From positions 1 to 64,000 of IMG/VR virus record IMGVR_UViG_3300023174_000047: a DNA stretch of 64,000 nucleotides; one strand, 5' to 3'. Source of the DNA: a virus. The notes beneath the pieces were generated by a model, which did not search any database, was not told the origin of the DNA, and saw only the letters and a program-made list of their open reading frames with translations. Below, in pieces: positions 1 to 64,000 of this stretch. Each line of letters opens with the position of its first letter. The stretch's first letter is position 1. The translations under genes and the position numbers were made by a program.

Positions 1-265
1 CAAGATGCATAGAGAAGATGGACCCGCTGTTGAGTATGCTAATGGAGATAAATATTGGTATTTGAATAGCAAAGCGCATAGAGAGGATGGCCCTGCCGTT
101 GAAAATGCAAATGGATATAAAGAATGGTGGTTACATAGCAACTGGTATGAAGATGTATTTGCCTGGGCTAGAGCATTAGTTAAATTAAAAGGCATCAATG
201 ATCCTTCTGAAGATCAAATTAATGATAAAGTGCAGCAAGTAACATCTTCAAGTATATTGGATTAA
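1..265 (+). CDS. HREDGPA-repeat (MORN-like) protein, 5' end outside the window
   Basis: The reading frame is open from the window edge, so this is the C-terminal part of a longer gene. It has two copies of a 22-residue repeat with core HREDGPAVE.ANG.K.W.L, then the C-terminal block shared by the next genes (WYEDVFAWARAL, GINDPSEDQINDKVQQV). The repeat resembles MORN_2-type tandem repeats of large viruses and bacteria. The function is unknown; binding or scaffolding is a guess. Confidence 0.75.
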   Translation, partial: KMHREDGPAVEYANGDKYWYLNSKAHREDGPAVENANGYKEWWLHSNWYEDVFAWARALVKLKGINDPSEDQINDKVQQVTSSSILD

Positions 266-275
266 ATATACGCAT

Positions 276-713
276 ATGAATAAAGACAACAAAAACATCA
301 TGATGCTGTATGAAAATGCAATGCAGCAGCCAACCATGACTGTTGATGAAGGTGGCAATAAAAGATGGATGCTCAATGGCAAACGGCATAGAGAGGATGG
401 TCCTGCTGTTGAGCGTGCAGATGGTGATAAATATTGGTGGTTGCATGGCAAGATGCATAGAGAAGATGGACCTGCTGCAGAACATGCAAATGGATATAAA
501 TCATGGTATTTGCATGGCGAGATACATAGAGAAGATGGACCTGCCATTGAACGTGCAGATGGAAATAAAGAATGGTACTTGCATAGCAAATGGTATGAAG
601 ATGTATTTGCATGGGCCAAGGCATTACTTAAAATGAAAGGGATCAATGATCCTTCTGAAGATCAAATCAATGATAAAGTGCAGCAAGTGACTTCTGCAAG
701 TATATTGGATTAA
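276..713 (+). CDS. HREDGPA-repeat (MORN-like) protein, 145 aa
   Basis: Second member of the array. It has an N-terminal MQQPTMTVDEGGNKRW segment, four 22-residue HREDGPA repeats and the conserved WYEDVFAWAKALLKMKGIND C-terminus. Unlike its downstream neighbours, it lacks the clear -35/-10 pair just before the ATG, so the start at 276 is less sure. An alternative start is the internal Met just before QQPTM. The function is not known. Confidence 0.75.
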   Translation: MNKDNKNIMMLYENAMQQPTMTVDEGGNKRWMLNGKRHREDGPAVERADGDKYWWLHGKMHREDGPAAEHANGYKSWYLHGEIHREDGPAIERADGNKEWYLHSKWYEDVFAWAKALLKMKGINDPSEDQINDKVQQVTSASILD

Positions 714-718
714 AATGC

Positions 719-747
719 TTGAACATCTGCAACATATACATTATATT
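719..747 (+). promoter_or_regulatory. Early-type promoter of the 755 gene
   Basis: TTGAAC at 719-724, 17-base spacer, TATATT at 742-747. The predicted first transcribed base is about 754, next to the ATG at 755. Confidence 0.7.
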
Positions 748-754
748 AAAAACA

Positions 755-1024
755 ATGAACGAGAATACAATGCAGCAGCCAACTATGACTGTTGATAGAG
801 ACGGCACTAAAAGATGGAAGCTCAATGGCAAACGGCATAGAGAAGATGGTCCCGCTGTTGAGTTTACAGGTGGGTATAAAGCATGGTACTTGCATGGCAA
901 CTGGTATGAAGATGTATTTGAATGGGCTCGAGCATTACTTAAAATGAAAGGCATCAATGATCCGTCTGAAGATGAGGTTAACGATAAAGTACAGCAAGCA
1001 ACATCTGCAAGTATATTGGATTAA
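755..1024 (+). CDS. Short HREDGPA-repeat protein, 89 aa
   Basis: The smallest member of the array, with one HREDGPAVE repeat between the MQQPTMTVD N-terminus and the WYEDVFEWARALLKMKGINDPSEDEVNDKV C-terminal block. The start at 755 (MNENTMQQ) is chosen over an in-frame ATG at 719 because the -35/-10 promoter overlaps the latter. The difference in repeat number between neighbours (1, 4, 3, many) shows that copies are gained and lost by recombination. Confidence 0.75.
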   Translation: MNENTMQQPTMTVDRDGTKRWKLNGKRHREDGPAVEFTGGYKAWYLHGNWYEDVFEWARALLKMKGINDPSEDEVNDKVQQATSASILD

Positions 1025-1029
1025 AATGC

Positions 1030-1058
1030 TTGGATATCTGTAATAAAGACATTATATT
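1030..1058 (+). promoter_or_regulatory. Early-type promoter of the 1065 gene
   Basis: TTGGAT at 1030-1035, 17-base spacer, TATATT at 1053-1058. The predicted first base coincides with the A of the ATG at 1065. Confidence 0.7.
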
Positions 1059-1064
1059 AAAGCA

Positions 1065-1472
1065 ATGAATAATAATACAATGCAGCAGCCAACTATGACT
1101 GTTGATAGATATGGCAATAAAAGGTGGAGGCTCAATGGCAAATTGCATAGAGAAGATGGTCCTGCTGTTGAGCGTGCAAATGGATATAAATCATGGTGGT
1201 TGCATGGCGAGTGTCATAGAGAAGATGGTCCAGCCGTTGAAAATGCAAATGGAGATAAATATTGGTATTTGCATGGCAAGATGCATAGAGAAGATGGACC
1301 CGCCATTGAAAATGCAAATGGATATAAAGAATGGTACTTGCATGGCAACTGGTATGAAGATGTATTTGAATGGGCTGAAGCATTACTTAAAATGAAAGGC
1401 ATCAATGATCCTTCTGAAGATGAGGTTAATGATAAAGTGCAGCAAGTAACTTCTGCAAGTATATTGGATTAA
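1065..1472 (+). CDS. HREDGPA-repeat (MORN-like) protein, 135 aa
   Basis: Array member with three 22-residue repeats between the conserved MQQPTMTVD head and WYEDVFEW...KMKGINDPSEDEV tail. It has its own promoter ending six bases before the ATG, so translation should begin at the very 5' end of the mRNA. It is nearly identical to its neighbours in head, tail and intergenic spacer, as expected for recent tandem gene duplication. No enzymatic motif is present. Confidence 0.75.
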   Translation: MNNNTMQQPTMTVDRYGNKRWRLNGKLHREDGPAVERANGYKSWWLHGECHREDGPAVENANGDKYWYLHGKMHREDGPAIENANGYKEWYLHGNWYEDVFEWAEALLKMKGINDPSEDEVNDKVQQVTSASILD

Positions 1473-1477
1473 AATAC

Positions 1478-1506
1478 TTGAACATCTACAGTAAAGACAT
1501 TATATT
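1478..1506 (+). promoter_or_regulatory. Early-type promoter of the 1514 gene
   Basis: TTGAAC at 1478-1483, 17-base spacer, TATATT at 1501-1506, with the ATG seven bases later. Confidence 0.7.
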
Positions 1507-1513
1507 GAAAGTA

Positions 1514-3193
1514 ATGAATAAAAATGCAATGCAGCAACCAACTTTAGCTGTTGATAAGTATAGCACTAAAAGGTGGTTGATCAATGGCAAATTGCATAGA
1601 GAAGATGGTCCCGCCGTTGAGTATGCAAATGGATATAAAGAATGGTGGTTGCATGGAGGGTTGCATAGAAAAGATGGTCCTGCCGTTGAAAATGCAAATG
1701 GAGATAAATTTTGGTATTTGAATGGCAAGGCTCATAGAGAGGATGGTCCTGCTGCTGAGTATGCTAATGGATATAAAGCATGGTATTTGCATGGCGAGTG
1801 TCATAGAGAAGATGGACCCGCTGTTGAGTATACAGATGGATATAAAGCATGGTGGTTGCATGACATGCTGCATAGAGAAGATGGACCTGCCATTGAACGT
1901 GCAGATGGAAATAAAGAATGGTACTTGCATGGCAACCAATATGAAAATGCATATGATTGGACCAAAGCATTACTCAAATTAAAAGCAATGAATGAAAATA
2001 CAATGCAGCAGCCAACTATGATTGTTGATAGTTATGGCCATAAAATATGGAAACTCAATGGCAAATATCATAGAGAAGATGGTCCTGCCATTGAATATGC
2101 AAATGGATATAAATATTGGTACTTGCATGGCATGCGGCATAGAGAAGACGGACCTGCTTATGAATCTCCTAATGGATATAAAGCATGGTATTTGAATGAC
2201 ATGCGGCATAGAGAAGATGGTCCCGCTGTTGAGTATACAGACGGATATAAAGCATGGTATTTGAATGACAACCAATATGAAAATGCATTTGAATGGAACA
2301 AGGCATTACTCAAATTAAAAGCAATGAATGAAAATACAATGCAGCAGCCAACTATGATTGTTGATGAAGGTGGCACTAAAAGATGGAAGCTCAATGGCAA
2401 ATTGCATAGAGAAGATGGACCTGCCATTGAACGTGCAGATGGAAATAAAGAATGGTATTTGCATGGAGAGTTGCATAGAAAAGATGGTCCTGCCGTTGAA
2501 TATGCTAATGGAACTAAAGAATGGTGGTTGCATGGTGAGTGTCATAGAGAAGATGGTCCTGCCGTTGAATATGCAAATGGAGATAAAGAATGGTGGTTGC
2601 ATGACATGCGGCATAGAGAAGATGGTCCTGCCATTGAACGTGCAGATGGAAATAAAGAATGGTTTTTGAATGACAAACAATATGAAAATGCATTTGAATG
2701 GAACAAGGCATTACTCAAATTAAAAGGCATCAATGATGCTTCTGAAAATGAGATCAATGATGCTTCTGAAAATGAGATCAATGATAAAGACGATGCTGTA
2801 AAAGAAACAATTGCACAACAGTTGAAGATCACAGAGTTTCCTTTTGTCATAAAGGACAAGAACAACAATCAAATATACTTTGAGAACTCAAAAGGGTATT
2901 GGCTCAAAAGAGAGTATGATGAAAAGGGCAATGAAATCCACTTTGAGAGCTCAAGTGGATTCTGGACAAAGAGTGAGTATGATGAAAAAGGCAATTTAAC
3001 ATACTTTGAGAACTCAAGTGAATACTGGATAAAAAATGAGTATGATGATAAAGGTAATATAGTTTACCATGAAAACTCATATAAAAATTCAACAAGCATC
3101 GTTGATAGACGCCCAGTCATCATTGAAATGACGTTCAAAGAAATTGCAGATAAACTCGGAATAGATGCAAAAAATCTCCGCATTAAAGAATAA
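1514..3193 (+). CDS. Fused HREDGPA-repeat protein with a C-terminal GN-YFEN repeat domain, 559 aa
   Basis: Three array units are joined in frame. The head sequence MNENTMQQPTM reappears twice inside the protein, each time directly after a truncated tail (ALLKLKA). In total about 14 HREDGPA/HRKDGPA repeats are present. The C-terminal third is different: a duplicated NDASENEI, then four EYDEKGN..YFENS.GYW.K repeats (about residues 445-520), a pattern I have seen in other phage repeat proteins, and a short K-rich end. The start at 1514 follows its own promoter. A possible adhesin or virion-surface role is only a guess. Confidence 0.75.
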   Translation: MNKNAMQQPTLAVDKYSTKRWLINGKLHREDGPAVEYANGYKEWWLHGGLHRKDGPAVENANGDKFWYLNGKAHREDGPAAEYANGYKAWYLHGECHREDGPAVEYTDGYKAWWLHDMLHREDGPAIERADGNKEWYLHGNQYENAYDWTKALLKLKAMNENTMQQPTMIVDSYGHKIWKLNGKYHREDGPAIEYANGYKYWYLHGMRHREDGPAYESPNGYKAWYLNDMRHREDGPAVEYTDGYKAWYLNDNQYENAFEWNKALLKLKAMNENTMQQPTMIVDEGGTKRWKLNGKLHREDGPAIERADGNKEWYLHGELHRKDGPAVEYANGTKEWWLHGECHREDGPAVEYANGDKEWWLHDMRHREDGPAIERADGNKEWFLNDKQYENAFEWNKALLKLKGINDASENEINDASENEINDKDDAVKETIAQQLKITEFPFVIKDKNNNQIYFENSKGYWLKREYDEKGNEIHFESSSGFWTKSEYDEKGNLTYFENSSEYWIKNEYDDKGNIVYHENSYKNSTSIVDRRPVIIEMTFKEIADKLGIDAKNLRIKE

Positions 3194-3390
3194 AATAAAT
3201 AACAAAGTGCAGCAAAATTGTGCATATGCACTAAATTCTGTAACAAAATATATACTAATAAGATGTTTTACAATGTTTTACAATTGTACAGATTGCCAAT
3301 GACTGATACAAGATTTAATGTGTTGAACATGGAAATGTGGAAATATCGAAAGAACCGGGGAGAAATGGGCGCAAATGAAAGCACAAAGGG

Positions 3391-3583
3391 GTGTAGAGGT
3401 GTTGAGAGGTGTTGAGAGGTGTTGAGAGGTGTTGAGGGGTGTTGAGAGGTGTTGAGAGGTGTTGTACATAAAAGAGAGGTGTTGAGGGGTGTTGAGAGGT
3501 GTTGAGAGGTGTTGTACATAAAAGAGAGGTGTTGTACATAAAAGAGAGGTGTTGAGAGGTGTGATGAGGTGTTGTACATAAAA
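3391..3583 (+). repeat. Short tandem repeats, 10-mer and 20-mer
   Basis: Head-to-tail copies of the 10-mer GTTGAGAGGT are interspersed with the 20-mer GTTGTACATAAAAGAGAGGT. The purine-rich strand is strictly the plus strand. No gene overlaps it. It sits in about 700 bases of non-coding DNA between the repeat-protein array and the 3921 gene. Confidence 0.85.
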
Positions 3584-3606
3584 GTGTTAGCGCACTCCCT
3601 ACTCAC

Positions 3607-3655
3607 CCCATGCTGCATGATGCACCCCATGCTGCATGATGCACCCTATGCTGCC
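3607..3655 (+). repeat. About 2.5 copies of a 19-mer with core ATGCTGCATGATGCACC
   Basis: Adjacent direct copies of ATGCTGCATGATGCACC, rich in GCATGATGC palindromes. The rest of 3656-3885 shows no gene that I can support. Confidence 0.75.
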
Positions 3656-3886
3656 GTTGCATATAGTCCGCACCTCAAACCACACCGCACATGTTTGCAT
3701 CAGTTCCACATGAACGCCACATCCCCTTGTTATCATGAGAACATCGCGAGTAGATGTTCCCCATGTGGAGCTGAGAACACCGCATGCAGATGCTGAGCTC
3801 ACTTGCTCAATGCACCCCCGTGCAGTCCATGCAAAGGCCTCAGGCCAAGAGACAAACAGATGGTGTACAGAAATTTCAATTTTATA

Positions 3887-3915
3887 GTGGATCATCTGCA
3901 AAGAGCATTTATATT
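3887..3915 (+). promoter_or_regulatory. Early-type promoter of the 3921 gene
   Basis: GTGGAT at 3887-3892 (weak -35), 17-base spacer, TATATT at 3910-3915, with the ATG five bases later. Confidence 0.5.
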
Positions 3916-3920
3916 AACAC

Positions 3921-4145
3921 ATGACAAAAAACAAACGACTCAAGATCAATCGTGAATGGTATAGCAACAAGAATGTGCGGCCCAAGCTGTTCAATGTCAC
4001 AATGGCACGTGACTCCAATGGCACATACCGCATTGTGGAGGGGGTGGTGGAAGCTGTAGTTAATCAGCACGAGTCGCGCATTCAAACTGTGGATGCTCGC
4101 GACCTGGCTCACGACCTCAAGCGCGGCAGGGTGTTTGCGCTATAA
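3921..4145 (+). CDS. Small basic protein, 74 aa, unknown
   Basis: MTKNKRLKINREWYSNKNVR start; Arg/Lys-rich at both ends (14 Arg or Lys), with a central VEGVVEAVV segment. No family recognised. The start lies five bases after a TATATT -10 box and the gene ends just before a strong terminator, so it is probably a single-gene early transcript. A DNA- or RNA-binding role would fit the charge but is a guess. Confidence 0.65.
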   Translation: MTKNKRLKINREWYSNKNVRPKLFNVTMARDSNGTYRIVEGVVEAVVNQHESRIQTVDARDLAHDLKRGRVFAL

Positions 4146-4182
4146 TGCAATGCAAGTAGTGGGTTAGCTAGAAAGGCAGCAG

Positions 4183-4228
4183 GAGCGGAACTGTGTGGCA
4201 CAATGCTGCATAGTTCCGCTCTCTTTTT
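4183..4228 (+). terminator. Rho-independent terminator after the 74-aa gene
   Basis: GAGCGGAACT...AGTTCCGCTC stem followed by a T-run at 4224-4228. Confidence 0.8.
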
Positions 4229-4342
4229 ATTATATACATTATAGCATCTATATTATGGCATGTCAACTGTATAATTATAATACTTAAAAAAGATCAGGTT
4301 CACTTAGAATTTTTTCGCTGCTCTGCTTATGCACTATTTGTG
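4221..4342 (+). repeat. 122-bp direct repeat, copy 1
   Basis: Matches 4378-4499 over 122 bases with one clear mismatch (GGCATG versus GGCGTG). AT-rich. Contains ACTGTATAATTATAATAC, which looks like a -10 element, and CACTTAGAATTTTTTCGCTG. Confidence 0.85.
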
Positions 4343-4377
4343 TGGAACTATGCAGCATTGTGCAGCATTGTGCAGCA

Positions 4378-4499
4378 CTCTTTTTATTATATACATTATA
4401 GCATCTATATTATGGCGTGTCAACTGTATAATTATAATACTTAAAAAAGATCAGGTTCACTTAGAATTTTTTCGCTGCTCTGCTTATGCACTATTTGTG
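4378..4499 (+). repeat. 122-bp direct repeat, copy 2
   Basis: Second copy, offset 157 bp from the first. The T-rich start of each copy also serves as a terminator tail. Between the copies lie three TGCAGCATTG units. No gene is seen between 4229 and 4715. Confidence 0.85.
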
Positions 4500-4715
4500 C
4501 GGCATTGTTGAATACCTTTATTATACCCCTGATGCAGCATTGTGCAACATTAAAGGGGTAATCATTGAAATTTAAAGATGCATGCATCAGTGTTGCACGG
4601 TTCCTTTTGCGCACAACACCTGCGCGGTTCCCAATGGGTGGGTAGATAGACTGACAGACAGGTGGTGTTGTCCTTTATAACACCTGCAATGGAACCAAAT
4701 GCATGCACTTTTTAG

Positions 4716-4743
4716 TTGATTGTCACCAGAATGCATGTATAAT
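4716..4743 (+). promoter_or_regulatory. Early-type promoter of the 4750 gene
   Basis: TTGATT at 4716-4721, 16-base spacer, consensus TATAAT at 4738-4743. The predicted first base is 4750, the A of the start codon. Confidence 0.8.
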
Positions 4744-4749
4744 GAATGC

Positions 4750-4950
4750 ATGGTTATACAAAATATTGATGTACCGAACAAGACAGTTACAGTTGTTTAT
4801 GGCAATGCCACACGGGTGGTTAGTTTCAATGAAAATGGTGATGTGAATGTGGAACCTTTTGATGACCTCACTGAAAACGAGGGCATGGAATTGTTCAACA
4901 AGATCCTCAATAGTGAGGCAATCAATGAAGCATTTCCGTTTGATGAATAA
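4750..4950 (+). CDS. Small acidic protein, 66 aa, unknown
   Basis: Acidic protein with DDLTENEGMELF and a C-terminal FPFDE. An in-frame ATG at 4720 cannot be used because it lies upstream of the -10 box. The ATG at 4750 coincides with the predicted transcription start. Followed by a GC-rich inverted repeat. No family recognised. Confidence 0.65.
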   Translation: MVIQNIDVPNKTVTVVYGNATRVVSFNENGDVNVEPFDDLTENEGMELFNKILNSEAINEAFPFDE

Positions 4951-4957
4951 ATGACTT

Positions 4958-4996
4958 GCGTCAAGCCTCAACTATGATGGGGCTTGACGCATTACA
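4958..4996 (+). terminator. Ten-base-pair hairpin after the 66-aa gene
   Basis: GCGTCAAGCC (4958-4967) pairs with GGCTTGACGC (4981-4990). There is no clear T-run, so termination is possible but not certain. Confidence 0.4.
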
Positions 4997-5033
4997 TTAT
5001 GATGCAATCAAGATAGATATCCGATGTATTAAT

Positions 5034-5291
5034 ATGAGTCACCCAAAAATTGAAAATGCACTAAAGCGGTTTGGATATGAACGATTTCGGAAAAAGGCTG
5101 AAACACAGCTCCGGCGCCATCCAAAGTGTCGAATCGTATTAGGACTGCTTAATGGTCCTTGCACTGGCAGATATGGATTTTCCCATACTGCTGGTAAAAA
5201 TTACCCCCGTGTAGCCGTAAGATACGAACGCGACATCGGCATAACAGACATCAGAAAACACTCAGGCCCCTACTTATATGTGAGCATCTAA
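5034..5291 (+). CDS. Basic protein, 85 aa, unknown
   Basis: MSHPKIENALKRFGYERFRK start; Arg/Lys-rich, with GPCTGRYGFSHTAGKNYPRV in the middle and a short hydrophobic end. Starting at 5034 avoids an unconvincing Met-rich extension that would overlap the upstream hairpin. Ends before a strong terminator. No family recognised. Confidence 0.6.
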   Translation: MSHPKIENALKRFGYERFRKKAETQLRRHPKCRIVLGLLNGPCTGRYGFSHTAGKNYPRVAVRYERDIGITDIRKHSGPYLYVSI

Positions 5292-5320
5292 CTCAACACC
5301 AACAAAAAAAGCATACAAAA

Positions 5321-5349
5321 GAGCATCATTAACTTGATGCTCTTTTTTT
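5321..5349 (+). terminator. Rho-independent terminator
   Basis: GAGCATCA / TGATGCTC stem with a six-base loop followed by seven T. Confidence 0.85.
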
Positions 5350-5411
5350 GTGTCTGTAGCAGGAACCAAATGCCCTTGCATTTGGTGCACCACATTATAC
5401 ATTACTATGAA

Positions 5412-6359
5412 ATGATATCTGCTACAATAATCAAAGACTCAATTAGTCCAACAAACAAACGCATCACCACATTTGAACTGGAATACCCTCGATTCATTCA
5501 CAGTGAATTAATGACTCATCGCGTGTTCTCACGCAATGCAGCCAGTTCCAGAGCCATTCCAATTGAAGCAATGATCCAACAGGTCCTTGATGATCCTGCA
5601 ATGCCTGTGTGGTGGGGCAAGAATCAATCAGGCATGCAAGCCAAAGAGGAAATATCTGATGAACAAACAGAAGATAGACGCTGGGCCACGGTGCACCATG
5701 AGCCAAATGAACATTGGGAAATGGCTGGTGAATGGACGGCACACACAGGAAATTTGACTTTCTGTAAAAAGATTTGGTTAGCAGCACGTGACTCATCAGT
5801 ATCTTATGCTAGGCAATTGGCTATTGCAGGGCTACACAAACAAATTGTCAATCGAATTCTGGAACCATGGGCGCACATCAAGGTGGTTGTGACATCCACT
5901 GAATGGGACAATTGGTATAGTTTGAGAAATCACCCTGATGCACAGCCAGAGATTCACAAATTGGCAAGTGATATGTTGTTGATTCACAATGAGTCTGTTC
6001 CACAAAAATTGTCATATGGCACATGGCATCTGCCATATATAAATGGTGATGAAGGATACAGCACACAAGATGCAATCAAAGTATCAGCATCTTTGTGTGC
6101 TCAAGTTTCATACAGGAAATCTGATGATTCACTACACAAGGCAATGAAGATATTTGACCGTCTCATTGAATCAAAGCCTCCACATGCCTCTCCAATGGAA
6201 CACCAAGCAACACCAATGTACAGCCGTGAAAGCAGTTCCGGCAATTTCAAAGGATGGCTGCAATACAGGCAAACAATCAAAGACAATGCATGCTCTCATT
6301 ATCCGGAGTTCCATTCACATGATGCACCTGCATTTGATGCAACAAAAGCACATATTTAA
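5412..6359 (+). CDS. thyX: Flavin-dependent thymidylate synthase
   Basis: Makes dTMP from dUMP using methylene-tetrahydrofolate, FAD and NADPH, supplying thymidylate for phage DNA synthesis. Residues 35-47 (THRVFSRNAASSR) are the ThyX signature in the form usual in phages (first Arg replaced by Thr). The 315-aa length is a little above the bacterial norm, as in many phage ThyX proteins. The start MISATIIKDS is chosen because a longer frame reads through the upstream terminator. TATACA at 5396-5401 is a possible -10 box, leaving a four-base leader. Functionally linked to NrdA/NrdB elsewhere in the window. Confidence 0.9.
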   Translation: MISATIIKDSISPTNKRITTFELEYPRFIHSELMTHRVFSRNAASSRAIPIEAMIQQVLDDPAMPVWWGKNQSGMQAKEEISDEQTEDRRWATVHHEPNEHWEMAGEWTAHTGNLTFCKKIWLAARDSSVSYARQLAIAGLHKQIVNRILEPWAHIKVVVTSTEWDNWYSLRNHPDAQPEIHKLASDMLLIHNESVPQKLSYGTWHLPYINGDEGYSTQDAIKVSASLCAQVSYRKSDDSLHKAMKIFDRLIESKPPHASPMEHQATPMYSRESSSGNFKGWLQYRQTIKDNACSHYPEFHSHDAPAFDATKAHI

Positions 6360-6434
6360 GTTGCATCATCTCAAAAAGCATCCATAATGATCACGTGCTC
6401 ATTGCACCAACAAACCAACCGACAAACTAAACAT

Positions 6435-6974
6435 ATGAAAGAACAAAACACCAAGTTCACCGCCGCCATGACATTCAACTCTGACAAAGTCGTCATTCAA
6501 GAATGGCGTGACCGCTGCGACCTGGGGGAAAAGGAAATGATGCGTGTGTTGCTGCGCTTTGCTGCATGCAATGCCGAAGCAGTTATCAATGAAGCTCAGG
6601 CTTACAAAGATGAACTGCACGCAGAAGTTGCTGCCATCAAGGCAGCAGCACTTGCTGAGAAGTTGTTGCTCAAGCAGGTAGCCAAGTTGGAACGTGAAGC
6701 AAAGCGCCTGAACAACAAGACTGCTGAAACGGCAGTTGCAGATGAACAGGCACCTGCACCAGTTGCAGATGAGCAATTGGTGATAGTTGGAGATGAGCAA
6801 TTGGCAACAGTTGAAGATGCAACAGAAGATGCAGTTGAAGATGCAACAGAAGATGCAACAGAAGATGCAACAGAAGATGCAACGGAAGATGCAACGGAAG
6901 ATGCAACGGAAGATGCAACGGAAGACGTTGTATATACTGCAGAAGATGGTGCAGCAGAAGAAGTTGTGCAGTAA
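6435..6974 (+). CDS. Coiled-coil protein with an acidic ATED repeat tail, 179 aa
   Basis: The N-terminal part (VIQEWRDRCDLGEKEMMRVLLRFAAC) could form a small helical DNA-binding fold. An Ala/Glu/Lys coiled coil follows at about residues 55-105. The tail is strongly acidic, with about eight DATE units encoded by a 12-bp tandem repeat (GATGCAACAGAA, about 6817-6924). Such tails are seen in DNA-mimic or chaperone-like proteins, but nothing here proves a role. Starting at 6435 avoids a 16-residue poorly protein-like extension. Ends before a strong terminator. Confidence 0.65.
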   Translation: MKEQNTKFTAAMTFNSDKVVIQEWRDRCDLGEKEMMRVLLRFAACNAEAVINEAQAYKDELHAEVAAIKAAALAEKLLLKQVAKLEREAKRLNNKTAETAVADEQAPAPVADEQLVIVGDEQLATVEDATEDAVEDATEDATEDATEDATEDATEDATEDATEDVVYTAEDGAAEEVVQ

Positions 6975-6997
6975 GTTACATGCATCAGTCAGCATTA

Positions 6998-7025
6998 AGC
7001 TCCAAGGTTGCCCTTGGAGCTTTTT
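6998..7025 (+). terminator. Rho-independent terminator
   Basis: AGCTCCAAGG / CCTTGGAGCT perfect ten-base-pair stem, four-base loop, T-run. Confidence 0.9.
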
Positions 7026-7029
7026 GTTG

Positions 7030-7058
7030 TTGCACATGCATGCATTAGAGTGTATAAT
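7030..7058 (+). promoter_or_regulatory. Early-type promoter of the 7066 gene
   Basis: TTGCAC at 7030-7035, 17-base spacer, TATAAT at 7053-7058, with the ATG seven bases later. Confidence 0.8.
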
Positions 7059-7065
7059 GTAACAT

Positions 7066-7536
7066 ATGGCAATTCTAAAGACAGCTTCAGTCACTGAAGC
7101 AAAACATGCACTGGAGGTGGGGAGCTTTGTTTACAACTGCCCGTGCAGCACATGTGGAAAAGAGTGCTCAACCCCCACCAAAGACATTTGGCTGCGCCGC
7201 ATTCGCGAGTTTGGCACCATTGAGCAAATGTATGCAGAGTATGTGTGCCGCAACTGCCGCAAAGCCAAAGTGGAACCTTTGCGTAGTGCTGCACCTGATC
7301 CAGTGCGAATGCAAGCACCAGATGCAATGCGAATGCAGACACCTGATCCATTGCATCATCAATGCGTTTCCAAACCAGTGCTGCATGCACCACCTGTGCA
7401 GAAGCAACAACCCATGCCAGGTGATGCAGTCAAAGGCCCACCAGGGAGCATTGGAATCTCCACATGGGAAACAAATGCAGCAGGTGCATTGGTGTATAGT
7501 GGCACTCAATGGCATGCAGTGTATAAAAAAGATTAA
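7066..7536 (+). CDS. Zinc-ribbon-like protein, 156 aa
   Basis: CPCSTCGKEC (about 25-34) and VCRNC (about 63-67) provide Cys pairs for a zinc ribbon around a helix with WLRRIREFGTIEQMYAEY. After residue 75 the protein is Pro/Met/His-rich with imperfect DPVRMQAPDAMRMQ repeats. The N-terminal domain resembles that of the protein at 52230-52601 (CIITGK...YLERKVNEYGSEEMLHQKYIC), which has lost some Cys. A nucleic-acid or protein adaptor is plausible. The leaderless start is supported by the promoter. Confidence 0.6.
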   Translation: MAILKTASVTEAKHALEVGSFVYNCPCSTCGKECSTPTKDIWLRRIREFGTIEQMYAEYVCRNCRKAKVEPLRSAAPDPVRMQAPDAMRMQTPDPLHHQCVSKPVLHAPPVQKQQPMPGDAVKGPPGSIGISTWETNAAGALVYSGTQWHAVYKKD

Positions 7537-7543
7537 TTAGCAG

Positions 7544-7572
7544 TTGATTGTTGAATGAGAATGCATTATAGT
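7544..7572 (+). promoter_or_regulatory. Early-type promoter of the 7580 gene
   Basis: TTGATT at 7544-7549, 17-base spacer, TATAGT at 7567-7572. Predicted first base about 7579. Confidence 0.7.
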
Positions 7573-7579
7573 AATGACC

Positions 7580-7978
7580 ATGAAAACTCTAGTATACAAC
7601 AATAGCAGCTCAATGCCCAACAAGTCCAGTCTGCTGTCTGTGCTGTCAGATGGCACCAAGTATGGCATTGCATCAAAGCAACTGGAACTATCAAAACCTA
7701 AGCTCCAGAACAAGAAGCGCAGCAAGGTGGACAAGGCATTGGCAGGTGCACTCAATCTGAAACGTGCACATCAAAAGCATGTGAGCCTCAGTCCTGTGCA
7801 GATGGATAAGCTCTGCTCCAGTGTACGGAAACTGCTGGTGACATCCTTCTTGGCTGGTGCAATTGCAGCAGGCCTTTGCTGCTGGGCAGTCAATGCCAGT
7901 GCACTGCATCGAGCATACATTAATGGGTACACCAGTGGCAAGGATAGCAAAGCCATCACCTACCTAGCTGACAAATGA
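7580..7978 (+). CDS. Small membrane protein, 132 aa, unknown
   Basis: Basic N-terminal half (KPKLQNKKRSKVDKAL) and one membrane segment near residues 92-112 (VTSFLAGAIAAGLCCWAV), followed by a short tail. The ATG at 7574 lies upstream of the predicted transcription start, so 7580 is preferred. No family recognised. Could act on the host envelope early in infection, but that is only a guess. Confidence 0.6.
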   Translation: MKTLVYNNSSSMPNKSSLLSVLSDGTKYGIASKQLELSKPKLQNKKRSKVDKALAGALNLKRAHQKHVSLSPVQMDKLCSSVRKLLVTSFLAGAIAAGLCCWAVNASALHRAYINGYTSGKDSKAITYLADK

Positions 7979-8080
7979 ATGTTGATGACATCATCACCAA
8001 TTCATCAGCAACTCATGAGTTCAATATGCACACGTGAATCTCATCCCCTTGTAACCTCAGCATCCCCCCGCAACAACCAT

Positions 8081-8278
8081 ATGACCATCTCAATTGACCA
8101 ATTCACCAAAATGTGGAACAAGCACTGCCTTCAAGCATTTGGCTTGAGCAGCAATGACTCACAGCACATCATGAGCATCAATGACTTCTGGAGTCCCAGC
8201 ATGACTCTGCGACAGGCTAATGCTGCAATGAAAGACATGCATCAGTACATGCAAGAAGAATTGCACTTTGATATTTAA
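8081..8278 (+). CDS. Small protein, 65 aa, paralogue of the 24764 gene
   Basis: ISIDQFTKMWNKHC...INDFWSPSMTLRQANAAMKDMHQYMQEEL aligns throughout with the protein at 24764-24985 (ITLESFIKAWDKKC...IDDYWHESMTKEEAVYALNDMMNAMKEEL), so the two are diverged copies. That alignment supports the start at 8081 rather than 7979. Helical and acidic; function unknown. Confidence 0.6.
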   Translation: MTISIDQFTKMWNKHCLQAFGLSSNDSQHIMSINDFWSPSMTLRQANAAMKDMHQYMQEELHFDI

Positions 8279-8284
8279 ATACAT

Positions 8285-8312
8285 GTTGCACTTGAAAGGT
8301 TTTATATTATAT
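8285..8312 (+). promoter_or_regulatory. Promoter of the Met-Arg tRNA pair
   Basis: TTGCAC at 8285-8290, 16-base spacer, TATATT at 8307-8312, about 53 bases before the first tRNA. Confidence 0.65.
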
Positions 8313-8364
8313 TAAAACATCGCACGATGCTTCAAGTGCATGATGCAATTTCAACGAAACAAAT

Positions 8365-8440
8365 GCTCCTATAGCTCAATGGTTAGAGCAGGGAACTCAT
8401 AATTCCTTGGCTGTCGGTTCAAATCCGGCTGGGAGCACCA
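8365..8440 (+). tRNA. tRNA-Met (CAT)
   Basis: 76 bases. GCTCCTA/TGGGAGC acceptor, D-loop with GG, anticodon loop CTCATAA, canonical T-loop TTCAAAT, encoded CCA. Elongator-type acceptor. A tRNA-Ile with lysidine-modified CAT cannot be excluded. Confidence 0.9.
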
Positions 8441-8448
8441 TTTTTTTT

Positions 8449-8525
8449 GCTCCAGTAGCTCAGTGGAATAGAGCAACGAATTTCTAATTCGTGGGTCGCA
8501 GGTTCGAATCCTGCCTGGGGTACCA
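8449..8525 (+). tRNA. tRNA-Arg (TCT)
   Basis: 77 bases. Anticodon loop TTTCTAA, canonical T-loop TTCGAAT, encoded CCA. Serves AGA/AGG codons, which are common in this AT-rich genome. Confidence 0.9.
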
Positions 8526-8561
8526 CTTGTTACAATATTATCCTAATACATCAACATCAAC

Positions 8562-8672
8562 ATGAAATCAATTCTATTCTTCATACTTGCAGCCCTATTG
8601 ATGGTTGGTTCCTATGCCTGCTGCAAAGTTGTACCCTTGATACCTTCTGATGCCATCATGTATGCACAATAG
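8562..8672 (+). CDS. Tiny membrane or lipoprotein-like peptide, 36 aa
   Basis: MKSILFFILAALLMVGSYAC followed by about 16 polar residues. The N-terminus looks like a signal sequence ending near a Cys (GSYACC), so a small lipoprotein is possible. It resembles the short lysis or host-interaction peptides of phages in layout only. Lies right after the tRNA pair. Confidence 0.4.
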   Translation: MKSILFFILAALLMVGSYACCKVVPLIPSDAIMYAQ

Positions 8673-8714
8673 CATGTGCAGCTCACCAATTCTGGAACCA
8701 ACATTACTTTCACA

Positions 8715-9296
8715 ATGAACATCAACAAACAAATAGAACAAGCAGAGATTGCCCTTGACATCCTCAAAGGCCGCAGCACCAACAACGAGCCCAAGTGGGA
8801 ATTTTATTCCAATGGAAAATGGACTGATCCTCTCCCAACTACGAATCCACTCATTGCTGCCCAAACGTTTCACATCAGGTTGAAGCCTGAAGCAGATGCA
8901 TTTGTTGTTCCTGAAGGTTTCACACCATGGAACGGCGGTGAATCACCTGTTGAATATGGTGCGGTTGTTGAGGTGATGCTTAGAAATGGTACACGGCACA
9001 TTGATGATTTTTTCTGGTGGGAACACACACTAGGTGAGGACGATGTTGTTGCATATCGAATCATTCCCACGGAACCTGTGAAACCTGTGCAAGAGCAGCC
9101 ACAATCGTGCATCAAGCTTGGTGATATGCTGCGTGACAATGTTACAAAGATGGAGTTCCTCATCACAGCAAGCACCTCCACGAGTGTACAAATCAGCAAC
9201 ATCTGGTTCCCTCGCAACAGACTTCATGAGCTATTTGATGTCTCACATGACCGCGGACTCACTTGGATGCCTGTAAATGAGCATAATCTCTCTTGA
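8715..9296 (+). CDS. Conserved phage-type hypothetical protein, 193 aa
   Basis: N-terminal helix (QIEQAEIALDILKGR) then W-rich beta segments. The stretch GAVVEVMLRNGTRHIDDFFWWEH...DDVVAYRI at about residues 79-115 matches a motif seen in many small phage proteins of unknown role (a DDIVAYR ending). A GTG at 8676 could extend it, but the ATG at 8715 gives a normal N-terminus. Confidence 0.6.
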   Translation: MNINKQIEQAEIALDILKGRSTNNEPKWEFYSNGKWTDPLPTTNPLIAAQTFHIRLKPEADAFVVPEGFTPWNGGESPVEYGAVVEVMLRNGTRHIDDFFWWEHTLGEDDVVAYRIIPTEPVKPVQEQPQSCIKLGDMLRDNVTKMEFLITASTSTSVQISNIWFPRNRLHELFDVSHDRGLTWMPVNEHNLS

Positions 9297-9304
9297 AATA
9301 CAAG

Positions 9305-9332
9305 TTGCACTTATTTAAAAAGCCTCTACTAT
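9305..9332 (+). promoter_or_regulatory. Early-type promoter of the 9339 gene
   Basis: TTGCAC at 9305-9310, 16-base spacer, TACTAT at 9327-9332. The predicted first base is the A of the ATG at 9339. The segment GTTGCACTTATTTAAAAAGC recurs at 9574. Confidence 0.8.
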
Positions 9333-9338
9333 CAATGC

Positions 9339-9524
9339 ATGACCACCAAAGAGGCACTCGAAAGACTGGCAAAGGGAGCACGGTTCATCCAAGACAGCTA
9401 CGGTTGGCACATTGTCCGCAAACCAGACAAAAACGGCAATCATCACCATATGCCCATCAAGGCTAACGTGGCAAGAGCCTTGATGGCACATGGGCATGCT
9501 CCGGAACAGAAGTGGGGCAAGTAG
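9339..9524 (+). CDS. Small basic protein, 61 aa, unknown
   Basis: Contains KGARFIQDSYGWHIVRKPDK and HHHMPIKANVARALMAHGH. Basic and His-rich, possibly nucleic-acid binding. Own promoter and own terminator. No family recognised. Confidence 0.6.
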   Translation: MTTKEALERLAKGARFIQDSYGWHIVRKPDKNGNHHHMPIKANVARALMAHGHAPEQKWGK

Positions 9525-9540
9525 TCGTACCTCCAACACT

Positions 9541-9571
9541 AAAAGGCTGTACCTAAAAAATACAGCCTTTT
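9541..9571 (+). terminator. Rho-independent terminator
   Basis: AAAAGGCTGTA / TACAGCCTTTT stem with a nine-base loop; the stem end supplies the T-run. Confidence 0.75.
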
Positions 9572-9574
9572 ATG

Positions 9575-9602
9575 TTGCACTTATTTAAAAAGCCTGTATT
9601 AT
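9575..9602 (+). promoter_or_regulatory. Early-type promoter of the 9611 gene
   Basis: TTGCAC at 9575-9580, 16-base spacer, TATTAT at 9597-9602; nearly identical to the promoter at 9305. Confidence 0.75.
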
Positions 9603-9610
9603 GGTGTTGT

Positions 9611-9748
9611 ATGCAAAACGAACTCGAAATCAAACTGAAACAAATCGTACAAGTTATCACCACCAACAATCACGATAATGTCGCCACTCAAATTCTTGAG
9701 GAAATGGCGGATTGGATTAAAGGTCTACTCATCAATTATTACGATTAA
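9611..9748 (+). CDS. Tiny acidic protein, 45 aa, unknown
   Basis: MQNELEIKLKQIVQVITTNN start, then an amphipathic helix (ATQILEEMADWIKGLL). The ATG at 9601 overlaps the -10 box, so 9611 is used. Flanked by a promoter and a strong terminator, which makes this short frame believable. Function unknown. Confidence 0.6.
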   Translation: MQNELEIKLKQIVQVITTNNHDNVATQILEEMADWIKGLLINYYD

Positions 9749-9763
9749 ACAGGTTGGGGTTGG

Positions 9764-9801
9764 GGCGGAAGGAGTAACAATCCTTCCGCCCTCTCTTTTA
9801 T
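9764..9801 (+). terminator. Rho-independent terminator
   Basis: GGCGGAAGGA / TCCTTCCGCC ten-base-pair stem, seven-base loop, then CTCTCTTTTA. Confidence 0.85.
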
Positions 9802-9841
9802 TAATTAATCATTTGAAGCTCTTGCCTCTTGTATAATGAAC

Positions 9842-10153
9842 ATGGAACCTGTTTTACATCTTGTGTGGGTGGTTGCAGTGTTGGTTGCCTTGATTGTGTA
9901 CAACAACAAATGCAATGCACATGTTATTAGGCATTGGAACACATGCATGTGCAGCTATGCATTCGCCATCTCAACGGTGTTATATCATGGGACACTCATG
10001 AGCATCTCATTGTTGCAACATGATCTGCATGTGGAGAATATAATGTCAATGCAAGATCATGAGCACGTGAGCTCAGCATCCTCCCTGCTTCAGCATGCAG
10101 CACAGCGGAAACAATTGATGCTCTACACCGCACCACATTTAAATTTCTGTTGA
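9842..10153 (+). CDS. Small membrane protein, 103 aa, unknown
   Basis: Membrane segment at about residues 5-22 (LHLVWVVAVLVALIVY) and a second hydrophobic stretch near 40-58; His/Met-rich C-terminal half. TATAAT at 9832-9837 overlaps the upstream ATG (9836), so the start is placed at 9842. No family recognised. Confidence 0.5.
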   Translation: MEPVLHLVWVVAVLVALIVYNNKCNAHVIRHWNTCMCSYAFAISTVLYHGTLMSISLLQHDLHVENIMSMQDHEHVSSASSLLQHAAQRKQLMLYTAPHLNFC

Positions 10154-10177
10154 TTTTGCTATCCAAAATGGTATTAT
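10150..10177 (+). promoter_or_regulatory. Early-type promoter of the 10184 gene
   Basis: TTGATT at 10150-10155, 16-base spacer, TATTAT at 10172-10177. The predicted first base is the A of the ATG at 10184. Confidence 0.75.
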
Positions 10178-10183
10178 ATGAAT

Positions 10184-10966
10184 ATGAAAAACAATCTTCC
10201 AAAACTTCCTGACGGTGAAATTGACTTATCTAAAGTCGATGTATCAAACGACTTTATCCATTTTCCTCCGCTATATCAGACACCCGAAGATATTGCGAAG
10301 TTTATTCAGGACAATAACTGTGATTTTCCTATCATTATGGAACTTCTAAACTGCCGCAAAAATAATAAACTCGATATTACACCAACAGAAGACAAATTTT
10401 ATTTTGATGAGCTATTCAGCTATGTTTATGATGTTTTTAGAATTCCTGTTCCCGAAACAACCGAACAAATGATTAGTTGGCTAGAATATATTTCTGATAG
10501 TTTATTGAAAACTGGTTTCAATCAGACTAAAAAGGATTCTTTTGAAAGTGCTGGACGTTCATTTGATATGATGAAACGGCAAGATGAATTTTTCAAAAAC
10601 TATGATGGAAAATTGAGTAAGAAGGCCCGCAAATCCGTTTTAGTTGACATTAATTACCACACGGAAATCCTGACAGATGATCCTGAATATTATAATGGAA
10701 ATCCTGAAAAAGTAGTTGAACAGTTTTGGATTAAATCGGATCGTCATAGACAGCCAGTAATTGTTGGTGGTGATGAAGCATATATGCGTGTTTGGGTATA
10801 TGATGATCATGTATATATTTTTGGGTGTGGTGATATGAGTTGGTCTTTTAATTCTTCCAAGCCAGAAGAACTTGCCGATTTTGTAAAATATTTGAAACAA
10901 GCGGCTCCAGTCTGGAACTTCTGTTTTCCAAAACTTATCAACAAAAAACTTGAATTTACAAATTAG
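10184..10966 (+). CDS. Unknown protein, 260 aa
   Basis: No family recognised. Two parts: an acidic helical N-terminal half (about 1-130), then a beta-rich half with DINYHTEILTDDPEYYNG, VGGDEAYMRVWVYDDHVYIFGCGDMSW and a final ADFVKYLKQAAPVWNF. Lacks the GCA/TGCA-rich codon style of the genes just upstream, hinting at a different origin. It is the last gene before the 1-kb non-coding repeat region. Confidence 0.6.
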   Translation: MKNNLPKLPDGEIDLSKVDVSNDFIHFPPLYQTPEDIAKFIQDNNCDFPIIMELLNCRKNNKLDITPTEDKFYFDELFSYVYDVFRIPVPETTEQMISWLEYISDSLLKTGFNQTKKDSFESAGRSFDMMKRQDEFFKNYDGKLSKKARKSVLVDINYHTEILTDDPEYYNGNPEKVVEQFWIKSDRHRQPVIVGGDEAYMRVWVYDDHVYIFGCGDMSWSFNSSKPEELADFVKYLKQAAPVWNFCFPKLINKKLEFTN

Positions 10967-11147
10967 GTTAAAAATCGACAAGTTGTATCATCAGGCATTA
11001 ATGTTAGTATGATATAATCAATGATGCATCATCATCGCCTGGTTCCATATGTAACAAAACAATTGGAACATAGTTGTGTATATCTGAGATGAGAGTGGTA
11101 CACCTGCAGTGTACTTAAGCTGTAGCTACACATACACTCAATTGTTT

Positions 11148-11460
11148 GGTTCCAAACATAGCTGCATTATGCACCATCTAATGATGCTTAATGCAGCTGC
11201 ATATAACATACTCCAAATGCATCATTAGAGTATGCACCATGCATCATCCATTCATTAGTGCATATGGAACCATAATGCATCAGGTGTATGTAGATGGATA
11301 CATATGGTTCCAATCATAGCTGCATTATGCATCACTAGATGAGGCTCAATGAGCTGTACACATAACATACTATATACTCTAATGATGCATTAGGCGTATG
11401 CATCATGCATCATTGATTGGATGGTACGCATGGAACCATAATGCATCAGGTGTATGTAGA
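11148..11460. repeat. Imperfect tandem duplication, about 155-bp unit
   Basis: GGTTCCAA.CATAGCTGCATTATGCA starts both units (about 11150 and 11307), and GGAACCATAATGCATCAGGT recurs near 11268 and 11432, followed each time by GTATGTAGATG. Confidence 0.75.
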
Positions 11461-11754
11461 TGAGTATAGGTATATGCATAATGATGTATGATGTAGTATG
11501 CATACGACTGGTTGATGTCTGGATTGAATTGCGGAACCATTTCTGTACTCATGGTAGGTAAAGAGCTCTAACCATACATTCTAGAATGTATGATGTTTCT
11601 AGAATGTATAGCTGTTTATTTGACAATTGCTGTTCCGCTCTCTCACTACAAAATACAATATAGTTGGTTCCTATATAAATCAATCGTGAAAAAACGGAAC
11701 CTAATAGTTTTTTGCTTGTCGGATGTAGGCCCGCATGCCAAATTTTTTTGCATA

Positions 11755-11926
11755 TTTTTGACACTATTCCATATAAGGGCCACATGCCACATTTTTGACA
11801 CTATTCCATATAAGAGCCACACCCCGCATTTTTGACACTATTCCATATAAGGCTTACATCCCGCATATTTTTGACACTATTCCATATAAGAGCCACACCC
11901 CGCATTTTTGACATTATCCTATACCA
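11755..11926. repeat. Five iterons of about 37 bp
   Basis: Unit TTTTTGACACTATTCCATAT followed by AAGR.Y.ACAYSCCRCA. Copies start near 11755, 11792, 11829, 11867 and 11904; the last is degenerate (GACATTATCCTATAC). Units abut with no unique spacers, so this is not a CRISPR array. Regular spacing suggests a multi-site protein target such as an initiator or partition protein. Confidence 0.85.
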
Positions 11927-12018
11927 ATCACAACTTCACCGCAATTCCACGTGATTCGGAAAATTTTTTTTTGCAAAATTTTTAAGATTTCTGTATAAGG
12001 CTCCCTTGGTGCATATTC

Positions 12019-12801
12019 TCATCTGAGTTTGTTGTATGCTTGCCTAGCATACTGCATATTAAATCTCAACTTTACTGATTTATCATCTGCCATCGCTATA
12101 AACTTTTCAAATGCAGGCCACTTACCACGCATTGTTGTGACATAAAAGTATATTGTTTCGCCAAATGATTTATCTAAAATGAACATTAAATCTGCCCCAT
12201 CAATGTATAACCCCTCGTCATGCAATGCTTCTGCAAAGTCTTCCAGCACAGCATTTAGAACATCATCTATTTCCGGTGATCTTTTGTTGTTGCAAAAAGT
12301 CTTGATGTATGCTTTCAATATTATTTGCATAGCATCAATAGAATCTCTGCATGCTACATCATCAGCAATGTTTACGAAATTGGGATCTATTTGTTTTTCT
12401 AGATAAGCAATGAGGTTATGTATAAATTCAAATGCTAGTGGTGCATTTTTTTCACCGAAAAATTTGCGTGCTATTATGTACTCTCTTAAAATGCCTGCAC
12501 TTGAATACACATAGGTGACTGTGCCATAATCATTGACATATTTGCGGGTGCTGATGAGCAAATTCTTGTGTTCTCTCAATGCAAATTTCCATGCTGTTTC
12601 AAGATTGGTTGATGATATGTGATTCAAGTCTAAAATACTCTCATCATCGCTGAAGAATTTTTCTAGCAATGATGTTCGGTATTCTACTATCCATTTGTCT
12701 TTTCCTGTTGCAGCATATAGTGCATCAATCAAGGCATCATCATACACTGACTCATTGAGGATTTGGGTCTGATATATTTTGGTAAGGTGATGTGAGATCA
12801 T
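12019..12801 (-). CDS. Probable packaged virion protein, 260 aa, unknown
   Basis: N-terminus MISHHLTKIYQTQILNE.S fits the leader shared by many late proteins here (hydrophobic/aromatic residues, then L-x-E). The rest is helical, with no recognised domain (contains DGADLMFILDKSFGETIYFYV). The start is put at 12801 rather than 12837. A TAAATA box lies 16 bases upstream, and the gene follows the 13985 gene on the same strand. Confidence 0.55.
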   Translation of the reverse strand: MISHHLTKIYQTQILNESVYDDALIDALYAATGKDKWIVEYRTSLLEKFFSDDESILDLNHISSTNLETAWKFALREHKNLLISTRKYVNDYGTVTYVYSSAGILREYIIARKFFGEKNAPLAFEFIHNLIAYLEKQIDPNFVNIADDVACRDSIDAMQIILKAYIKTFCNNKRSPEIDDVLNAVLEDFAEALHDEGLYIDGADLMFILDKSFGETIYFYVTTMRGKWPAFEKFIAMADDKSVKLRFNMQYARQAYNKLR

Positions 12802-12806
12802 AGTGT

Positions 12807-13985
12807 TTAGCTTTGAATATTTAGTGCAAGCAAACATTCAATGAGCTTGACGTTGGCTTCTTGGTCGCGTGCATGAACATTAGGCTGCAATGCAATTTTT
12901 GCAATTTTAATTTTATCTGCATCTGATATGATGTTCCATGCATCCACAGTTATTGTATTCATACACTTGAATAGCTCGTTGCGCAATGCACCATTCAGAA
13001 GCCCATATGTTTCTTTGAAAAATGGAATGGCTCTTTTGTTTTTGATGTACATTTCTTTTTGTACATTGGTTGCATCATTGAATGCACTTGCACTGCTGCT
13101 CAGCAATTTCAGCAAATGCACTGTGTCAATTTCTTCTGATGTGAATTTTCCTGCTGCAATTCCTTTGTAATTTTTTGCTCCAAACAAAGGAGCAAATTCC
13201 GGGAACATCTGAAGCATTCGTTGTTTGGTTATTTCTTCAGTGCCGTGCTGCTGTGCACCATTGTCAGCCCATGTCCATCTCATGTCGTTGTTTGCATCAT
13301 AATGAATCACAATGAGATGTTCAGGATTCACCCATTCGCCTACATTATTTTTTTCTGAAGAGACTAATGATCCGTTGAGTCTTTTTTTCAATTGTATAAA
13401 CCAGGTGCCTGTGGCAACATCTCCAGGCTTGGTGTAATCTCCAATTGATCCTTTGTAGGTGTAGAACGAGTTTCTCATGTCTTGCTTGGATATGCAAAAT
13501 GAATAACCTTTGCCCAATTCACATGCTTCTGCAGGAGTGTTTGCTTCATATGCAGCAATGTATTCATCTTCATAATCCGGCTTCAGGTGCTGCAAATGAA
13601 CTGCTGTACTTTGTTTTAATTTGCGTGCACCTGCACGAGCTCTCACCTGACTCTGAAATTCAGCAAATGTTTTGAAGGCATTTATTTGTGCATTGATTTG
13701 TCTGTGCTGGCGCAGGGTAGCAAACTCTCGATAAATTCGTCCAAGCTCATCAAGTGGCTGCTGTTCATTGTATTGAATCTCTAAATAAAATTTCGCCAAT
13801 TGCAGTGCATCTGACTTGGATGGTGTTGCGTCCATTGCAATGATGGCACGAGCAACTGGCTCTGATATGGATCGGGATTGCATCAATTGCTGCACAGTGA
13901 TGGCTTCTGTCAACACCGGGCATGCACCATATACATTGGCAATTTCATTGAGTGCAGCATTGGTGCTAAAAAATATGCTCTTCAT
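12807..13985 (-). CDS. Probable packaged virion protein, 392 aa
   Basis: N-terminus MKSIFFSTNAALNE carries the L-x-E leader pattern. About residues 155-230 contain ACELGKGYSFCIS...NSFYTYKG...GTWFIQLKKR, which resembles a domain I have seen in uncharacterised T4-like phage proteins (C..G..[FW]CI...F..Y......FF), then VIHYDANNDMRWTWADNGAQ. Preceded by a reverse TAAATA (14002-14007). Function unknown; injected-effector status is an inference. Confidence 0.55.
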   Translation of the reverse strand: MKSIFFSTNAALNEIANVYGACPVLTEAITVQQLMQSRSISEPVARAIIAMDATPSKSDALQLAKFYLEIQYNEQQPLDELGRIYREFATLRQHRQINAQINAFKTFAEFQSQVRARAGARKLKQSTAVHLQHLKPDYEDEYIAAYEANTPAEACELGKGYSFCISKQDMRNSFYTYKGSIGDYTKPGDVATGTWFIQLKKRLNGSLVSSEKNNVGEWVNPEHLIVIHYDANNDMRWTWADNGAQQHGTEEITKQRMLQMFPEFAPLFGAKNYKGIAAGKFTSEEIDTVHLLKLLSSSASAFNDATNVQKEMYIKNKRAIPFFKETYGLLNGALRNELFKCMNTITVDAWNIISDADKIKIAKIALQPNVHARDQEANVKLIECLLALNIQS

Positions 13986-14001
13986 TTTTTAAAATATAAT
14001 G

Positions 14002-14007
14002 TATTTA
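14002..14007 (-). promoter_or_regulatory. T4-like late box for the 13985 gene
   Basis: TAAATA on the minus strand, 16 bases before the ATG; longer spacing than most. Confidence 0.45.
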
Positions 14008-14053
14008 TCAAAAATGCAAGTTATATGGCATTCATGAATTAAATAACATCATT

Positions 14054-14662
14054 ATGTTGCAATTTGAAGCCCATTTGCTTATGCAAGAAATGCGCCTGAG
14101 ACCAGGTGAAGAGACAAAAAATCTAGATGCTTTTATGCAGCAATTGCATCGAGCTTTTCCTGAATATTCAAATGCTCTTGATTCACTTAGACAAGTCATC
14201 ATTGAATCAAAATGCCCGCATGTGCTTTTTGAACCAATCAAAGCATATGGCATTTCCATGGCTGATAAATGCGTCATAAACGACAGAGTATTGCGCTTAT
14301 CATTTAGCTATGCTGCATATGTTATTTTGCATGAAATAGCTCATCAAATGCAGTACACCAAACATGGTGAAAATTTTGCTGAAGGCATTTTTTTGCATGA
14401 TCTTCCTGACGAGCAGTTGGCACGCATGCTGCGTAAAATAGAGCTGACAGCAGATCGATATGCCATTGCTAAATTGAAAAAAATTCTTCACGAATCAAAC
14501 ATTGATGCAGAAGAGGTTCCTACAAGTATCTACAAATACACACCAGATATAGATTTACTGTCTCACATCAAGAATGTTCGCAGGCAGGTCAAACAACACA
14601 ATTTCAAAACAATTGAGCAGGTCAATGAGTGGATTTACAATTCCATCAAAAGCGTGATATGA
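14054..14662 (+). CDS. Putative zinc metallopeptidase (HEIAH), 202 aa
   Basis: HEIAH at residues 93-97 in YAAYVILHEIAHQMQ, with a downstream Glu in RKIELTADRYA (about 130), gives a gluzincin-like HExxH...E site with AD.YA as in SprT/ImmA/M48-like enzymes. N-terminus MLQFEAHLLMQE may be a packaging leader. TAAATA lies eight bases before the ATG, so it is late expressed. A plausible role is cleaving host or envelope proteins after injection; the substrate is unknown. Divergent from the 13985 gene. Confidence 0.65.
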   Translation: MLQFEAHLLMQEMRLRPGEETKNLDAFMQQLHRAFPEYSNALDSLRQVIIESKCPHVLFEPIKAYGISMADKCVINDRVLRLSFSYAAYVILHEIAHQMQYTKHGENFAEGIFLHDLPDEQLARMLRKIELTADRYAIAKLKKILHESNIDAEEVPTSIYKYTPDIDLLSHIKNVRRQVKQHNFKTIEQVNEWIYNSIKSVI

Positions 14663-14809
14663 GCAAAATTAATTATTAATGTATACATCATAGCTGCATT
14701 TTCTTCTGCATCTGCTGGTTCACTATAAAAATGCTGAACGAAACGATTTACAACATTTTTTTGCCGGAAGACAGTCTTAGCAAGATTTAATGATATGTTT
14801 CATTGAAAG
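14663..14809. other. Intergenic region with a possible minus-strand gene remnant
   Basis: No intact gene. On the minus strand about 50 codons are open and protein-like (NRFVQHFYSEPADAEENAAM) but have no usable start codon. This may be a decayed gene fragment or chance. Confidence 0.25.
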
Positions 14810-17248
14810 TTATATACAATTAGATAAACACATTTTTAGTAAAAAACTTTCAAAACTACACAAAATAAACTTTTCATTTTGCATTGTGTAATCTTTTATT
14901 TTATTAGGGTTAATAAGAATTTGCCCGCCCCTACTAGAAGCCTGTGGGTCAATTTCTTCCTTAACTTTTTTTATTTTTGTTATGTTGCCGTCGTCGTTAA
15001 ATATAAATCTAAACATACCTGCGCCCAACTTTTCTGCAGCTTCTCCAGAGATACCTTTTCTTCCACGTGATCTTGTCTGACCAACATAACTATTAAAATG
15101 AAGTATCGGCATAGGCGGATTAATTTCTAATGAATCACCTATTTTACTGTTTAAAATAAACGCAGTTAATGAGTTATTAATTTCTCTATCTGCTCTATCT
15201 GCTCTATCTGCTCTATCTGCTCTATCTGCTCTATCTACATTGCCGAGTGGTTCGTTTGTAGATTGATGAATATTACTTTGTATATTTGCATCACTATTTA
15301 TAGTGGCTTTTGTTGCATAAAGTATACCGCCCATGTTTTTTGTTTCAAATTTAAACATTCTGAGCGTCAAGTTGTGCTTAGAAATTTGCGATCGTATGCC
15401 ATCCATTGTGGCTGGCTTTTCAAATACAAAACTTTCTCCCTGCGCTGCGTTTTCTCCCTGCGCTACGGTTCGCAAAAAATTAGCAAATGAGCCGCTTCCT
15501 CTCTTTACATATTTTACTATGCACGCCTGATCTCTACAAACTGTGCTATCTTGCGCATAAAACACAAAATTAGAGGCGCTGAGGTCTGCCTTAATCATAG
15601 CTTGTCTTAACACCTGCACAGTTGGCAATTTATTACAGTATTCACTAAGGTCTATAATATTGTCGCCACTCAGCTTTTGCATTTCCTGTTTTATTACAGT
15701 CATGCGTTTTCTGACTGGTATAGACTCTTCTGTTTTTGTTGCTTTTGTTACCCAAACTATACCATCTTCTTTTTCTGTCTCGAGCTTAACTTGATAAGTC
15801 AAATCATTATGAGATAGTGTAGCTGATACAGTCGCTTTTTTACTTTTTGGCTTGAAAATATAAGTATCACCTGGCCTAGATTTTTTTAAAAAATCAGCAA
15901 ATGAGCCACTTCCTTTCTCTATATATTTTATAATGCAGTCTTGATTATCGCAAGGTGTTTTATTTTCTGTGTAAAACACAAAATCATGGGCACTTAATTT
16001 TGCTTTTTGTAAAAAATATCTAAATCGCGATATAACTGGCAACTCATCATCATAATAATCACTAAGATCTATATATTTATCATCTGTCAAATTTTTCATT
16101 TGAGTTTTTAACATTGTTTGTCTAGAAAGTAGGTCTGTTATGTATGTTTTTAATTTGCCTATTTTTTTATTTAAATATTCTGATATCTCATCATTATATT
16201 CTTTATTTTTTATTCTCTTGAGCATATAAGCTAATAACTCATTTAACTTATACTCTTGAATATTTTTGCCATAGTTTTTACTATCAATAGCTAAAAAGTC
16301 TATTAATCTAAATAAAGCAGCAAACATATCATTCACCATTCCTGTTGTAAGTTTATTTGTTGCATATTGTTTTTGTTCTTCCTTACTAATTATACCGCTG
16401 CCTTTTAAAAAAACAAATGATGCCATCGGCATATTTTTGCCTGTATATGATGTATATGCAATTTCATAATCGTTTAGTTTTTTGCTAAGTTCTTTATAAA
16501 ATTCAGCAATTTTTGAATATGAAAATAAAACACTCAAGGCAGCCCTTTTGAAATTGCTTTTGATTTGATCTTTATAATCTTTTCTTTCAATAAGCTTCTG
16601 ATCGTATAATGTATCAAAACTTTTCCATATTTTATTAGCTGTTTGTATTATTTCGTAATCAAATTCATCAGAATTTACTTCATCAAAACCATACAGCGCC
16701 CCGCCTTTATCTAAAGATTTTGCCTGTGCTTTGTCTGCATTTGCATCTACTTTTGTTGTACCTCTCTGTGAAACAACAATAACAAATGATTTTAAATTTT
16801 TCATTGCTGCTAGCTTTTCAGCAAATTCTGGAAGCTTAGTAATTGTTGCAACTCCATCAAAATCTATATGTGTTAAATTATCTATTTCTTTTGCTTTATC
16901 TATAATATCTGCTTGTGAAATTCTACTGGATAAATCTCCATATTTATCTTTCTCCGCGCCTGCTTTCTGCTTAAGACTCTCAGCTGCTTTTTCTTGATTG
17001 TCTACAATGTTTATGTTTTGCATTTTAAACCCTAATTCCAACCACTGTTCTACATGCCTTTCTAAACCACCGCTTTCACCTACCACACCCAAAACAGCCT
17101 CATTTGCACCGCGCTCTGGAAAAGCGCTTTTTATAAGTTTATTCTCCCATTCAATAACTTTTCTCTTTCTGTTGTGGTCAGTGGGTGTTACAGAAAAATC
17201 AGCCGCTTCTGCTAAAAGCTCTTTATAAACTTGCTCAAACGTAATCAT
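14810..17248 (-). CDS. Large probable packaged virion protein with a methyltransferase-like N-terminal domain, 812 aa
   Basis: Leader MITFEQVYKELLAEA fits the shared packaging pattern. Residues about 50-180 contain VLGVVGESGGLERHVEQWL...NINIVDN and THIDFDGVAT, resembling a Rossmann methyltransferase (glycine-rich loop, acidic strand end, D-x-D-G). About 395-535 and 540-670 are two copies of one domain (YIDLSDYY.DELPVI...HDFVFY...KYIEKGSGSFADFL). A six-unit RAD repeat encoded by a 9-bp tandem repeat (15183-15238) follows. Start fixed by TATAAATA five bases upstream. Catalysis unproven. Confidence 0.6.
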   Translation of the reverse strand: MITFEQVYKELLAEAADFSVTPTDHNRKRKVIEWENKLIKSAFPERGANEAVLGVVGESGGLERHVEQWLELGFKMQNINIVDNQEKAAESLKQKAGAEKDKYGDLSSRISQADIIDKAKEIDNLTHIDFDGVATITKLPEFAEKLAAMKNLKSFVIVVSQRGTTKVDANADKAQAKSLDKGGALYGFDEVNSDEFDYEIIQTANKIWKSFDTLYDQKLIERKDYKDQIKSNFKRAALSVLFSYSKIAEFYKELSKKLNDYEIAYTSYTGKNMPMASFVFLKGSGIISKEEQKQYATNKLTTGMVNDMFAALFRLIDFLAIDSKNYGKNIQEYKLNELLAYMLKRIKNKEYNDEISEYLNKKIGKLKTYITDLLSRQTMLKTQMKNLTDDKYIDLSDYYDDELPVISRFRYFLQKAKLSAHDFVFYTENKTPCDNQDCIIKYIEKGSGSFADFLKKSRPGDTYIFKPKSKKATVSATLSHNDLTYQVKLETEKEDGIVWVTKATKTEESIPVRKRMTVIKQEMQKLSGDNIIDLSEYCNKLPTVQVLRQAMIKADLSASNFVFYAQDSTVCRDQACIVKYVKRGSGSFANFLRTVAQGENAAQGESFVFEKPATMDGIRSQISKHNLTLRMFKFETKNMGGILYATKATINSDANIQSNIHQSTNEPLGNVDRADRADRADRADRADREINNSLTAFILNSKIGDSLEINPPMPILHFNSYVGQTRSRGRKGISGEAAEKLGAGMFRFIFNDDGNITKIKKVKEEIDPQASSRGGQILINPNKIKDYTMQNEKFILCSFESFLLKMCLSNCI
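15183..15238 (-). repeat. 9-bp tandem repeat encoding Arg-Ala-Asp
   Basis: Six copies of TCTATCTGC within the 812-aa gene. Length changes would keep the frame. Confidence 0.85.
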
Positions 17249-17253
17249 CTTAC

Positions 17254-17261
17254 TATTTATA
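17254..17261 (-). promoter_or_regulatory. T4-like late promoter for the 812-aa gene
   Basis: TATAAATA on the minus strand, five bases before the ATG at 17248. Confidence 0.75.
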
Positions 17262-17294
17262 ACAGGACATGAGAAGACAGCTGCAAATGTGAAA

Positions 17295-17645
17295 TTATTG
17301 CATGTTGATGATGAGCTCGCCTAACACTTCAATAAGACCCACTTTCTTTTGAAACTCAATTTGCTGCATCTTTACAGTGGAGTTGATGCTTGAATTTAAT
17401 TCTTTGGTGAGATCTTTGAGTTGTTTTTTTGCTGCATCAACATCAAATTTACCAGCAACAGCTTTTTTGTAATGCGGCAATTTAACATTGAAGTGATGAT
17501 ATGTAAGCATTGCAGCTCCACCTTTTTCTTTGGCGGCTTTAGCAATTTTCTCAGCACCCTGCAGTCTTTTGCCCGCAAACTCTTCAAAAGATGATGATGC
17601 TGACTGCTCATATAAAATAAAAATTTTTTCATTATCGTGCTGCAT
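17295..17645 (-). CDS. Conserved phage hypothetical protein with packaging leader, 116 aa
   Basis: Leader-like MQHDNEKIFILYEQ. The body has GAAMLTYHHFNVKLPHYKKA, a GKFDVDAAKKQLKDL helix and IEVLGELI. I recall this LTYHHF.VKLP pattern from conserved unknown proteins of marine T4-like phages. Reverse TAAATA lies six bases before the ATG. Probably a virion protein; no activity is suggested by sequence. Confidence 0.6.
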   Translation of the reverse strand: MQHDNEKIFILYEQSASSSFEEFAGKRLQGAEKIAKAAKEKGGAAMLTYHHFNVKLPHYKKAVAGKFDVDAAKKQLKDLTKELNSSINSTVKMQQIEFQKKVGLIEVLGELIINMQ

Positions 17646-17695
17646 ATATTCTATTTAATTACTTTTAGTTGATTTATATATTTTTGCATGCATTA

Positions 17696-17703
17696 TATAA
17701 ATA
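17696..17703 (+). promoter_or_regulatory. T4-like late promoter for the tmRNA
   Basis: TATAAATA 45 bases before the mature tmRNA 5' end. The extra leader would be removed by RNase P. Confidence 0.65.
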
Positions 17704-17748
17704 TAAAAGCTGAACAAACAGCATAGTTGATCTTTGATATTTAAAATT

Positions 17749-18194
17749 GGGGGTGCACTGGTTTCGATTCAATTAATTGACTCAAATGTGCACGCAGAGG
17801 CAGGCTAGCTAACCTCTATAAAAGCAAGTCAAAACAAAATAAACGCAGAAGACGCACACGTCGAAGCCCTCTTGGCACAAGCAGAATACATCTTCAACAA
17901 TGCTGACGAATTCGTCACCGCAGACGTTGAAGAAATGATGTTTGTCTAAGCAAAAACAATGTTGGATCCCATTAAAGACATTGAGGTAAAGCAATGGGTA
18001 GAGCTGAACGATGCATGCTTTTAAATCAAACATCGGGGTAACTTCAGACCCTTCTCTGAAGTAGGTAGGCTTTAAAACTTAGGTTGATGCGCCGTGCAAA
18101 CCTTTTGCCAATGAAATTGCAAATGCATCTAAGCATGTAGAGCATTTGATGTGACTAATTGAACACTGGGGTTCGACTCCCCACACCTCCACCA
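17749..18194 (+). ncRNA. ssrA: Transfer-messenger RNA (tmRNA)
   Basis: 446 bases. The 5' GGGGGTG pairs with 3' CACCTCC around a G3-U pair (the alanine identity mark), T-arm TGGGG-TTCGACT-CCCCA, encoded CCA. Likely tag frame: resume codon GCA at 17845, 34 codons, stop TAA at 17947-17949. The tag begins AEDAHVEALLAQAEY and ends ADVEEMMFV, so it lacks the usual LAA degron end. One-piece order; a pseudoknot-like GAGG...CCTC follows the 5' arm. Role: rescue of stalled ribosomes, perhaps redirected by the altered tag. Confidence 0.92.
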
Positions 18195-18200
18195 TAAATA
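18195..18200 (+). promoter_or_regulatory. Late box for the 18206 gene
   Basis: TAAATA starts directly after the CCA of the tmRNA and ends five bases before the ATG. Confidence 0.7.
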
Positions 18201-18205
18201 TTACG

Positions 18206-18709
18206 ATGATTACGTTTGATAAATTTTATATGCTCAGTGAGAGCAACAAACTCATTGATGATGTGCAAGTTGCATTGGACGTAGCAGGTCTAGAGCCAAC
18301 CATTGGAACTGCAGCAGATGCAGCTAATGGTATTATCTCAGTATTGAGAGCATCAATGGCTAAAACATCTGATGAGAAAGATAAACACTTAATCAATGCA
18401 GGTATTTCTGCAGTCTCTTTAATACCATTTGCTGATGTAATCAAGTTGCTCAAAGTGCGCAAACTCGGAAATTCAGCAACCAGACTTGCAGTCAAGGGAG
18501 CTAGAGGTATAAAGCAAATAGCAAACAATCAAAAAATTACAAGATTTGATGAAAAAAATATTCACGATGCAGTGCACCCCGGCATTCTCAAACGTCAAGT
18601 CAAAGGCAAAATGACTTGCAGCAAAGCTCGTTCTCTCAAATCAAAACAAAAAAACAAAGGAAATAATACAGCAAAAGCATCGCAGCGATATATAAATTAT
18701 CACTGTTAA
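18206..18709 (+). CDS. Packaged-type protein with a pretoxin-like hydrophobic domain, 167 aa
   Basis: Leader MITFDKFYMLSE.S, then DVAGLEPTIGTAADAANGII and HLINAGISAVSLIPFADVIK...ARGIKQ (about 28-110). This D.AG..P..G..AD..N......A.S..IP layout is known from the linker just before toxin domains in polymorphic toxins and Rhs proteins. The C-terminus is short and very basic, with KGKMTCSKARSLKSKQKNKG. Late promoter. A membrane-active or DNA-binding injected protein is possible, but unproven. Confidence 0.6.
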   Translation: MITFDKFYMLSESNKLIDDVQVALDVAGLEPTIGTAADAANGIISVLRASMAKTSDEKDKHLINAGISAVSLIPFADVIKLLKVRKLGNSATRLAVKGARGIKQIANNQKITRFDEKNIHDAVHPGILKRQVKGKMTCSKARSLKSKQKNKGNNTAKASQRYINYHC

Positions 18710-18712
18710 CCA

Positions 18713-18718
18713 TAAATA
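18713..18718 (+). promoter_or_regulatory. Late box for the 18724 gene
   Basis: TAAATA five bases before the ATG. Confidence 0.7.
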
Positions 18719-18723
18719 TACAT

Positions 18724-18996
18724 ATGCAATTTGACGATTTATACCAAAAGCTCATGGAAGCACCTACAACTGCTCCAGCTCCTATAAGAACGCCTGCACC
18801 TGTGAGAGTGCCAACACCCTCTAAACCGTCTCAACCCAGCCGTCCAAGCTGGATACCAAAGCCAGATACAAAAACAAAGCCAAAAGCATTGGATATGTCT
18901 CAGGAAGACGAAGAAGGTGCAGATGATGACATCATCAATCATGATTTAAGAGTAGCAAAAAAGAGAAAATTTAAAAACAATATTTTTGAAAGATGA
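18724..18996 (+). CDS. Pro-rich virion-type protein with packaging leader, 90 aa
   Basis: Leader MQFDDLYQKLMEAP (L-M-E then Ala), followed by a Pro/Thr/Lys-rich linker (PAPIRTPAPVRVPTPSKPS) and an acidic-then-basic end. Similar Pro-rich small proteins accompany structural genes in other large phages. The stop overlaps the next start (ATGA), so it is cotranscribed with the 399-aa gene. Confidence 0.6.
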   Translation: MQFDDLYQKLMEAPTTAPAPIRTPAPVRVPTPSKPSQPSRPSWIPKPDTKTKPKALDMSQEDEEGADDDIINHDLRVAKKRKFKNNIFER

Positions 18997-20192
18997 ATAA
19001 AACTGTAAAACTTGCCCTTGAGGCACTAAACACTGGTGATGTACCGAAAAGATACTTCGATCAGTCCAAGCAACGACTTGCGTCTAGTCCACAAGATATA
19101 GAAGACATCTTGCCTAGTTCAGGTAATGAAGACAGGTTCATTGAAAATTTATCAAGTGAGGGCTATAGACTAGTAGTCAAGAAGCTTGCCAATTACTTGA
19201 ATCTATCAATTGCGGATCTAATGACTAGATATACGAGTATATATTCTTTCATTGCGGTTGTAATGCAAACCATGGAGCAAATAAAGCAAATCGAATCTGC
19301 ACACAAGCAAGAACTCGAAAAACTTGCACTTCAAGTTGTGTTTGATCTGCCAGAGTTTGCGCAATTTAAGAAGCTTTATGAACAAGGCATTTTAAAGCTT
19401 GATATTAAGCTAGGGCCAGCAGATTTGCAGAATGCAAAAACAATGGATGATATTGAAGAAGATATTGAAGAGCAGCAAGAAAATATCATTGAGAACGTTG
19501 GCATGAACATTGAAGCTGATCCAGATGGCAAGCTTAAAAGAGTATTTCATAACTACATTACTCAAGGCAATGCGGTGCATAAGAGCTTTTTGTTTAATCT
19601 TGTAAAAGAGGAATTAGACAACATTGATGAAACACTGACAGTAAAGTATGGTCTGTTTATGTCCATTGTTCATGTGTTGTATTATGGTACGCCATATGCA
19701 GCCGGTGGCATGCTCAAGGACGCAGGAATAGGTAGCAGTGAAAACTTAGAAAACGATACAATTAAAATTCGTGGTGTTGTTTTTCCTGTGCTTGTGCATG
19801 AAATTGTCAAAGGATTGTTTGAATATCTCGGAAAGGACATCTCACAGGAAGCAGAAGCTTCTGAGACTCTGGAGGGTGAATATATGCCACTCATGGCAGG
19901 CCCAGAATTGTTTAGCAAACTAAATGCAATGATTCCGCGCAACAAAATTGAGTTCCTTCCAATTATCTATAGATTCTTGCTAAAACGTTCACCTGAAGAA
20001 ATCAAGCAAGTAATTGCAAACTCACCACAAGGCAAGCAAGTTATTAATTCCATCATCGTACAGGCAGAAGCTGCTGCATCTGAAGAAGGTGAAGACTATA
20101 ATGAAGGTGGTTATGAGGACGACGGCGGCTATGAAGATGAAGGTGGCGGTGAAGAAGACAATGACCCATACAATCTTTACGGCGGCAATTAA
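18993..20192 (+). CDS. Conserved phage structural-type protein, 399 aa
   Basis: N-terminus MNKTVKLALEALNTGDVPKR, then ILPSSGNEDRFIENLSSEGY and helices; the region 70-150 is predicted helical, with repeated acidic IEEDIEEQQEN near 155. The C-terminus is Gly/Glu/Asp/Tyr-rich (EGGYEDDGGYEDEGG). I recall relatives annotated only as structural or hypothetical in marine T4-like phages. Overlaps the upstream gene by four bases. Not an enzyme by any visible motif. Confidence 0.6.
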   Translation: MNKTVKLALEALNTGDVPKRYFDQSKQRLASSPQDIEDILPSSGNEDRFIENLSSEGYRLVVKKLANYLNLSIADLMTRYTSIYSFIAVVMQTMEQIKQIESAHKQELEKLALQVVFDLPEFAQFKKLYEQGILKLDIKLGPADLQNAKTMDDIEEDIEEQQENIIENVGMNIEADPDGKLKRVFHNYITQGNAVHKSFLFNLVKEELDNIDETLTVKYGLFMSIVHVLYYGTPYAAGGMLKDAGIGSSENLENDTIKIRGVVFPVLVHEIVKGLFEYLGKDISQEAEASETLEGEYMPLMAGPELFSKLNAMIPRNKIEFLPIIYRFLLKRSPEEIKQVIANSPQGKQVINSIIVQAEAAASEEGEDYNEGGYEDDGGYEDEGGGEEDNDPYNLYGGN

Positions 20193-20228
20193 AAGGTAAA
20201 ATAAGTTATTGAAAACTCTCCCTGTGCA

Positions 20229-20236
20229 TATAAATA
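20229..20236 (+). promoter_or_regulatory. T4-like late promoter of the RNA/tRNA cluster
   Basis: TATAAATA inside the stem-loop CTGTGCAT...ATGCACAG, upstream of all the RNAs. Confidence 0.6.
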
Positions 20237-20266
20237 AATGCACAGAAAAAACATGAACGCTAATTT

Positions 20267-20320
20267 CACTTGTAACCATTATAGCGGGGCATATAATATG
20301 CCACCGCGAGGTTACAAGTG
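20267..20320 (+). ncRNA. Long hairpin RNA candidate
   Basis: CACTTGTAACC (20267-20277) pairs with GGTTACAAGTG (20310-20320), with nested stems GCGG/CCGC and GCATA/TATGC around a three-base loop. No T-run follows, so it is more likely a structured RNA or processing signal than a terminator. Confidence 0.5.
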
Positions 20321-20516
20321 GCCTGTCTGTCAGTCCTTGAAACAAAGTTAATTTTCAAAATAATTGAAAAACTAAGTTGAAAGATAAGAATAAGACGGCA
20401 TATTAAGATATATAACAAAAGCGGTTCATGACGAGGGATGACCATAACAGCCCAAGAGTTCGCAGAATGCGACGTAAAGCCAAAAGCTGACAGTGTAGAT
20501 TTACGCATATAGGTTT

Positions 20517-20568
20517 GTAGTGTAGCGCATTGCGCGCAAAGTTCCCTGGTGTAGCCACCGAAAACTAC
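20517..20568 (+). ncRNA. Small three-way-junction RNA candidate
   Basis: Outer stem GTAGT/ACTAC encloses hairpins GCGCA/TGCGC and GGTG/CACC. Short stems; a weak prediction taken alone. Confidence 0.3.
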
Positions 20569-20705
20569 TAATTTAACATCTCAATGACTAACCATTTTAT
20601 AAGCATGTCTTTATCTCAAAGCTCAAAGCTCAAAGCCATCAGACTCTTAAAGTAATAAAGCCTAATCGTCGTGGTTAATCGATTGCTTGCAATTAATTTC
20701 AATTA

Positions 20706-20796
20706 GGAAGAATGGCTGAGTCTGGCTTAAGGCGGTGCACTTGAAATGCGCAGAGGTCTAAAGCCTCCGTGAGTTCGAATCTCACTTCTTCCTCCA
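20706..20796 (+). tRNA. tRNA-Ser (TGA)
   Basis: Class II with long variable arm (GAGG...CCTC), anticodon loop CTTGAAA, T-loop TTCGAAT, encoded CCA. Confidence 0.9.
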
Positions 20797-20813
20797 TTCT
20801 CTGCGAGAATAAT

Positions 20814-20888
20814 GGCCACATAGCTCAATGGTAGAGCAGCACATTTGTAATGTGCCGGTTGTTGGTTCAAGTCCGACTGTGGCCTCCA
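20814..20888 (+). tRNA. tRNA-Thr (TGT)
   Basis: 75 bases. D-loop AATGGTA with GG, anticodon loop TTTGTAA, T-loop TTCAAGT, encoded CCA. Fully canonical. Confidence 0.92.
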
Positions 20889-20953
20889 CTTTAATAATAA
20901 TCATATCAATACATTCTCGTGCAGGGCAAAGATATTTTCTATAAATTTCAAAA

Positions 20954-21004
20954 GCGGTAGTAGCTCAATTGACAAGAGCGCCTTCCTTCCAAGTAGAAAA
21001 ATTT
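20954..21004 (+). pseudogene. 5' fragment of a tRNA-Gly-like gene
   Basis: GCGGTAGTAGCTC..GAGC gives an acceptor strand and D-arm, then an anticodon-like loop CTTCCAA (TCC), but no T-arm or matching 3' acceptor follows. The next complete tRNA-Gly begins two bases later. Confidence 0.45.
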
Positions 21005-21005
21005 C

Positions 21006-21079
21006 GCGTCATAAGTGTTATGTCAGCACGCCGGTCTTCCAATCCGGGAGTGTGAGTTAGATTCTCACATGGCGCACCA
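21006..21079 (+). tRNA. tRNA-Gly (TCC), non-canonical D- and T-loops
   Basis: 74 bases. Acceptor GCGTCAT/ATGGCGC pairs fully, anticodon loop CTTCCAA, T-stem GTGAG/CTCAC, encoded CCA. The D-loop lacks GG and the T-loop is TTAGATT (C56 lost). Confidence 0.75.
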
Positions 21080-21087
21080 ATTTCAAA

Positions 21088-21163
21088 CGTCCATTGGTAG
21101 AGTAGTTATTGCACTTGTTTTGGGAACAAGTATTCGTCGGTGCAAGTCCGGCATGGGCGACCA
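21088..21163 (+). tRNA. tRNA-Pro (TGG), reduced D-arm
   Basis: 76 bases. Acceptor CGTCCAT/ATGGGCG, anticodon arm CTTGT-TTTGGGA-ACAAG, T-loop TGCAAGT. The D-arm is hard to form. Encoded CCA. Confidence 0.75.
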
Positions 21164-21169
21164 ATTTAT

Positions 21170-21258
21170 GGAGAGTTAACTAGCCGAGGCGCTAGAGATG
21201 TTTGCTAAACATCATGCACTTCCCTAAGAGGTGTGCGGGGCAGGACCGCAGCTCTCCT
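21170..21258 (+). tRNA. tRNA-Ser (GCT), unusual T-loop, no encoded CCA
   Basis: Acceptor GGAGAGT/GCTCTCC, anticodon arm GATGT-TTGCTAA-ACATC, long variable arm CACTTC...GAGGTG, T-stem TGCGG/CCGCA with loop GGCAGGA. CCA is absent, so it must be added by an enzyme. Confidence 0.75.
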
Positions 21259-21263
21259 CTCTT

Positions 21264-21343
21264 TTGTAGAGCAGCAATGCTAGTGTGTGGCCGAAAGACT
21301 GATGGTGTGGCGTTTCGGGTAAAACCTCGCAACCATCCTACAA
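21264..21343 (+). ncRNA. Unassigned structured RNA between tRNA-Ser and tRNA-Asn
   Basis: TTGTAG (21264-21269) pairs with CTACAA (21338-21343). Inside, AGCA..TGCT and GATGGT/ACCATC (21301-21306/21332-21337) form two arms. It is tRNA-sized but I find no anticodon arm. Confidence 0.4.
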
Positions 21344-21351
21344 TTTTAAAA

Positions 21352-21440
21352 TCCCCCTTAGCTCAGTGGTAGAGCGCTCGGCTGTTAACCGGGAGGCCCT
21401 TATAAGGTACAGCGACGATCGTAACGTCGAGGAAGAGCCA
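21352..21440 (+). tRNA. tRNA-Asn (GTT), extended variable arm
   Basis: 89 bases. TCCCCCT acceptor strand pairs imperfectly (5 of 7) with AGGAAGA. The D-loop has GG; anticodon arm CTCGG-CTGTTAA-CCGGG. The variable region contains CCTTATAAGG, which can fold, and the T-stem CGACG/CGTCG has loop ATCGTAA. Ends GCCA. May be functional or decaying. Confidence 0.55.
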
Positions 21441-21449
21441 ATTTTAAAC

Positions 21450-21533
21450 ACACTAGCAGCAAGTGGCGGTTGCGGGTTCTCTCCAAAAGAACTGTTTTTA
21501 CTAAAGTGGGTTCGATTCCTACCTAGTGTGCCA
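21450..21533 (+). tRNA. tRNA-Trp (CCA), extended variable loop
   Basis: 84 bases. Acceptor ACACTAG/CTAGTGT, anticodon arm GTTCT-CTCCAAA-AGAAC, variable loop of about 12 bases (normal is 4-5), T-loop TTCGATT, discriminator G, encoded CCA. Confidence 0.65.
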
Positions 21534-21539
21534 TAAATA
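21534..21539 (+). promoter_or_regulatory. Late box for the endonuclease gene
   Basis: TAAATA directly after the CCA of tRNA-Trp, five bases before the ATG. Confidence 0.7.
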
Positions 21540-21544
21540 TATAC

Positions 21545-22354
21545 ATGAACGTCATTTATAATGTTGAGCAATACAATCAAAGCAAAAGCATAAACGCTAA
21601 AATAGGTGTATTGTGTCCATGTTGTACCAATTGGTTTGAAACGACTAGACTGCTGTTACAGCGAGCGTTAAAGTCCAGCAGACTAAAATTTTGCTCTATA
21701 GAATGTGCAAATAAATTTCAATCAGAAAAAATACAGCTTGAATGTGTTTTCTGCAAACAACAAATAGAGAGAGTTGCAAGTCAACTTAAAAGAGTGAAAC
21801 ATGCATTTTGTAATCACTCTTGTGCAGCGCAATTTAACAACAGCTTAAGACCCAAAAAGTTAAAACAACTAAAGAAAGCTAAACCTATAGCAATAGTTGT
21901 TGAACACACTTGCATTAATTGTGGAAAAACATCCATTGTTTCTGCTCATGCTAGTCTCAAAAAGAAATTTTGTTCTGGCAGTTGCAGAAACGTAATTAAT
22001 AATAAAACCATAAGAGGTACACGCTCTAAAGTAGAGAAAGAGTTTGAAGTAGCAATCAAAGCAAATTTTCCAGATTTGAAGTTTAATTGCAATGACAGAC
22101 AAATTCTTGATGGTTTAGAGCTTGATTTTTACTTTCCTGAAATTAAAATAGCAATAGAATTTAACGGTATTTGGCATTTAAAACCAATACGTGGAGAAGA
22201 ACTTTTATCAAAATACAAACAAAGAGATGAACACAAAAAACGTTTATGTGAAGAAAAAAATATCAAACTTTTAGTGCTTTGTGATGAAGTTAGTTCCAAC
22301 AAATCAATTGATGAGCAAGTACACAAAGCAATTACGTTTTTAAAACAATTTTAA
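21545..22354 (+). CDS. Putative homing endonuclease with three zinc fingers and a Vsr-like nuclease domain, 269 aa
   Basis: Three CxxC...CxxxC zinc motifs (Cys 24/27/50/54, 67/70/89/93, 123/126/143/147) precede a nuclease-like domain with LELDFYFPE (Asp194), IAIEFNGIWH (Glu205, His211) and KYKQRDEHKKRLCEE. This is the layout of Vsr/EDxHD-type homing enzymes that sit near phage tRNA or intron sites. It is inserted between tRNA-Trp and tRNA-Arg and its stop is two bases before the tRNA-Arg 5' end. A role in shuffling the tRNA cluster is likely but inferred. Confidence 0.75.
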   Translation: MNVIYNVEQYNQSKSINAKIGVLCPCCTNWFETTRLLLQRALKSSRLKFCSIECANKFQSEKIQLECVFCKQQIERVASQLKRVKHAFCNHSCAAQFNNSLRPKKLKQLKKAKPIAIVVEHTCINCGKTSIVSAHASLKKKFCSGSCRNVINNKTIRGTRSKVEKEFEVAIKANFPDLKFNCNDRQILDGLELDFYFPEIKIAIEFNGIWHLKPIRGEELLSKYKQRDEHKKRLCEEKNIKLLVLCDEVSSNKSIDEQVHKAITFLKQF

Positions 22355-22356
22355 AT

Positions 22357-22431
22357 GCCTCGTTAGTGTAATGGACAGCACGTTTCGCTACGGACGAAAA
22401 AGTAGGAGTTCGAATCTTCTATGGGGTACCA
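22357..22431 (+). tRNA. tRNA-Arg (ACG)
   Basis: 75 bases. Anticodon arm TTTCG-CTACGGA-CGAAA, GG in the D-loop, T-loop TTCGAAT. The acceptor has several G-T wobbles; encoded CCA. Confidence 0.85.
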
Positions 22432-22437
22432 TTCAAT

Positions 22438-22514
22438 GCCCGTATAGCCCAATTGGTAGAGGCGTATGACTTAGGATCATAATGTTGAGGGTTCGAATCC
22501 TTCTACGGGCACCA
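22438..22514 (+). tRNA. tRNA-Leu (TAG) with a short variable loop
   Basis: 77 bases. Acceptor GCCCGTA/TACGGGC, anticodon arm TATGA-CTTAGGA-TCATA, T-loop TTCGAAT, discriminator A, encoded CCA. Bacterial tRNA-Leu normally has a long variable arm; here it is about five bases. Confidence 0.8.
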
Positions 22515-22523
22515 ATTTTAAAT

Positions 22524-22598
22524 AGCTCCTTGGTGTAATGGTTAGCACAGAAAGTTTTGAACTTTCTAGTCCAGGTTCGAGTCCTGGGGGAGCTGCCA
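22524..22598 (+). tRNA. tRNA-Gln (TTG)
   Basis: 75 bases. Acceptor AGCTCCT/GGGAGCT, anticodon arm GAAAG-TTTTGAA-CTTTC, canonical D- and T-loops, discriminator G, encoded CCA. Confidence 0.9.
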
Positions 22599-22603
22599 AA
22601 TTT

Positions 22604-22681
22604 AGATTACTCATTAACATAAAAGTAATGTAGCTGCCTTTGAAGTAGCATAAAAGGGAGCATTACCCTCTTGGGCTACCA
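22604..22681 (+). tRNA. tRNA-like gene, anticodon TTG, degenerate
   Basis: D-stem CATTA/TAATG, anticodon arm GCTGC-CTTTGAA-GTAGC, T-stem AGGG/CCCT with loop AGCATTA, encoded CCA. The acceptor pairs at only about five of seven positions. The D-loop lacks GG. A second Gln tRNA, or one that has lost function. Confidence 0.5.
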
Positions 22682-22697
22682 ATTTCCTTTTAACAAA

Positions 22698-22772
22698 GAA
22701 CCTTAAGCTTTAACAGTGAAGCAAGAAGCTTTTAACTTCTAGAAAACGGAGCATTACCGTTAAGGTTCACCA
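22698..22772 (+). tRNA. tRNA-Lys (TTT), non-canonical D- and T-loops
   Basis: 75 bases. Acceptor GAACCTT/AAGGTTC, D-stem GCTT/AAGC, anticodon arm AGAAG-CTTTTAA-CTTCT, T-stem AACGG/CCGTT all pair perfectly. Yet the D-loop TAACAGTG lacks GG and the T-loop is AGCATTA. Encoded CCA. Confidence 0.8.
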
Positions 22773-22824
22773 ATTTAAACAGTTGAACAACAATTATAAG
22801 AGTATATTTTGTTGTGGATAAAAA

Positions 22825-22898
22825 TCCCAGGAACGCACACGGTTGAGCGGGCTGGCTGTTAACCAGTTGAACGTGGTTCAACCCCACGCTTGGGAGCC
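22825..22898 (+). tRNA. tRNA-Asn (GTT), canonical
   Basis: 74 bases. Acceptor TCCCAGG/CTTGGGA, anticodon loop CTGTTAA, T-loop TTCAACC, GG in the D-loop, discriminator G, encoded CCA. Second Asn gene of the cluster. Confidence 0.85.
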
Positions 22899-22941
22899 AA
22901 ATTTCAAAATTGTAAGTAAGTGGTCTAATTTAAATTTTAAA

Positions 22942-23028
22942 CGCGGGGTAGTGTAACGGTTAACACGTCTGGCTCATAACCAGAAAACATTATTGCTTGT
23001 GCTGGTTCGAGTCCAGCTCCCGCAACCA
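22942..23028 (+). tRNA. Initiator tRNA-fMet (CAT)
   Basis: 87 bases. Unpaired C1 opposite A72 (CGCGGGG...CCCGCAACCA) marks an initiator tRNA. Anticodon arm TCTGG-CTCATAA-CCAGA, T-loop TTCGAGT. Oddities: the variable region is about 16 bases and the usual run of three G-C pairs in the anticodon stem is T-G-G. Confidence 0.8.
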
Positions 23029-23035
23029 ATTTCAT

Positions 23036-23197
23036 ATGAATAAAAATAACGAAAGCTGGAATGAACAAAGTAATCATTTGCAAAAGGCACAAGATATAAA
23101 AAATGCTGAGAAATACGGATATAGAGAAGGGTTTATTCCAATTATCTCGCTGGATTTAATTAAAAAAATCATATGTTGGTTCAAGAAGAAAAAATAA
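23036..23197 (+). CDS. Small protein in the tRNA cluster, 53 aa
   Basis: Polar N-terminal half (MNKNNESWNEQSNHLQKAQD) and a basic amphipathic C-terminal helix (LIKKIICWFKKKK) that could touch membrane. Starts eight bases after the initiator tRNA and ends eight before tRNA-Val. No family recognised; could be chance. Confidence 0.4.
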   Translation: MNKNNESWNEQSNHLQKAQDIKNAEKYGYREGFIPIISLDLIKKIICWFKKKK

Positions 23198-23205
23198 TTT
23201 TAAAT

Positions 23206-23281
23206 GCCTGAGTAACTTAGTGACTAAAGTATCTGCCCTACACGCAGACTATCGTGAGTTTGAGTCTCACCTCGGGCACCA
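23206..23281 (+). tRNA. tRNA-Val (TAC), C33 and T-loop change
   Basis: 76 bases. Acceptor GCCTGAG/CTCGGGC, anticodon arm TCTGC-CCTACAC-GCAGA (C instead of T at position 33), T-loop TTTGAGT, D-loop without GG. Encoded CCA. Confidence 0.75.
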
Positions 23282-23285
23282 ATTT

Positions 23286-23425
23286 CAGAACATTCAATCA
23301 ACCGCAATTTTAGAGGTCGCTCTTGCAAGCCATGTACCTCTAACGGCTCTGATAACAGGCGCGCTTGCACGAGCCTTGCGAATGTTCTGCGAGCGCCAGC
23401 GGGCTTTGCTACCCCGTGTGGCGCT
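23286..23425 (+). ncRNA. Structured RNA: three-way junction plus terminal hairpin
   Basis: Outer stem CAGAACATTC (23286-23295) / GAATGTTCTG (23380-23389), ten pairs. Inside: AGAGGT/ACCTCT (23312-23317/23336-23341) and GGCTC/GAGCC (23345-23349/23371-23375). Then AGCGCCA/TGGCGCT hairpin (23392-23398/23419-23425) followed by AAATTTTTAATTTT, which could terminate. GC-rich for this genome. No tRNA features or convincing frame. Confidence 0.6.
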
Positions 23426-23449
23426 AAATTTTTAATTTTCAAATAGACG

Positions 23450-23477
23450 TTGATAAAGGTTAAAAATAATTTATATT
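23450..23477 (+). promoter_or_regulatory. Early-type promoter of the 23484 gene
   Basis: TTGATA at 23450-23455, 16-base spacer, TATATT at 23472-23477. The predicted first base is the A of the ATG. Confidence 0.75.
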
Positions 23478-23483
23478 AAATGT

Positions 23484-23756
23484 ATGATTACAATGTTTAA
23501 AACATTTAGAGGCACAAAAGAAGAATTAATAAATCACTTCAACAGTTTTGTATCTTTTGATAAGGACAAAAAGAATTCTAATTCATATTATGAATTAGAT
23601 GATGCACCAATTGCAAAGCAGATTGAAGAAGCAGATGTCAGCAACAAATTCAAAAATGGCGAAAGTAATGATTCATTTGGATTAATATTCCTCCTTTATA
23701 GAAATGAGACATCACTATCTGTGATAAGATCTTATATACATATTGTAGACAAATAA
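23484..23756 (+). CDS. Small acidic protein, 90 aa, unknown
   Basis: MITMFKTFRGTKEELINHFN start, Asp/Glu/Lys/Asn-rich centre, hydrophobic beta end (FGLIFLLYR, VIRSYIHIV). Fully leaderless by promoter position. An early-type gene inside the late tRNA cluster. No family recognised. Confidence 0.55.
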   Translation: MITMFKTFRGTKEELINHFNSFVSFDKDKKNSNSYYELDDAPIAKQIEEADVSNKFKNGESNDSFGLIFLLYRNETSLSVIRSYIHIVDK

Positions 23757-23784
23757 ATTTTGCAGCATATATCTCTACACAAAT

Positions 23785-23872
23785 GGACATAGAGCGAGCT
23801 AGTGAACGCAGTGGTCTGCAAAACCACGTGGATTAAATTCCTACGCAGAGTGCGATACTCTGTATGTCCTCC
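23785..23872 (+). tRNA. tRNA-Cys (GCA), extended variable arm
   Basis: 88 bases. Acceptor GGACATA/TATGTCC, anticodon arm GTGGT-CTGCAAA-ACCAC, T-stem CAGAG/CTCTG with loop TGCGATA, D-loop without GG, encoded CCA. The variable region GTGGATTAAATTCCTACG is far longer than the normal five bases. Confidence 0.75.
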
Positions 23873-23902
23873 AATTCTAGTACGCGTGCGTCCCCAGCGC
23901 TT

Positions 23903-23968
23903 GGCCCGTCGCTGGTTAATCCTAGGCATCTGAGATTCCAAATTTCAGGTGAAGTTAACGGGCCGCCA
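23903..23968 (+). tRNA. Armless tRNA-like gene, anticodon CCA
   Basis: 66 bases. Acceptor GGCCCGT/ACGGGCC pairs perfectly, discriminator G and encoded CCA. Anticodon loop TTCCAAA sits on a nine-pair stem (CATCTGAGA/TTTCAGGTG). Only a weak D-arm and no T-arm. An alternative hairpin (CCAGCG/CGCTGG) competes, so this may be a remnant. Confidence 0.4.
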
Positions 23969-23978
23969 ATTTTATTAG

Positions 23979-24007
23979 TTGATTTTAAATAGGAAACATA
24001 TTATAAT
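23979..24007 (+). promoter_or_regulatory. Promoter of tRNA-Arg(TCT)
   Basis: TTGATT at 23979-23984, 17-base spacer, TATAAT at 24002-24007. Confidence 0.75.
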
Positions 24008-24027
24008 AGTTTTGCTAAACAACAAAT

Positions 24028-24102
24028 GCCTGGTTTGTCCTAATGGATAGGACAGGCTCTTCTAAAGCTTCAATAGGGATTCGATTTCCTCACCAGGTAC
24101 CA
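24028..24102 (+). tRNA. tRNA-Arg (TCT), second copy
   Basis: 75 bases. Acceptor GCCTGGT/ACCAGGT, anticodon loop CTTCTAA, T-loop TTCGATT, GG in the D-loop, encoded CCA. Has its own early-type promoter. Confidence 0.85.
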
Positions 24103-24111
24103 TTTTTAAAA

Positions 24112-24186
24112 TCCTCTCGTCGTACGAAAGTCATCACCCTCAGTTGTGATCTGAGAAAAGACGGAGCGTTACCGTCTAGAAAAATC
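24112..24186 (+). tRNA. tRNA-His-like gene (GTG), incomplete
   Basis: Anticodon arm CTCAG-TTGTGAT-CTGAG and T-stem GACGG/CCGTC with loop AGCGTTA are clear. No good acceptor, D-arm or CCA is found. Boundaries approximate. Confidence 0.35.
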
Positions 24187-24189
24187 ATT

Positions 24190-24264
24190 TCATCTAGCTG
24201 TTACTATGAGGTAGAGACCAAAAGCAACACCCAATAAACCTGAAACTAGAAGTAGAATATCCAT
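24190..24264 (-). CDS. Possible 24-residue membrane peptide
   Basis: MDILLLVSGLLGVAFGLYLI followed by VTAR: one membrane span ending in a positive residue. No clear promoter. Shown because small membrane peptides are common in phages; may be chance. The remaining 24265-24438 shows nothing I can support. Confidence 0.3.
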   Translation of the reverse strand: MDILLLVSGLLGVAFGLYLIVTAR

Positions 24265-24438
24265 ATTAACTACACAACAGCAAAAATTTCTTAAAAAAGT
24301 AGTAACTGCAAAAGAAATTCATACAATTATTTATGCTAAATGTGTCTCTAAAAAGAAGTCATGCATTACAGTTAGCGGTATAACACTCTTATAAGAGATA
24401 AGTTTTAATTTAAATTTTACCATGACATATATTTTTAG

Positions 24439-24466
24439 TTGATAGCCTATTGACTCATCATACATT
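24439..24466 (+). promoter_or_regulatory. Early-type promoter of the 24475 gene
   Basis: TTGATA at 24439-24444, 16-base spacer, TACATT at 24461-24466. Predicted first base about 24473. Confidence 0.7.
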
Positions 24467-24474
24467 AAATGCAA

Positions 24475-24756
24475 ATGAACAGTAAATTATATGAATCTGA
24501 TCCCGATCTCTACACTAAGATTGTAGATGATTTTGACCGCAATGAAATTCGCAGCTCTGAGCGCATCATTATTGAAGATTGGGTCGCCAAGGCTCTAATT
24601 GCAGAGACGCTGCTGAGTCTTCTCCGCAAGGACCTCATAGACATTACAGGTTTAGCAGTCATTAATGACGGGCAGGATTTTGAACCGACGTTTGCACAGT
24701 CCGCATTTCTAAAAACAGGATCTGAAGAAATGCAAAAAGAATCACCCAAAACATAA
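24475..24756 (+). CDS. Small acidic protein, 93 aa, unknown
   Basis: MNSKLYESDPDLYTKIVDDF start, helical RSSERIIIEDWVAKALIAETLLSLLRKDLI, acidic end. The ATG at 24469 lies before the predicted transcription start, so 24475 is used. Seven bases before the next gene, so probably cotranscribed. No family recognised. Confidence 0.6.
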   Translation: MNSKLYESDPDLYTKIVDDFDRNEIRSSERIIIEDWVAKALIAETLLSLLRKDLIDITGLAVINDGQDFEPTFAQSAFLKTGSEEMQKESPKT

Positions 24757-24763
24757 TTTAAAT

Positions 24764-24985
24764 ATGAACAACACAGATACATACATCACCCTAGAGTCAT
24801 TCATCAAAGCATGGGATAAAAAATGTAATAGTAGCTTCAATCTGAGCTACATGGACTTACCTGATATTCTTTTAATTGATGATTATTGGCATGAGTCTAT
24901 GACAAAAGAAGAAGCTGTATATGCACTCAATGACATGATGAATGCAATGAAGGAGGAATTAGGTTCTGATGATATTGATTTGTAA
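24764..24985 (+). CDS. Small acidic protein, 73 aa, paralogue of the 8081 gene
   Basis: ITLESFIKAWDKKC...LIDDYWHESMTKEEAVYALNDMMNAMKEEL aligns end to end with the protein at 8081-8278, conserving F.K.W.K.C, I.D.W...SM and a helical acidic tail. Function unknown. Retention of two diverged copies in different early modules suggests a useful role. Confidence 0.6.
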   Translation: MNNTDTYITLESFIKAWDKKCNSSFNLSYMDLPDILLIDDYWHESMTKEEAVYALNDMMNAMKEELGSDDIDL

Positions 24986-25024
24986 TGAATAATTTTGTAT
25001 ATTTTATTTTATCCCTCTTAACTT

Positions 25025-25186
25025 ATGATTAATTATATATCTTTAATAGGCGCTTTCTTCTGCGGCTGGGTTGTTGGTGTCATTACAATTATATTCATCC
25101 TAGAATGTAGTTTTGCCCCTAAGCACGAAGAATTTGACGATGATGATGACGATGACGATGATAGTGCCGTCAAACCCATACACTAA
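25025..25186 (+). CDS. Tiny membrane protein with a poly-Asp tail, 53 aa
   Basis: One membrane segment (GAFFCGWVVGVITIIFIL, about 9-26), then a cytosolic tail with nine consecutive Asp. Followed by a terminator. Function unknown; the layout (span plus acidic tail) is seen in small phage membrane proteins. Confidence 0.55.
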   Translation: MINYISLIGAFFCGWVVGVITIIFILECSFAPKHEEFDDDDDDDDDSAVKPIH

Positions 25187-25203
25187 AAACTTCTACACTA
25201 AAA

Positions 25204-25237
25204 AATATAATAATGGCAGCATTATTATATTTTTTTT
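25204..25237 (+). terminator. Rho-independent terminator
   Basis: AATATAATAATG / CATTATTATATT perfect stem, four-base loop, T-run. Confidence 0.85.
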
Positions 25238-25278
25238 ATTTTTTCATTTCAAGCTAGCTCAAAAAATAAATATTAATA

Positions 25279-25608
25279 ATGAGCGATCATAAAAATTTAA
25301 TTAATGAATTTTTAAGCGGCGGGTGGATTATCCTCATTGTCGGTGCTTCGGGCATGGGAGCAAGAATACTTTGCAGTGGAATAAGACATTCAGCTTATGA
25401 AATTTTTAAAAGAATACTTGCTGCATCTCTTTGCTCTGGCATTGCATGGTTTGTGCTTGAACAGACTGAACTTGCTAGCTTAACCAAAGCCATTGTATAT
25501 GGCGTGGTGGGTGTAGTTAGCCCAGAACTCATTAATGGTTTAATAAAAATTGCTGCTAGATTTGCTAAAAATCCGATAAAGTTCTTTGACGATAATAAGA
25601 GCAATTGA
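25279..25608 (+). CDS. Putative holin, 109 aa
   Basis: Three hydrophobic segments (about 13-31 GGWIILIVGASGMGARIL, 46-62 RILAASLCSGIAWFVL, 71-92 AIVYGVVGVVSPELINGLI) with a charged end FAKNPIKFFDD. This G.SG...R....R...A..CSG pattern resembles the LydA-like phage holin family. It would form membrane lesions for lysis. TAAATA six bases before the ATG marks it as late. No endolysin is seen next to it. Confidence 0.65.
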   Translation: MSDHKNLINEFLSGGWIILIVGASGMGARILCSGIRHSAYEIFKRILAASLCSGIAWFVLEQTELASLTKAIVYGVVGVVSPELINGLIKIAARFAKNPIKFFDDNKSN

Positions 25609-25637
25609 AATGTAATATACACTGGTTAAATACACAT

Positions 25638-26894
25638 ATGAACCGCAGAGAATTTATTCGAGTAGGTGCTGCAGCAGGTGCATCACTTCCCACTCTACTC
25701 AAAGCGCAATCTGCAAATGCAGCAAAAGCTACATCTGTAATTCAAATTTTCCTACCTGGCGGCATTGCACATCAGGATGCATGGGACTATAAACCCAATG
25801 GATCGTCTGATTACAGGGGACCTTTTGGAGGTATTAAGACTAAAATTGATGGAGTTTATTTTGGCTCTTTGCTGCAAAATACGGCAAATATTAGCAATGA
25901 ATTGACAGTCATAAGATCCATGACACATGGTGAAGCTGCTCATGAGCGCGGGGTGCATAATATGCTCACAGGCTACAAGCCATCTCCAGCATTATCTTAC
26001 CCTTCTTTTGGAAGCGTTATTAATCATGAGCTCGGCAGTAGAAACAATTTACCCGCGTATGTGCTCGTACCAAATCAATTTGCTCCCGAGAATGGCACTG
26101 GTTACTTATCAACCCGTTTCGGACCATTTGCACTAGGTTCAAATCCAGAGGATCCATCGTTTGTAGTCAGGGATCTAAAACTGCCCTCTGGTGTGACAAA
26201 TGAGATGTTTGAGCGACGCAAAAAAATGCTCGGCATTGTAGATGATTATTTTAAAACAAGAGAATCACGTGCTGATGCAATTAAAGCATCTGATTCGTTT
26301 TATAATGATGCTTATAATATGATTTCTTCTACCCAGGCTCGTGAAGCATTTGAGATATCAAAAGAAACAGATTCAGTAAGAGAGACATATGGAAAAAATG
26401 CTGCTGGTCAGCGATTGCTGCTTGCACGTAGATTGGTTGAAGCAGGTGTTCGAATGGTCACTGTAACATATGGTAGCTGGGATCATCATAGTAACATCAA
26501 GAGTGCATTTGAGCAAAATATGGTTAGTTTTGATAAAGCCTTTGCTGCACTTATTGCAGACTTAAGGCAACGCGGATTGCTTGATTCTACATTAGTCTTA
26601 GTTACATCTGAATTTGGACGCACACCTAAAATCAATCAAACCAATGGCCGCGATCATTGGCCTCGTGTATTCTCTTCTGTACTTGCTGGGGGCGGAACCA
26701 AGGCAGGATTTGCATATGGAACCAGTGATGCATTAGCATCGGAACCAGATACAGATCCAGTTACCCCCGGTCAGTTAGCTGCTACAATGTACCATCTCAT
26801 GGGCATTAATCCTAGAAAGACCCTCATGACACCTGATTTGCGCCCTGTAGAAATTGTCTATGAAGCTCAGCCTATTGAGCAAATCATTGTTTAA
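25638..26894 (+). CDS. DUF1501 protein with Tat signal, 418 aa
   Basis: Twin-arginine start MNRREFIRVGAAAGASLPTL and a cleavage region near AQSANAA (about 24-29), then the DUF1501 core (QIFLPGGIAHQDAWDYKP, HGEAAHERGVHNMLTGY, TSEFGRTPKINQTNGRDHWP, MYHLMGINPR). The fold is related to sulfatases and alkaline phosphatases; the true substrate is unknown. The family is abundant in Planctomycetes and related bacteria and odd in a phage. Full length for the family. TAAATA five bases before the ATG: a late gene between holin and structural genes. Confidence 0.85.
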   Translation: MNRREFIRVGAAAGASLPTLLKAQSANAAKATSVIQIFLPGGIAHQDAWDYKPNGSSDYRGPFGGIKTKIDGVYFGSLLQNTANISNELTVIRSMTHGEAAHERGVHNMLTGYKPSPALSYPSFGSVINHELGSRNNLPAYVLVPNQFAPENGTGYLSTRFGPFALGSNPEDPSFVVRDLKLPSGVTNEMFERRKKMLGIVDDYFKTRESRADAIKASDSFYNDAYNMISSTQAREAFEISKETDSVRETYGKNAAGQRLLLARRLVEAGVRMVTVTYGSWDHHSNIKSAFEQNMVSFDKAFAALIADLRQRGLLDSTLVLVTSEFGRTPKINQTNGRDHWPRVFSSVLAGGGTKAGFAYGTSDALASEPDTDPVTPGQLAATMYHLMGINPRKTLMTPDLRPVEIVYEAQPIEQIIV

Positions 26895-27217
26895 ACGCCT
26901 TGATTAGAGAATGAAAAGAACTGTGTTCTTATGGACAGCTGACCAGCACCTGCGGTTGTTTGTGCGCTTACTTGCGAGCTGTTGGTAAGACCTCTAAATA
27001 TAAATTCTTGATCTGCTGACAAGCGAAATGCATTTGACACAGCAAAATTGTTTTGATCGTATACAGCAATGCCCTGCCCAGTTGTATTTTTTATAATGAC
27101 CTCTGAACACACCTGAAAGGGAAGAGCTTTTAAATTGGTGTCTAATGCAACGCTGAAAGACTTACATGTATTGAGGTTGTAATATGTAACTCCATTGTTT
27201 GTTGTAGGTGCTGGCAT
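26891..27217 (-). CDS. Probable virion surface protein, 108 aa
   Basis: Beta-rich MPAPTTNNGVTYYNLNTCKS... with FRLSADQEFIFRGLTNSSQVSA and IRTQFFSFS, a style I associate with decoration or fibre-associated proteins of marine phages. Late box (minus-strand TAAATA, 27223-27228) five bases before the ATG. Overlaps the DUF1501 stop by four bases, tail to tail. The role is an inference. Confidence 0.55.
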   Translation of the reverse strand: MPAPTTNNGVTYYNLNTCKSFSVALDTNLKALPFQVCSEVIIKNTTGQGIAVYDQNNFAVSNAFRLSADQEFIFRGLTNSSQVSAQTTAGAGQLSIRTQFFSFSNQGV

Positions 27218-27222
27218 GTATC

Positions 27223-27228
27223 TATTTA
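27223..27228 (-). promoter_or_regulatory. Late box for the 27217 gene, divergent from that at 27234
   Basis: TAAATA on the minus strand with a five-base spacer. A plus-strand TAAATA lies at 27234-27239, so the pair drives both directions. Confidence 0.75.
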
Positions 27229-27244
27229 TTCTCTAAATACAAAT

Positions 27245-28012
27245 ATGAGCTTCAACAATACTTTTAATTCTATTATTTCGGAAAAAAAATTGCACACTAC
27301 TTCGCAAATGCAAAATGAGATGAATGAGTTTGTTGACTCTTTAAGATCAAAAAATAATGTATTGTTCGTAACAACTAGCAACAGATGGTCTGGTTCCGAA
27401 CAAAAAGCAAAATCTACACAACTTGCATATCATATAAAAGACATGCTTCCAGATCAAACTATTAACATCATTGAAGCAGATAAGCTCAATATTAGGTGCT
27501 GTTCCGGTAATGTTAGTTTAGCGTCTGGGAATATTTGCGGCGCAAAAGATGCTCTATTAAAAAGTTCATCAAAAAATCCAACTGGGTTAATAAGATGTTG
27601 GGAAGCTAAACATAGAGATGATGAAATTTATAAAATTGCTAACAAGATATTTGAAGCAAATGCAGTTGTATTTTTTACAAGTGTGAGGTGGGGACAGACT
27701 AATTCTATATACCAAAAACTCATAGAACGACTCACATGGTTAGAAAATAGATGGAGCTGTTTGGATGAGAGCAACTTACTCGAAAATAAAGAAGCAGGCA
27801 TCATAGTAATAGGCCACAACTGGAAAGATAAACAAGTTATGCAAACGCAGCGCCAAGTTTTTGAGATGTTTGGGTTCAAGTCGCCAGTGCCTATGTCATT
27901 GTATTGGCAGTTTACAGATGATGCTAGTGATGAAACTAAACAATCATATAAAGCAGCAACATCTCAGTTTCAAGATGACTTTGATTTTAGATTGCATAAA
28001 AAGAATAAATAA
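27245..28012 (+). CDS. Flavodoxin-like NAD(P)H:FMN reductase-type protein with packaging leader, 255 aa
   Basis: After a leader (MSFNNTFNSIISE.K) comes a flavodoxin fold: VLFVTTSNRWSGSEQKAKST (phosphate-binding loop), CSGNVSLASGNICGAKDAL, ANAVVFFTSVRWGQTNSIYQKLIERL (flavin-binding) and EAGIIVIGHNWKDKQVM. Likely binds FMN. The leader and late promoter suggest the enzyme is carried in the virion; a redox role right after injection is speculative. Flanked by the two DUF1501-related genes. Confidence 0.65.
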   Translation: MSFNNTFNSIISEKKLHTTSQMQNEMNEFVDSLRSKNNVLFVTTSNRWSGSEQKAKSTQLAYHIKDMLPDQTINIIEADKLNIRCCSGNVSLASGNICGAKDALLKSSSKNPTGLIRCWEAKHRDDEIYKIANKIFEANAVVFFTSVRWGQTNSIYQKLIERLTWLENRWSCLDESNLLENKEAGIIVIGHNWKDKQVMQTQRQVFEMFGFKSPVPMSLYWQFTDDASDETKQSYKAATSQFQDDFDFRLHKKNK

Positions 28013-28017
28013 TAATT

Positions 28018-28419
28018 ATGAAAAAATTAATTGCGGTTTTGGTAGGAATGTGCACGTTGACATTTGGTGCAACTGTTGAACAGCTCAGCAGTTATAGCAA
28101 AAAAATTGACGCTGTCCTAGATAAGCAGTATGTTGTATCAAAAATTGCACCTATGCAATTCATTAATGATGGACGCGACCATCACCCCGGTGCATTTTGT
28201 GGTGTGCTCATTGGTGCAGGCATTAAAGGCGGGCAAGTTTACGGTAAGTCTGATGACAAGGGAATGAAAGCAATAGAGAACATTATATCACCAGCTGATT
28301 TTAATGCTACCATTGCTGTAGCTGCAGGTCTGCCTATTAATCATGTACTATTATCGCCTGAAGGTAGACCATTCAAACTTGCTGATAAGGGTGTACCTGT
28401 ATCGGCATTGCTTGCATGA
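28018..28419 (+). CDS. Exported stand-alone DUF1501 C-terminal module, 133 aa
   Basis: Sec-type signal MKKLIAVLVGMCTLTFGA, then FINDGRDHHPGAFCGVLIGAGIKGGQVYGKSD and AAGLPINHVLLSPEGRPFKL. This matches the C-terminal part of the full DUF1501 protein upstream (GRDHWPRVFSSVLAGGGTKAG...HLMGINPRKTL...RPVEI) and lacks the N-terminal two thirds. It has kept the GRDH..P motif of the metal site region. TAAATA six bases before the ATG overlaps the previous stop. Confidence 0.7.
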   Translation: MKKLIAVLVGMCTLTFGATVEQLSSYSKKIDAVLDKQYVVSKIAPMQFINDGRDHHPGAFCGVLIGAGIKGGQVYGKSDDKGMKAIENIISPADFNATIAVAAGLPINHVLLSPEGRPFKLADKGVPVSALLA

Positions 28420-28423
28420 TGCA

Positions 28424-28429
28424 TAAATA
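28424..28429 (+). promoter_or_regulatory. Late box for the gp15-like gene
   Basis: TAAATA five bases before the ATG. Confidence 0.7.
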
Positions 28430-28434
28430 ACTGC

Positions 28435-29586
28435 ATGGAAAACCAGGCATTTCATTTTGAGATTGAAGATCTAATCACACAATTCATTGCTGCATTTGAT
28501 GATTGTGTGATCAAGAGATTCACAGGCTCGCGTGGAACAAAAGATCAAATCAATGTGCGGTATATATATGCACCCAAGCAGCGGGTGCTGTATGATATTA
28601 TAAACAAGGGCAAAAATATTACATTGCCTGCTGTATCTCTGCATATTACACAAATTGCAAGAGATCCATCTCGTGTTTTTAACAAGCTTGATGGATTCTA
28701 CTACCCTGCTTCAGACACAAATAATGAGTATGCTGCGTTTTCTAATCAGGTATTTTCACCTGTACCAGTGAATGTATCAGTAAACATGAGCATCATTGCT
28801 AAGTATCAAACAGATTTAGAACAAATTATTTCCAACTTTGCATCATATGTAAATCCATATCTCATCATAAGCTGGAAAATTCCTGCATCTTATAATTTGA
28901 GCAAAACTTACGAAATACGAACAGAAGTTGATTGGAGTGGGTCCATTAGTTTAGCTTATCCAGGTGACCAAACACCAACAGATGTTTATAGAGTAACTGC
29001 AGATACAAGCTTTACAATTAAAGGCTGGTTATTCCCAGAAGCACCAACAAATAAAGTAAAAAATATATTCTTCATTGATGCTAATTTTTATGCTACCAGA
29101 CAACTATCTGGTAATCCATATAATTTCATATACTCAACGCTTGATGAGTATGCAACATTGAGTGCATCAAATATAGGAGGTTTTGTAGAAACAGTGAGTA
29201 TATCTGCTGCTCCAACCATTACCAATGTATATTATGCAACAAGAACAGGCATCGGTGAAAACATTACATCAAATTATACCATCAATTCATTTGTATCAGG
29301 TGGAGCCATTACTTTATTAGGCAAGAGATTCACTAATACATCTGCTGTAGCACTTAGCAGCAGCAATGCATTATTTTACAAGTCATTGACTGCACTTAAC
29401 TTTGCATATTACCCACCTATTTCGTGTTTTTTAATTAACAGTTATAGCATTATTAACGATAATGTAATGACAGTTACACTGCCTACACTTTCTGCAGCAG
29501 GTAAATTTACCGTTGCAGTCATCAATGGGGCAGGATATGACACATCTTATAGCGCCAATCAAAGTGTTTTTATTAATGTTGTGTAG
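28435..29586 (+). CDS. Tail sheath stabiliser and completion protein, T4 gp15-like, 383 aa
   Basis: N-terminal INVRYIYAPKQRVLYDIINKG...LPAVSLHITQIARDPSR...PVNVSVNMSIIAKYQTDLEQIISNFASYVNPYLIIS matches the layout of T4 gp15 (VPITYASKEHF, PRINLHLVDFSYN, the long helix before YFQPHF), and IKGWLFPE recalls its later part. It caps the contracted sheath and joins the tail to the neck. About 110 residues longer than T4 gp15; the extra C-terminus is beta-rich. Late promoter; followed by the portal gene. Confidence 0.7.
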   Translation: MENQAFHFEIEDLITQFIAAFDDCVIKRFTGSRGTKDQINVRYIYAPKQRVLYDIINKGKNITLPAVSLHITQIARDPSRVFNKLDGFYYPASDTNNEYAAFSNQVFSPVPVNVSVNMSIIAKYQTDLEQIISNFASYVNPYLIISWKIPASYNLSKTYEIRTEVDWSGSISLAYPGDQTPTDVYRVTADTSFTIKGWLFPEAPTNKVKNIFFIDANFYATRQLSGNPYNFIYSTLDEYATLSASNIGGFVETVSISAAPTITNVYYATRTGIGENITSNYTINSFVSGGAITLLGKRFTNTSAVALSSSNALFYKSLTALNFAYYPPISCFLINSYSIINDNVMTVTLPTLSAAGKFTVAVINGAGYDTSYSANQSVFINVV

Positions 29587-29605
29587 CTGTTCGCTGTTAA
29601 GCAAC

Positions 29606-29611
29606 TAAATA
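29606..29611 (+). promoter_or_regulatory. Late box for the portal gene
   Basis: TAAATA six bases before the ATG. Confidence 0.7.
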
Positions 29612-29617
29612 ACTAGA

Positions 29618-31399
29618 ATGGACTCTTCTTATAGTAATCAATCCAATGTGCAGCAAACATTTGGTAGGCAGTTAATGACCTACATTTCTTCTAAGCTGCC
29701 ATATTCTGGTTTTAATGTTCTGGATTTTACAGAAAAAGAAAATCCCAAATTCAAAACATTTGAAGAAACCGGCATTCGCAGAAACGAAGCACTTGCCAGA
29801 AATTCTGTATCACAATCTAACCTGTTCTCTGCAGGATATGGTGAATTCAAAGATGTGAACTTTGGGGATCTCATGTATGCAAATGTGCAACAAGATAAAG
29901 GTTCACGCATGCAGGATTACAGAGTAATGGCGGCATTTGCAGAAGTATCCAATGCATTAGATGAAGTATGTGATGAAATGATTAATCGCGATTCACAAAA
30001 CAACATTGTCAATATAAGGCTTAGAAACTTCACAATGGACGCAGTTGATCATGAACAGCTGCAGCTAGAATTTCAGAAATACATTCAGTTCTATGATCTC
30101 GAAAATAAAGGCTGGGCATATTTTCGAGAACTTTTAATTGAAGGAGAGTTATTTTTTGAACACATCATTCATAAAAAATATCCCGAGCAGGGTGTATTAG
30201 GCACAATTAGAATGCCTACGGAATTAGTAGATCCAGTTTACAACAATATTCAAAACATGATTGTTAAAGGCTTTCTATATAGAAAGCCAATTTTTGATGC
30301 AACTAATCCTAAGAAAAAAATTGAAGAGAAGATGATTCCTATGCAGGAGAATCAGGTTGTATATATCAACAGCGGCATTTGGAATCAAAATAAAACAGTG
30401 CGCCTGCCTTTCATTGAAAACGCCCGCCGTGCATATCGTCAATTGTCTCTCATTGAAGATGCCATTGTAATTTATCGTCTGGTGCGTGCGCCAGAGCGTC
30501 TTATTTTTAATGTTGATGTAGGCAACATGGCACCACCCAAGGCAGAAGCTTATCTACGCAAGCTTATTCAGCAATATTGGAGCAGCAAGACTTTTGATGT
30601 TGATCAGAACGATGTGGTTAGAAAATTTAACCCACAGAGCATGCTGGATAGTTTTTGGTTTGCCAAGAGAGCTGGATCTGAAGGTACAAATGTAACACAA
30701 TTGCCTGGTGGTCAGAATCTTGGTGAATTGACAGACTTGATGTATTTTGTCAAAAAACTATACGAAGCACTCAAAGTACCAGTCAATAGACTTGATCCAC
30801 AATCACAAATTTCTGCTGACAGCTCAATTTTGCGTGAAGAATTAAAATTCGCAAGATTTGTCATTAGAATGCAGCAGTTGTTTGCTACGGGTCTTAAAAG
30901 AGGTTTCTTTACTCATCTGCACCTCAAGGGGCTGTGGGATAAATGGAATCTCAAAGATTATTATTTGGATGTAGAATTTAATCCGCCTACTAATTATTAT
31001 GAGCTACGCCAAAGTCAGCGATTGGAAATTAAAGTGAGCAACTTTAATAACCTTGCTTCAAATGCAACGATTTCTCAAACATATTTACAGAAAAAATTAC
31101 TCAGCTGGAGTGACATTGATATCAAAGCTAACAGAGAGTATCTACGCGCAGATAAAGAATTGGAATGGGAGCTTAATCAGATCTCTAACTCCGGTCCATA
31201 TTGGAAGCTTATGATGGGTGGTGGTGCGGGTGGCGATGGTGGTGCGGGTGGCGAGACTGGGGGTGCTCCCCCTGCAGGTGGTGCAGGCCCAGCAGGTATT
31301 CCACCTGAATTTGCAGGCGGGCCTGCAGCTGTAGAGGCACCGCCAGAAGTTGAAGCGCCACCAGAAGCAGCAGCAGCACCACCTGAAGCAGGTGAATAG
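29618..31399 (+). CDS. Portal protein, T4 gp20-like, 593 aa
   Basis: Forms the dodecameric DNA-entry vertex. Recognised by DEVCDEMINRD, GWAYFRELLIEGELFFEHII, ARRAYRQLSLIEDAIVIYRL and APERLIFNVDVGNMAPPKAE, followed by the FWFAKRAGSEGTNVTQLPGG region and the RLDPQSQ...EELKFARFV clip/stem. The C-terminal 60 residues are an unusual Gly/Ala/Pro/Glu-rich tail not expected in T4 gp20. The order gp15-portal-neck-protease-scaffold-capsid is close to T4. Confidence 0.92.
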   Translation: MDSSYSNQSNVQQTFGRQLMTYISSKLPYSGFNVLDFTEKENPKFKTFEETGIRRNEALARNSVSQSNLFSAGYGEFKDVNFGDLMYANVQQDKGSRMQDYRVMAAFAEVSNALDEVCDEMINRDSQNNIVNIRLRNFTMDAVDHEQLQLEFQKYIQFYDLENKGWAYFRELLIEGELFFEHIIHKKYPEQGVLGTIRMPTELVDPVYNNIQNMIVKGFLYRKPIFDATNPKKKIEEKMIPMQENQVVYINSGIWNQNKTVRLPFIENARRAYRQLSLIEDAIVIYRLVRAPERLIFNVDVGNMAPPKAEAYLRKLIQQYWSSKTFDVDQNDVVRKFNPQSMLDSFWFAKRAGSEGTNVTQLPGGQNLGELTDLMYFVKKLYEALKVPVNRLDPQSQISADSSILREELKFARFVIRMQQLFATGLKRGFFTHLHLKGLWDKWNLKDYYLDVEFNPPTNYYELRQSQRLEIKVSNFNNLASNATISQTYLQKKLLSWSDIDIKANREYLRADKELEWELNQISNSGPYWKLMMGGGAGGDGGAGGETGGAPPAGGAGPAGIPPEFAGGPAAVEAPPEVEAPPEAAAAPPEAGE

Positions 31400-31485
31400 C
31401 CTATAGTTCTGCAGAGGCACAAAATTTGAGTATTAATATTTTTCTCATGTTTGTGAATATGATGCTTCCGATACTTATCAGAGCC

Positions 31486-31491
31486 TAAATA
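31486..31491 (+). promoter_or_regulatory. Late box upstream of the neck gene
   Basis: TAAATA 30 bases before the preferred ATG; a GTG only three bases downstream could be an alternative start. Confidence 0.5.
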
Positions 31492-31521
31492 TGTGTGACA
31501 TGTTTTTTCATGTACATATCT

Positions 31522-32700
31522 ATGGCTAATACTTGCACAATTACACCAATTTCTGCGTTCCAGTCTACCAACCTCAATAGTCGGATCGATTCATTTTGTA
31601 GACTTTCAGACAGAATTGTACGTGCATTGGGTGCACCATTAATTACTATTGAAGTGCATCAAGATCAAATTTTTGAAAACATAAGCATTGCATGTGAACT
31701 TTTTACAAGATATGCAGGATACACGCAAGAGTATTTGATCTTTGATTCAAATTTATATGAAAAGAATAAAGGCATAAGATTAGATTTACTTTACACCTTA
31801 TCAAATTCTAATTTAACAATCGATCGTAAACTTGAAGCACAGACCACTTCAAGATCAACATCACCATATATAGAGCCCCCTCCAGCAGAATATGTTTGTA
31901 TAAGCGCAGTACCGGTATCTTATTTTGCTCAAATTCCAAATCTATCTGCACACTTTACTGAATCTGGTCTCTTTGAGTTTCAATTACTTGATGAGCTTAC
32001 CCGTACAAATATCTTAACATCATTTAAAGCAACTCTCAACATCTCTCTCACAGGTGCCTTTAAGCAAACACAGCGCACCAATAATAAGCTTACTATACAA
32101 GGTGAGTGTACCACTACAGCAGTAGAGCAATATAATAACATGTTTGATTATGATGTTATGGATTACCGCAAAGTAATGTCTGTTACAGATTTTGAGGAAG
32201 GTAGTACCACAGGCATTAATACTTTATTTACCATTGAGCAAACTCTTGCTCAACAAACCTACTTTTCATATGCCATGGGCAATTATGGCTTTGATCTTGT
32301 GTCTTGGTACACGCTGAAAAATTGGCTTGATGTGAGAGAAAAAATGCTCGCAACTAAGCGTGAGATGAAATTTGATGACCGCACTCAGTACATGGTAATG
32401 TATCCTCAGCCGACTGCAAATAGCAGATTCTATGGTGTAATTTCAGCATATGTTGAAAGACCGCTGCGTGATTTAATCAAGGAGTTTTGGGTATACGAAT
32501 ACGCACTTGCTCTTACTAAAATTTCAGTAGGATATGTAAGAGGTAAATATGGGCAGCTGCCGCTGTTTGGTGGTCAGGTCTTTTCATCTGATATGATGAC
32601 ACAAGGCATTGAAGAAAAGAAACGCCTCGAAGAACAGCTGTTTAGCGGCTCGGCTCCAGGCATGGGTGCAGTAGAACCTGTCTGTTTTATGGTTGGGTAG
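31522..32700 (+). CDS. Neck protein, T4 gp13-like, 392 aa
   Basis: RIVRALGAPLITIEVHQDQIFENISIACELFTRYAG matches T4 gp13 ([23 protein letters not shown]..ALELY), and the end has YGVISAYVERPLRDLIKEFWVYEYALALTKI...GKYGQLPLFGGQ. It plugs the portal after DNA packaging. Longer than T4 gp13, with an inserted beta-rich middle (about 130-230). The start is put at MANTCTIT; ATG 31510 and GTG 31495 are alternatives. Confidence 0.75.
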   Translation: MANTCTITPISAFQSTNLNSRIDSFCRLSDRIVRALGAPLITIEVHQDQIFENISIACELFTRYAGYTQEYLIFDSNLYEKNKGIRLDLLYTLSNSNLTIDRKLEAQTTSRSTSPYIEPPPAEYVCISAVPVSYFAQIPNLSAHFTESGLFEFQLLDELTRTNILTSFKATLNISLTGAFKQTQRTNNKLTIQGECTTTAVEQYNNMFDYDVMDYRKVMSVTDFEEGSTTGINTLFTIEQTLAQQTYFSYAMGNYGFDLVSWYTLKNWLDVREKMLATKREMKFDDRTQYMVMYPQPTANSRFYGVISAYVERPLRDLIKEFWVYEYALALTKISVGYVRGKYGQLPLFGGQVFSSDMMTQGIEEKKRLEEQLFSGSAPGMGAVEPVCFMVG

Positions 32701-32773
32701 TGCTAGTATGTTATGTTTCAAGCATAAAAAGTCTATGATGTATGATATAAAGCGTATAATTTATGCTTACTAA

Positions 32774-32781
32774 TATAAATA
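32774..32781 (+). promoter_or_regulatory. Late promoter of the prohead protease
   Basis: TATAAATA five bases before the ATG at 32787; this excludes the upstream in-frame ATG at 32763. Confidence 0.8.
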
Positions 32782-32786
32782 CGAAT

Positions 32787-33452
32787 ATGGCGTTTAAATT
32801 GCTAGTAGAAAAACCAGCTCCACAGGAAGAGTTTGAATACATTCTTGAAGAAAAGGATCGTAATGCACCTGCAACTCTTTTTATCAAAGGTCCATATATG
32901 ATGGCAAATGGTGTAAATAGAAACAAGCGGCTATACCCATTGGAGGAGATGACTCGTGAAGTTACACGATATACATCTGAAATGATTAAAACGGGACGTG
33001 CAATGGGAGAGCTCAATCATCCAACTACCGCTGATGTAGATTTGGAACGTGCATGTCACATTGTTACTGATTTATGGCAGGAGGGCAATGTATTTTATGG
33101 CAAGAGCAAAGTTCTTTCAACACCATGTGGTCTAATTGTCAGAGCCCTCATCAATGATGGTGTGAAAGTTGGCATGAGCTCAAGAGCTCTTGGTCAATTG
33201 GTTTCTGAAAGCAATGGTACCTCCGTTGTTAAAGAAATGCGATTGGTGGCAATTGATTGCGTTGCTGATCCTTCATATCCAAAAGCGTTTGTTAATGGTA
33301 TACTCGAAAGCAAGCAGTGGGTAGTTGCAACTGATGGCAAGTATCAAGAATCCTATGATAGTTTTGAGCGAAACATCTCACGTTTACCGAAGAAAAATTT
33401 AGATGTATTTTTGCGTGAACACATCATTAAATTCATTAACCTGATTAAATAA
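32787..33452 (+). CDS. Prohead core protease, T4 gp21-like, 221 aa
   Basis: Serine protease of the herpesvirus-assemblin fold that matures the head and digests the scaffold. GELNHP carries the catalytic His78, VGMSSRALG (129-136) the Ser131/132 nucleophile, and AIDCVADPS supplies the acidic residue. T4 gp21 cuts after (L/I)-x-E, the motif seen in the leaders of many late proteins in this window. Normal length. Confidence 0.88.
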   Translation: MAFKLLVEKPAPQEEFEYILEEKDRNAPATLFIKGPYMMANGVNRNKRLYPLEEMTREVTRYTSEMIKTGRAMGELNHPTTADVDLERACHIVTDLWQEGNVFYGKSKVLSTPCGLIVRALINDGVKVGMSSRALGQLVSESNGTSVVKEMRLVAIDCVADPSYPKAFVNGILESKQWVVATDGKYQESYDSFERNISRLPKKNLDVFLREHIIKFINLIK

Positions 33453-33462
33453 ATACATTCGT

Positions 33463-33609
33463 ATGCGTAATAAACAGCAAATAATTAAATTTATCAGTGC
33501 GGTAAATAATAAAAATTACCACAGCGCAACTAAATATATACAAGCAATCGTCGAAGCCAATGTTAAGCATAAGATTGCCTCTGCCGTAAAAACCACAACG
33601 CTTTTCTGA
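33463..33609 (+). CDS. Small prohead core-type protein, 48 aa
   Basis: MRNKQQIIKFISAVNNKNYH start, basic and helical (TKYIQAIVEANVKHKIASAV). It lies exactly between protease and scaffold, where T4-like phages keep small core proteins (gp67/gp68 region), and has a TAAATA box seven bases before the ATG. The stop is one base before the scaffold ATG. Assignment rests on position and size only. Confidence 0.6.
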   Translation: MRNKQQIIKFISAVNNKNYHSATKYIQAIVEANVKHKIASAVKTTTLF

Positions 33610-33610
33610 T

Positions 33611-34498
33611 ATGGGAAATACCAACAACAACTTCGTAGACATAATTAAAGAAGCCACCGAAGGCATTCTTTCAGAGGAATCCTTAGTAGCAGTCCAAGAA
33701 GCTTTCGATAAGGCGGTAGACGAAAAGTCTACTCTAAATATTGAAGCAGCGCTTGTGAGTCAGGATGCAGAATATGCAGATAAGCTACAATCGCTTCTTG
33801 AGACAATTGATGGAAATCATACTGGCAAGCTTCTTAAACTTGCAGAAGCAATTGATACAAATAATGCTGTTAAGCTCAACAGAGTTGTTAAAAAGTACAA
33901 AACAGCCCTTGCAAATGAAGCAGCACAGTTCAAGAAAAGCCTCGTTAAATCAATGAGCAGATATCTTGAAGTATATTTGGAACAAGCAATTCCACAAGAA
34001 TTCATAAACAAAGCAGTGATTGAGCGTAAAGCTCAGCATGTTTTAGAAAATCTTCGCCAACATCTTGCCATTGATTCCGCTCTCATGGGCGAGTCGATAA
34101 GAACAGCAGTGATTGATGGCAAAAACCAAATTAATGAAGCTCATACAGAGCTTGAGAAAGTACAACGCCGCGCTCGGTTGTTGGAAGAAAAGCTTGTTAA
34201 ATCACAAGCAGATCTGATCCTTATGGAGAAGACATCTACTCTTCCAATTAAAAAGCGTGAATATGTCAAGCGTGTTCTTGATGGCAAGTCTGCAACTTTC
34301 ATTGCAGAAAACATCGATTACACCATCGGCCTGTTTGACAGGACCGAGCGTGACCAAGTTGACTTTCTCAGAGAACAGGCAATGCATGACATCGTCGCAA
34401 CAGATGATGCCCCTGCTGACAGTAGAATTGTTGAGGAGTCCTCACAATTCACATCACAGACATGCAGCCCGTATCTCCAAGAACTTTCCAAGTACTAA
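33611..34498 (+). CDS. Scaffold (prohead core) protein, T4 gp22-like, 295 aa
   Basis: Acidic, almost wholly helical protein with a long coiled coil (about 30-215, including INEAHTELEKVQRRARLLEEKLVKSQADLILMEKT split by short breaks), ending in an exposed tail. It guides capsid assembly and is degraded by the protease. Located just before the capsid gene, as in T4. Confidence 0.75.
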   Translation: MGNTNNNFVDIIKEATEGILSEESLVAVQEAFDKAVDEKSTLNIEAALVSQDAEYADKLQSLLETIDGNHTGKLLKLAEAIDTNNAVKLNRVVKKYKTALANEAAQFKKSLVKSMSRYLEVYLEQAIPQEFINKAVIERKAQHVLENLRQHLAIDSALMGESIRTAVIDGKNQINEAHTELEKVQRRARLLEEKLVKSQADLILMEKTSTLPIKKREYVKRVLDGKSATFIAENIDYTIGLFDRTERDQVDFLREQAMHDIVATDDAPADSRIVEESSQFTSQTCSPYLQELSKY

Positions 34499-34560
34499 TA
34501 TAGTACTAGTGGAATCACAAAAATGAGGTACAAAAATACCTGAGATCGAGAATAAGAAAA

Positions 34561-34565
34561 AAGGA
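34561..34565 (+). promoter_or_regulatory. Strong Shine-Dalgarno of the capsid gene
   Basis: AAGGA with six bases to the ATG at 34572, inside a 73-base leader that also holds an AGGTA/TACCT hairpin (34526-34541). It contrasts with the leaderless layout of most other genes. Confidence 0.75.
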
Positions 34566-34571
34566 ATATCT

Positions 34572-36041
34572 ATGAATAGAATCAAACCTACACAGGCTTA
34601 TATCGATCAAAATCGCGCTAAGGTGCTTCTTGAAAAGTGGGGTCCAGTATTGGATTACACCTCCAAGAACGTCGCAGCCATCGAAAACGAACATACTCGT
34701 TTAAACACCGCAATGCTCTTGGAAAACCAAGAAGCATGGTGCTTAAGCGAAGCAAACGTTGGCGGTCAAGGCGGTTCTTTTGGTAGTGCAGCGGGTGGTC
34801 AATACTCCCCTCCTACCGGAATTTCCTCTTCCGACAGCTATGCTACAAATGATGCTCGTCTTCCAAAGATTTTGATTCCGATGATTCGTCGTACGTTCCC
34901 TGAACTTATCAGTAACGAGATATGCGGTGTGCAGCCAATGAGCGGCCCTGTCGGACTCGCCTTTGCTCTTCGCTACAAGTATGGTACAAACACACTTGGT
35001 AACGCAAACAGCATTGACGGATCTACACAAGGTACATCAGGCACGCATAGTCAGCAAGGAGTTAGTTACGGAACCGGCAACGGACAAAATGAAATGGGAT
35101 ACCAGTTCATTGACACCCGCTTCACCGGTACTTCCGCAACTGTACTCTCCGGTAATAGCTACTGGACTTTCGCTAACCAAGACCGTGGTGTCGCAGAGAT
35201 TTTGAAGAATTTCGAAATCAATAGCAACATCCCAACAGTCGAAGTTAGTTTTGAAAAGACAGCAGTTGAAGCCGGTACTCGCCGTCTGGGCGCTCGTTGG
35301 TCTGTTGAGTTGGAACAGGATCTGAAGAACATGAACGGTATCGATATTGATGCTGAGATTACAAATGCTATGGCATATGAAATCCAGGCTGAAATCGACC
35401 GTGAAATGATTATCCGAATGGTCCAAACCGCACTCAGTCAGCCATACGGCGTTGGCTATTCTGTCTGGAGCCCAGCTTCAGCAGATGGTCGCTGGATGGT
35501 AGAGCGCAACCGTGACTTCTACCAGAGACTCATCATCGAAGCAAATCGCATCGCAGTACGTAATCGTCGCGGTTCGGCTAATTTCATCGTTGCAACACCT
35601 CGTGTGTGTGCAATCCTTGAAATGCTTCCTGAGTTTCAGTGGGCACCTGTCCAAGGCAACGTTAACACCCAGGCAACTGGGGTTGCTAAGGTAGGAAACC
35701 TTGGTGGAAGATTCAATGTGTACCGCGACACTCGTACTGAAGTGCAAAACAGCAATGTCTATGGTGACAACGGTTATACCGGTCAAACCGCAGGCGTTGA
35801 GTATGCACTACTTGGTTACAAAGGCAGCGAATTTTATGACACTGGCATTATCTATTGTCCGTACATTCCTGTTATGATACAACGTACCATTGGTCCAAAC
35901 GACTTCGCTCCACGTGTAGGCTTGCTTACACGTTATGGCGTTGTTGATAACATCTTCGGTGCTAATCTGTACTATCACGTAATCATTGTTCAGGGTCTTG
36001 GTGTGGCATTCACACCTGCGACACAGACAGTCTACTTCTAA
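34572..36041 (+). CDS. Major capsid protein, T4 gp23-like, 489 aa
   Basis: HK97-fold capsid protein of the gp23 type. Seen by LLEKWGPVLD near the N-terminus, the 55-90 Gly/Ser-rich cleavage region (LLENQEAWCLSEA; a gp21 site is expected here), PKILIPMIRRTFPELISNEICGVQPMSGPVGLAFALRYKYG and ARWSVELEQDLKNMNGIDIDAEI, and the C-terminal NIFGANLYYHVIIVQGLGV. Length matches the family. High expression is suggested by a strong Shine-Dalgarno and a dedicated terminator. Confidence 0.95.
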   Translation: MNRIKPTQAYIDQNRAKVLLEKWGPVLDYTSKNVAAIENEHTRLNTAMLLENQEAWCLSEANVGGQGGSFGSAAGGQYSPPTGISSSDSYATNDARLPKILIPMIRRTFPELISNEICGVQPMSGPVGLAFALRYKYGTNTLGNANSIDGSTQGTSGTHSQQGVSYGTGNGQNEMGYQFIDTRFTGTSATVLSGNSYWTFANQDRGVAEILKNFEINSNIPTVEVSFEKTAVEAGTRRLGARWSVELEQDLKNMNGIDIDAEITNAMAYEIQAEIDREMIIRMVQTALSQPYGVGYSVWSPASADGRWMVERNRDFYQRLIIEANRIAVRNRRGSANFIVATPRVCAILEMLPEFQWAPVQGNVNTQATGVAKVGNLGGRFNVYRDTRTEVQNSNVYGDNGYTGQTAGVEYALLGYKGSEFYDTGIIYCPYIPVMIQRTIGPNDFAPRVGLLTRYGVVDNIFGANLYYHVIIVQGLGVAFTPATQTVYF

Positions 36042-36063
36042 TTGAAGGAACAAAGCATTAATC

Positions 36064-36098
36064 GGCGCTGGAGGATTGCTACTCCAGCGCTTTTTTTA
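36064..36098 (+). terminator. Capsid-gene terminator, copy 1
   Basis: GGCGCTGGAG...CTCCAGCGC stem, loop GATTGCTA, seven T. Repeated at 37924. Confidence 0.9.
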
Positions 36099-36155
36099 TA
36101 CATAAACGCCAAAAAAATTATCTTGCAAAAATAAGACTTTCATATAAATAAAAAC

Positions 36156-36956
36156 ATGTCGTTGCAATTTAGAAAGAACAAAACGTGGACCGAAGAGCAA
36201 AAGAAAGAAATAATTGAATATGCAAATATGCACGGTATATGGTCTGTAAAAGCAAAATTTAACGTGTGGCCTGAAACTGTAAAATATTGGATAAATCCAG
36301 AGCTACGCAACAAGATCAAAAAGATGTCCAATGAGAGTTACAAAAAAACAAAGCAGGATGTTGATGTCAATGATCGCAAAAGAGAGTATAGAAAAATGCG
36401 AGCTGAATCAGGCGATACAGCTAGATACTGGAAACAGTGGTATAAAAGTTTAAGCACAAATAAAAAAGAACAAAATAGTATTCGCATTAAGCAGCACCGG
36501 TTAGATAACAAGGAGCAATACAAACAAAGAGCACAAAAGCACTATGTTGAAAGTAAACCACATTTACGCGAAAAATACAACACCGATCCATTGCATAAAA
36601 TGAAATGCAACATTAGAGAACATATTAGACAGGCCATCAAATATGCTAATTGCTCCAAACATCATCCATCAATTGTATATTTAGGCTGTACAATTGAAGA
36701 GTTCAAACAACACATTGAAAAACAATTTAGACCAGGAATGACCTGGGACAATCATGGCAGAGGAGAGCAATGCTGGCATCTAGATCACATTAAACCGCTC
36801 TGTTGCTTGCAACAACTTACACCAGAACATCTCAAAGATATATGCCATTTCTCTAATTACCAGCCTCTATGGGAAATAGAAAATTTAACCAAAAACGCTA
36901 AATTTCAAGAAACAGATACAAAAATATCAAACACATTACATGATCAAATTAACTGA
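36156..36956 (+). CDS. HNH endonuclease, 266 aa
   Basis: C-terminal HNH domain (about 200-255): GMTWDNHGRGEQCWHLDHIKPL then HFSNYQPLWEIENLTKNAK, with the first His-Asp-His cluster, central Asn and final N-K. The N-terminal half is basic and helical with WTEEQKKEIIEYAN...SVKAKFNVWPETVKYW, a helix-turn-helix-like DNA reader. Late TATAAATA five bases before the ATG. Overlaps the next gene by 17 bases. Probable homing enzyme or a restriction partner of the methyltransferase. Confidence 0.8.
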   Translation: MSLQFRKNKTWTEEQKKEIIEYANMHGIWSVKAKFNVWPETVKYWINPELRNKIKKMSNESYKKTKQDVDVNDRKREYRKMRAESGDTARYWKQWYKSLSTNKKEQNSIRIKQHRLDNKEQYKQRAQKHYVESKPHLREKYNTDPLHKMKCNIREHIRQAIKYANCSKHHPSIVYLGCTIEEFKQHIEKQFRPGMTWDNHGRGEQCWHLDHIKPLCCLQQLTPEHLKDICHFSNYQPLWEIENLTKNAKFQETDTKISNTLHDQIN

Positions 36957-37869
36957 ATTAAAGCAGCAAGTTATGCTCATGGCCAAAACAATGCCTAAGC
37001 AAGCAATCATTGATTTAATGCAGGGTATTATTTCTGCTGCTACTATATACAGGTGGATTTCAAATGATAGAAGCAATGATGATTGTCTGGCATTGTGTTA
37101 TACAGAACAGCAGCTTCAGCGGGAATTAAATATGTATAAAATATCTGATGGAACTTATGACGCAACTCCTCGTAACAATAAAATTGTTTTAAACTTTCAG
37201 CCACATTTTTATCATAATGAGCGCCGGCTATGGCAACATCTAGAAATTAGAGATAAATTAATTGCTAATAGAAAAAAATATTTAAACAAAAACGAATTTA
37301 CCAATGCTGAAATACTTCGAGGGTTTAAGATATCTGGTATTTGTAGCGGTTTTTCGCATTTCTCTCCATTATGGTTGCGTAAATTTATACAGCAATACAA
37401 TATAAAAGATGTTTATGATCCCTGTGGTGGGTGGGGTCACAGAATACTTGGTGCACTAAATATTAACTATCATTACAATGATGCATGGGAAGCATCATGT
37501 ATTGGTGCTGAAAAAATTATTAATTTTTGTAATGCGCATCACTCTGTTTCCAATAACGACTGCACAAAAATTTATACAAAAAATGACGCATGCTTCACAT
37601 GTCCGCCATACTATAATATTGAACAATATAGTAAAAAAAAGTTTAGGGATACAAATGATTATCAAGAATTTATTAACTGCATGATTGGTAATAGCGTTGC
37701 AAATATTTGGGGCGTAGTTATAAACAGCACCTACAAGCACCATGTGCAATCTGCATTTGAGCTGCAGGGATACAGATTAATTCAAACAACAAAATTAGGC
37801 AAGACATTTTCACACTTTACTAATAAAGCTAAGCAAAATGCTGAATGGCTATTTGTTTATGTTAGATAG
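36940..37869 (+). CDS. DNA adenine-type methyltransferase, 309 aa
   Basis: SAM motif I VYDPCGGWGHRIL (158-170) and catalytic TCPPYYN (220-226) indicate an amino-methyltransferase acting on N6-adenine or N4-cytosine. The N-terminal 50 residues contain a helix-turn-helix-like segment (MPKQAIIDLMQGIISAATIYRWI). Translationally coupled to the HNH gene. The pair could protect and cut the same site, or the enzyme could mark phage DNA. Confidence 0.75.
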   Translation: MIKLTELKQQVMLMAKTMPKQAIIDLMQGIISAATIYRWISNDRSNDDCLALCYTEQQLQRELNMYKISDGTYDATPRNNKIVLNFQPHFYHNERRLWQHLEIRDKLIANRKKYLNKNEFTNAEILRGFKISGICSGFSHFSPLWLRKFIQQYNIKDVYDPCGGWGHRILGALNINYHYNDAWEASCIGAEKIINFCNAHHSVSNNDCTKIYTKNDACFTCPPYYNIEQYSKKKFRDTNDYQEFINCMIGNSVANIWGVVINSTYKHHVQSAFELQGYRLIQTTKLGKTFSHFTNKAKQNAEWLFVYVR

Positions 37870-37923
37870 CTTTATACTTACGAAAAGGATCGTGTACTTC
37901 TGATTGAAGCAAAAAATCATATT

Positions 37924-37957
37924 GGCGCTGGAGGATTGCTACTCCAGCGCTCCTTTT
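37924..37957 (+). terminator. Capsid-gene terminator, copy 2
   Basis: The same stem and loop as 36064-36098; similarity also extends about 20 bases upstream (ATTGAAG.AA.AA..CAT). Confidence 0.9.
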
Positions 37958-37972
37958 TGTATAAATATAAAC

Positions 37973-38254
37973 ATGATTAGTCAGTTTAACATTATATTTG
38001 AACAGCTGTTACTCGAAGCGAAAAAAGGTGTACGCTGCACCAAGGTAACAGGGCAACAATCATCAACTAGAGATGATAAAAAATACATGCGCTGTGCGCG
38101 TGTTGGTGGTAAGCTTAAGCGCATTCATTATGGTGATCCCAATCTGAGAATCAAAAAATCTAATCCTAAGAAGCGTAAGTCATTTAGAGCGCGTCACAAA
38201 TGTTCAAGTGCTAAGCCAGGAACTGCAAGATATTTTTCATGTAAGAATTGGTAA
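37973..38254 (+). CDS. Small basic virion-type protein with packaging leader, 93 aa
   Basis: Leader MISQFNIIFEQLLLEAKKG (L-L-E then Ala), then KRIHYGDPNLRIKKSNPKKR and FRARHKCSSAKPGTARYFSC, a Cys/Arg/Lys-rich end that I recall from conserved small proteins in large phage genomes. TATAAATA five bases before the ATG. Could bind DNA or metal in the head; unproven. Confidence 0.65.
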   Translation: MISQFNIIFEQLLLEAKKGVRCTKVTGQQSSTRDDKKYMRCARVGGKLKRIHYGDPNLRIKKSNPKKRKSFRARHKCSSAKPGTARYFSCKNW

Positions 38255-38255
38255 A

Positions 38256-38290
38256 AAATAAACCCGCCTTATGGTGGGTTTATTTTTTTT
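38256..38290 (+). terminator. Rho-independent terminator
   Basis: AAACCCGCC / GGTGGGTTT stem, four-base loop, T-run. Ends the plus-strand head module; may also serve the minus-strand gene. Confidence 0.85.
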
Positions 38291-38309
38291 TTGATTGACT
38301 ATTTGATGC

Positions 38310-38696
38310 TTAATGCATTTCAAGTGCCCACAATCTACGTGTGTTGGGGCTTATATTATCCGTATTTGCTGCTGATACATTCTGAACTTTGGATACTCCA
38401 AATGCAGTTGTTACAGTCACGAGGGAACTTGTACGATCAGGGAATTCGAGAGCAATGGTTTGACCTTGGAAACTCCTGTTTACAGTAATGCTCAAGCCAT
38501 ATGCTGCAGAAAGTGTCACCTTGGTGGTATCTGCATTGGTGAAATTACTATTGTATAAAACCGCTACAACTCGTTTACCATTAATGGTTCCAAAAGAATT
38601 TACGACAATGGTACCATTAGATGCAGAAAGGGTTGCATTAAGTGGCTGTGGATTATATGCAGTTGCATCGCGGAGTTCAAAATTAAAAGCTGGCAT
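38310..38696 (-). CDS. Probable virion surface protein, 128 aa
   Basis: Beta-rich, Asn/Thr/Ser-rich, low in charge (MPAFNFELRDATAYNPQPLN..., TTKVTLSAAYGLSITVNRSF). Looks like a capsid decoration or fibre-associated protein. Late box (minus-strand TAAATA, 38702-38707) five bases before the ATG. No named family recognised. Confidence 0.5.
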   Translation of the reverse strand: MPAFNFELRDATAYNPQPLNATLSASNGTIVVNSFGTINGKRVVAVLYNSNFTNADTTKVTLSAAYGLSITVNRSFQGQTIALEFPDRTSSLVTVTTAFGVSKVQNVSAANTDNISPNTRRLWALEMH

Positions 38697-38781
38697 ACAT
38701 TTATTTATTCGCTATGCAAGGCATTTATGCATTGTTGCTGTTGCAGGTTAATTCTTTTTAATATTATTTTCAGTGCACTCA

Positions 38782-39099
38782 TTAACGCATGAATGTCTTC
38801 ATGTTTTCTACAATCAAACCATCCATATACCGAAAAAACGATTCAGGTGTGAAGCTATGAGCTTGCTTTTTTAAATCAGCTATATATTTTAAGTGCTGCA
38901 CAAAATTCGCATCATTTTCTTTGTTGCGATTTTCTGCTGATTCATAAGCTTCAGATTCTTCGTCTGCATCAAATGTTGCAACTATATAATCTTTTTTTGT
39001 AGAATCATAGACAGCAAAGCGGCCATCATAGGTTCGCTTTACTTTATAATTCTTATCTCCTAGTCTATATGGTTCAATTCTTTTGTAAGATTTAATCAT
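38782..39099 (-). CDS. Unknown protein, 105 aa
   Basis: MIKSYKRIEPYRLGDKNYKV start, then KRTYDGRFAVYDSTKKDYIVATFDADEESEAYESAENRN and a helical end. The start at 39099 overlaps the stop of the 55-aa gene (ATGA), so the genes are coupled. A longer frame upstream belongs to the other gene's region. No family recognised. Confidence 0.6.
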   Translation of the reverse strand: MIKSYKRIEPYRLGDKNYKVKRTYDGRFAVYDSTKKDYIVATFDADEESEAYESAENRNKENDANFVQHLKYIADLKKQAHSFTPESFFRYMDGLIVENMKTFMR

Positions 39100-39263
39100 T
39101 TTAATTTGCCTCCACGTTTGCGACATTTTGCAATGTATCCACTTGCATATGCACTTGGAAATACTTTGTATTTGCTCTTGGCTTTGCGATAACATGCATC
39201 ATGCTTGGGCTTTTTAACTTTTTCTTCAAGCACGTATGTAAATATTTCAGCAAAGATTTCCAT
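39096..39263 (-). CDS. Small basic phage protein with packaging leader, 55 aa
   Basis: Leader MEIFAEIFTYVLEE followed by KKPKHDACYRKAKSKYKVFP and SAYASGYIAKCRKRGGK. The DACY.K.K..Y.V.PSAYASG....CRK pattern is frequent in small proteins of marine phages. Starts two bases after the stop of the 151-aa gene; one operon. Probably a virion or DNA-associated protein. Confidence 0.65.
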   Translation of the reverse strand: MEIFAEIFTYVLEEKVKKPKHDACYRKAKSKYKVFPSAYASGYIAKCRKRGGKLK

Positions 39264-39265
39264 GA

Positions 39266-39721
39266 TTATTCACAGTCTTGATTTGCTTTGCATTCTTTAC
39301 ACTCACTGCAATCGCAGCCTTCTTCAGCATATTTGCAATGCATGTGCTCTTCTGCTTCTTCTTTTCCGTGAATAGCTTTGTTTATTTTTTTGCGACGATT
39401 TTTGAGAAATTCATCTGTTTTATCTTTTTTGCCATCATTATTGATATCATCATCCTCTTCACCAACATCATCAAGTTTTTCAAGATATAATGACATCACA
39501 TGTTGATATGCAAAATCAAAAACATTTCCTGGCTGTGCACGTTCAACTAAAGCATTTAATTCATTGGCAAATGCAGATTCTTTTTTTAGAAATTTCTTGA
39601 TTTCTTTTTTGGGCATTTTTTTAGCTACTTTGGCTGCAGCACCTTTTGCTTTGCCTTTGCTTTTTTTAGCACCCATAACGGCACCGAAGAATTTGCGTTG
39701 TTTTTCTGATTTTGCTGGCAT
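39266..39721 (-). CDS. DUF3008-like protein with EF-hand-like and Cys-rich segments, 151 aa
   Basis: N-terminal MPAKSEKQRKFFGAVMGAKK and a following basic stretch with MPKKEIKKFL resemble DUF3008 proteins. The middle has NNDGKKDKTDEFLKNRRKK (about 95-113), a D-x-N-x-D-G-like calcium loop. The C-terminus is Cys-rich (CKYAEEGCDCSECKECK), possibly zinc binding. Late box eight bases before the ATG (minus-strand TAAATA, 39730-39735). Confidence 0.6.
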   Translation of the reverse strand: MPAKSEKQRKFFGAVMGAKKSKGKAKGAAAKVAKKMPKKEIKKFLKKESAFANELNALVERAQPGNVFDFAYQHVMSLYLEKLDDVGEEDDDINNDGKKDKTDEFLKNRRKKINKAIHGKEEAEEHMHCKYAEEGCDCSECKECKANQDCE

Positions 39722-39732
39722 AATGCTTTTAT

Positions 39733-40650
39733 TTATGCTGCTGCGCGCATTTTTAAAAGCATTTTTTCAATGGCTAAATCTTTCATTTTGAGTTCTACTT
39801 CGTAATCAACAGGCATACCGAAATCTTGAGGCAACAGATTAGCATAGTCTGCATGCTTGCGAGTACCATCAATTCCTTCACTGTAGTGAAATACAGGACG
39901 ACAAGGCCATGTGCTATATGCTACATCAAATGCTTCTTGATGACTCATGGCATCTCCGATCATTTCATGATGCAAGTTATCATATGTTACCGGAATTTGT
40001 TCAGTCTTGTACAATTGATTGTAAAGCTCTTGAATAGTCCATTGACCTTGCTTGTTGTCATTCACTTCAACAACTAACCGCTTGCGTACAGAGTCGGAAC
40101 ATTTGGATAGATTGCGACGAAACGTTTGCCCCAGTTTCTCCACGTCGCCTTGTTGTCGAATGTGAATATTAAGAGGAGACTCGTATCCCCGGGGCAACCC
40201 AAGGAGATCAAAGATCTCACCATGTTGCTCTAGGTCTCTAATAGAGTTTGCAACAACACCGTCATCTTCACTTGTTAGGGAGATGAATTCAGAAGGATGC
40301 GCACTGGTTCGAATGTTAGTATCAATAATGGCCTGCTTAGCTTCATCAATGGCATCGAAGATTTTATCTGCATCATCAAAGTCGAGTAGTGTCATGTTGA
40401 CAAGAGGGTGGTTGACAACTGGTACAAGATCTGAAGGTATGCGATATCGCTCAATGCCCATGTCCTTGCACATGTGTACAATTTTAGCAACAGCTTTAAA
40501 GTTGTTGATGATACGCAGTGCAAGAATTGATTCTGCTTGTTTGCGCGGCAGTTTAGCAAACCGCGTGTAGGTCATAGTTTGAAACTTAATGCCTTGCTCT
40601 TTACATTTAAGAGAAATGCAGCACAGACCGAGTGAATAATTATATTTCAT
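39733..40650 (-). CDS. uvsE: UV damage endonuclease, UvsE/UVDE family, 305 aa
   Basis: TIM-barrel DNA repair nuclease that nicks 5' to UV photoproducts. Family features: LGLCCISLKCKEQGIKFQTMTYTRF N-terminus, ILALRIINNFKAV..IVHMCKDMGIERYRIPSDL, DFDDADKIFDAI, SAHPSEF, VEVNDNKQG and YDNLHHEM with metal-binding His, Glu and Asp. Full length. Consistent with a phage exposed to sunlight. Lies between late virion genes and the 7-deazaguanine operon. Confidence 0.88.
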   Translation of the reverse strand: MKYNYSLGLCCISLKCKEQGIKFQTMTYTRFAKLPRKQAESILALRIINNFKAVAKIVHMCKDMGIERYRIPSDLVPVVNHPLVNMTLLDFDDADKIFDAIDEAKQAIIDTNIRTSAHPSEFISLTSEDDGVVANSIRDLEQHGEIFDLLGLPRGYESPLNIHIRQQGDVEKLGQTFRRNLSKCSDSVRKRLVVEVNDNKQGQWTIQELYNQLYKTEQIPVTYDNLHHEMIGDAMSHQEAFDVAYSTWPCRPVFHYSEGIDGTRKHADYANLLPQDFGMPVDYEVELKMKDLAIEKMLLKMRAAA

Positions 40651-40690
40651 ATATAGACATGTTATATGCTTTTTGCAAAATAATCAACAT

Positions 40691-40721
40691 AAAAAACCCG
40701 AGCAGCTTTGTGCTGCTCGGG
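40691..40721 (-). terminator. Terminator of the 7-deazaguanine operon
   Basis: CCCGAGCAGC / GCTGCTCGGG stem; read on the minus strand it is followed by six T. Confidence 0.9.
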
Positions 40722-40759
40722 TAGGGGCGTCCACCATTGTTGCTGTTACAAGCAACAAA

Positions 40760-41692
40760 TTATTGTTTTGTTGTTTTAATATGGCAATATTCAATATTAC
40801 TCAACGAACCGTGCAGTAGTGTCTCACATGAAACACGTTCCGGATTGATATCAATGCCGCCGCGACGAGCATACAAACAAATGACTGACAATGCATCTGG
40901 CTGCAGCACATCATGCAAACGCTTGTAAATGGTCTCACAAATCTCCTCATGAAAGTGGCACTCATCACGGAAAGAAATGATGTAGCGCAGCAGTGATTCA
41001 GGAGTCACAGTCTTGCTACCGTTGTAATGAATCAAAATATCACCAAAATCTGGCTGCGAAGTTACACGACAATTACTTTTGAGTAATGCACTATGATACT
41101 TGTATGTGTTACGGTTGAAACCACGATGCTTTGCATGATCAATGACTTCAAGTAGGTCGGGTGTCTCTTGATACACAGTCACCTCACCATCATCATCATA
41201 AATATTTTCAAGAGTCTCATACTCTTCGAGCATGTACTCATCTATTACAGATGTTTGCTCACAAATTGCTTCATAATTGCTGAAAACCTTGACTTGAACG
41301 TCAGTCTCTAACAACTGACTCAAATCACGTGATGCATGTGCTGCAATGGCGTCGCGGACTTCATCTGCTGTTTCAGCCAATTTGGTCATGTTGAATGAAT
41401 TGAAATACAATTTGATGGATTTAGATTCAACAATATACTTACTAGAGCAAGGGTACACAATCTTTCCGATGCCTGTAACAGGCAATCCTTTGTGTGTGAG
41501 TGCAGATATCTCATAAGCATTCCATGTATCATTACCATAGAAAGGTATGTTATCATCTGAAATATCTAGATGCTTGCGGTTGTTGCTACGAGGCTCTCTT
41601 ACAAGAAGAGATGCATCATACTGAGACTTGTACTCCGAGGTCTTGCCGAGATGTACGCTAATGTTGCTGTTATCGAGTTGGGTTTGTGCCAT
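40760..41692 (-). CDS. queF: NADPH-dependent preQ0 reductase QueF, 310 aa
   Basis: Reduces 7-cyano-7-deazaguanine (preQ0) to 7-aminomethyl-7-deazaguanine (preQ1). Long, two-domain E. coli-type QueF: N-terminal YPCSSKYIVESKSIKLYFNS (80-99), catalytic SNCRVTSQPDFG with Cys208 and Asp215, HFHEE (246-250) and RRGGIDINP near the end. The start MAQTQLD at 41692 overlaps the upstream NTPase stop. Last gene of the operon with DpdA-like and formyltransferase genes, so preQ1 is likely destined for DNA. Confidence 0.9.
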   Translation of the reverse strand: MAQTQLDNSNISVHLGKTSEYKSQYDASLLVREPRSNNRKHLDISDDNIPFYGNDTWNAYEISALTHKGLPVTGIGKIVYPCSSKYIVESKSIKLYFNSFNMTKLAETADEVRDAIAAHASRDLSQLLETDVQVKVFSNYEAICEQTSVIDEYMLEEYETLENIYDDDGEVTVYQETPDLLEVIDHAKHRGFNRNTYKYHSALLKSNCRVTSQPDFGDILIHYNGSKTVTPESLLRYIISFRDECHFHEEICETIYKRLHDVLQPDALSVICLYARRGGIDINPERVSCETLLHGSLSNIEYCHIKTTKQ

Positions 41693-42227
41693 ATTGTTTG
41701 AGTGTTTCTTTGATTGTGTGCATGCGCTGTTCAATGCTACCAGCTAATTTAACAATTTGTTCTGGTTTGCAATAATTATTTAAATAAGAATCAATCCGCT
41801 GTGCAATATCATTTCTAAAATCAATGCTGGTTGATCTTTCACCATCATCAACCAAGTCAAAATCTGCTGAACAATAGAAAAAGATATCCACTTTGTTAAT
41901 AAGCAAACTAACTAAATGCCATGCATACTCATGCACCCACGTGCTTACTTTTCCATGTTTATAAAGCCAGTGCGTATATATTAACCCATCAACGATGCAT
42001 CTATCCATAATAACATCACCTTTAATGAACGAATTGGCAAGATGTTGATTGAGTATTAGCAATTGAGTCATATCACCTGCCTGCTCGTTGATGGGTACAT
42101 TATACTGTCTCTTGACAAGACGAGTAACCTCTTCTACATATGTAAAATTATCACCAAATTCTTGCTTGCACAATTTAAGAAGAGATGATTTACCAGTGCT
42201 ACCTGCTCCTGTGAATGATATTACCAT
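41670..42227 (-). CDS. P-loop NTPase/kinase (AAA_28, NadR-like), 185 aa
   Basis: Walker A GAGSTGKSS near residues 6-14, CKQEFGDNFTYVEEVTRLV and IMDRCIVDGLIYTHWL (a nucleotide-kinase-like D-R pair), FFYCSADFDLVDDGER. Resembles NadR-type or deoxynucleotide kinases found in phages. Embedded in the 7-deazaguanine operon, so it may act on a modified base or nucleotide, but the substrate is unknown. Confidence 0.7.
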   Translation of the reverse strand: MVISFTGAGSTGKSSLLKLCKQEFGDNFTYVEEVTRLVKRQYNVPINEQAGDMTQLLILNQHLANSFIKGDVIMDRCIVDGLIYTHWLYKHGKVSTWVHEYAWHLVSLLINKVDIFFYCSADFDLVDDGERSTSIDFRNDIAQRIDSYLNNYCKPEQIVKLAGSIEQRMHTIKETLKQYGTNPTR

Positions 42228-42231
42228 GTTG

Positions 42232-42792
42232 TTACAATATTGTGTTAATGAATTTCTTCCACTGTTCAATAGAAGTTTTTTTGAGAGTATTAATCACTTC
42301 ATCAGCATTTTTGCAATGAGCAATTGTTACTTTGTCATATGATGCAATGGGACCACCATCAATTTCAGATGTGACTCTATGAATAACACATCCACTCATA
42401 GGCATCTTCAGATCATATGCTTTTTGCTGAGGATCTTTACCTTTGAGTTGAGGAAACTTTACAATATCTCCTGGGTGTCCATTGAAGATCTGGTGCTGTT
42501 CACAAACATCACCAGGTACAATTTTTAGCCACCCATGCAAAGTAACAACTGGATCTTCATACGGTGAAAAAGCATTGAATAACGATTTATATGTTTTGCT
42601 GTTGATAATATCTTTATAAGATAACCAAATTAAATTGGTATTACCCCACTTGCTTATATCCACTTCTTCAGCATTTGTAATGACTGCATCTGGCCAAATG
42701 CCAAGCTCTGAGCATACTGCATGCAGCTCACTACCCGTCTGCGAGAACATTGCTATCCAACAACGCTTTGTTTTTTGTTTATTTTCTTTCAT
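42232..42792 (-). CDS. PurN-like formyltransferase, candidate DpdN, 186 aa
   Basis: Formyltransferase fold with catalytic triad-like residues: FNGHPGDI (Asn104, His106), and VTSEIDGGPI with Asp145. Bacterial purine enzymes use N-H-D for transfer from 10-formyl-tetrahydrofolate. Sandwiched between a DpdA-like transglycosylase and QueF, it fits DpdN, the proposed dPreQ1 formyltransferase that gives 7-(formylamino)methyl-7-deazaguanine in phage DNA. Four-base overlap with the DpdA-like gene. The DpdN identity is an inference from context. Confidence 0.7.
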   Translation of the reverse strand: MKENKQKTKRCWIAMFSQTGSELHAVCSELGIWPDAVITNAEEVDISKWGNTNLIWLSYKDIINSKTYKSLFNAFSPYEDPVVTLHGWLKIVPGDVCEQHQIFNGHPGDIVKFPQLKGKDPQQKAYDLKMPMSGCVIHRVTSEIDGGPIASYDKVTIAHCKNADEVINTLKKTSIEQWKKFINTIL

Positions 42793-43586
42793 CCTGCAAT
42801 AATGTGTTTGAAGTTTTTAATGTTGTATTTGATCTTTCTCATTTGTTCATCTGTAACCTCTGCATCAATCATTTCAACAAGTTTCTGTGACGGTTTAATC
42901 TCTAAACCAAATTCTCCGTTGTATGCATATCCCTTGATACCACACACGACAGGATTGCTTGTGTCTACAGAGTAGATGTTGCCTACGCCTTTGCGGGTAT
43001 AATTAGAAAATTCACGAGCAAGCGAACACCCCAGCAAGTGATGTGGTTTGTTATGATTCCAGATACCATCGTGAATCAAATCATCAATGAGTGAAATTCT
43101 GCCATTGCATTGAAGTTCAAGTTTAGTATTACCCAGCCCAGTGAATTGATAATAAGACATATCAAAGCTAATGGCAATCATATTAGCATTATCCGACATA
43201 AACTTATAGCAATCAACAATCTCACCATAAGTTTTACCTTGAATTGTTCCAATTCTCATGCCCGGCAGATCATCATATGTAGATGCAAACTTAATGAAGT
43301 TCTCAATAGTTTTATAGCCATCTTCTAGTACATCAGGAAGAACATAATATGTTGGTTGTAGTTTTTTAATCCATTCAGCATATTTTTCCGATTCAAATGC
43401 TTCACCCAACTCAAAAATACTATTATCAAGCAGTACATCTCTGCCTTGCTGACGAGCATAAAAAAAGTATTCGTAATACTGCGGGTGTGTCTCAAATAAA
43501 TGAACTAACGCATATGAATAGTCTGTTAAATCATCAACTTCTTTCATGATGCTAATGGGTGCCTCGTGGGCTACTTTGATTTTCAT
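42789..43586 (-). CDS. dpdA: DpdA-like DNA guanine transglycosylase, 265 aa
   Basis: Related to tRNA-guanine transglycosylases; DpdA swaps guanine in DNA for a 7-deazaguanine. Visible: LLDNSIFELGEA (Asp54), YYVLPDVLEDGYKTIENF (Asp85), RIGTIQGKTYGEI, MIAISFDM, HLLGCSLAREFSNY and YSVDTSNPVV, the barrel order of TGT-like enzymes. The shorter length matches phage DpdA rather than tRNA enzymes. First gene of the operon. Confidence 0.7.
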   Translation of the reverse strand: MKIKVAHEAPISIMKEVDDLTDYSYALVHLFETHPQYYEYFFYARQQGRDVLLDNSIFELGEAFESEKYAEWIKKLQPTYYVLPDVLEDGYKTIENFIKFASTYDDLPGMRIGTIQGKTYGEIVDCYKFMSDNANMIAISFDMSYYQFTGLGNTKLELQCNGRISLIDDLIHDGIWNHNKPHHLLGCSLAREFSNYTRKGVGNIYSVDTSNPVVCGIKGYAYNGEFGLEIKPSQKLVEMIDAEVTDEQMRKIKYNIKNFKHIIAG

Positions 43587-43679
43587 GTGGTATGATAGTC
43601 TATATTAACAAGAAATCTACATAAAACGCATGCTAGATGTTGTAATTTTTCTTTTGTATTTGAACGCTATTACACAACT

Positions 43680-43685
43680 TAAATA
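43680..43685 (+). promoter_or_regulatory. Late box of the tail-spike operon
   Basis: TAAATA seven bases before the ATG at 43693. Confidence 0.65.
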
Positions 43686-43692
43686 TATACAT

Positions 43693-44259
43693 ATGCTACC
43701 AAAAATAGGCAGTTTTCTTAACAATGCTACAAGTACTTTTGATCAACTTACCAAAGTTGCAAAAGGCATCATGTGTATACCATCATTGATTGGTTCTTTA
43801 TTTAAAGGTGGAGGTTTAAAATCTTTTGGTGCTGCTGTTTTAGGCGCTGCAGCAAATATTATTAATACCATTGTTCAGAATGAAATAGCACTCATCGGAA
43901 ATTTAATATCACAGACGCTTCAGCAATTATACAGAGATATTCTCAGCATAATTAATACTTTCAAAGCAATTTTTCTCACCGTTGCAGCACTGCGTAAAAA
44001 AGTAATTGACACAATAAGTTACATCAAAAATACTGAAAATTGTACTTTTGCAGGTGCAAATATGCTTTCCTGTATTCTTGTATCTGCAACTAATTTACAA
44101 AAAACGCTGCAAAAACCTGCACAGCAGCTGACACAATTTAACAATAGCTTATACGATGCTGTGGGTGGAAATTCAGGAACTCTTAATAACTATGTTAATA
44201 AAAATCTACAATTTTTTGACAAAGCAAAAATGCAGATGAATTTACAAAATTATCTATGA
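43693..44259 (+). CDS. Tail/baseplate-associated protein, 188 aa, unknown
   Basis: N-terminal IGSFLNNATSTFDQLTKVAKG, an Ala/Ile/Gly-rich middle (LKSFGAAVLGAAANIINTIV) and long helices (ISQTLQQLYRDILSIINTFKAI). Overlaps the spike gene by four bases, so it is very likely a baseplate or hub partner. No named family recognised. The start at 43693 follows the late box. Confidence 0.55.
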   Translation: MLPKIGSFLNNATSTFDQLTKVAKGIMCIPSLIGSLFKGGGLKSFGAAVLGAAANIINTIVQNEIALIGNLISQTLQQLYRDILSIINTFKAIFLTVAALRKKVIDTISYIKNTENCTFAGANMLSCILVSATNLQKTLQKPAQQLTQFNNSLYDAVGGNSGTLNNYVNKNLQFFDKAKMQMNLQNYL

Positions 44260-46718
44260 ATACAAACGATCAGTTACTCCCAAGTGAGGAGTCAACAAAC
44301 ATTAAACAAATGGTGCTGGAGACAAATATATATGGAACAAAGCATCTTGGATTTTATCGAGGCATAGTTATTCAAAACAATGACCCGGAGCGTCGTGGAC
44401 GTGTCAAGGTATATATACCCGCACTTGCACCTCAGATTAAAGAGTGGTATGGTGAATCAAGTGATGTAGATAAGAGCTTTAGATTTCCCGCTGGCTCTAA
44501 CATTTATAAAGACAAGGCATCTCTCAGTTCAATTGAAAAATATGCAAAAAAAATTATTCCATGGGCTGAACAAGCTGCATCACTTGTGGGCAGCGGCTCT
44601 TCTGGAGTGTATTCAGCAAAAGATGATATCGCAACAATTAGTGACAGTAGCACCAATAAACTTCCTGGCGCGGGTGGATCTCTTAATGTGGATGGCATTG
44701 GTGAGAAGCCTGGGTTTTTATACGAAACCCCAACTGGACAACTCAAAGATGGCTTTGGTGCATTTACTGACGATATGATGCCTGAATCAAATCCATATGC
44801 ATTTCAATTCAAGCCATCAACATATAGCAACTGTACCAAAGGTTTATTTGCTGTGCCTGATGTAGGTGCAAGCGTGTGGATATTTTTTGAGAATGGTAGC
44901 ATTGAGACACCCATTTATTTTGCTTATAGTTATGATAAAAATGACTGGCAAAAAATCAATGAGATGGTCAATACTGATATCCCAAATGCAGGCATCAATT
45001 ACCCTGGAGCTTATGAAAACTCCGGAAGTAATGATCCACAGAAGTATAAAAAAGGCAAAATGGTACTCAATTCAAAAGGAGGCACCATTGAAGTAGTTGA
45101 TACAGATAATAATGAATCATTAAAATTAACTCATCCGAGCGGCTCATTTATACAAATGCATAAACTTGCTTATACAACTTTATGCACTGGCAACGATCAA
45201 AAATTAATACTTAAATCTCAATTTGAGACCGTTGAAAATTCAAAAAATGTTCATGTAAGAAAAGTATATAATATTGGTGTAGACGAAACTAGATGGTGCC
45301 GCATTGGTGACTGGAAAAATATTAATGCTTATCAACAATGGGTTGAACTCAATAGACCCATTGCAGATACAAGAGCGAGATTTGCTATCAAACGTAGCGC
45401 CGGTGCACCATTAGTATCGTCTCTGCTACCACCTGCAGGCAGCATCAGTCAGACCCAAGAAGGAACTTTTGCTGACAATCCAATTCTTGCTCAAACACCA
45501 GTTGCAGTTACATCGGCACCTATACCAAACGAAATATACGTTGAGATGCCCAAAGCAAGTGATTTAACTGGTAACCAAGCTAGTACACTCGAAACAGCAG
45601 TGAAGCAAGTATCAGAGCCTTCATCTTTTGCGCAACCAGCAACTATTCCTCCAGAAGAATTTTTAATTGCTGCAGGAGAAAGCGGTTCAAATAATTTTTC
45701 TGGTACAGATGCTGAACTTTCCTCTTCAACACAAGATGGGGAATGGGCACCGGATACTGAATATAATAACTTGAAAGATTTAGAAACAGCTCAATCAGAG
45801 CGAATGCTGCAGTATGAGAAAAAATTTGGCAACGGTGGTGATGATAATACACAAATCATACGTCATAAATATGAAATAGTAGGTGCTGCTTTTAATGATT
45901 CACCAAGTGTTCGTGTTGATCCTGTAGGTCGCATGGAATTTAATGAAATGCTTATTTGTTCTGAAACAGTATTTGCGTCTCAAAAGCCAAGCCCACTTGT
46001 GGAGCGTGTTGCTAATGACGGTAAATATCCGTGCGGCAATTATACTTTGACTATTTGCAATGGCTTTTACTGTACAGCTGGCAGTGGTGGCATCGGCCTC
46101 CGCACAACAGGAACTTTCGACATTGCTGGATCACAAGTGGTAGTATCTGGATCCAATGAAATTATCGTTAGTTCTTCTGGAGATGTTAAAATTACATCTG
46201 GTGGCAGGTTCAATGTTACTGCAGATGTAATTACGCTAAGTCAGACACAAAACAAGCAAGTAGGCATTGATTGCAGCCTTGGTGTTAAAAATAATGTAGT
46301 TATTGGCGGTGGCACGTATGTAGAAGGTGAACTGTATGTCAATCATGTGACTGCTCCTGCTGAAATTCAAGAGACAGAGTTAATTGAAGTGTATGGCAGA
46401 CCAGACAACATAATTCCAAAGGTAATTGGGTTTGTGTTTGTCGTTAATACATGGTTGCCGGTATATTCATGTGTACCTGCAGCGGGTTTGTTTAACGATC
46501 CGGATAGCATCATCACAGTTCCACATTCACACAATTTTAGAAATCTTCCGCTCAATCTAGTTGATAACAACATTAGTCTGAGAAGATCTGCGATGCAAAT
46601 GAACAAAGGGACAACGCCAGCTGTAGCTGGCGTTGTTACAAATGGTAAAAAAGAAATTACTGAAGTCGCAATGCCTGAATCAGAGAATTTCGTCGACCAA
46701 CCCATATTCCAAGCATAG
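44256..46718 (+). CDS. Baseplate hub/spike protein, T4 gp5-like without lysozyme, 820 aa
   Basis: N-terminal OB-fold GFYRGIVIQNNDPERRGRVKVYIP (about 32-55) and KGLFAVPDVGASVWIFFENGSIETPIYFAYSYD (about 190-222) as in gp5/VgrG spikes. The second half (about 600-740) has repeated Val/Ser/Gly-rich strands (GSNEIIVSSSGDVKITSGG) typical of the triple-stranded beta-helix needle. T4 gp5 has an internal lysozyme domain; none is visible here. It punctures the outer envelope on contraction. Confidence 0.8.
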   Translation: MNTNDQLLPSEESTNIKQMVLETNIYGTKHLGFYRGIVIQNNDPERRGRVKVYIPALAPQIKEWYGESSDVDKSFRFPAGSNIYKDKASLSSIEKYAKKIIPWAEQAASLVGSGSSGVYSAKDDIATISDSSTNKLPGAGGSLNVDGIGEKPGFLYETPTGQLKDGFGAFTDDMMPESNPYAFQFKPSTYSNCTKGLFAVPDVGASVWIFFENGSIETPIYFAYSYDKNDWQKINEMVNTDIPNAGINYPGAYENSGSNDPQKYKKGKMVLNSKGGTIEVVDTDNNESLKLTHPSGSFIQMHKLAYTTLCTGNDQKLILKSQFETVENSKNVHVRKVYNIGVDETRWCRIGDWKNINAYQQWVELNRPIADTRARFAIKRSAGAPLVSSLLPPAGSISQTQEGTFADNPILAQTPVAVTSAPIPNEIYVEMPKASDLTGNQASTLETAVKQVSEPSSFAQPATIPPEEFLIAAGESGSNNFSGTDAELSSSTQDGEWAPDTEYNNLKDLETAQSERMLQYEKKFGNGGDDNTQIIRHKYEIVGAAFNDSPSVRVDPVGRMEFNEMLICSETVFASQKPSPLVERVANDGKYPCGNYTLTICNGFYCTAGSGGIGLRTTGTFDIAGSQVVVSGSNEIIVSSSGDVKITSGGRFNVTADVITLSQTQNKQVGIDCSLGVKNNVVIGGGTYVEGELYVNHVTAPAEIQETELIEVYGRPDNIIPKVIGFVFVVNTWLPVYSCVPAAGLFNDPDSIITVPHSHNFRNLPLNLVDNNISLRRSAMQMNKGTTPAVAGVVTNGKKEITEVAMPESENFVDQPIFQA

Positions 46719-47213
46719 AGTAGAATCAATCCACAAATCAGATTTGAGAAGCTCTTCCATTCTTTTTGTTGTGAGTTTTGAATACTTTTTGTAAATTAAT
46801 TTGATGATTCCCATGAACTGTCTGGTATTCTTGATTTCGTCTTCCATTTCATCTAGCTTGCCACTGCTCTCACTTCTCACCTGATGAATAAGCATGCAAG
46901 AATATTTGCCTATGAATCGGCGGGTACCAACACATGAAATAAGAGTTGCAGCACTTGCTGCACCGCCGTCCACATATGTATATACTTTGCTTTTGAGTGT
47001 AAGAATTGTATCAATGGTCGCTAATGCAGCAACTACTGATCCACCAAAAGAATTAATGTGCAGGTGGATGATCGGATCAGATTGATTTGCAATTTCTTGA
47101 TCAATTTTTTTCAGTGTTGCATTTAAATGCAAACATGTTTCTGTATCAATATCAGCATAGAACCAGACAGTATTACCATGATGTACTAGAAATTCTTTAA
47201 TAAAGTCACTCAT
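46680..47213 (-). CDS. clpP: ClpP-type serine protease, 177 aa
   Basis: ClpP fold with catalytic Ser87 (GGAASAAT), His110 (MLIHQ) and Asp159 in SDLWIDSTLCLEYGLVDEIL; INSFGGSVVAALATID forms the oxyanion loop. Slightly shorter than bacterial ClpP (about 195 aa). No Clp ATPase is visible in the window, so it would rely on a host or distant partner. Could process structural proteins or degrade tagged proteins. The 3' end overlaps the spike gene by 39 bases, tail to tail. Confidence 0.88.
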   Translation of the reverse strand: MSDFIKEFLVHHGNTVWFYADIDTETCLHLNATLKKIDQEIANQSDPIIHLHINSFGGSVVAALATIDTILTLKSKVYTYVDGGAASAATLISCVGTRRFIGKYSCMLIHQVRSESSGKLDEMEDEIKNTRQFMGIIKLIYKKYSKLTTKRMEELLKSDLWIDSTLCLEYGLVDEIL

Positions 47214-47373
47214 TTGTTTTTAAATCTATTATAAATTGTTTAATTATATTAACATTTGCATCCAAAATGCCTTCAAATATTACATCTGTTTCTTCCATAA
47301 TGGTGCTGTGTGTTTTCTGGTCCTTTAATTTCTCCAGATAGGCAGTCCATTTGCTAATGAGTTTTTGATTCAT
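47206..47373 (-). CDS. Small helical protein upstream of clpP, 55 aa
   Basis: MNQKLISKWTAYLEKLKDQK start, acidic middle (MEETDVIFEGIL), then a helix. The stop overlaps the clpP start (ATGAGTGA), so the two are translationally coupled, suggesting a ClpP-associated role. TAAATA lies three bases before the ATG. Unknown family. Confidence 0.55.
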   Translation of the reverse strand: MNQKLISKWTAYLEKLKDQKTHSTIMEETDVIFEGILDANVNIIKQFIIDLKTNE

Positions 47374-47379
47374 ATATAT

Positions 47380-48381
47380 TTAGAAATCATCGGCTAAAGC
47401 TCCTGCAGATTGATACTCAGTTACACGAGTTTCAAAGAAATTCTTTGCTTTAAGTAAATCTTGCACTTCGGATAAGAAGTCAAAAGGATTTTTATCGTTT
47501 TCAAATCTAAACTTCATGCCCACACTCTCAAGTCGGCGATTGCCAATGTATTGCATATAATCAATAAACATGGTGGGGCTGAGCCCTATAATTCCGGGAG
47601 GCAAGACATCTTGTGCATACTTTGTTTCAAGTATCACAGCTTCTGCCAGACATTCAGTCAGGTCTTTTTCAAATTCTTCATTCCATACATCTGGATATTG
47701 CTCTTTAATCTTAGTAATGAGCGATGCACCAAAAGCAATGTGTAATGATTCATCACGTAAGGTATATTCAATCTGCTCTCCAATGCCGGGAATTTTATTT
47801 TTAATGGCTAGCATCATGGCAAAACCGCTAAAAAAGAAAGTACCTTCACATACAACCCAGTATAAAAATGCAGCCTTGGTGATTGCTCGTCGCCCTTCAA
47901 CTGTACTTGCATCAATATCTTTGTTGATAGTCTTAGTTACGCGCATCAAAAAGTCATCTTTAGCTTTAATGCTAGGAATGTTGTTGTGTGCTTCATACAC
48001 TTCATTGAGGTCAAGTTTGAGCGAATCACAGATGTAAACAACAGTATCATTGTGCAAACATTCTTCCCAAATCTGCCGCGCCATGTATTGGCGACATTCA
48101 GGATCTGTAATGTGTTTGAACAAGGTGACTAGGTTATTACCAACTAGAGATTCAGATCCAGCAAAAAAGCCCAAGCAGCGCTTAATCACAGTCTTTTCTG
48201 CATCAGTAATAGTACCACTATTCCAATTGAGAATATCTCTAGTCATTGGAACATCTTCTGGATTCCAATGATTATTTTTACCTTTGCGATACAACTCCCA
48301 AGCCCATTTATTAACATGCGGCAAAATTTGATTGACGCCCTCTGTATTCTTACCAAAAATTTCGCCTGTTTTCTTATGCAT
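47380..48381 (-). CDS. nrdB: Class I ribonucleotide reductase small subunit, radical Tyr position is Val, 333 aa
   Basis: Ferritin-like subunit with Chlamydia-style sequence: GFFAGSESLVGNNLV (metal ligand Glu77), ARQIWEECLHNDTVVYICDSL (Glu107, His110), and later EGTFFFSGFAM and RDESLHIAFG ligands. Four residues after His110, where class Ia/Ib enzymes have the radical Tyr, the residue is Val114. Loss of this Tyr is the mark of class Ic (R2c) enzymes with a Mn/Fe cofactor. Late-like TAAATA nine bases upstream. Confidence 0.9.
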   Translation of the reverse strand: MHKKTGEIFGKNTEGVNQILPHVNKWAWELYRKGKNNHWNPEDVPMTRDILNWNSGTITDAEKTVIKRCLGFFAGSESLVGNNLVTLFKHITDPECRQYMARQIWEECLHNDTVVYICDSLKLDLNEVYEAHNNIPSIKAKDDFLMRVTKTINKDIDASTVEGRRAITKAAFLYWVVCEGTFFFSGFAMMLAIKNKIPGIGEQIEYTLRDESLHIAFGASLITKIKEQYPDVWNEEFEKDLTECLAEAVILETKYAQDVLPPGIIGLSPTMFIDYMQYIGNRRLESVGMKFRFENDKNPFDFLSEVQDLLKAKNFFETRVTEYQSAGALADDF

Positions 48382-48401
48382 ATTGTTGTGTATTTATGTG
48401 T

Positions 48402-48644
48402 TTATAGTAATTGCAAATTTGTAAAGTCAAGAAGTTTTTTCCTCAAACTTTGATAAATTTCCTTACCTTCTTCATTTACCTGTGCTTCACATTGCTGCAG
48501 TTTTTTAATTAAACGAGGTAATCTGAAACCCTGCAAAATAACTATATCTACATTCATCTCACAATTTTGTTGTGCAATGTATATAAGCATGCTAAGTTCA
48601 TCTGATGTCAATTCAGTTTCAAGCCAATGTCTGTGTAGTAACAT
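48402..48644 (-). CDS. Small protein between nrdB and the peptidase gene, 80 aa
   Basis: MLLHRHWLETELTSDELSML start, Glu/Gln/Leu-rich and helical (LPRLIKKLQQCEAQVNEEGKEIYQSLRKKLLD). Its start lies 12 bases from the divergent 48657 gene and overlaps that gene's late box. No family recognised. Confidence 0.5.
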   Translation of the reverse strand: MLLHRHWLETELTSDELSMLIYIAQQNCEMNVDIVILQGFRLPRLIKKLQQCEAQVNEEGKEIYQSLRKKLLDFTNLQLL

Positions 48645-48649
48645 AAATA
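48644..48649 (+). promoter_or_regulatory. Late box for the 48657 gene
   Basis: TAAATA seven bases before the ATG. Confidence 0.65.
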
Positions 48650-48656
48650 TAAAAGG

Positions 48657-49490
48657 ATGCGAATGTTATTTGAAAATTATTATAATGATGCGTTAAAGTT
48701 CAGTGAACAACTGTATCGTAACCTTCTTAAAAATCCACCGGCTCCTTCAGATGAAGTTGCGGGTAATAGTTTAGTAACTATTGTGCATGGAACACCAGAT
48801 ATAATAGTTACCTTTTATAAAGCTGCATTATCTAGAAAAGATGATTCACAGGCTTACATGATAAATATGCATCAGGACAAGCGTACCACTGTAGTTACAC
48901 CGGCAGGTCACAAACGCCGCCGCAAATTAGTAGTCGATGGATCCATGGGCATAAATGTTGCAAATATTATTCAACTATATAAGCACCAAATAAGTGATTA
49001 TGATGTGTTAAAACCATACATCAAAAAAGTTGGAAAGAATGCTTATGCTTTTGATGACCGTATTACAATGAATATTTTCCTTAACATTGTAATGGATTTA
49101 ATTACAACCAACATCTTTGCAAAAATATTTACTCATGAAATACAGCACTTTTATAATCCTTTTGTGCATAAGCGTGCAGAGCAAATACGGAAACATGAGA
49201 CAGGAGAAAAACTTACTGCACAGCAACAGCGAGATATAAACTATACGTTTTCAGATCAAGAAATTAATAGCCGCATAACAGAAGCAGCTGCAAGCATTAT
49301 TGGCAACCCTATTTTTGCAAGGTACTTCTCATCACCTAAATTTCTCCCACGCTTCATCAATGCATGCATTGATGAATTGAGAGTTGAAAGGCTGTGGGAA
49401 GATTACCCTGAAGCAATCAAGCGAAAAATGGTCAAGCGCTGGACTCAAATATTTCACGAAAGAGTGAATAAAGATCCAGCGCTTGATTGA
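48657..49490 (+). CDS. Putative zinc metallopeptidase (HEIQH), 277 aa
   Basis: HEIQH at residues 160-164 (FAKIFTHEIQHFYNPF), with EINSRITEA downstream (about 203-211) as a possible third ligand region. N-terminus MRMLFENYYNDALKFSEQLY is aromatic-rich like the leaders of other late proteins. Late promoter. With the 14054 protein, this makes two HExxH proteins with late, packaging-style organisation. Substrate unknown; a second start at 48663 is possible. Confidence 0.6.
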   Translation: MRMLFENYYNDALKFSEQLYRNLLKNPPAPSDEVAGNSLVTIVHGTPDIIVTFYKAALSRKDDSQAYMINMHQDKRTTVVTPAGHKRRRKLVVDGSMGINVANIIQLYKHQISDYDVLKPYIKKVGKNAYAFDDRITMNIFLNIVMDLITTNIFAKIFTHEIQHFYNPFVHKRAEQIRKHETGEKLTAQQQRDINYTFSDQEINSRITEAAASIIGNPIFARYFSSPKFLPRFINACIDELRVERLWEDYPEAIKRKMVKRWTQIFHERVNKDPALD

Positions 49491-49496
49491 GTTCTA

Positions 49497-51977
49497 TTAC
49501 TGACAGCTACTGCAATCTGGGTTATCGATCATGCATGCCTTGATGGTGCCTGCGTCGTCTCCAATGGAGCTAACGATTGGCACAACAGCTTTAGAGGTTG
49601 TTACAGATGCCTTCTCAATGTCACTTGCACCACGGTTTCTCAAGTAATAAGTAGTCTTGAGCCCCAGCTCCCAAGCAAGCATATATACATCATTGAGGTA
49701 TTTGAGACTTGTTTTATCGTTGAACAAATTCACAGACATGGCCTGATCAATCCATTTGCCGCGAGCTGCTGCTGCTCTTAGCAACTGAAACTGATCAATC
49801 TGAAATGCTGTCTTGTATTTTGCTTGCAAGTATGCTTTGTGTTCTGCAGGAATATTAAGCTGCATAACATCACCATTCACACGTTTCACTTCATTGAGCA
49901 TGTTGTGATTCCACAGACCAAGCTGCTTGAGGTCATTGACAAACGGCTCACATATAACTGTAAAATCACCGCTGAGAGTAGAGTATACATAGATGTTATT
50001 GTATAGCGGTTCTGTGGTTGGACTGCACCCAACAATGCTGCTGATGGTTGCGGTTGGTGCAATTGCCATGGTGTTGCTATTACGCATACCGTTTTCCTTC
50101 ACAAGTTCTCTCACTTCCTTCCACTCTGCAAGATTCTCAGCTGCAACGTCAATGTGACCACGCTTGCTAGCAAGTTTGTTGTACGTATCAATGGGGAAGA
50201 TGCCTTGATCCCAGAGCGATCCTTTGTATGAAGAATATGCACCACGTTCTTTAGCAAGCAGTGCGCTTGCTTTGATGGTATGTAGTGAGATGAATTCATA
50301 AATTTCATCACCCAGCTTCACAGCTGCATCACTATCATAATTGACATCCATTGCGAATAGTAGATCATGCCATCCCATGCTGCCCATGCCAACGGGACGA
50401 TGCTTGGTGTTAGAGATTTTAGCCTCCTGAGTAGGATAGAAATTAATATCAATAACATTGTCAAGCATACGTGCTGCAGTTGTAATGGTATCTGCAAGCA
50501 GCGGCCAGTCAATTTCAACCTTGCCGTCAACAATTTTTGTATGTATACCGACATTTAGCGATCCAAGGTTACACACAGCTGTTTCACCGTATTCCTTAAT
50601 TTGCCGGTCATTATTGCGTTCAAAAGTAGTAGGAATATTATGCAAAATAACTTCGGTGCAAAGATTGCTGCTATGCACAACACCTACATGCTGATTTGAA
50701 TATCTAAGATTGCTTGGATCTTTGAATGTAACCCATGGGTGACCGGTTTCAAACAACATCTTGAGCATGAGCTTCCAAAGCTCTTTAGCAGATACCTCTT
50801 TAAACAGTCGCATTTCTCCACGCTTACCTTTTTCAACATACTCCCAATATTTTTGATCAAAAGCTTCACCCCACAATTCGTGCAGTTCTGGTGCTTCATC
50901 TGGACTCATGAGATACCATGCACCATCATTGCGGACCTGATTCATAAACAAGTCAGGAATCCAGTTGGCTGTATTCAAGTCGTGGCAGCGACGACGATCA
51001 TCTCCTGTATTCTTCTTGAGTTCCAGAAAATCATATATGTCATAGTGCCATGTTTCAAGATAGCCACACCCTGCGCCGCGTCGCTTGCCGCTCTGATTGA
51101 TGGCTACAAGCATATCATTGAACATCTTCCAGATGTATACAGATCCTTGTGTCTTGCCTCCAGTTGAAGAAATAGTAGCATTACCTGCACGGAACGGTGT
51201 GAAGTCCATGCCTAATCCACCAGCAAATTTACTCTTCTGAGCTTCTTGGTGCAACCCATCGAAAATACCTTCAAGTGAATCCTCAAAGGTGTTCAAGAAA
51301 CAGCTGCTCAATTGATTGCGAACACCTCCTGCATTAAACAACGTTGGTGTACTGGTCATGTAACGGAAAGTACTAAGCACTTCATAAAAACGAATTGCCC
51401 AGTCTGTACGAGCTTCTGGATGCTCTGCAAGCGCAAGCCCCATGGCGACTCGCATGAGCCATGACTGCGGTGCTTCAACAATCTCATCATTAATGCGGTA
51501 AAAATAGCGGTCATTGACAGTCTGCAAGCCAATGTATGGAAACAAATAATCTCTATCAAGCTTGAGCGCGTTGCTCAGGCGCTTCAAATCATACTTGAGA
51601 AGTTCTTTATTGACAATGCCTGCCTTGGAAAGCTTCTTGAGATTAGTAATGAACGATTTGCGATATTGCAAATCAAATGCATCGCTATCCACCCCCTCGC
51701 TAAACACTTGTTTATACAAAGCCTGCAACAACAAGCGCGCAGCAACAAACCGGTATTGCGGCTCCTGCTCAATTAAAGCGCGTGCTGATTTGATCAGAGA
51801 TTCATCAATGGCATCAGTAGGAATGCCATCGTATAACTTGAGCGTTGCATTATAAACAACTTGCTTATAATCAGTTGATTCAAGCCCTTTGCAGGCTCTT
51901 TTCGCACAGTTATGAATTTTCTTCTCATTAAACTCTTCTTCTTTACCGGAGCGTTTCTTAACTTTCATAGAACTCAT
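49497..51977 (-). CDS. nrdA: Class I ribonucleotide reductase large subunit, 826 aa
   Basis: Catalytic subunit converting NDPs to dNDPs with NrdB. An N-terminal ATP-cone (about 4-95) gives allosteric control. The barrel has LCTEVILHN and AVCNLGSLNVG cysteines, GMGSMGWHD, SNTMAIAPTATISSIVGCSP and the radical-path Tyr region. The C-terminal DCSSC pair accepts electrons from thioredoxin or glutaredoxin. Promoter TTGATT-16-TATATT ends five bases before the ATG: leaderless early-type. nrdB lies 1.1 kb downstream on the same strand. Confidence 0.95.
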   Translation of the reverse strand: MSSMKVKKRSGKEEEFNEKKIHNCAKRACKGLESTDYKQVVYNATLKLYDGIPTDAIDESLIKSARALIEQEPQYRFVAARLLLQALYKQVFSEGVDSDAFDLQYRKSFITNLKKLSKAGIVNKELLKYDLKRLSNALKLDRDYLFPYIGLQTVNDRYFYRINDEIVEAPQSWLMRVAMGLALAEHPEARTDWAIRFYEVLSTFRYMTSTPTLFNAGGVRNQLSSCFLNTFEDSLEGIFDGLHQEAQKSKFAGGLGMDFTPFRAGNATISSTGGKTQGSVYIWKMFNDMLVAINQSGKRRGAGCGYLETWHYDIYDFLELKKNTGDDRRRCHDLNTANWIPDLFMNQVRNDGAWYLMSPDEAPELHELWGEAFDQKYWEYVEKGKRGEMRLFKEVSAKELWKLMLKMLFETGHPWVTFKDPSNLRYSNQHVGVVHSSNLCTEVILHNIPTTFERNNDRQIKEYGETAVCNLGSLNVGIHTKIVDGKVEIDWPLLADTITTAARMLDNVIDINFYPTQEAKISNTKHRPVGMGSMGWHDLLFAMDVNYDSDAAVKLGDEIYEFISLHTIKASALLAKERGAYSSYKGSLWDQGIFPIDTYNKLASKRGHIDVAAENLAEWKEVRELVKENGMRNSNTMAIAPTATISSIVGCSPTTEPLYNNIYVYSTLSGDFTVICEPFVNDLKQLGLWNHNMLNEVKRVNGDVMQLNIPAEHKAYLQAKYKTAFQIDQFQLLRAAAARGKWIDQAMSVNLFNDKTSLKYLNDVYMLAWELGLKTTYYLRNRGASDIEKASVTTSKAVVPIVSSIGDDAGTIKACMIDNPDCSSCQ

Positions 51978-51982
51978 ATATC

Positions 51983-52010
51983 AATATAACCTGCTAAATT
52001 GTAAAATCAA
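51983..52010 (-). promoter_or_regulatory. Early-type promoter of nrdA
   Basis: Minus strand: TTGATT (52010-52005), 16-base spacer, TATATT (51988-51983), ATG at 51977. Confidence 0.75.
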
Positions 52011-52237
52011 TTGTAAATTGGCATTGAATTCACCATTTCAAAATTAGGTAATTTATAAACTTTGAGGTATTTACCTGTAGCAGAAACTTTTACAATTAAT
52101 GTAAGTACATTACCAGCGCAGACACAAGATAGAATTTCATCACCCATTTCTCGTGATACAACCACCACACCCGTGAGTGCATTAAAAACTTTTACTATGC
52201 TGCCTTGTGAGAAGGCGGTGTATTGTGTATTATCCAT
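52007..52237 (-). CDS. Small beta-rich protein, 76 aa, unknown
   Basis: Mostly beta strands (GSIVKVFNALTGVVVVSREM, NVLTLIVKVSATGKYLKVYKLP). Overlaps the upstream gene by eight bases, so cotranslated. No family recognised. Confidence 0.55.
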   Translation of the reverse strand: MDNTQYTAFSQGSIVKVFNALTGVVVVSREMGDEILSCVCAGNVLTLIVKVSATGKYLKVYKLPNFEMVNSMPIYN

Positions 52238-52601
52238 TGTATTTTTTTAGTTTATCTATAAAGTCGCGTATATGCGGCTGTACTGCAATATTTACTGACT
52301 CTACAGGCTGGCTTATGTTGAAATTTTCTGAATCTTTCTCCTGAACAATGCTTTTGATTTGTTCATCAGTCATGTTCAATTTAATGTTTGATGCACCTAA
52401 TACGCCTTGTACTTCATGAATTGTATACCCTCGTTTGAGCATGCTCTTTGCCTGTTTGCAGATATATTTTTGATGCAGCATTTCTTCGCTACCATACTCA
52501 TTTACTTTTCTTTCGAGGTATTCTTTAGTGAATGGCGTCGTTTTTCCTGTGATGATGCACACAACTTGTGTGGTTTTTTTCTGTTTTTGAGTGTCGGCCA
52601 T
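52230..52601 (-). CDS. Zinc-ribbon-derived protein, 123 aa
   Basis: VVCIITGKTTPFTKEYLERKVNEYGSEEMLHQKYICKQAKSMLKRG (about 13-60) parallels the N-terminal domain of the 7066 protein but retains only two of its Cys. Then DEQIKSIVQEKDSE and a short helical end. The start lies inside the 91-aa gene's frame (100-base overlap). Function unknown. Confidence 0.55.
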   Translation of the reverse strand: MADTQKQKKTTQVVCIITGKTTPFTKEYLERKVNEYGSEEMLHQKYICKQAKSMLKRGYTIHEVQGVLGASNIKLNMTDEQIKSIVQEKDSENFNISQPVESVNIAVQPHIRDFIDKLKKYNG

Positions 52602-52777
52602 TTTAAAATATTTTCTTCTGGAGCACCATATCCCTCATTGCCCTTGAATCCCTGACGAGGTGCTCTAGTAATGGTACTTATTGAGTTAGCTTGATTAAAC
52701 AATGGTCCCTTGCCGGTTCTAGCATATTCTGAGTCATTCATGTAATATGTTTCAAAAAATGTAGCAAAATCGAGCAT
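52502..52777 (-). CDS. Small late protein overlapping its neighbour, 91 aa
   Basis: MLDFATFFETYYMNDSEYAR start, then GPLFNQANSISTITRAPRQGFKGNEGYG; the last 33 residues are very basic and lie out of frame over the start of the 52230 gene. The late box (minus-strand TAAATA, 52783-52788) five bases before the ATG at 52777 excludes a longer start. The N-terminal residues fit the packaging-leader style weakly. Role unknown. Confidence 0.55.
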   Translation of the reverse strand: MLDFATFFETYYMNDSEYARTGKGPLFNQANSISTITRAPRQGFKGNEGYGAPEENILKWPTLKNRKKPHKLCASSQEKRRHSLKNTSKEK

Positions 52778-52785
52778 ACATTTAT

Positions 52786-53253
52786 TTATGCTTCCCATGG
52801 ATATCTAACCCATTGTGAGTTTTCTACAGCAAATATATCAGGCACATAATATGAATCATGTGCCCGGTGCAGCGTTGCGAAAATATGATTGCTGCAGTTG
52901 CTGTTATTTTTGAGATACTCTTTGATGCAGGAAATTGTTCGACCTGTATCACAAATATCATCTACAATCAAAACATTTCTGCTATCTACAAAGTCAGCAA
53001 GTTCTTTACCTATGTCATTGTAGAATTCAATGGTATCTGTTTGCTTCATATTCTCATAAGTTTTTATACCAATGATTCTCATTGGTATATTTAAATTATG
53101 CGCTAGCCACACTGCAGGCACTACACCGCCTCGCAGCAATCCGATGATGCAGTTAAATGATAAATTATTATCTGCTTCATACTGTTTAATTTTGCTTTGT
53201 AGTGAGTTGCAGAGATCATCAAATTCATGCCAGCTAAGATAATGTTTATCCAT
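52786..53253 (-). CDS. Phosphoribosyltransferase, 155 aa
   Basis: Type I PRTase with the PRPP-binding VLIVDDICDTGRT (about 95-107), and IIGLLRGGVVPAVWLAHNLNIPM typical of hypoxanthine/xanthine/guanine salvage enzymes. It makes a purine nucleotide from base and PRPP, here perhaps in nucleotide salvage or in handling 7-deazaguanines. TATATT lies five bases before the ATG. Shorter frames upstream are not needed. Confidence 0.8.
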   Translation of the reverse strand: MDKHYLSWHEFDDLCNSLQSKIKQYEADNNLSFNCIIGLLRGGVVPAVWLAHNLNIPMRIIGIKTYENMKQTDTIEFYNDIGKELADFVDSRNVLIVDDICDTGRTISCIKEYLKNNSNCSNHIFATLHRAHDSYYVPDIFAVENSQWVRYPWEA

Positions 53254-53286
53254 GACTAAATATATACAACCACACCACTTCTCAAC

Positions 53287-53598
53287 ATGAATAATACTGA
53301 TTTTAGATGCATCCTTGAAAATTATTACCGTAACATAGAAACTATGCAGCCTGCAAGTCAGCGCTTCAAGGCAGAATATGACAGGCGCAACAGTACACCT
53401 GAGTGGAGTGGAATGACTGATCCCTCCAAGGGACCTCAAATGCTAACACCATCTGTAGATGAAGAGAATGTTGGTGGTCGAGATAAAATGAGCAAAATAA
53501 AAGCGCTCATTGAAATAGAAATTCAACGAGCGCCTAAAAAAATGACTTATGCTATTAGAGTTTTGAAGAAGTTGCTGAATCAGATGGAGAGTCTGTAG
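53287..53598 (+). CDS. Conserved phage protein with packaging-style N-terminus, 103 aa
   Basis: MNNTDFRCILENYYRNIE start (I-L-E), then PASQRFKAEYDRRNSTPEWS and MTDPSKGPQMLTPSVDEENV, a motif I recall from unknown proteins in marine T4-like phages, and a helical basic end. TAAATA at 53257-53262, 24 bases before the ATG. Overlaps the membrane-protein gene tail to tail by 44 bases. Confidence 0.6.
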   Translation: MNNTDFRCILENYYRNIETMQPASQRFKAEYDRRNSTPEWSGMTDPSKGPQMLTPSVDEENVGGRDKMSKIKALIEIEIQRAPKKMTYAIRVLKKLLNQMESL

Positions 53599-53905
53599 GT
53601 GTTTGCTTCTTGCTCATGAGATAAACATCAATTGCTTGAATCATCTGCACCAAACTATCAGCGGACCAGCATACTGCTGCGCTTATAAATGGTAAAGCAA
53701 GATATTTTATATGCAATGCCCATTCACTTAATGCAACAAAAGGAATGTGCAGCACACCAGCCCAGAAACCCAAACACAGGGAGCACTTGAATAAATCTTG
53801 CAAGAGCTCGTTATCTTCTGTGACACGAGCTCTATAATCCTTTAAAATACTACCGTATTTAAGAATAAAGGTAAAACCAATGCAACTAGCCAAGTAGTAA
53901 CTCAT
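53555..53905 (-). CDS. Membrane protein, DUF1360-like, 116 aa
   Basis: Segments near 3-17, 43-61 (LCLGFWAGVLHIPFVAL) and 68-90; the C..CLGFW.G motif resembles DUF1360 membrane proteins found in phages and bacteria. The C-terminal tail is Ser/Asp/Thr-rich. Overlaps the upstream gene by 20 bases. Role unknown. Confidence 0.6.
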   Translation of the reverse strand: MSYYLASCIGFTFILKYGSILKDYRARVTEDNELLQDLFKCSLCLGFWAGVLHIPFVALSEWALHIKYLALPFISAAVCWSADSLVQMIQAIDVYLMSKKQTPTDSPSDSATSSKL

Positions 53906-54098
53906 TATTTGTACCTTCTAAAACTTTTACTGCATCAGCAATGAGTTTTGCTTGTTCGAGTTTCATGACTACTTTATTGCCATCATCATCTACAATCTCA
54001 ACCTTGGTTTGATCTATTTTGGTTACAACCGGACAATTGTTGCCACCACAGCAGAGCTGCAAACCACCATCATTTGTTTTTTTAAGATAACTATTCAT
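53886..54098 (-). CDS. Small Cys-containing protein, 70 aa
   Basis: LQLCCGGNNCPVV followed by beta strands (KVEIVDDDGNKVVMKLEQAKLIADAV). The Cys cluster may bind metal. Overlaps the helicase stop by four bases (ATGA), so it belongs to the helicase operon. No family recognised. Confidence 0.6.
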   Translation of the reverse strand: MNSYLKKTNDGGLQLCCGGNNCPVVTKIDQTKVEIVDDDGNKVVMKLEQAKLIADAVKVLEGTNNELLLG

Positions 54099-55717
54099 AC
54101 AAATCGTTTCAAGAAGTATTTAGGCAGTTTATTAGCGTTATCAAGAATGCTCTGAACAATATTACCGTCTAAAATGTATGTAACGCAGTGATCATCTTTG
54201 CTGCGAACACCTCGCCCAGTAGCTTGTATCACAGTTGTAAGCATTTTATTAGCATACCACTGTGAATCCATGCTAAAAAGCTTCTTGATTCGTTTGCTGC
54301 TGAGCGGTAGAAATGGTGCTTTGACAATGATTTGAAATCTAGCCAAATCATCTTTTAAATCAACACCATGTGTCATGCTGGGACTCACAATCACGGTATC
54401 ATTATCACCCTGCAAATGCATTTGCAGAATTTGCTCATTATCAACACCGCTTTCACGCACTAGATATCTACTGCCACGAAGGTTTTCTTTCATGTAATTC
54501 GTGATGTTCATGTTGTGCGTATGAATAATGCCTTTTTCACCTTTGTGTTTGTTTACAATTTCATCAATGATTTTTCTGAAGACCGGCATTAGTTTTTCCC
54601 AGTTGCCATTATTCATCTTGTATTTGCTTGATACAATGATGGGCGCCTTTTGAGGATCAAAAGTGCTCGGCATCTCAACATATGCATAGTCTTCAATGCC
54701 CAGACTCTTAGCAAAATTTACTGGATCAATGATGGTTGCAGACATGAGAATAACTTTCTGCGCATTATCGAACAATTGATGTGATAGTTTATCCACCTTG
54801 AGCGGACTAATAACAATTCCTGTTTTTGTTTTTTCGGCAATGTACTCACACTTTCCCCAATTTTCTAGCACAGTTTTAATTTGACCGTGCATGTTTTTTG
54901 CTGCAAGCATTTTTGTAACTTCACTTTGAGCTGCTTTTTTCTTCTTGCTTGTAACTTTGCGCTCCAACTCACTGATAACATCTGTAAGATTTGTTACAAT
55001 GTTTGTAAGATGTACTCGTACTGAACTGAGATTTTCTACATCTACAACACCATCAAAACTAGGAAGCAAATATTGCAAGGATTTAGTCTTGATGTCCACG
55101 GAATAACTCTTGACAAGTTCATCTTCAAGCTCCGCAGCTTCATCACACACTAAAAATTGCTTTTGTTTTACATGATCCGGCAAGCACATGTACATTTTGT
55201 AGTTGTATACTCCAAATTTTGACAAAATGCTTTCATTACGCGCATTGTAATATAAGCACTTGTCACATGACCAGCAATCTTGTTTAATTTTATCAATGAT
55301 GATGCATGGTGCAGTATCTACACTATGATCTTCGTCAACTTTACATACATAATTGTTCTTACCTTTGAGAATCTTTGAATCGTCAAACAATCTCTCATAC
55401 TGGTCTTGTAAAGATTTTGTCACAGTTAAAACTGCACCACCAAATGCAGGCATACTAGTGCATTCATCTGCATGTGTATATTCTCCTGATTCTTTTGCAT
55501 ACACATCATAACTTTTTACTAATTGCTTGAACCGTTCCGATGCATCATTACTAGCATTGCAGACTGTTTTTGCAATCATACTCTTACCACTACCAGTCGG
55601 TGTACAGCAAATAACAAACTTATGTTTATTAAGTGCAACAGAAATTTCACCAAGCACTTTAGCCTGTGATTCTGTAGGTGTGAATGGTTTAGGGAAGTGT
55701 CTGTCAATATCAATCAT
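54095..55717 (-). CDS. DinG/XPD-like superfamily 2 helicase, 540 aa
   Basis: Q-motif FTPTESQAKVLGEI, Walker A TPTGSGKS (39-46), Walker B-like LVCDEAAELEDE, motif III ILMSATI, and C-terminal VSPSMTHGVDLKDD and QATGRGVRSKDD (motif VI). The region with CKVDEDHSVDTAPC...CWSCDKCLYYN supplies Cys that could hold an iron-sulfur cluster as in XPD/DinG. Likely unwinds DNA in phage replication or repair. Promoter TTGCAA-16-TATAAT-6-ATG. Confidence 0.82.
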   Translation of the reverse strand: MIDIDRHFPKPFTPTESQAKVLGEISVALNKHKFVICCTPTGSGKSMIAKTVCNASNDASERFKQLVKSYDVYAKESGEYTHADECTSMPAFGGAVLTVTKSLQDQYERLFDDSKILKGKNNYVCKVDEDHSVDTAPCIIIDKIKQDCWSCDKCLYYNARNESILSKFGVYNYKMYMCLPDHVKQKQFLVCDEAAELEDELVKSYSVDIKTKSLQYLLPSFDGVVDVENLSSVRVHLTNIVTNLTDVISELERKVTSKKKKAAQSEVTKMLAAKNMHGQIKTVLENWGKCEYIAEKTKTGIVISPLKVDKLSHQLFDNAQKVILMSATIIDPVNFAKSLGIEDYAYVEMPSTFDPQKAPIIVSSKYKMNNGNWEKLMPVFRKIIDEIVNKHKGEKGIIHTHNMNITNYMKENLRGSRYLVRESGVDNEQILQMHLQGDNDTVIVSPSMTHGVDLKDDLARFQIIVKAPFLPLSSKRIKKLFSMDSQWYANKMLTTVIQATGRGVRSKDDHCVTYILDGNIVQSILDNANKLPKYFLKRFV

Positions 55718-55723
55718 TTTTCA

Positions 55724-55751
55724 ATTATACAATCAGTTTATCTTTTTGCAA
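55724..55751 (-). promoter_or_regulatory. Early-type promoter of the helicase operon
   Basis: Minus strand TTGCAA (55751-55746), 16-base spacer, TATAAT (55729-55724), ATG at 55717. The predicted first base is the A of the ATG. Confidence 0.75.
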
Positions 55752-56077
55752 TGCATAATTATATTAAAAAATCTAGTATTTTTCTTCTTTGAAACAGTTC
55801 TGAGCTTTAAGAGAATGTCTTTGTTGCCGCGGCACAAAGTATTGTGGGTATAGTCTAATGTAATTGTATCAGCAGTGTTTTTTGAAATACCAAACGGCAT
55901 GGGTATTATAAATTGTTTATTGTCGCCGCTGTCAGTCTGCAAAATAAAGAATACATGAAAATCTTTGATGGCAATGAGAATTAATTTGCCTTTTTTAATT
56001 GACTTGCCGTTTATGTCAAAGCTTATTTTACTCTGCAAAAACGAACCAAAAGTTTTTTCAATATATTCTGTAATCAT
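55733..56077 (-). CDS. Unknown protein, 114 aa
   Basis: MITEYIEKTFGSFLQSKISF start, beta-rich (KLILIAIKDFHVFFILQTDSGDNKQFIIPMPFG), basic end. Overlaps the upstream gene by four bases. The end of the gene overlaps the helicase promoter region. No family recognised. Confidence 0.55.
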   Translation of the reverse strand: MITEYIEKTFGSFLQSKISFDINGKSIKKGKLILIAIKDFHVFFILQTDSGDNKQFIIPMPFGISKNTADTITLDYTHNTLCRGNKDILLKLRTVSKKKNTRFFNIIMHCKKIN

Positions 56078-56451
56078 GCTGTCATATATGCTATTTTTTG
56101 TTGAGTTGACATTATAAATATCTCTTCATTAAAAAAATTCCAGAATTCATCCGCAGGTGGAAAAGTTCTAATAATATCACAGTCATCCAAACTTATGATT
56201 CTAAAATCCTGCATAATTATATCCCATGTGATGATGAGATTTTTTGCTGCAGCGTTAAATGCAGGAGCTTTAGATGGCGTTCTATAATTTAAAACAATGC
56301 GCCCATTCGGTGATGTAAGTAATGCACTGTTGTTAGTGCATAGCATTCTGCGCACCGGCCCAACTCCAGGAATTTGTCTGCGACGTAAGAAGCGAACATC
56401 AACAACGTTGTTGAGTAAACTTTGATATAGATTAGCATACGTCGCAGGCAT
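56074..56451 (-). CDS. Conserved T4-like phage protein, 125 aa
   Basis: VVDVRFLRRRQIPGVGPVRRMLCTNN, then NLIITWDIIMQDFRIISLDDC. I recall the W[DN].[IL].QDFR.I pattern from small proteins near replication or chaperone genes in T4-like phages. Coupled to the gene below by a four-base overlap and two bases from the co-chaperonin stop. Role unknown. Confidence 0.6.
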   Translation of the reverse strand: MPATYANLYQSLLNNVVDVRFLRRRQIPGVGPVRRMLCTNNSALLTSPNGRIVLNYRTPSKAPAFNAAAKNLIITWDIIMQDFRIISLDDCDIIRTFPPADEFWNFFNEEIFIMSTQQKIAYMTA

Positions 56452-56453
56452 AA

Positions 56454-56855
56454 TTAAACTTCTGTCTTAGGCTCACATTTGCCAAACAAGCGCTGCTCAT
56501 TTAAAAACATACCACTTTTAACTGTGCCATATCCTTTAATATCAATGCCAGATATAGTTACACCTTTGTCATTTGGAAACATAACAATGTCACCAGGTTT
56601 TGTATTTTTTACTTCTGTGCCTACTAGTACAACTCTAGCTTTGCGCCATGCTTTTGTAACTGCATTGGTCTGAATAAAAATGGAACCACGTTTAATAAAT
56701 TCACCATCTTCTGATAAATCTGTAAATTCAACCAAAATAATGTCACCATAGACTTGCGACAAAACAAAGTCATCCAACCCGAAGTTTCCTTCTGAGTGGG
56801 ATGACATGTCGATGAGGCTGCGTGTAGGTGTTAACTGATTAATGTCTGCTGGCAT
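56454..56855 (-). CDS. Co-chaperonin, GroES/gp31-like, 133 aa
   Basis: GroES beta-barrel pattern: VYGDIILVEFTDLSEDGEFIKRGSIFI (with a mobile-loop-like segment) and ARVVLVGTEVKNTKPGDIVMFPNDKGV. Phage co-chaperonins such as T4 gp31 replace GroES on host GroEL to fold the large capsid protein. Longer N-terminus than GroES. The start MPADINQ at 56855 follows a TAAATA box by six bases, so it is late expressed with the capsid. Confidence 0.75.
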   Translation of the reverse strand: MPADINQLTPTRSLIDMSSHSEGNFGLDDFVLSQVYGDIILVEFTDLSEDGEFIKRGSIFIQTNAVTKAWRKARVVLVGTEVKNTKPGDIVMFPNDKGVTISGIDIKGYGTVKSGMFLNEQRLFGKCEPKTEV

Positions 56856-56864
56856 ATGCACTAT

Positions 56865-57239
56865 TTACATAATAGCATCATTTTGCAACTCTCTAAGTTG
56901 TTTGATGCTCATGAAATTTGCATGTGCAAGCATTTTTTCCTGTTCTAATTCTTCTGTTTTAGTTGGCTTTTTATTCTTTGCAGCTTTTTTAATATAGTTA
57001 ATTTTCTTGAATTTACTTTTACTAATTAAATGAAATAGAAAATCATACTGCTGTTGCTTTGTATCGAAGATATCCCACCACTGATTTGTGGTGGAGTTAA
57101 TGAGCGCAGCAACGTCGGGTGAATACATGCTTAGCCATCTATTTACCATGTATAAATTGAATTCTTTCTCACTCTCTGTATCAAGTTCAATCCTCTGCTT
57201 GGTTGTTAATATGGAAGAGAGTATATTAAAGATGGTCAT
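56865..57239 (-). CDS. Clamp-loader small subunit-like protein (gp62 type), 124 aa
   Basis: FNLYMVNRWLSMYSPDVAALIN...YDFLFHLISKSKFKKINYIKKAAK matches the pattern of short gp62-like clamp-loader subunits in cyanophage-type T4 relatives (N..LS..P......N......K..Y.FL....K.KRF). If right, it works with a gp44-like ATPase to load the sliding clamp. No gp44 or gp45 is in the window. Overlaps the upstream gene by four bases. Confidence 0.45.
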   Translation of the reverse strand: MTIFNILSSILTTKQRIELDTESEKEFNLYMVNRWLSMYSPDVAALINSTTNQWWDIFDTKQQQYDFLFHLISKSKFKKINYIKKAAKNKKPTKTEELEQEKMLAHANFMSIKQLRELQNDAIM

Positions 57240-57838
57240 GCAATTACCTTTGTAGTAGCAACAAAGATGCTATTGGTCATTGAATGAAAGGCTTCAATTC
57301 CTTTAGCCATAAACATGTTGCACTGCTCCGGTGTCATGTTAGTAGAATACGCAAAGCCAGGTGCCTTGGGACCCGCATCCACATTGATTCCTGTATGACC
57401 GAGAGCCGCACCATTCTTTGTATATGTAATACTCACAGAACACTTTCCCTTGCTGTGCATCTCTCCATCACTACCTTTAAATTCATTATGAACAAGCAAA
57501 TCATCACCACTTACTTCAATGGGCTTCTGAATGATGTTAAATAGAATGTTAGCAAGTTGTGTATTAAACAGACGCTGGAAAGCTACTGCACCAAATGCTT
57601 CAAGATTAGGAATTTCCCAACAGAAATTAATTGCATCTTTGCTATAGATGAAGTCATTGCTGAGTACGTCTTCTAAATCAATCATGCCAGATGCTTCAAC
57701 ATGCATGGGAGCACGAAAAGCTACAATGTTGCCTTGAGGTAGTACATTATCACGCAATAGCTTATATGCAAATCTTGAATGAATGAGATGCCCATCATAT
57801 ACATGCTGATCATCGCGAATGAGAAGGTTATAATTCAT
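57236..57838 (-). CDS. DUF366-like protein, 200 aa
   Basis: DGHLIHSRFAYKLLRDNVLPQGNIVAFRAPMHVEASGMIDLEDVLSNDFIYSKDAINFCWEIP, then FQRLFNTQL and KGKCSVSITYTKNGAALGHTGINVDAG match the conserved DUF366 order (DG..L...F.........G.I.AF..P..V....M.DLED). The family has no known function in phages or archaea. First gene of the co-chaperonin operon. Confidence 0.65.
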   Translation of the reverse strand: MNYNLLIRDDQHVYDGHLIHSRFAYKLLRDNVLPQGNIVAFRAPMHVEASGMIDLEDVLSNDFIYSKDAINFCWEIPNLEAFGAVAFQRLFNTQLANILFNIIQKPIEVSGDDLLVHNEFKGSDGEMHSKGKCSVSITYTKNGAALGHTGINVDAGPKAPGFAYSTNMTPEQCNMFMAKGIEAFHSMTNSIFVATTKVIA

Positions 57839-57857
57839 CTGTTAAGATAAAGTATTG

Positions 57858-58853
57858 TTATTGTTTTTCAACTTGTTCTTTAATCCAATTATATGTCTTT
57901 TCCAGGCCTTTAGCAAGTGGGTAGTCTGGCCTCCATTGAAGTTTTTCATTAATGAGGCTGTTGTCAGAGGTTCTACCTCTCACACCAGTAGGCCCCTCAA
58001 TGTGACATTTTTTGAGCTGCTTTCCTTCAACTGCACATGCATAGTCAGCCAATTGATTGATAGTAACCATTTCTTCTGAACCAATATTCACAGGACCGGA
58101 GAATTCTGATTGCATCAAGCGACGAATACCTTCAATGCATTCGTCAATATAAAGGAAGGAGCGGGTTTGATTGCCATCACCCCAAATTTCAATTTCATCA
58201 GTTGCATTAATAACTTTGCGACAAATAGCAGCAGGTGCTTTTTCTTTGCCGCCTTGCCATGTTCCAAGTGGGCCAAAAATGTTGTGAAAGCGTGCAATGC
58301 GAACATTCAATCCATAATTGCGTTGATATGCAAGATACAGTCTCTCACTAAACAATTTTTCCCAACCATATTCAGAGTCTGGAGCTGCAGGATAAGCACT
58401 TGCTTCAGTGCAGTTAGGATTAGTAGGATCTTCTTGATTGTATGCAGGATACATGCATGCAGAGGAAGAATAGAAAACCTTCTGTGCACCCTTTTTAACA
58501 CACTCTTCTGCTACATTGAGGTTAATGGTTGCAGAATTATGCATTACATTTGCATCATTTTCTCCTGTAAAAATATATCCTGCTCCACCCATGTCTGCAG
58601 CAAGTTGATATACTTCATTAAAGCCTCCATCTCTAGCTGTTGTTTGATTAGGTGACCACATTGCAAGAGATACAAACATGGTATCTCTGAGATCCCCAAT
58701 CATGAATTCATCTGCATTGCTTTTGTCTTGATATTCAGGGTATTTGAGATCAACGCCCCTTACCCAATAACCTTCTGATTTCAGTTTATTGACAAGATGA
58801 TTACCAATAAAACCACCTGCTCCCAATACTAGTGCTGTTTTTTTAAAACTCAT
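57858..58853 (-). CDS. GDP-mannose 3,5-epimerase-like NAD-dependent epimerase, 331 aa
   Basis: Short-chain epimerase with NAD-binding GAGGFIGNHL, catalytic YSSSACMYPAYNQ and Y-x-x-x-K (YGWEKLFSE). The run QLAADMGGAGYIF, RFHNIFGPLGTWQGGKEKAPAA and QTRSFLYIDECIEGIRRL is close to plant-type GDP-mannose 3,5-epimerase, which makes GDP-L-galactose or GDP-L-gulose. Full length. Leads the sugar operon together with glycosyltransferases and methyltransferases. Confidence 0.85.
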   Translation of the reverse strand: MSFKKTALVLGAGGFIGNHLVNKLKSEGYWVRGVDLKYPEYQDKSNADEFMIGDLRDTMFVSLAMWSPNQTTARDGGFNEVYQLAADMGGAGYIFTGENDANVMHNSATINLNVAEECVKKGAQKVFYSSSACMYPAYNQEDPTNPNCTEASAYPAAPDSEYGWEKLFSERLYLAYQRNYGLNVRIARFHNIFGPLGTWQGGKEKAPAAICRKVINATDEIEIWGDGNQTRSFLYIDECIEGIRRLMQSEFSGPVNIGSEEMVTINQLADYACAVEGKQLKKCHIEGPTGVRGRTSDNSLINEKLQWRPDYPLAKGLEKTYNWIKEQVEKQ

Positions 58854-58903
58854 ACTGTATGTATAGTATTAATTTTGTTTTTCAACACTGTATGTAAGAG
58901 GTA

Positions 58904-59443
58904 TTATTTTATAGCTCTAATATTGAGGCTCATAAGTTTACCATTTTGCTTGTCGAGATGTGGAATATATGATTGGCTAAAATCATCAATGTGTGCATGA
59001 TCTGTTTGCTTCCAATCATATAGCTGCACATCCTTAAAACCGATTTCGTTTAAATCTCTTCTCATATGTGAGAAATCCCAGCACCAGTGGTGAAAATTTT
59101 CATTATAATCTTGCCCACCATATAACATGCCACGTATAGCATCTAAACTACCTGTTGTGCGGTAATAATCAACAATGGATTCAAAATCAGGTACTGCAAT
59201 TCTCAAAATACCACCCGGTTTTAAAATATCATACCATCTTGCAAGAACAGTTTTGTATTCCCATCTAGAAAAATGTTCTAATACATGAGATGCATAAATT
59301 ACATCAACTGTTGCAGGCTTGTAACTCCGTAAAAATTTAATGTTATCAACTACGTCAACACCTGGTAAATATCTAACATCGATATTTATATACCCGTCAA
59401 TATGCTTGTTGCCACATCCAAGGTGTAATTTTACTTTATTCAT
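58904..59443 (-). CDS. SAM-dependent methyltransferase, 179 aa
   Basis: Class I motif LHLGCGNKHIDGYINIDVRYLPGVDVV (about 7-31), DVIYASHVLEHFSRWE and WYDILKPGGILRIAVPD. Probably methylates a sugar or a small substrate in this operon. Overlaps the glycosyltransferase start by eight bases. Confidence 0.8.
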   Translation of the reverse strand: MNKVKLHLGCGNKHIDGYINIDVRYLPGVDVVDNIKFLRSYKPATVDVIYASHVLEHFSRWEYKTVLARWYDILKPGGILRIAVPDFESIVDYYRTTGSLDAIRGMLYGGQDYNENFHHWCWDFSHMRRDLNEIGFKDVQLYDWKQTDHAHIDDFSQSYIPHLDKQNGKLMSLNIRAIK

Positions 59444-60278
59444 TTGTCAAAAAGTGTTGATTTGTAATTGACATTGCAATATCACGAGGTGACCATTCTT
59501 GTCTATTTTTGTGATAATTAAACCAATACATAGGCGAAATGATCGTAGGATTGTTAATATTTAACCAAGCACCCCACCACGAAAAACTTGAAGCTGCAGT
59601 TATACAATGATTAGCATTTTTCATAATGCTCAAATCATATAGCTTTTCCTCTACATTGAAAGGAGAGCGGTGTATATCAAATCCTTCTCTTATCAGCAAA
59701 TCCATTTTATCACTCTTTTTATTATCTGACACCAACACAATACACACATCGTCCTTGGTAATGTTATTAAGATCTAAAATTTTATTAACAGCTTTTAAGA
59801 AGTATTCCTGCTTAACAATTGGAAAGCCATCTCCACAATTATAATCACCTTCGCGACTATGTGCGCTTATAATAACTGCCTTGTTAAGTGTCTTAAAGAA
59901 CTCAAGAACTTTTTCATCAATTGCTCTATCTTTGAATGTAAAATGCTTTATAATGTCATCACGATATTTGATAAAATACTTATCTGTCTGAAAGTATCCT
60001 TCGATAACTGTATCTGGTTGCACATTAAAAATGTCCGGGTTGAAGGCTTGCTCTGCACAGCTAGAATCTCTAAAGCAGTGCTGCTTTGTGCATATGCTCT
60101 CGGTTCGAGGTGGTAAATTAAAAAATTCAAGACCATTGCCGCTTGGTGTGTGATCATTACTTGCTCCATGCCAATCGCTATTATATAGAGGAATATTTGT
60201 TTCCCTGCTTACAGCATATGCAACAGCCCATTGAAACATATTATTCCCTAAATTTGACATCCAGTTAATACTTATCAT
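59436..60278 (-). CDS. Family 11 glycosyltransferase (alpha-1,2-fucosyltransferase-like), 280 aa
   Basis: GT11 signs: NLGNNMFQWAVAYAVSRE at the N-terminus, IISAHSREGDY (the H.R.GDY donor motif) and ITAASSFSWWGAWL near the C-terminus. GT11 enzymes transfer fucose from GDP-fucose; here the donor could be a GDP-sugar made by the neighbouring epimerase. The start MISINWMSN at 60278 lies seven bases after TATAAATA on the minus strand. Confidence 0.8.
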   Translation of the reverse strand: MISINWMSNLGNNMFQWAVAYAVSRETNIPLYNSDWHGASNDHTPSGNGLEFFNLPPRTESICTKQHCFRDSSCAEQAFNPDIFNVQPDTVIEGYFQTDKYFIKYRDDIIKHFTFKDRAIDEKVLEFFKTLNKAVIISAHSREGDYNCGDGFPIVKQEYFLKAVNKILDLNNITKDDVCIVLVSDNKKSDKMDLLIREGFDIHRSPFNVEEKLYDLSIMKNANHCITAASSFSWWGAWLNINNPTIISPMYWFNYHKNRQEWSPRDIAMSITNQHFLTNE

Positions 60279-60285
60279 AAATTTG

Positions 60286-60293
60286 TATTTATA
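60286..60293 (-). promoter_or_regulatory. Late box before the GT11 gene
   Basis: TATAAATA on the minus strand, seven bases before the ATG. Confidence 0.65.
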
Positions 60294-60306
60294 AATACAT
60301 GTGATA

Positions 60307-61536
60307 TTACGCAACCTGTAAAGTAGGCATCGGTATCACAAATTTACCGCAAAATTGTGTATTTTTACTCATTATACTATCTGCCATATTCCACACTGAA
60401 ACAATGCAATAGTCAGTTGGATTATTTATAAAATAATCCCTACTTACAATTTTTATATTGCTACCGGGTGAGTAGCGCTCTTGCTTGAGCGGAGAATCAT
60501 CAACTACATATTTAATATTAGTATTATTTAAATTGAAAAATTTACTAAACAATGCAAATTTCGCAGGGCACCCATAGCAGCAAATAGTTTTATTTTGCGC
60601 TGCAGCATTATTAAGAAAATTATGCATCTGCATCTGCAAATCTTTTAATTTACTGACAAAATTTTCATATGTCGTTTTATTATATAGCTCAAAATTTTCC
60701 TCTGCTAAAATAGTCTGATTGACTGTTGGTGTTATAGAAAACTTTCCAGTTTGTTTTTTCTGCGCAAAAATTCTAAAAGACCCACCTTGTGTTGAAACAA
60801 GCTTAATATGAAATATTTCCAAACCATATTTATCAAGATATCTTACTAGCGGTTTGATTCCATAGTACTGCAGATGCTCATGATATATTTGATCAAAATA
60901 AAGACCTTGGATAGTATTAAGCAGATACGCATTCTCAAAGACTATTACACCTTGTGCATCTAGACAATTCACAATACCATTCATGATGCTATCAAGCTCT
61001 GCAACATGAGCTAATACATTGTTTGCGCAGACTATATTTACACTACCACACTCTTTTACTATCTGCTTTGCAATATCACTATTAAAAAAATTGTTATAAA
61101 GTGTTGCGTTTGTTTTTTCTTTAGCTCTTTTTATAATATTTTCTGCTGGATCAACGCCAATCAGTTTAGTACATCCTAATTGTTCAAAAGCAGTGAGTAG
61201 AATACCATCATTACACCCTACTTCAAGAATATTTTTGTGTGCTACATCTTTAATCACTTCATCTATACAATCTGCATATTCTTTAAAATGTGTGAGCAAT
61301 GATGGTGAATCTGAACTTGAATACAAATAGTTCTTAAATAAATGCGACGGATCAACAGTTTCACGAAGTTGCACATGCCCGCAATCCAAGCACCTGACTA
61401 CAGAAAGTGGATATTTCTCTTCATTTACATCTAAGCTGAGTGGATATGAATTTGCTAAGGCGCAATCACCGAACGCAATTATCTCATCTAAAAGCTGGCT
61501 TTTGCAAAGTCTACACTCTTTAATTAAATTAACCAT
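60307..61536 (-). CDS. Sugar C-methyltransferase with zinc-binding N-terminus, 409 aa
   Basis: N-terminal CRLCKSQ...RCLDCGHVQL zinc domain, SAM motif LEVGCNDGILLTAFEQLG, and C-terminal CCYGCPAKFALFSKFFNL...VDDSPLKQERYSPGSNI, the three-part plan of NDP-hexose C-methyltransferases that build branched sugars. The product probably decorates a phage or host-surface glycan. Overlaps the next upstream gene by eight bases. Confidence 0.85.
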   Translation of the reverse strand: MVNLIKECRLCKSQLLDEIIAFGDCALANSYPLSLDVNEEKYPLSVVRCLDCGHVQLRETVDPSHLFKNYLYSSSDSPSLLTHFKEYADCIDEVIKDVAHKNILEVGCNDGILLTAFEQLGCTKLIGVDPAENIIKRAKEKTNATLYNNFFNSDIAKQIVKECGSVNIVCANNVLAHVAELDSIMNGIVNCLDAQGVIVFENAYLLNTIQGLYFDQIYHEHLQYYGIKPLVRYLDKYGLEIFHIKLVSTQGGSFRIFAQKKQTGKFSITPTVNQTILAEENFELYNKTTYENFVSKLKDLQMQMHNFLNNAAAQNKTICCYGCPAKFALFSKFFNLNNTNIKYVVDDSPLKQERYSPGSNIKIVSRDYFINNPTDYCIVSVWNMADSIMSKNTQFCGKFVIPMPTLQVA

Positions 61537-62449
61537 ATTGTTTTTTTATGTTTCTATTTGTAAACATGTATTCGCCTTGCACATTTTTCAAGCTATTTAA
61601 TATGCTATTACATGTGCCTGTAAATTTAAAATTAAAAGCTTTTACAAACTTTTCGTTAGAGGCTGAAAAACTGTATGTTGGTGCTCCGTTGCTATCAATG
61701 ATGAGTTTACACTGCATTATCTCTGCAGCATTAGTTGCAATGCATTCTATTGTCTCATTAAAAGACACAAGATTATAAATTCCACGCTTTTCAAAACTAC
61801 CTTGCTCAATGATTGCTTGAATAGCTCCTGAAAGATCAGCAATGTCTAAAATAGGACGGTAATTTGCTTTATTAAAGCATTTCATCTCACCTGTTTGAAT
61901 GGCAGATTTAAACATTGCATTTAGCATTATATCATCCCTTAAATTGGGTGACCACCCATTAACAGTTCCAAATCTCAAGCCATAAAATTCAACATTTTTT
62001 GATATCTTTGCATAATAGTCAATTTCCTGTTTAGAGAGATCATAAAAATTGTGAGGTGAAAAATATTCATCCAATTCTTGAGAAATTTTATTATGACAAC
62101 TTCCATAAACACTAGAGCTGCCAGCATACACAAATTTAATTGATTTCTTGTTGCTAACATTACTTATCTTATGCAGCAATTCGCAAAAATTAACTACATT
62201 ATTTTTTAGCGTGGGTAACATATTATCAATACACATGCCAACACTAGAATGACCAGCTAGTAAAATTATTACATCATATTGTTCAATATCGTTTTCTGAT
62301 AAATCGTTAAAATCTATAACGATATTTTGTTTATTAATTTTATTACCAAACCACTCAAGATCTATTGAATCAACTAAATGTCTTTCTTTTAAATCAAAAA
62401 AGATTCTACTGCCAATATACCCTGTACCACCAATCAAGAGAATTTTCAT
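61529..62449 (-). CDS. NAD-dependent sugar epimerase/dehydratase, 306 aa
   Basis: ILLIGGTGYIGSRIF nucleotide-binding start, VIILLAGHSSVGMC, FVYAGSSSVYGSCHNK and the Y-x-x-x-K pair YDLSKQEIDYY. It interconverts NDP-sugars; the exact reaction cannot be told from sequence by eye. Overlaps both neighbours by four to eight bases; one operon. Confidence 0.8.
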   Translation of the reverse strand: MKILLIGGTGYIGSRIFFDLKERHLVDSIDLEWFGNKINKQNIVIDFNDLSENDIEQYDVIILLAGHSSVGMCIDNMLPTLKNNVVNFCELLHKISNVSNKKSIKFVYAGSSSVYGSCHNKISQELDEYFSPHNFYDLSKQEIDYYAKISKNVEFYGLRFGTVNGWSPNLRDDIMLNAMFKSAIQTGEMKCFNKANYRPILDIADLSGAIQAIIEQGSFEKRGIYNLVSFNETIECIATNAAEIMQCKLIIDSNGAPTYSFSASNEKFVKAFNFKFTGTCNSILNSLKNVQGEYMFTNRNIKKQYG

Positions 62450-63228
62450 AACTTCAAATAATCACGATATTTATCAACATTGTTTTGAACTACTAGCGGT
62501 AAATTTTCAAGAGGATCAACCCCAAAAAATTTTAGCTGGCACCCTCTTTCGATTGGATCAAGCATATTTTCAAATCTATGTTTTATATCATCCTTTGTCA
62601 TATGAACCCATTCTGTATGTGCAAAACTCTGCAATTTGGTATATATGCTCTCTACACCACCAGAATAGGAAAAATGCCATCCACCGTTTTCAATATATAC
62701 TGTATTATTTCTTGTTCTTATAGTTGCATTGTATATACCTTCAGCACCGTTAATGTATTTCCAAGGTGATATACACGTACCAGGCCAGTCTGTATTGTTT
62801 TCGCCAAACTTAGTATTAAGAAAGAGATAATACATTTGCTGCATTAAATGTTTTGTGTCTGTTATTTCAACTCGTGCATTTTCAATGCTTTGTTTGCGGG
62901 GAATTTCATCAACTGCACTTACCATTATAATATCATCATCACTTGCTCCTGTTAGTCCCAACTTTATGCAATTGAAAGAATGCTCCTCATTGGCCCATGA
63001 ATCGCTTACAAATTCAGGAGAATCTACAACAATGTGTATAATTTTGTGCAAAAACGGTTCAAACAAATGTTTATTTTCATTAAAAAATAATGGTTTATCT
63101 TTATTTTGCCATGTCTTTTGCCCTTCAACCAAAACAAAATGATCTACTATATCATTAAGTTCATGCAATCTTATTTCAAGAAGGTGTAATTCATTAAAGA
63201 ATGTGAAGCAATCGTATATCTTTTTCAT
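62446..63228 (-). CDS. Family 17-like glycosyltransferase, 260 aa
   Basis: YDCFTFFNELHLLEIRLHELNDIVDHFVLVEG, QNKDKPLFFNENKH, then DDIIMVSAVDEIPR (donor/metal acidic site) and GGWHFSYSGG are typical of GT17 (N-acetylglucosaminyltransferase-like) proteins found in giant viruses, phages and bacteria. Overlaps both neighbours by four bases. Confidence 0.8.
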   Translation of the reverse strand: MKKIYDCFTFFNELHLLEIRLHELNDIVDHFVLVEGQKTWQNKDKPLFFNENKHLFEPFLHKIIHIVVDSPEFVSDSWANEEHSFNCIKLGLTGASDDDIIMVSAVDEIPRKQSIENARVEITDTKHLMQQMYYLFLNTKFGENNTDWPGTCISPWKYINGAEGIYNATIRTRNNTVYIENGGWHFSYSGGVESIYTKLQSFAHTEWVHMTKDDIKHRFENMLDPIERGCQLKFFGVDPLENLPLVVQNNVDKYRDYLKL

Positions 63229-63836
63229 TTTTTAAGTATGCATGTTATACTTGTTGCATTTGTATAAAGAAGATTTATAAATTGACATTCAAAACTTGCA
63301 TCACTATGCATAATTTTGTTAATATTTTCTAGTGTTGAGCTATTTGCATTTTTATCGCAGTGAATATCTTCAATGATATAATATGCACCTTTGTGAAGCT
63401 TAGGCCAAATATGCTCAAAGCTTGCGCGCTGGTGTTCATTTGCATGGCTACCATCATCAATCACTATGTTAAAGTTATCAAATGTTTCAAAAATATTATC
63501 TAAGACTATTACATCAGTTTGACTACCTTGTATTAAATGAATTGTATCTGGTTGAGGCCAACCACCACCTTCAACTCCAATGTGTCTAGTTTTATCAACA
63601 TGCTCCAAGGTAATATCTAAACCTACAATGGTTGCATGCTTAAAATACTCTTGCCACATGCATAGTGATGCTCCTTTTGCAATACCAATTTCAAGTAATT
63701 TTATAGGCGCATCTTTTAAGTATGAAAAGAACAAATCATATACAGGAGCATACATGTGCCCTGCTCCTGGTATCTTATCAAAGAAATTTGTACCCTTGTC
63801 GGTGAGGTATTTGTCAGCTAATTCTAGTAGGCTCAT
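63225..63836 (-). CDS. SAM-dependent methyltransferase, macrocin O-methyltransferase/CmcI-like, 203 aa
   Basis: LADKYLTDKGTNFFDKIPGAGH and YAPVYDLFFSYLKDAPIKLLEIGIAKGASLCMWQEYF form the N-terminal and SAM motifs; VIDDGSHANEHQRASFEHIWP is the catalytic metal region of this family. Likely methylates a sugar hydroxyl. Member of the sugar operon. Confidence 0.8.
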   Translation of the reverse strand: MSLLELADKYLTDKGTNFFDKIPGAGHMYAPVYDLFFSYLKDAPIKLLEIGIAKGASLCMWQEYFKHATIVGLDITLEHVDKTRHIGVEGGGWPQPDTIHLIQGSQTDVIVLDNIFETFDNFNIVIDDGSHANEHQRASFEHIWPKLHKGAYYIIEDIHCDKNANSSTLENINKIMHSDASFECQFINLLYTNATSITCILKK

Positions 63837-64000
63837 AAATTATTATAATGTTGCGACCCAACCCTGTATCTTCAAATACATAGTTTGGATTTATTGCTTT
63901 GATTGCATTTTCAAATTCTCTATGAGTCGGCCAACCAAGCCCACCAATATCAACACAATCATCAACAATGATTACATGGTCATTTCTTTTTGAGCATTCT
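63814..64000 (-). CDS. Partial gene of the sugar operon, C-terminal 61 codons
   Basis: Open to the window edge on the minus strand: VIIVDDCVDIGGLGWPTHRE and ENAIKAINPNYVFEDTGLGR near the end, which looks like the last strands of another methyltransferase. It stops 23 bases inside the next gene. The identity cannot be settled without the upstream part. Confidence 0.5.
   Translation of the reverse strand, partial: ECSKRNDHVIIVDDCVDIGGLGWPTHREFENAIKAINPNYVFEDTGLGRNIIIIYEPTRIS

Follow-up and report, generated by a model that had tools for sequence, protein, structure and literature searches.

Natural phage tRNAs that lack both the G18G19 of the D-loop and the TTC of the T-loop are, in our reading, functional tRNAs in which compensatory exchange has rewired the elbow, with the 18-55 and 19-56 contacts made by other bases. 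Judging from sequence comparisons, we assign this reading a probability of about 0.85. The evidence comprises intact cloverleaves and covariation at 18-55, 19-56 and 54-58. Orthologues repeatedly differ by double changes, discriminator bases are retained, and the swap recurs in phages unrelated to one another as well as in a tRNA-His of cellular origin.

In an ordinary tRNA, G18 inserts into the T-loop, where it faces U55 (pseudouridine 55), and C56 is the pairing partner of G19. The elbow bases have been called invariant (PMC6337575) and hallmarks of tRNA (PMC7912444). Treating G18, G19, U55 and C56 as invariant places their pairing beyond a comparative-sequence test in ordinary tRNAs; the swapped arrays described here supply the missing covariation, in the form of four Watson-Crick 19-56 pairs and a two-state 18-55 switch. 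The openly licensed literature that we searched contained no report of such re-paired natural elbows.

The tRNA array of the window

The window is a 64,000-nt stretch of DNA from a 204-kb T4-like phage record, and its tRNA array is listed in Table 1. We searched for cloverleaves with a finder that takes account of base pairing alone, ignoring loop letters, and that requires acceptor, anticodon and T stems of 7, 5 and 5 bp together with a D-arm. The Lys, Pro, Gly, Cys and Val tRNAs all pass as cloverleaves, and chance is excluded because shuffled sequence gave 2 matches in 1.29 Mb and, in another run, 0 in 4.2 Mb. In these five tRNAs, G18G19 and U54U55C56 are absent together, as the original prediction had stated, and every D- and T-loop that it listed is present in the window, recovered either by the finder or by eye and folding. 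The tRNAs that it described as keeping both GG and TTC do so, according to the finder for Thr, Leu, Gln, Arg(ACG), Arg(TCT), fMet and the Asn tRNA at 22825, and by eye and ARAGORN for Trp. Its statement that the stems pair well applies to the five tRNAs and not to the TTG element at 22604; this element and the His-like element at about 24104 have weak acceptor stems and yield no cloverleaf. Both look like relics, and the one at 22604 is a degraded counterpart of a swapped Gln tRNA that is still intact in two relatives (L120:4965 and L124:2145). Among the further T-loops called odd, those of Ser(GCT) and the His-like element are indeed so, while the Asn tRNA at 21352 differs in A54/U58 only.

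Table 1. Features of the tRNA array. A, ARAGORN; R, Rfam; S, structure-only finder.
Feature	Position	Strand	Elbow and other features	Identified by
tRNA-Ser(TGA)	20706..20796	+	Canonical, GG/TTC	A, R, S
tRNA-Thr(TGT)	20814..20888	+	Canonical, GG/TTC	A, R, S
tRNA-Gly(TCC)	21006..21079	+	Re-paired: G18-U55 kept, U19-A56; D-loop GT, T-loop TTAGATT	A, R, S
tRNA-Pro(TGG)	21088..21163	+	Swapped: A18-G55, G19-C56; AG/TGCAAGT	A, S
tRNA-Ser(GCT)	about 21170..21258	+	Swapped, G54-G58; D-loop AG, T-loop GGCAGGA; no encoded CCA	Full cloverleaf in minimum-energy fold; loops by eye
tRNA-Asn(GTT)	21352..21440	+	GG and T55-C56 kept, 54-58 reversed to A-U; T-loop ATCGTAA	A, R, S
tRNA-Trp(CCA)	21450..21533	+	Canonical, GG/TTC	A, by eye; weak tRNA-clan match
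HNH/homing endonuclease gene within array	21545..22354	+		PHROG phrog_559, E=2.9e-21
tRNA-Arg(ACG)	22357..22431	+	Canonical	A, R, S
tRNA-Leu(TAG)	22438..22514	+	Canonical	A, R, S
tRNA-Gln(TTG)	22524..22598	+	Canonical	A, R, S
Gln-like relic (TTG), putative	22604..22681	+	Swapped loops: D-loop AAAAG, T-loop AGCATTA; acceptor stem mismatched	20.1 bits
tRNA-Lys(TTT)	22698..22772	+	Swapped: A18-G55, G19-C56, A54-U58; AG/AGCATTA; all stems perfect	S
tRNA-Asn(GTT)	22825..22899	+	Canonical	S
tRNA-Met(CAT)	22942..23028	+	Canonical; long variable region	A, R, S
tRNA-Val(TAC)	23206..23281	+	Re-paired: G18-U55 kept, A19-U56; D-loop GA, T-loop TTTGAGT; C33 for U33	R, S
tRNA-Cys(GCA)	23785..23873	+	Swapped: A18-G55, G19-C56; AG/TGCGATA; U73 kept; long variable region	S
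tRNA-Arg(TCT)	24028..24102	+	Canonical	A, S
His-like relic, putative	24104..24186	+	Anticodon arm with GTG; T-loop AGCGTTA; CCA and a good acceptor stem both missing	Fold shows anticodon and T arms only

The Lys, Pro, Gly, Cys and Val tRNAs all encode CCA. The tRNA-Lys has an identical copy in a relative (L119/L009), and the tRNA-Cys has orthologues in two others (L123 and L124). Compared whole by BLAST with named phages, the cluster returned generic tRNA matches only, and no relatives were found for the 399-aa gene upstream of it.

Standard gene finders overlook many of these tRNAs. ARAGORN misses Lys, Val, Cys and the Asn tRNA at 22825 in the window, and Rfam at its gathering threshold misses Lys and Cys. 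Across T-loop types, ARAGORN recovers 97% of UC-type tRNAs (named by bases 55-56) and 37% of GC-type tRNAs, falling to 5% when the latter carry G54-G58; phage tRNA sets are therefore probably under-annotated.

Covariation between the D- and T-loops

We examined 99 tRNAs from unselected relatives, namely those related through the portal gene or the DUF1501 gene. A 55-56 sequence of UC is accompanied by GG at 18-19 in 64/64 cases, and GC by AG in 32/32 and by GG in none of the 32; UU goes with GA (2/2) and UA with GT (1/1). Pooling these with IMG/VR loci, which were picked by T-loop alone and never by D-loop, gave 1,783 tRNAs, whose class counts carry no information on prevalence since the IMG/VR sample was selected on the T-loop. 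The predicted 18-19 bases are found in register in 1277/1299 UC, 371/382 GC (all 371 with A18), 53/54 UU, 10/11 CC, 8/8 UA, 7/7 UG, 4/4 GG and 3/3 GA tRNAs. The UU class, with GA, is the type of the window's Val tRNA, and the UA class, with GT, is that of its Gly tRNA. Wherever 55-56 is not UC, the prediction holds in 456/472 tRNAs, compared with a mean of 332 and a maximum of 349 in 2000 permutations; when the UC and GC classes are both set aside, it holds in 85 of 90 (permutation mean 39.6, maximum 53). The remaining 16/472 noncanonical tRNAs violate the 18-19 rule in register; for some tRNAs, the alignment of the D-loop is uncertain by a position or two. Two further GA T-loops carry AC (L395:3134 and L398:6101 on the minus strand).

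Positions 19 and 56 thus form every kind of Watson-Crick pair, G-C, A-U, U-A and C-G, while G18 pairs off with U55 and A18, or rarely C18, with G55. Kinship inflates the raw counts, yet the GC class is spread over 338 separate 80% clusters. In another test, the register was set blindly from canonical tRNAs and one tRNA was kept per 80% cluster: A18 occurs in 259/340 G55 tRNAs and in 33/1114 others (p about 1e-172), and, where 56 is not C, a Watson-Crick 19-56 pair occurs in 59/77 (mean 34.7, maximum 46). Clusters of mixed class contain clean double switches between orthologues. G18A appears together with U55G in Val (L276:495 and L327:2493) and in Ile (L328/L334 and L347), both in an A54-U58 background; G19A appears together with C56U in Asn (L120:6079 and L333:12454); and A19-U56 in one Cys tRNA is C19-G56 in another (L293 and L305). 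The 54-58 pair varies as well, being U-A in 1391, A-U in 236 and G-G in 75 of the 1783 tRNAs; among 389 tRNAs with G55, the counts are U-A 121, A-U 169, G-G 66 and C-A 24. R57 is conserved in every one of these 389.

Accordingly worded, the paired change that had been described as a loss is a coupled change in which the partners are replaced in matched fashion, and the lost TTC merges three separate changes, at 54-58, 18-55 and 19-56. Random rather than paired loss in related phages had been named as one observation that would overturn the original prediction, and the pairing holds among the relatives.

We propose that the L-shape is preserved as follows. Base 19 would complement base 56 by any of the four Watson-Crick pairs, and 18-55 would adopt one of two states, either G18-U55, the U-turn form, or A18-G55, with a presumed geometry. 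When 18-55 is A18-G55, the T-loop has the sequence N-G-N-R-(A/U/G), which approaches the UGNRA T-loop of other RNAs, and A18 may join G55 from outside to create a composite GNRA-like turn. The pair that closes the T-loop, 54-58, would switch too, among U-A, A-U and G-G. Steinberg and co-workers reportedly selected suppressor tRNAs with altered D- and T-loops, which bears on chemical feasibility and not on natural occurrence.

Swapped arrays and possible selection

Swapped elbows extend beyond the window. In a complete Daviesbacteria chromosome, the single tRNA-His that we found is swapped (AG/AGCGTTA), so the form probably works in cells; orthologues from elsewhere in the same class are canonical. 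Some arrays are swapped almost wholly (24/25 tRNAs in L218 and 20/21 in L170), and an array inserted in a 5.96-Mb bacterial chromosome is swapped in 32/32, with about 42 further tRNAs dispersed in that chromosome.

Selection for escape would account for why the swap occurs, a question that sits atop the account of what it is. Host nucleases, or the enzymes that modify T54, U55 (to pseudouridine) and G18 (to Gm18), would read U54-U55 and G18, and swapped tRNAs would be invisible to them. The near-complete arrays fit such an explanation, as does the AGC form of the T-loop, which removes both target uridines. Swapped tRNAs are also more similar to canonical tRNAs of their own isotype (352) than to swapped tRNAs of other isotypes (46), indicating many separate conversions in the same direction, although this likeness may partly come from shared identity elements. 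However, mixed arrays such as the window's stay mostly canonical, making any evasion partial; the swap is also found in a cellular tRNA-His of Microgenomates; and no nuclease or modification gene is linked to it. We therefore consider escape possible, at less than even odds. A bolder version, which we find doubtful, is that the swap serves as a label by which a second tRNA set, parallel to that of the host, is told apart, with viruses and inserted elements having converted whole complements to the A18-G55 form so that elbow-reading factors destroy or alter host tRNAs and spare their own. Such factors could be tRNA nucleases of the host or of the element, or modification or quality-control enzymes.

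Two associations were rejected. The all-swapped chromosomal array is flanked by RlaP, slipin and NAD-synthesis genes, suggestive of RNA repair, but RlaP and slipin are absent beside its nearest related array, where the recurring neighbours are limited to LysR, HNH, a sigma factor and a single unknown gene. Swapped tRNAs are not standard in Verrucomicrobia hosts, where the T-arm pattern occurred 14 times in 195 genomes versus 8 in a reversed control.

Identity, stems and isotypes

A true loss of the D/T contact, with mitochondria-like tRNAs held together by other interactions, was what the original prediction had favoured. Animal mitochondrial type II tRNAs do dispense with the contact, and with both GG and TTC (PMC7609411), as the five window tRNAs dispense with both motifs. 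But loops freed of the contact would vary freely, whereas here they covary, R57 never changes among G55 tRNAs and orthologues change both partners together; the mitochondrial comparison fails, and we give this explanation very little weight.

The other half of that prediction, that these are real tRNAs and not decay products, is borne out. Decay into pseudogenes within a fast-changing phage array would explain the broken acceptor stems at 22604 and 24104 and the C33 of the Val tRNA, but it is most improbable for the rest: the Lys stems are perfect, swapped tRNAs average 0.39 stem mismatches against 0.32 in canonical ones, the array has no canonical Lys, Pro, Cys, Val or Gly tRNA, and relatives conserve the swapped tRNAs with compensatory stem changes. 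Discriminator bases match the anticodons, with U73 in 25/25 Cys, G73 in 14/14 Asp, 9/9 Trp and 16/17 Asn, and C73 in 19/23 His tRNAs of the G55 class. That the swapped tRNAs are decoys or serve outside translation, as does the staphylococcal tRNA-Gly that is excluded from EF-Tu and used to build the cell wall, is scarcely credible: altered T arms do mark non-proteinogenic tRNAs, which have lost EF-Tu elements (PMC9976931), but all 20 amino acids are represented across the relatives and IMG/VR loci, the remaining tRNA body is ordinary, and the Daviesbacteria chromosome offers a swapped tRNA-His as its only one found.

Under the rewired-elbow reading, host synthetases probably charge the swapped tRNAs, which would then serve in translating phage genes. 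The swap is depleted in three isotypes, Ser (1/74), Arg (7/117) and Leu (17/157); for Leu, G18:U55, G19-C56 and U54:A58 are reported to be required for identity (PMC9976931). Our favoured guess is that the swap has almost no effect on fitness in tRNAs whose synthetases do not read the elbow, and that in some elements it has gone further because it allows escape from host factors, which may be modification enzymes or nucleases reading U54-U55 or G18.

Evolution would then have built the tRNA elbow in more than one way, with rewiring taking place in nature. It becomes testable whether the canonical bases, or the shape alone, are needed for T54, Psi55 and Gm18 modification, for LeuRS and SerRS recognition, for RNase P and for tRNA-targeting immunity. 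Swapped tRNAs also offer naturally occurring starting points for designing tRNAs that evade enzymes reading the elbow.

Comparison with known systems

The swapped tRNAs share with canonical bacterial and phage tRNAs the cloverleaf, the 7-nt T-loop, R57, anticodon arms, identity bases, the CCA end and their setting in a T4-like phage array. They differ at the elbow, where the canonical G18-Psi55, G19-C56 and T54-A58 are exchanged, singly or together, for other matched pairs; all four types of Watson-Crick 19-56 pair occur, each base with its partner.

A structural precedent is the UGNRA T-loop-like motif, or lonepair triloop R1, of the TPP riboswitch and other RNAs, in which the G is commonly joined by an A from elsewhere to complete a composite GNRA loop (PMC2258182). 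The swapped T-loops likewise have G at loop position 2 (55) and R at position 4 (57), with A18 available from outside. The closing pair there is a trans Watson-Crick/Hoogsteen U-A, and here U54-A58 is one of several combinations, present in 121 of the 389 G55 tRNAs; the outside A is here tRNA position 18, adjoining a retained Watson-Crick 19-56 pair.

Two other natural systems depart from the standard elbow. Like the swapped tRNAs, tRNA-Pyl lacks G18G19 and TPsiC and makes an unusual D/T contact (PMC7609411, PMC6337575), but it has a 5-nt D-loop, a short (3-nt) variable loop and a 6-bp anticodon stem, whereas the window's swapped tRNAs are of ordinary dimensions, with 5-bp anticodon stems, D-loops that in most cases span 7-9 nt and, apart from the longer one of Cys, variable loops 4-5 nt in length. 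Eukaryotic tRNA-Ala, with A54/A58 and R15/A48, is a further case of natural variation in a conserved T-loop tertiary pair, stated to be absent from bacteria and archaea (Westhof 2020, PMC7566577); only 54/58 and 15/48 vary there, and 18-55 and 19-56, the contacts exchanged in the phage tRNAs, are unchanged.

Paired exchange of elbow bases in the window and its relatives

The window covers the opening 64 kb of a 203,774-base virus record whose portal, head, tail and helicase genes are all T4-like. ARAGORN and Rfam detect only part of the tRNA array at 20.7–24.1 kb of the window. Because both tools use loop letters, we wrote a structure-only finder that scores stem pairing and spacing and nothing else; it returned zero tRNAs from 4.2 Mb of shuffled sequence. 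By this finder, the array's Lys, Pro, Cys, Gly and Val genes are intact tRNAs with an encoded CCA, with the same loops that were read in the original prediction, and none has a canonical copy beside it. Paired loss of the D-loop GG and T-loop TTC had been proposed for them. D-loop alignment upholds the pairing but not the loss, as the bases are exchanged and not dropped: A18G19 faces G55C56 in Lys, Pro and Cys, G18U19 faces U55A56 in Gly, and G18A19 faces U55U56 in Val. We call an elbow swapped when A18–G55 replaces the canonical G18–U55, and re-paired when G18–U55 is kept and 19–56 is exchanged. At 22604 and 24104, failing acceptor stems and the absence of a cloverleaf fold make it probable that both elements are relics; the Gln-like one at 22604 has intact, swapped relatives at two other loci (L120 and L124).

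The comparison with relatives proposed in the original prediction shows that the 18–19 and 55–56 changes are paired there too. Relatives were found through their portal and DUF1501 genes, and tRNA features played no part in the choice. Among their 99 unique tRNAs, UC at 55–56 faces GG in 64/64, GC faces AG in 32/32 and GG in 0/32, UU faces GA in 2/2, and UA faces GT in 1/1. The closest relatives (G000, G001, G002, G003 and G005) carry swapped tRNAs; a more distant portal relative (G006) has GG/TTC in every tRNA found.

The window's tmRNA has a canonical T-loop. The DUF1501 gene keeps 57–99% identity across related contigs and might hint at the host's identity. Right behind CCA, many array genes (21163–23281) have an AATTT-like linker that might signal processing or recombination. 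The window's tRNA-Val (23206–23281) has C33 and a near-identical relative (L119:2686) has U33; in the pooled set described below, C33 occurs in 29/389 swapped versus 30/1302 canonical tRNAs among the matches listed. A 12.9-kb contig of a near-identical phage (L009/L119), its portal 100% identical over the portion covered, has an array in the same place with another tRNA set, including Ile and a swapped Pro with AGCGTTA; the differing sets therefore indicate fast tRNA turnover. Its Arg(ACG)-like gene (L009:188–267) has a very short D-arm.

Features of the window and of other swapped loci
Feature	Position	Strand	Remarks
tmRNA gene	window 17749-18194	+	Rfam RF00023, 105 bits; ~2.5 kb upstream of tRNA array
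tRNA-Ser(GCT)	window ~21170-21258		cloverleaf fold, T-loop GGCAGGA
DUF1501 protein gene	window 25605-26894	+	Pfam PF07394, E=1.3e-109; adjoins tRNA array
tRNA-Gly(ACC), swapped	L383:3001-3074		Pelagibacter phage HTVC008M; unannotated
tRNA-Gly(ACC), swapped	L384:3001-3074		Mosig; unannotated, overlapped by hypothetical gene Mosig_000011
All-swapped array, 32 tRNAs	G399:C1:1305042-1308640 (L469/L470)		complete 5.96-Mb chromosome

Covariation and repeated origin

We scanned IMG/VR with two T-arm patterns, GGAGC[A/G]TTACC then CCA, leaving the D-loop free. Among the matches listed, together with three named-phage loci, the structure-only finder yielded 1,741 tRNAs at 238 loci; adding the relatives gave a pooled set of 1,783, to whose listed matches the following counts apply. 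The 18–19 letters predicted from 55–56 were in register for UC (1277/1299), GC (371/382), UU (53/54), CC (10/11), UA (8/8), UG (7/7), GG (4/4) and GA (3/3), and absent for GT (0/2) and CA (0/1). The rule fitted 456/472 noncanonical tRNAs (permutation mean 332, maximum 349) and, with UC and GC left out, 85/90 (mean 39.6, maximum 53). When canonical tRNAs were used to set the register blindly and each 80% cluster contributed a single tRNA, A18 occurred in 259/340 G55 tRNAs versus 33/1,114 others. A few G55 tRNAs have C18, a Watson–Crick alternative (e.g. L322:908). Pair 54–58 also changes together (U–A 1391, A–U 236, G–G 75). Rule-breakers with GA or GG at 55–56 and D-loop AC or CTTTA (L395:3134, L398:6101 and L395:2968, all minus-strand positions, and L476:1002) are possibly a further elbow class.

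Clusters with more than one elbow class show the switching step itself. Differences fall at 18 and 55 in Val (L276:495 versus L327:2493) and Ile (L328/L334 versus L347), and at 19 and 56 in Asn (L120:6079 versus L333:12454); in Cys (L293 versus L305), A19–U56 interchanges with C19–G56. The switch probably arose many times, since swapped tRNAs are nearest to canonical tRNAs of their own isotype in 352 cases versus 46 for swapped tRNAs of other isotypes among the matches listed, a measure partly fed by shared identity elements.

Probable charging and possible causes of the switch

Among the listed matches of the pooled set, every one of the 20 amino acids is represented in the G55 class, discriminator bases suit the isotype, and stems are about as good as canonical ones; the class is depleted in Ser (1/74), Arg (7/117) and Leu (17/157). 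Such a pattern would be expected if charging were required. E. coli Leu identity reportedly relies on G18:U55, G19–C56 and U54:A58 (PMC9976931).

Mixed arrays are consistent with near-neutral switching wherever the elbow is not read by synthetases. Arrays that are wholly or almost wholly swapped (24/25 at L218, 20/21 at L170, and 32/32 in the array inserted in the G399 chromosome, which also has ~42 dispersed tRNAs) hint that some elements underwent directed change; evasion of enzymes reading U54–U55 or G18 is one candidate reason, though we linked no specific factor to it. The G399 array neighbours HNH, sigma factor, slipin, two RlaP RNA-repair, NAD synthase and NAPRTase genes; a related array (G443) lies with LysR, HNH and sigma, and NAD synthase/NAPRTase lie beside another swapped array (L398).

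Cultured and cellular carriers

A single swapped tRNA-Gly(ACC) occurs in each of two Pelagibacter phages, HTVC008M and Mosig. In Pseudomonas phage ventosus, an annotation gap contains a Pro-like tRNA with a swapped elbow, and an Ala has A19–U56; in Vibrio phage phi 3, an Arg has U19–A56.

A pattern scan over GTDB contigs led to the complete chromosome of Candidatus Daviesbacteria CP066688, whose single tRNA-His (two queries) has A18G19 with T-loop AGCGTTA; its tRNA-Arg(CCT) is AG/TGC. The structure-only finder found no tRNA-Asn there, and so a second His gene, unusual or intron-bearing, may exist. Other genomes of the class have a canonical tRNA-His orthologue, and three (G097, G229 and G145) have both forms, which suggests that a swapped copy was gained and the old copy then lost. 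In Microgenomates relatives (L424–L453), tRNA-His is swapped in some and canonical in others.

Comparison with known elbows

Elbow bases are termed invariant or hallmarks (PMC6337575, PMC7912444), with exceptions described in mitochondrial type II tRNAs, tRNA-Pyl and eukaryotic tRNA-Ala A54/A58 (PMC7609411, PMC7566577). Our search, which covered an open-licence library, turned up no report of this elbow covariation in phages or bacteria. In other RNAs, the T-loop-like UGNRA motif joins its G with an outside A into a composite GNRA loop (PMC2258182). Letter for letter and role for role, U54–G55–C56–R57–A58 together with A18 in the swapped elbow match this motif; R57 is conserved in all G55 tRNAs among the matches listed (389/389). 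From this match we infer that the swapped elbow would adopt a second, UGNRA-type T-loop solution, completed by A18, in which 19–56 stays Watson–Crick.
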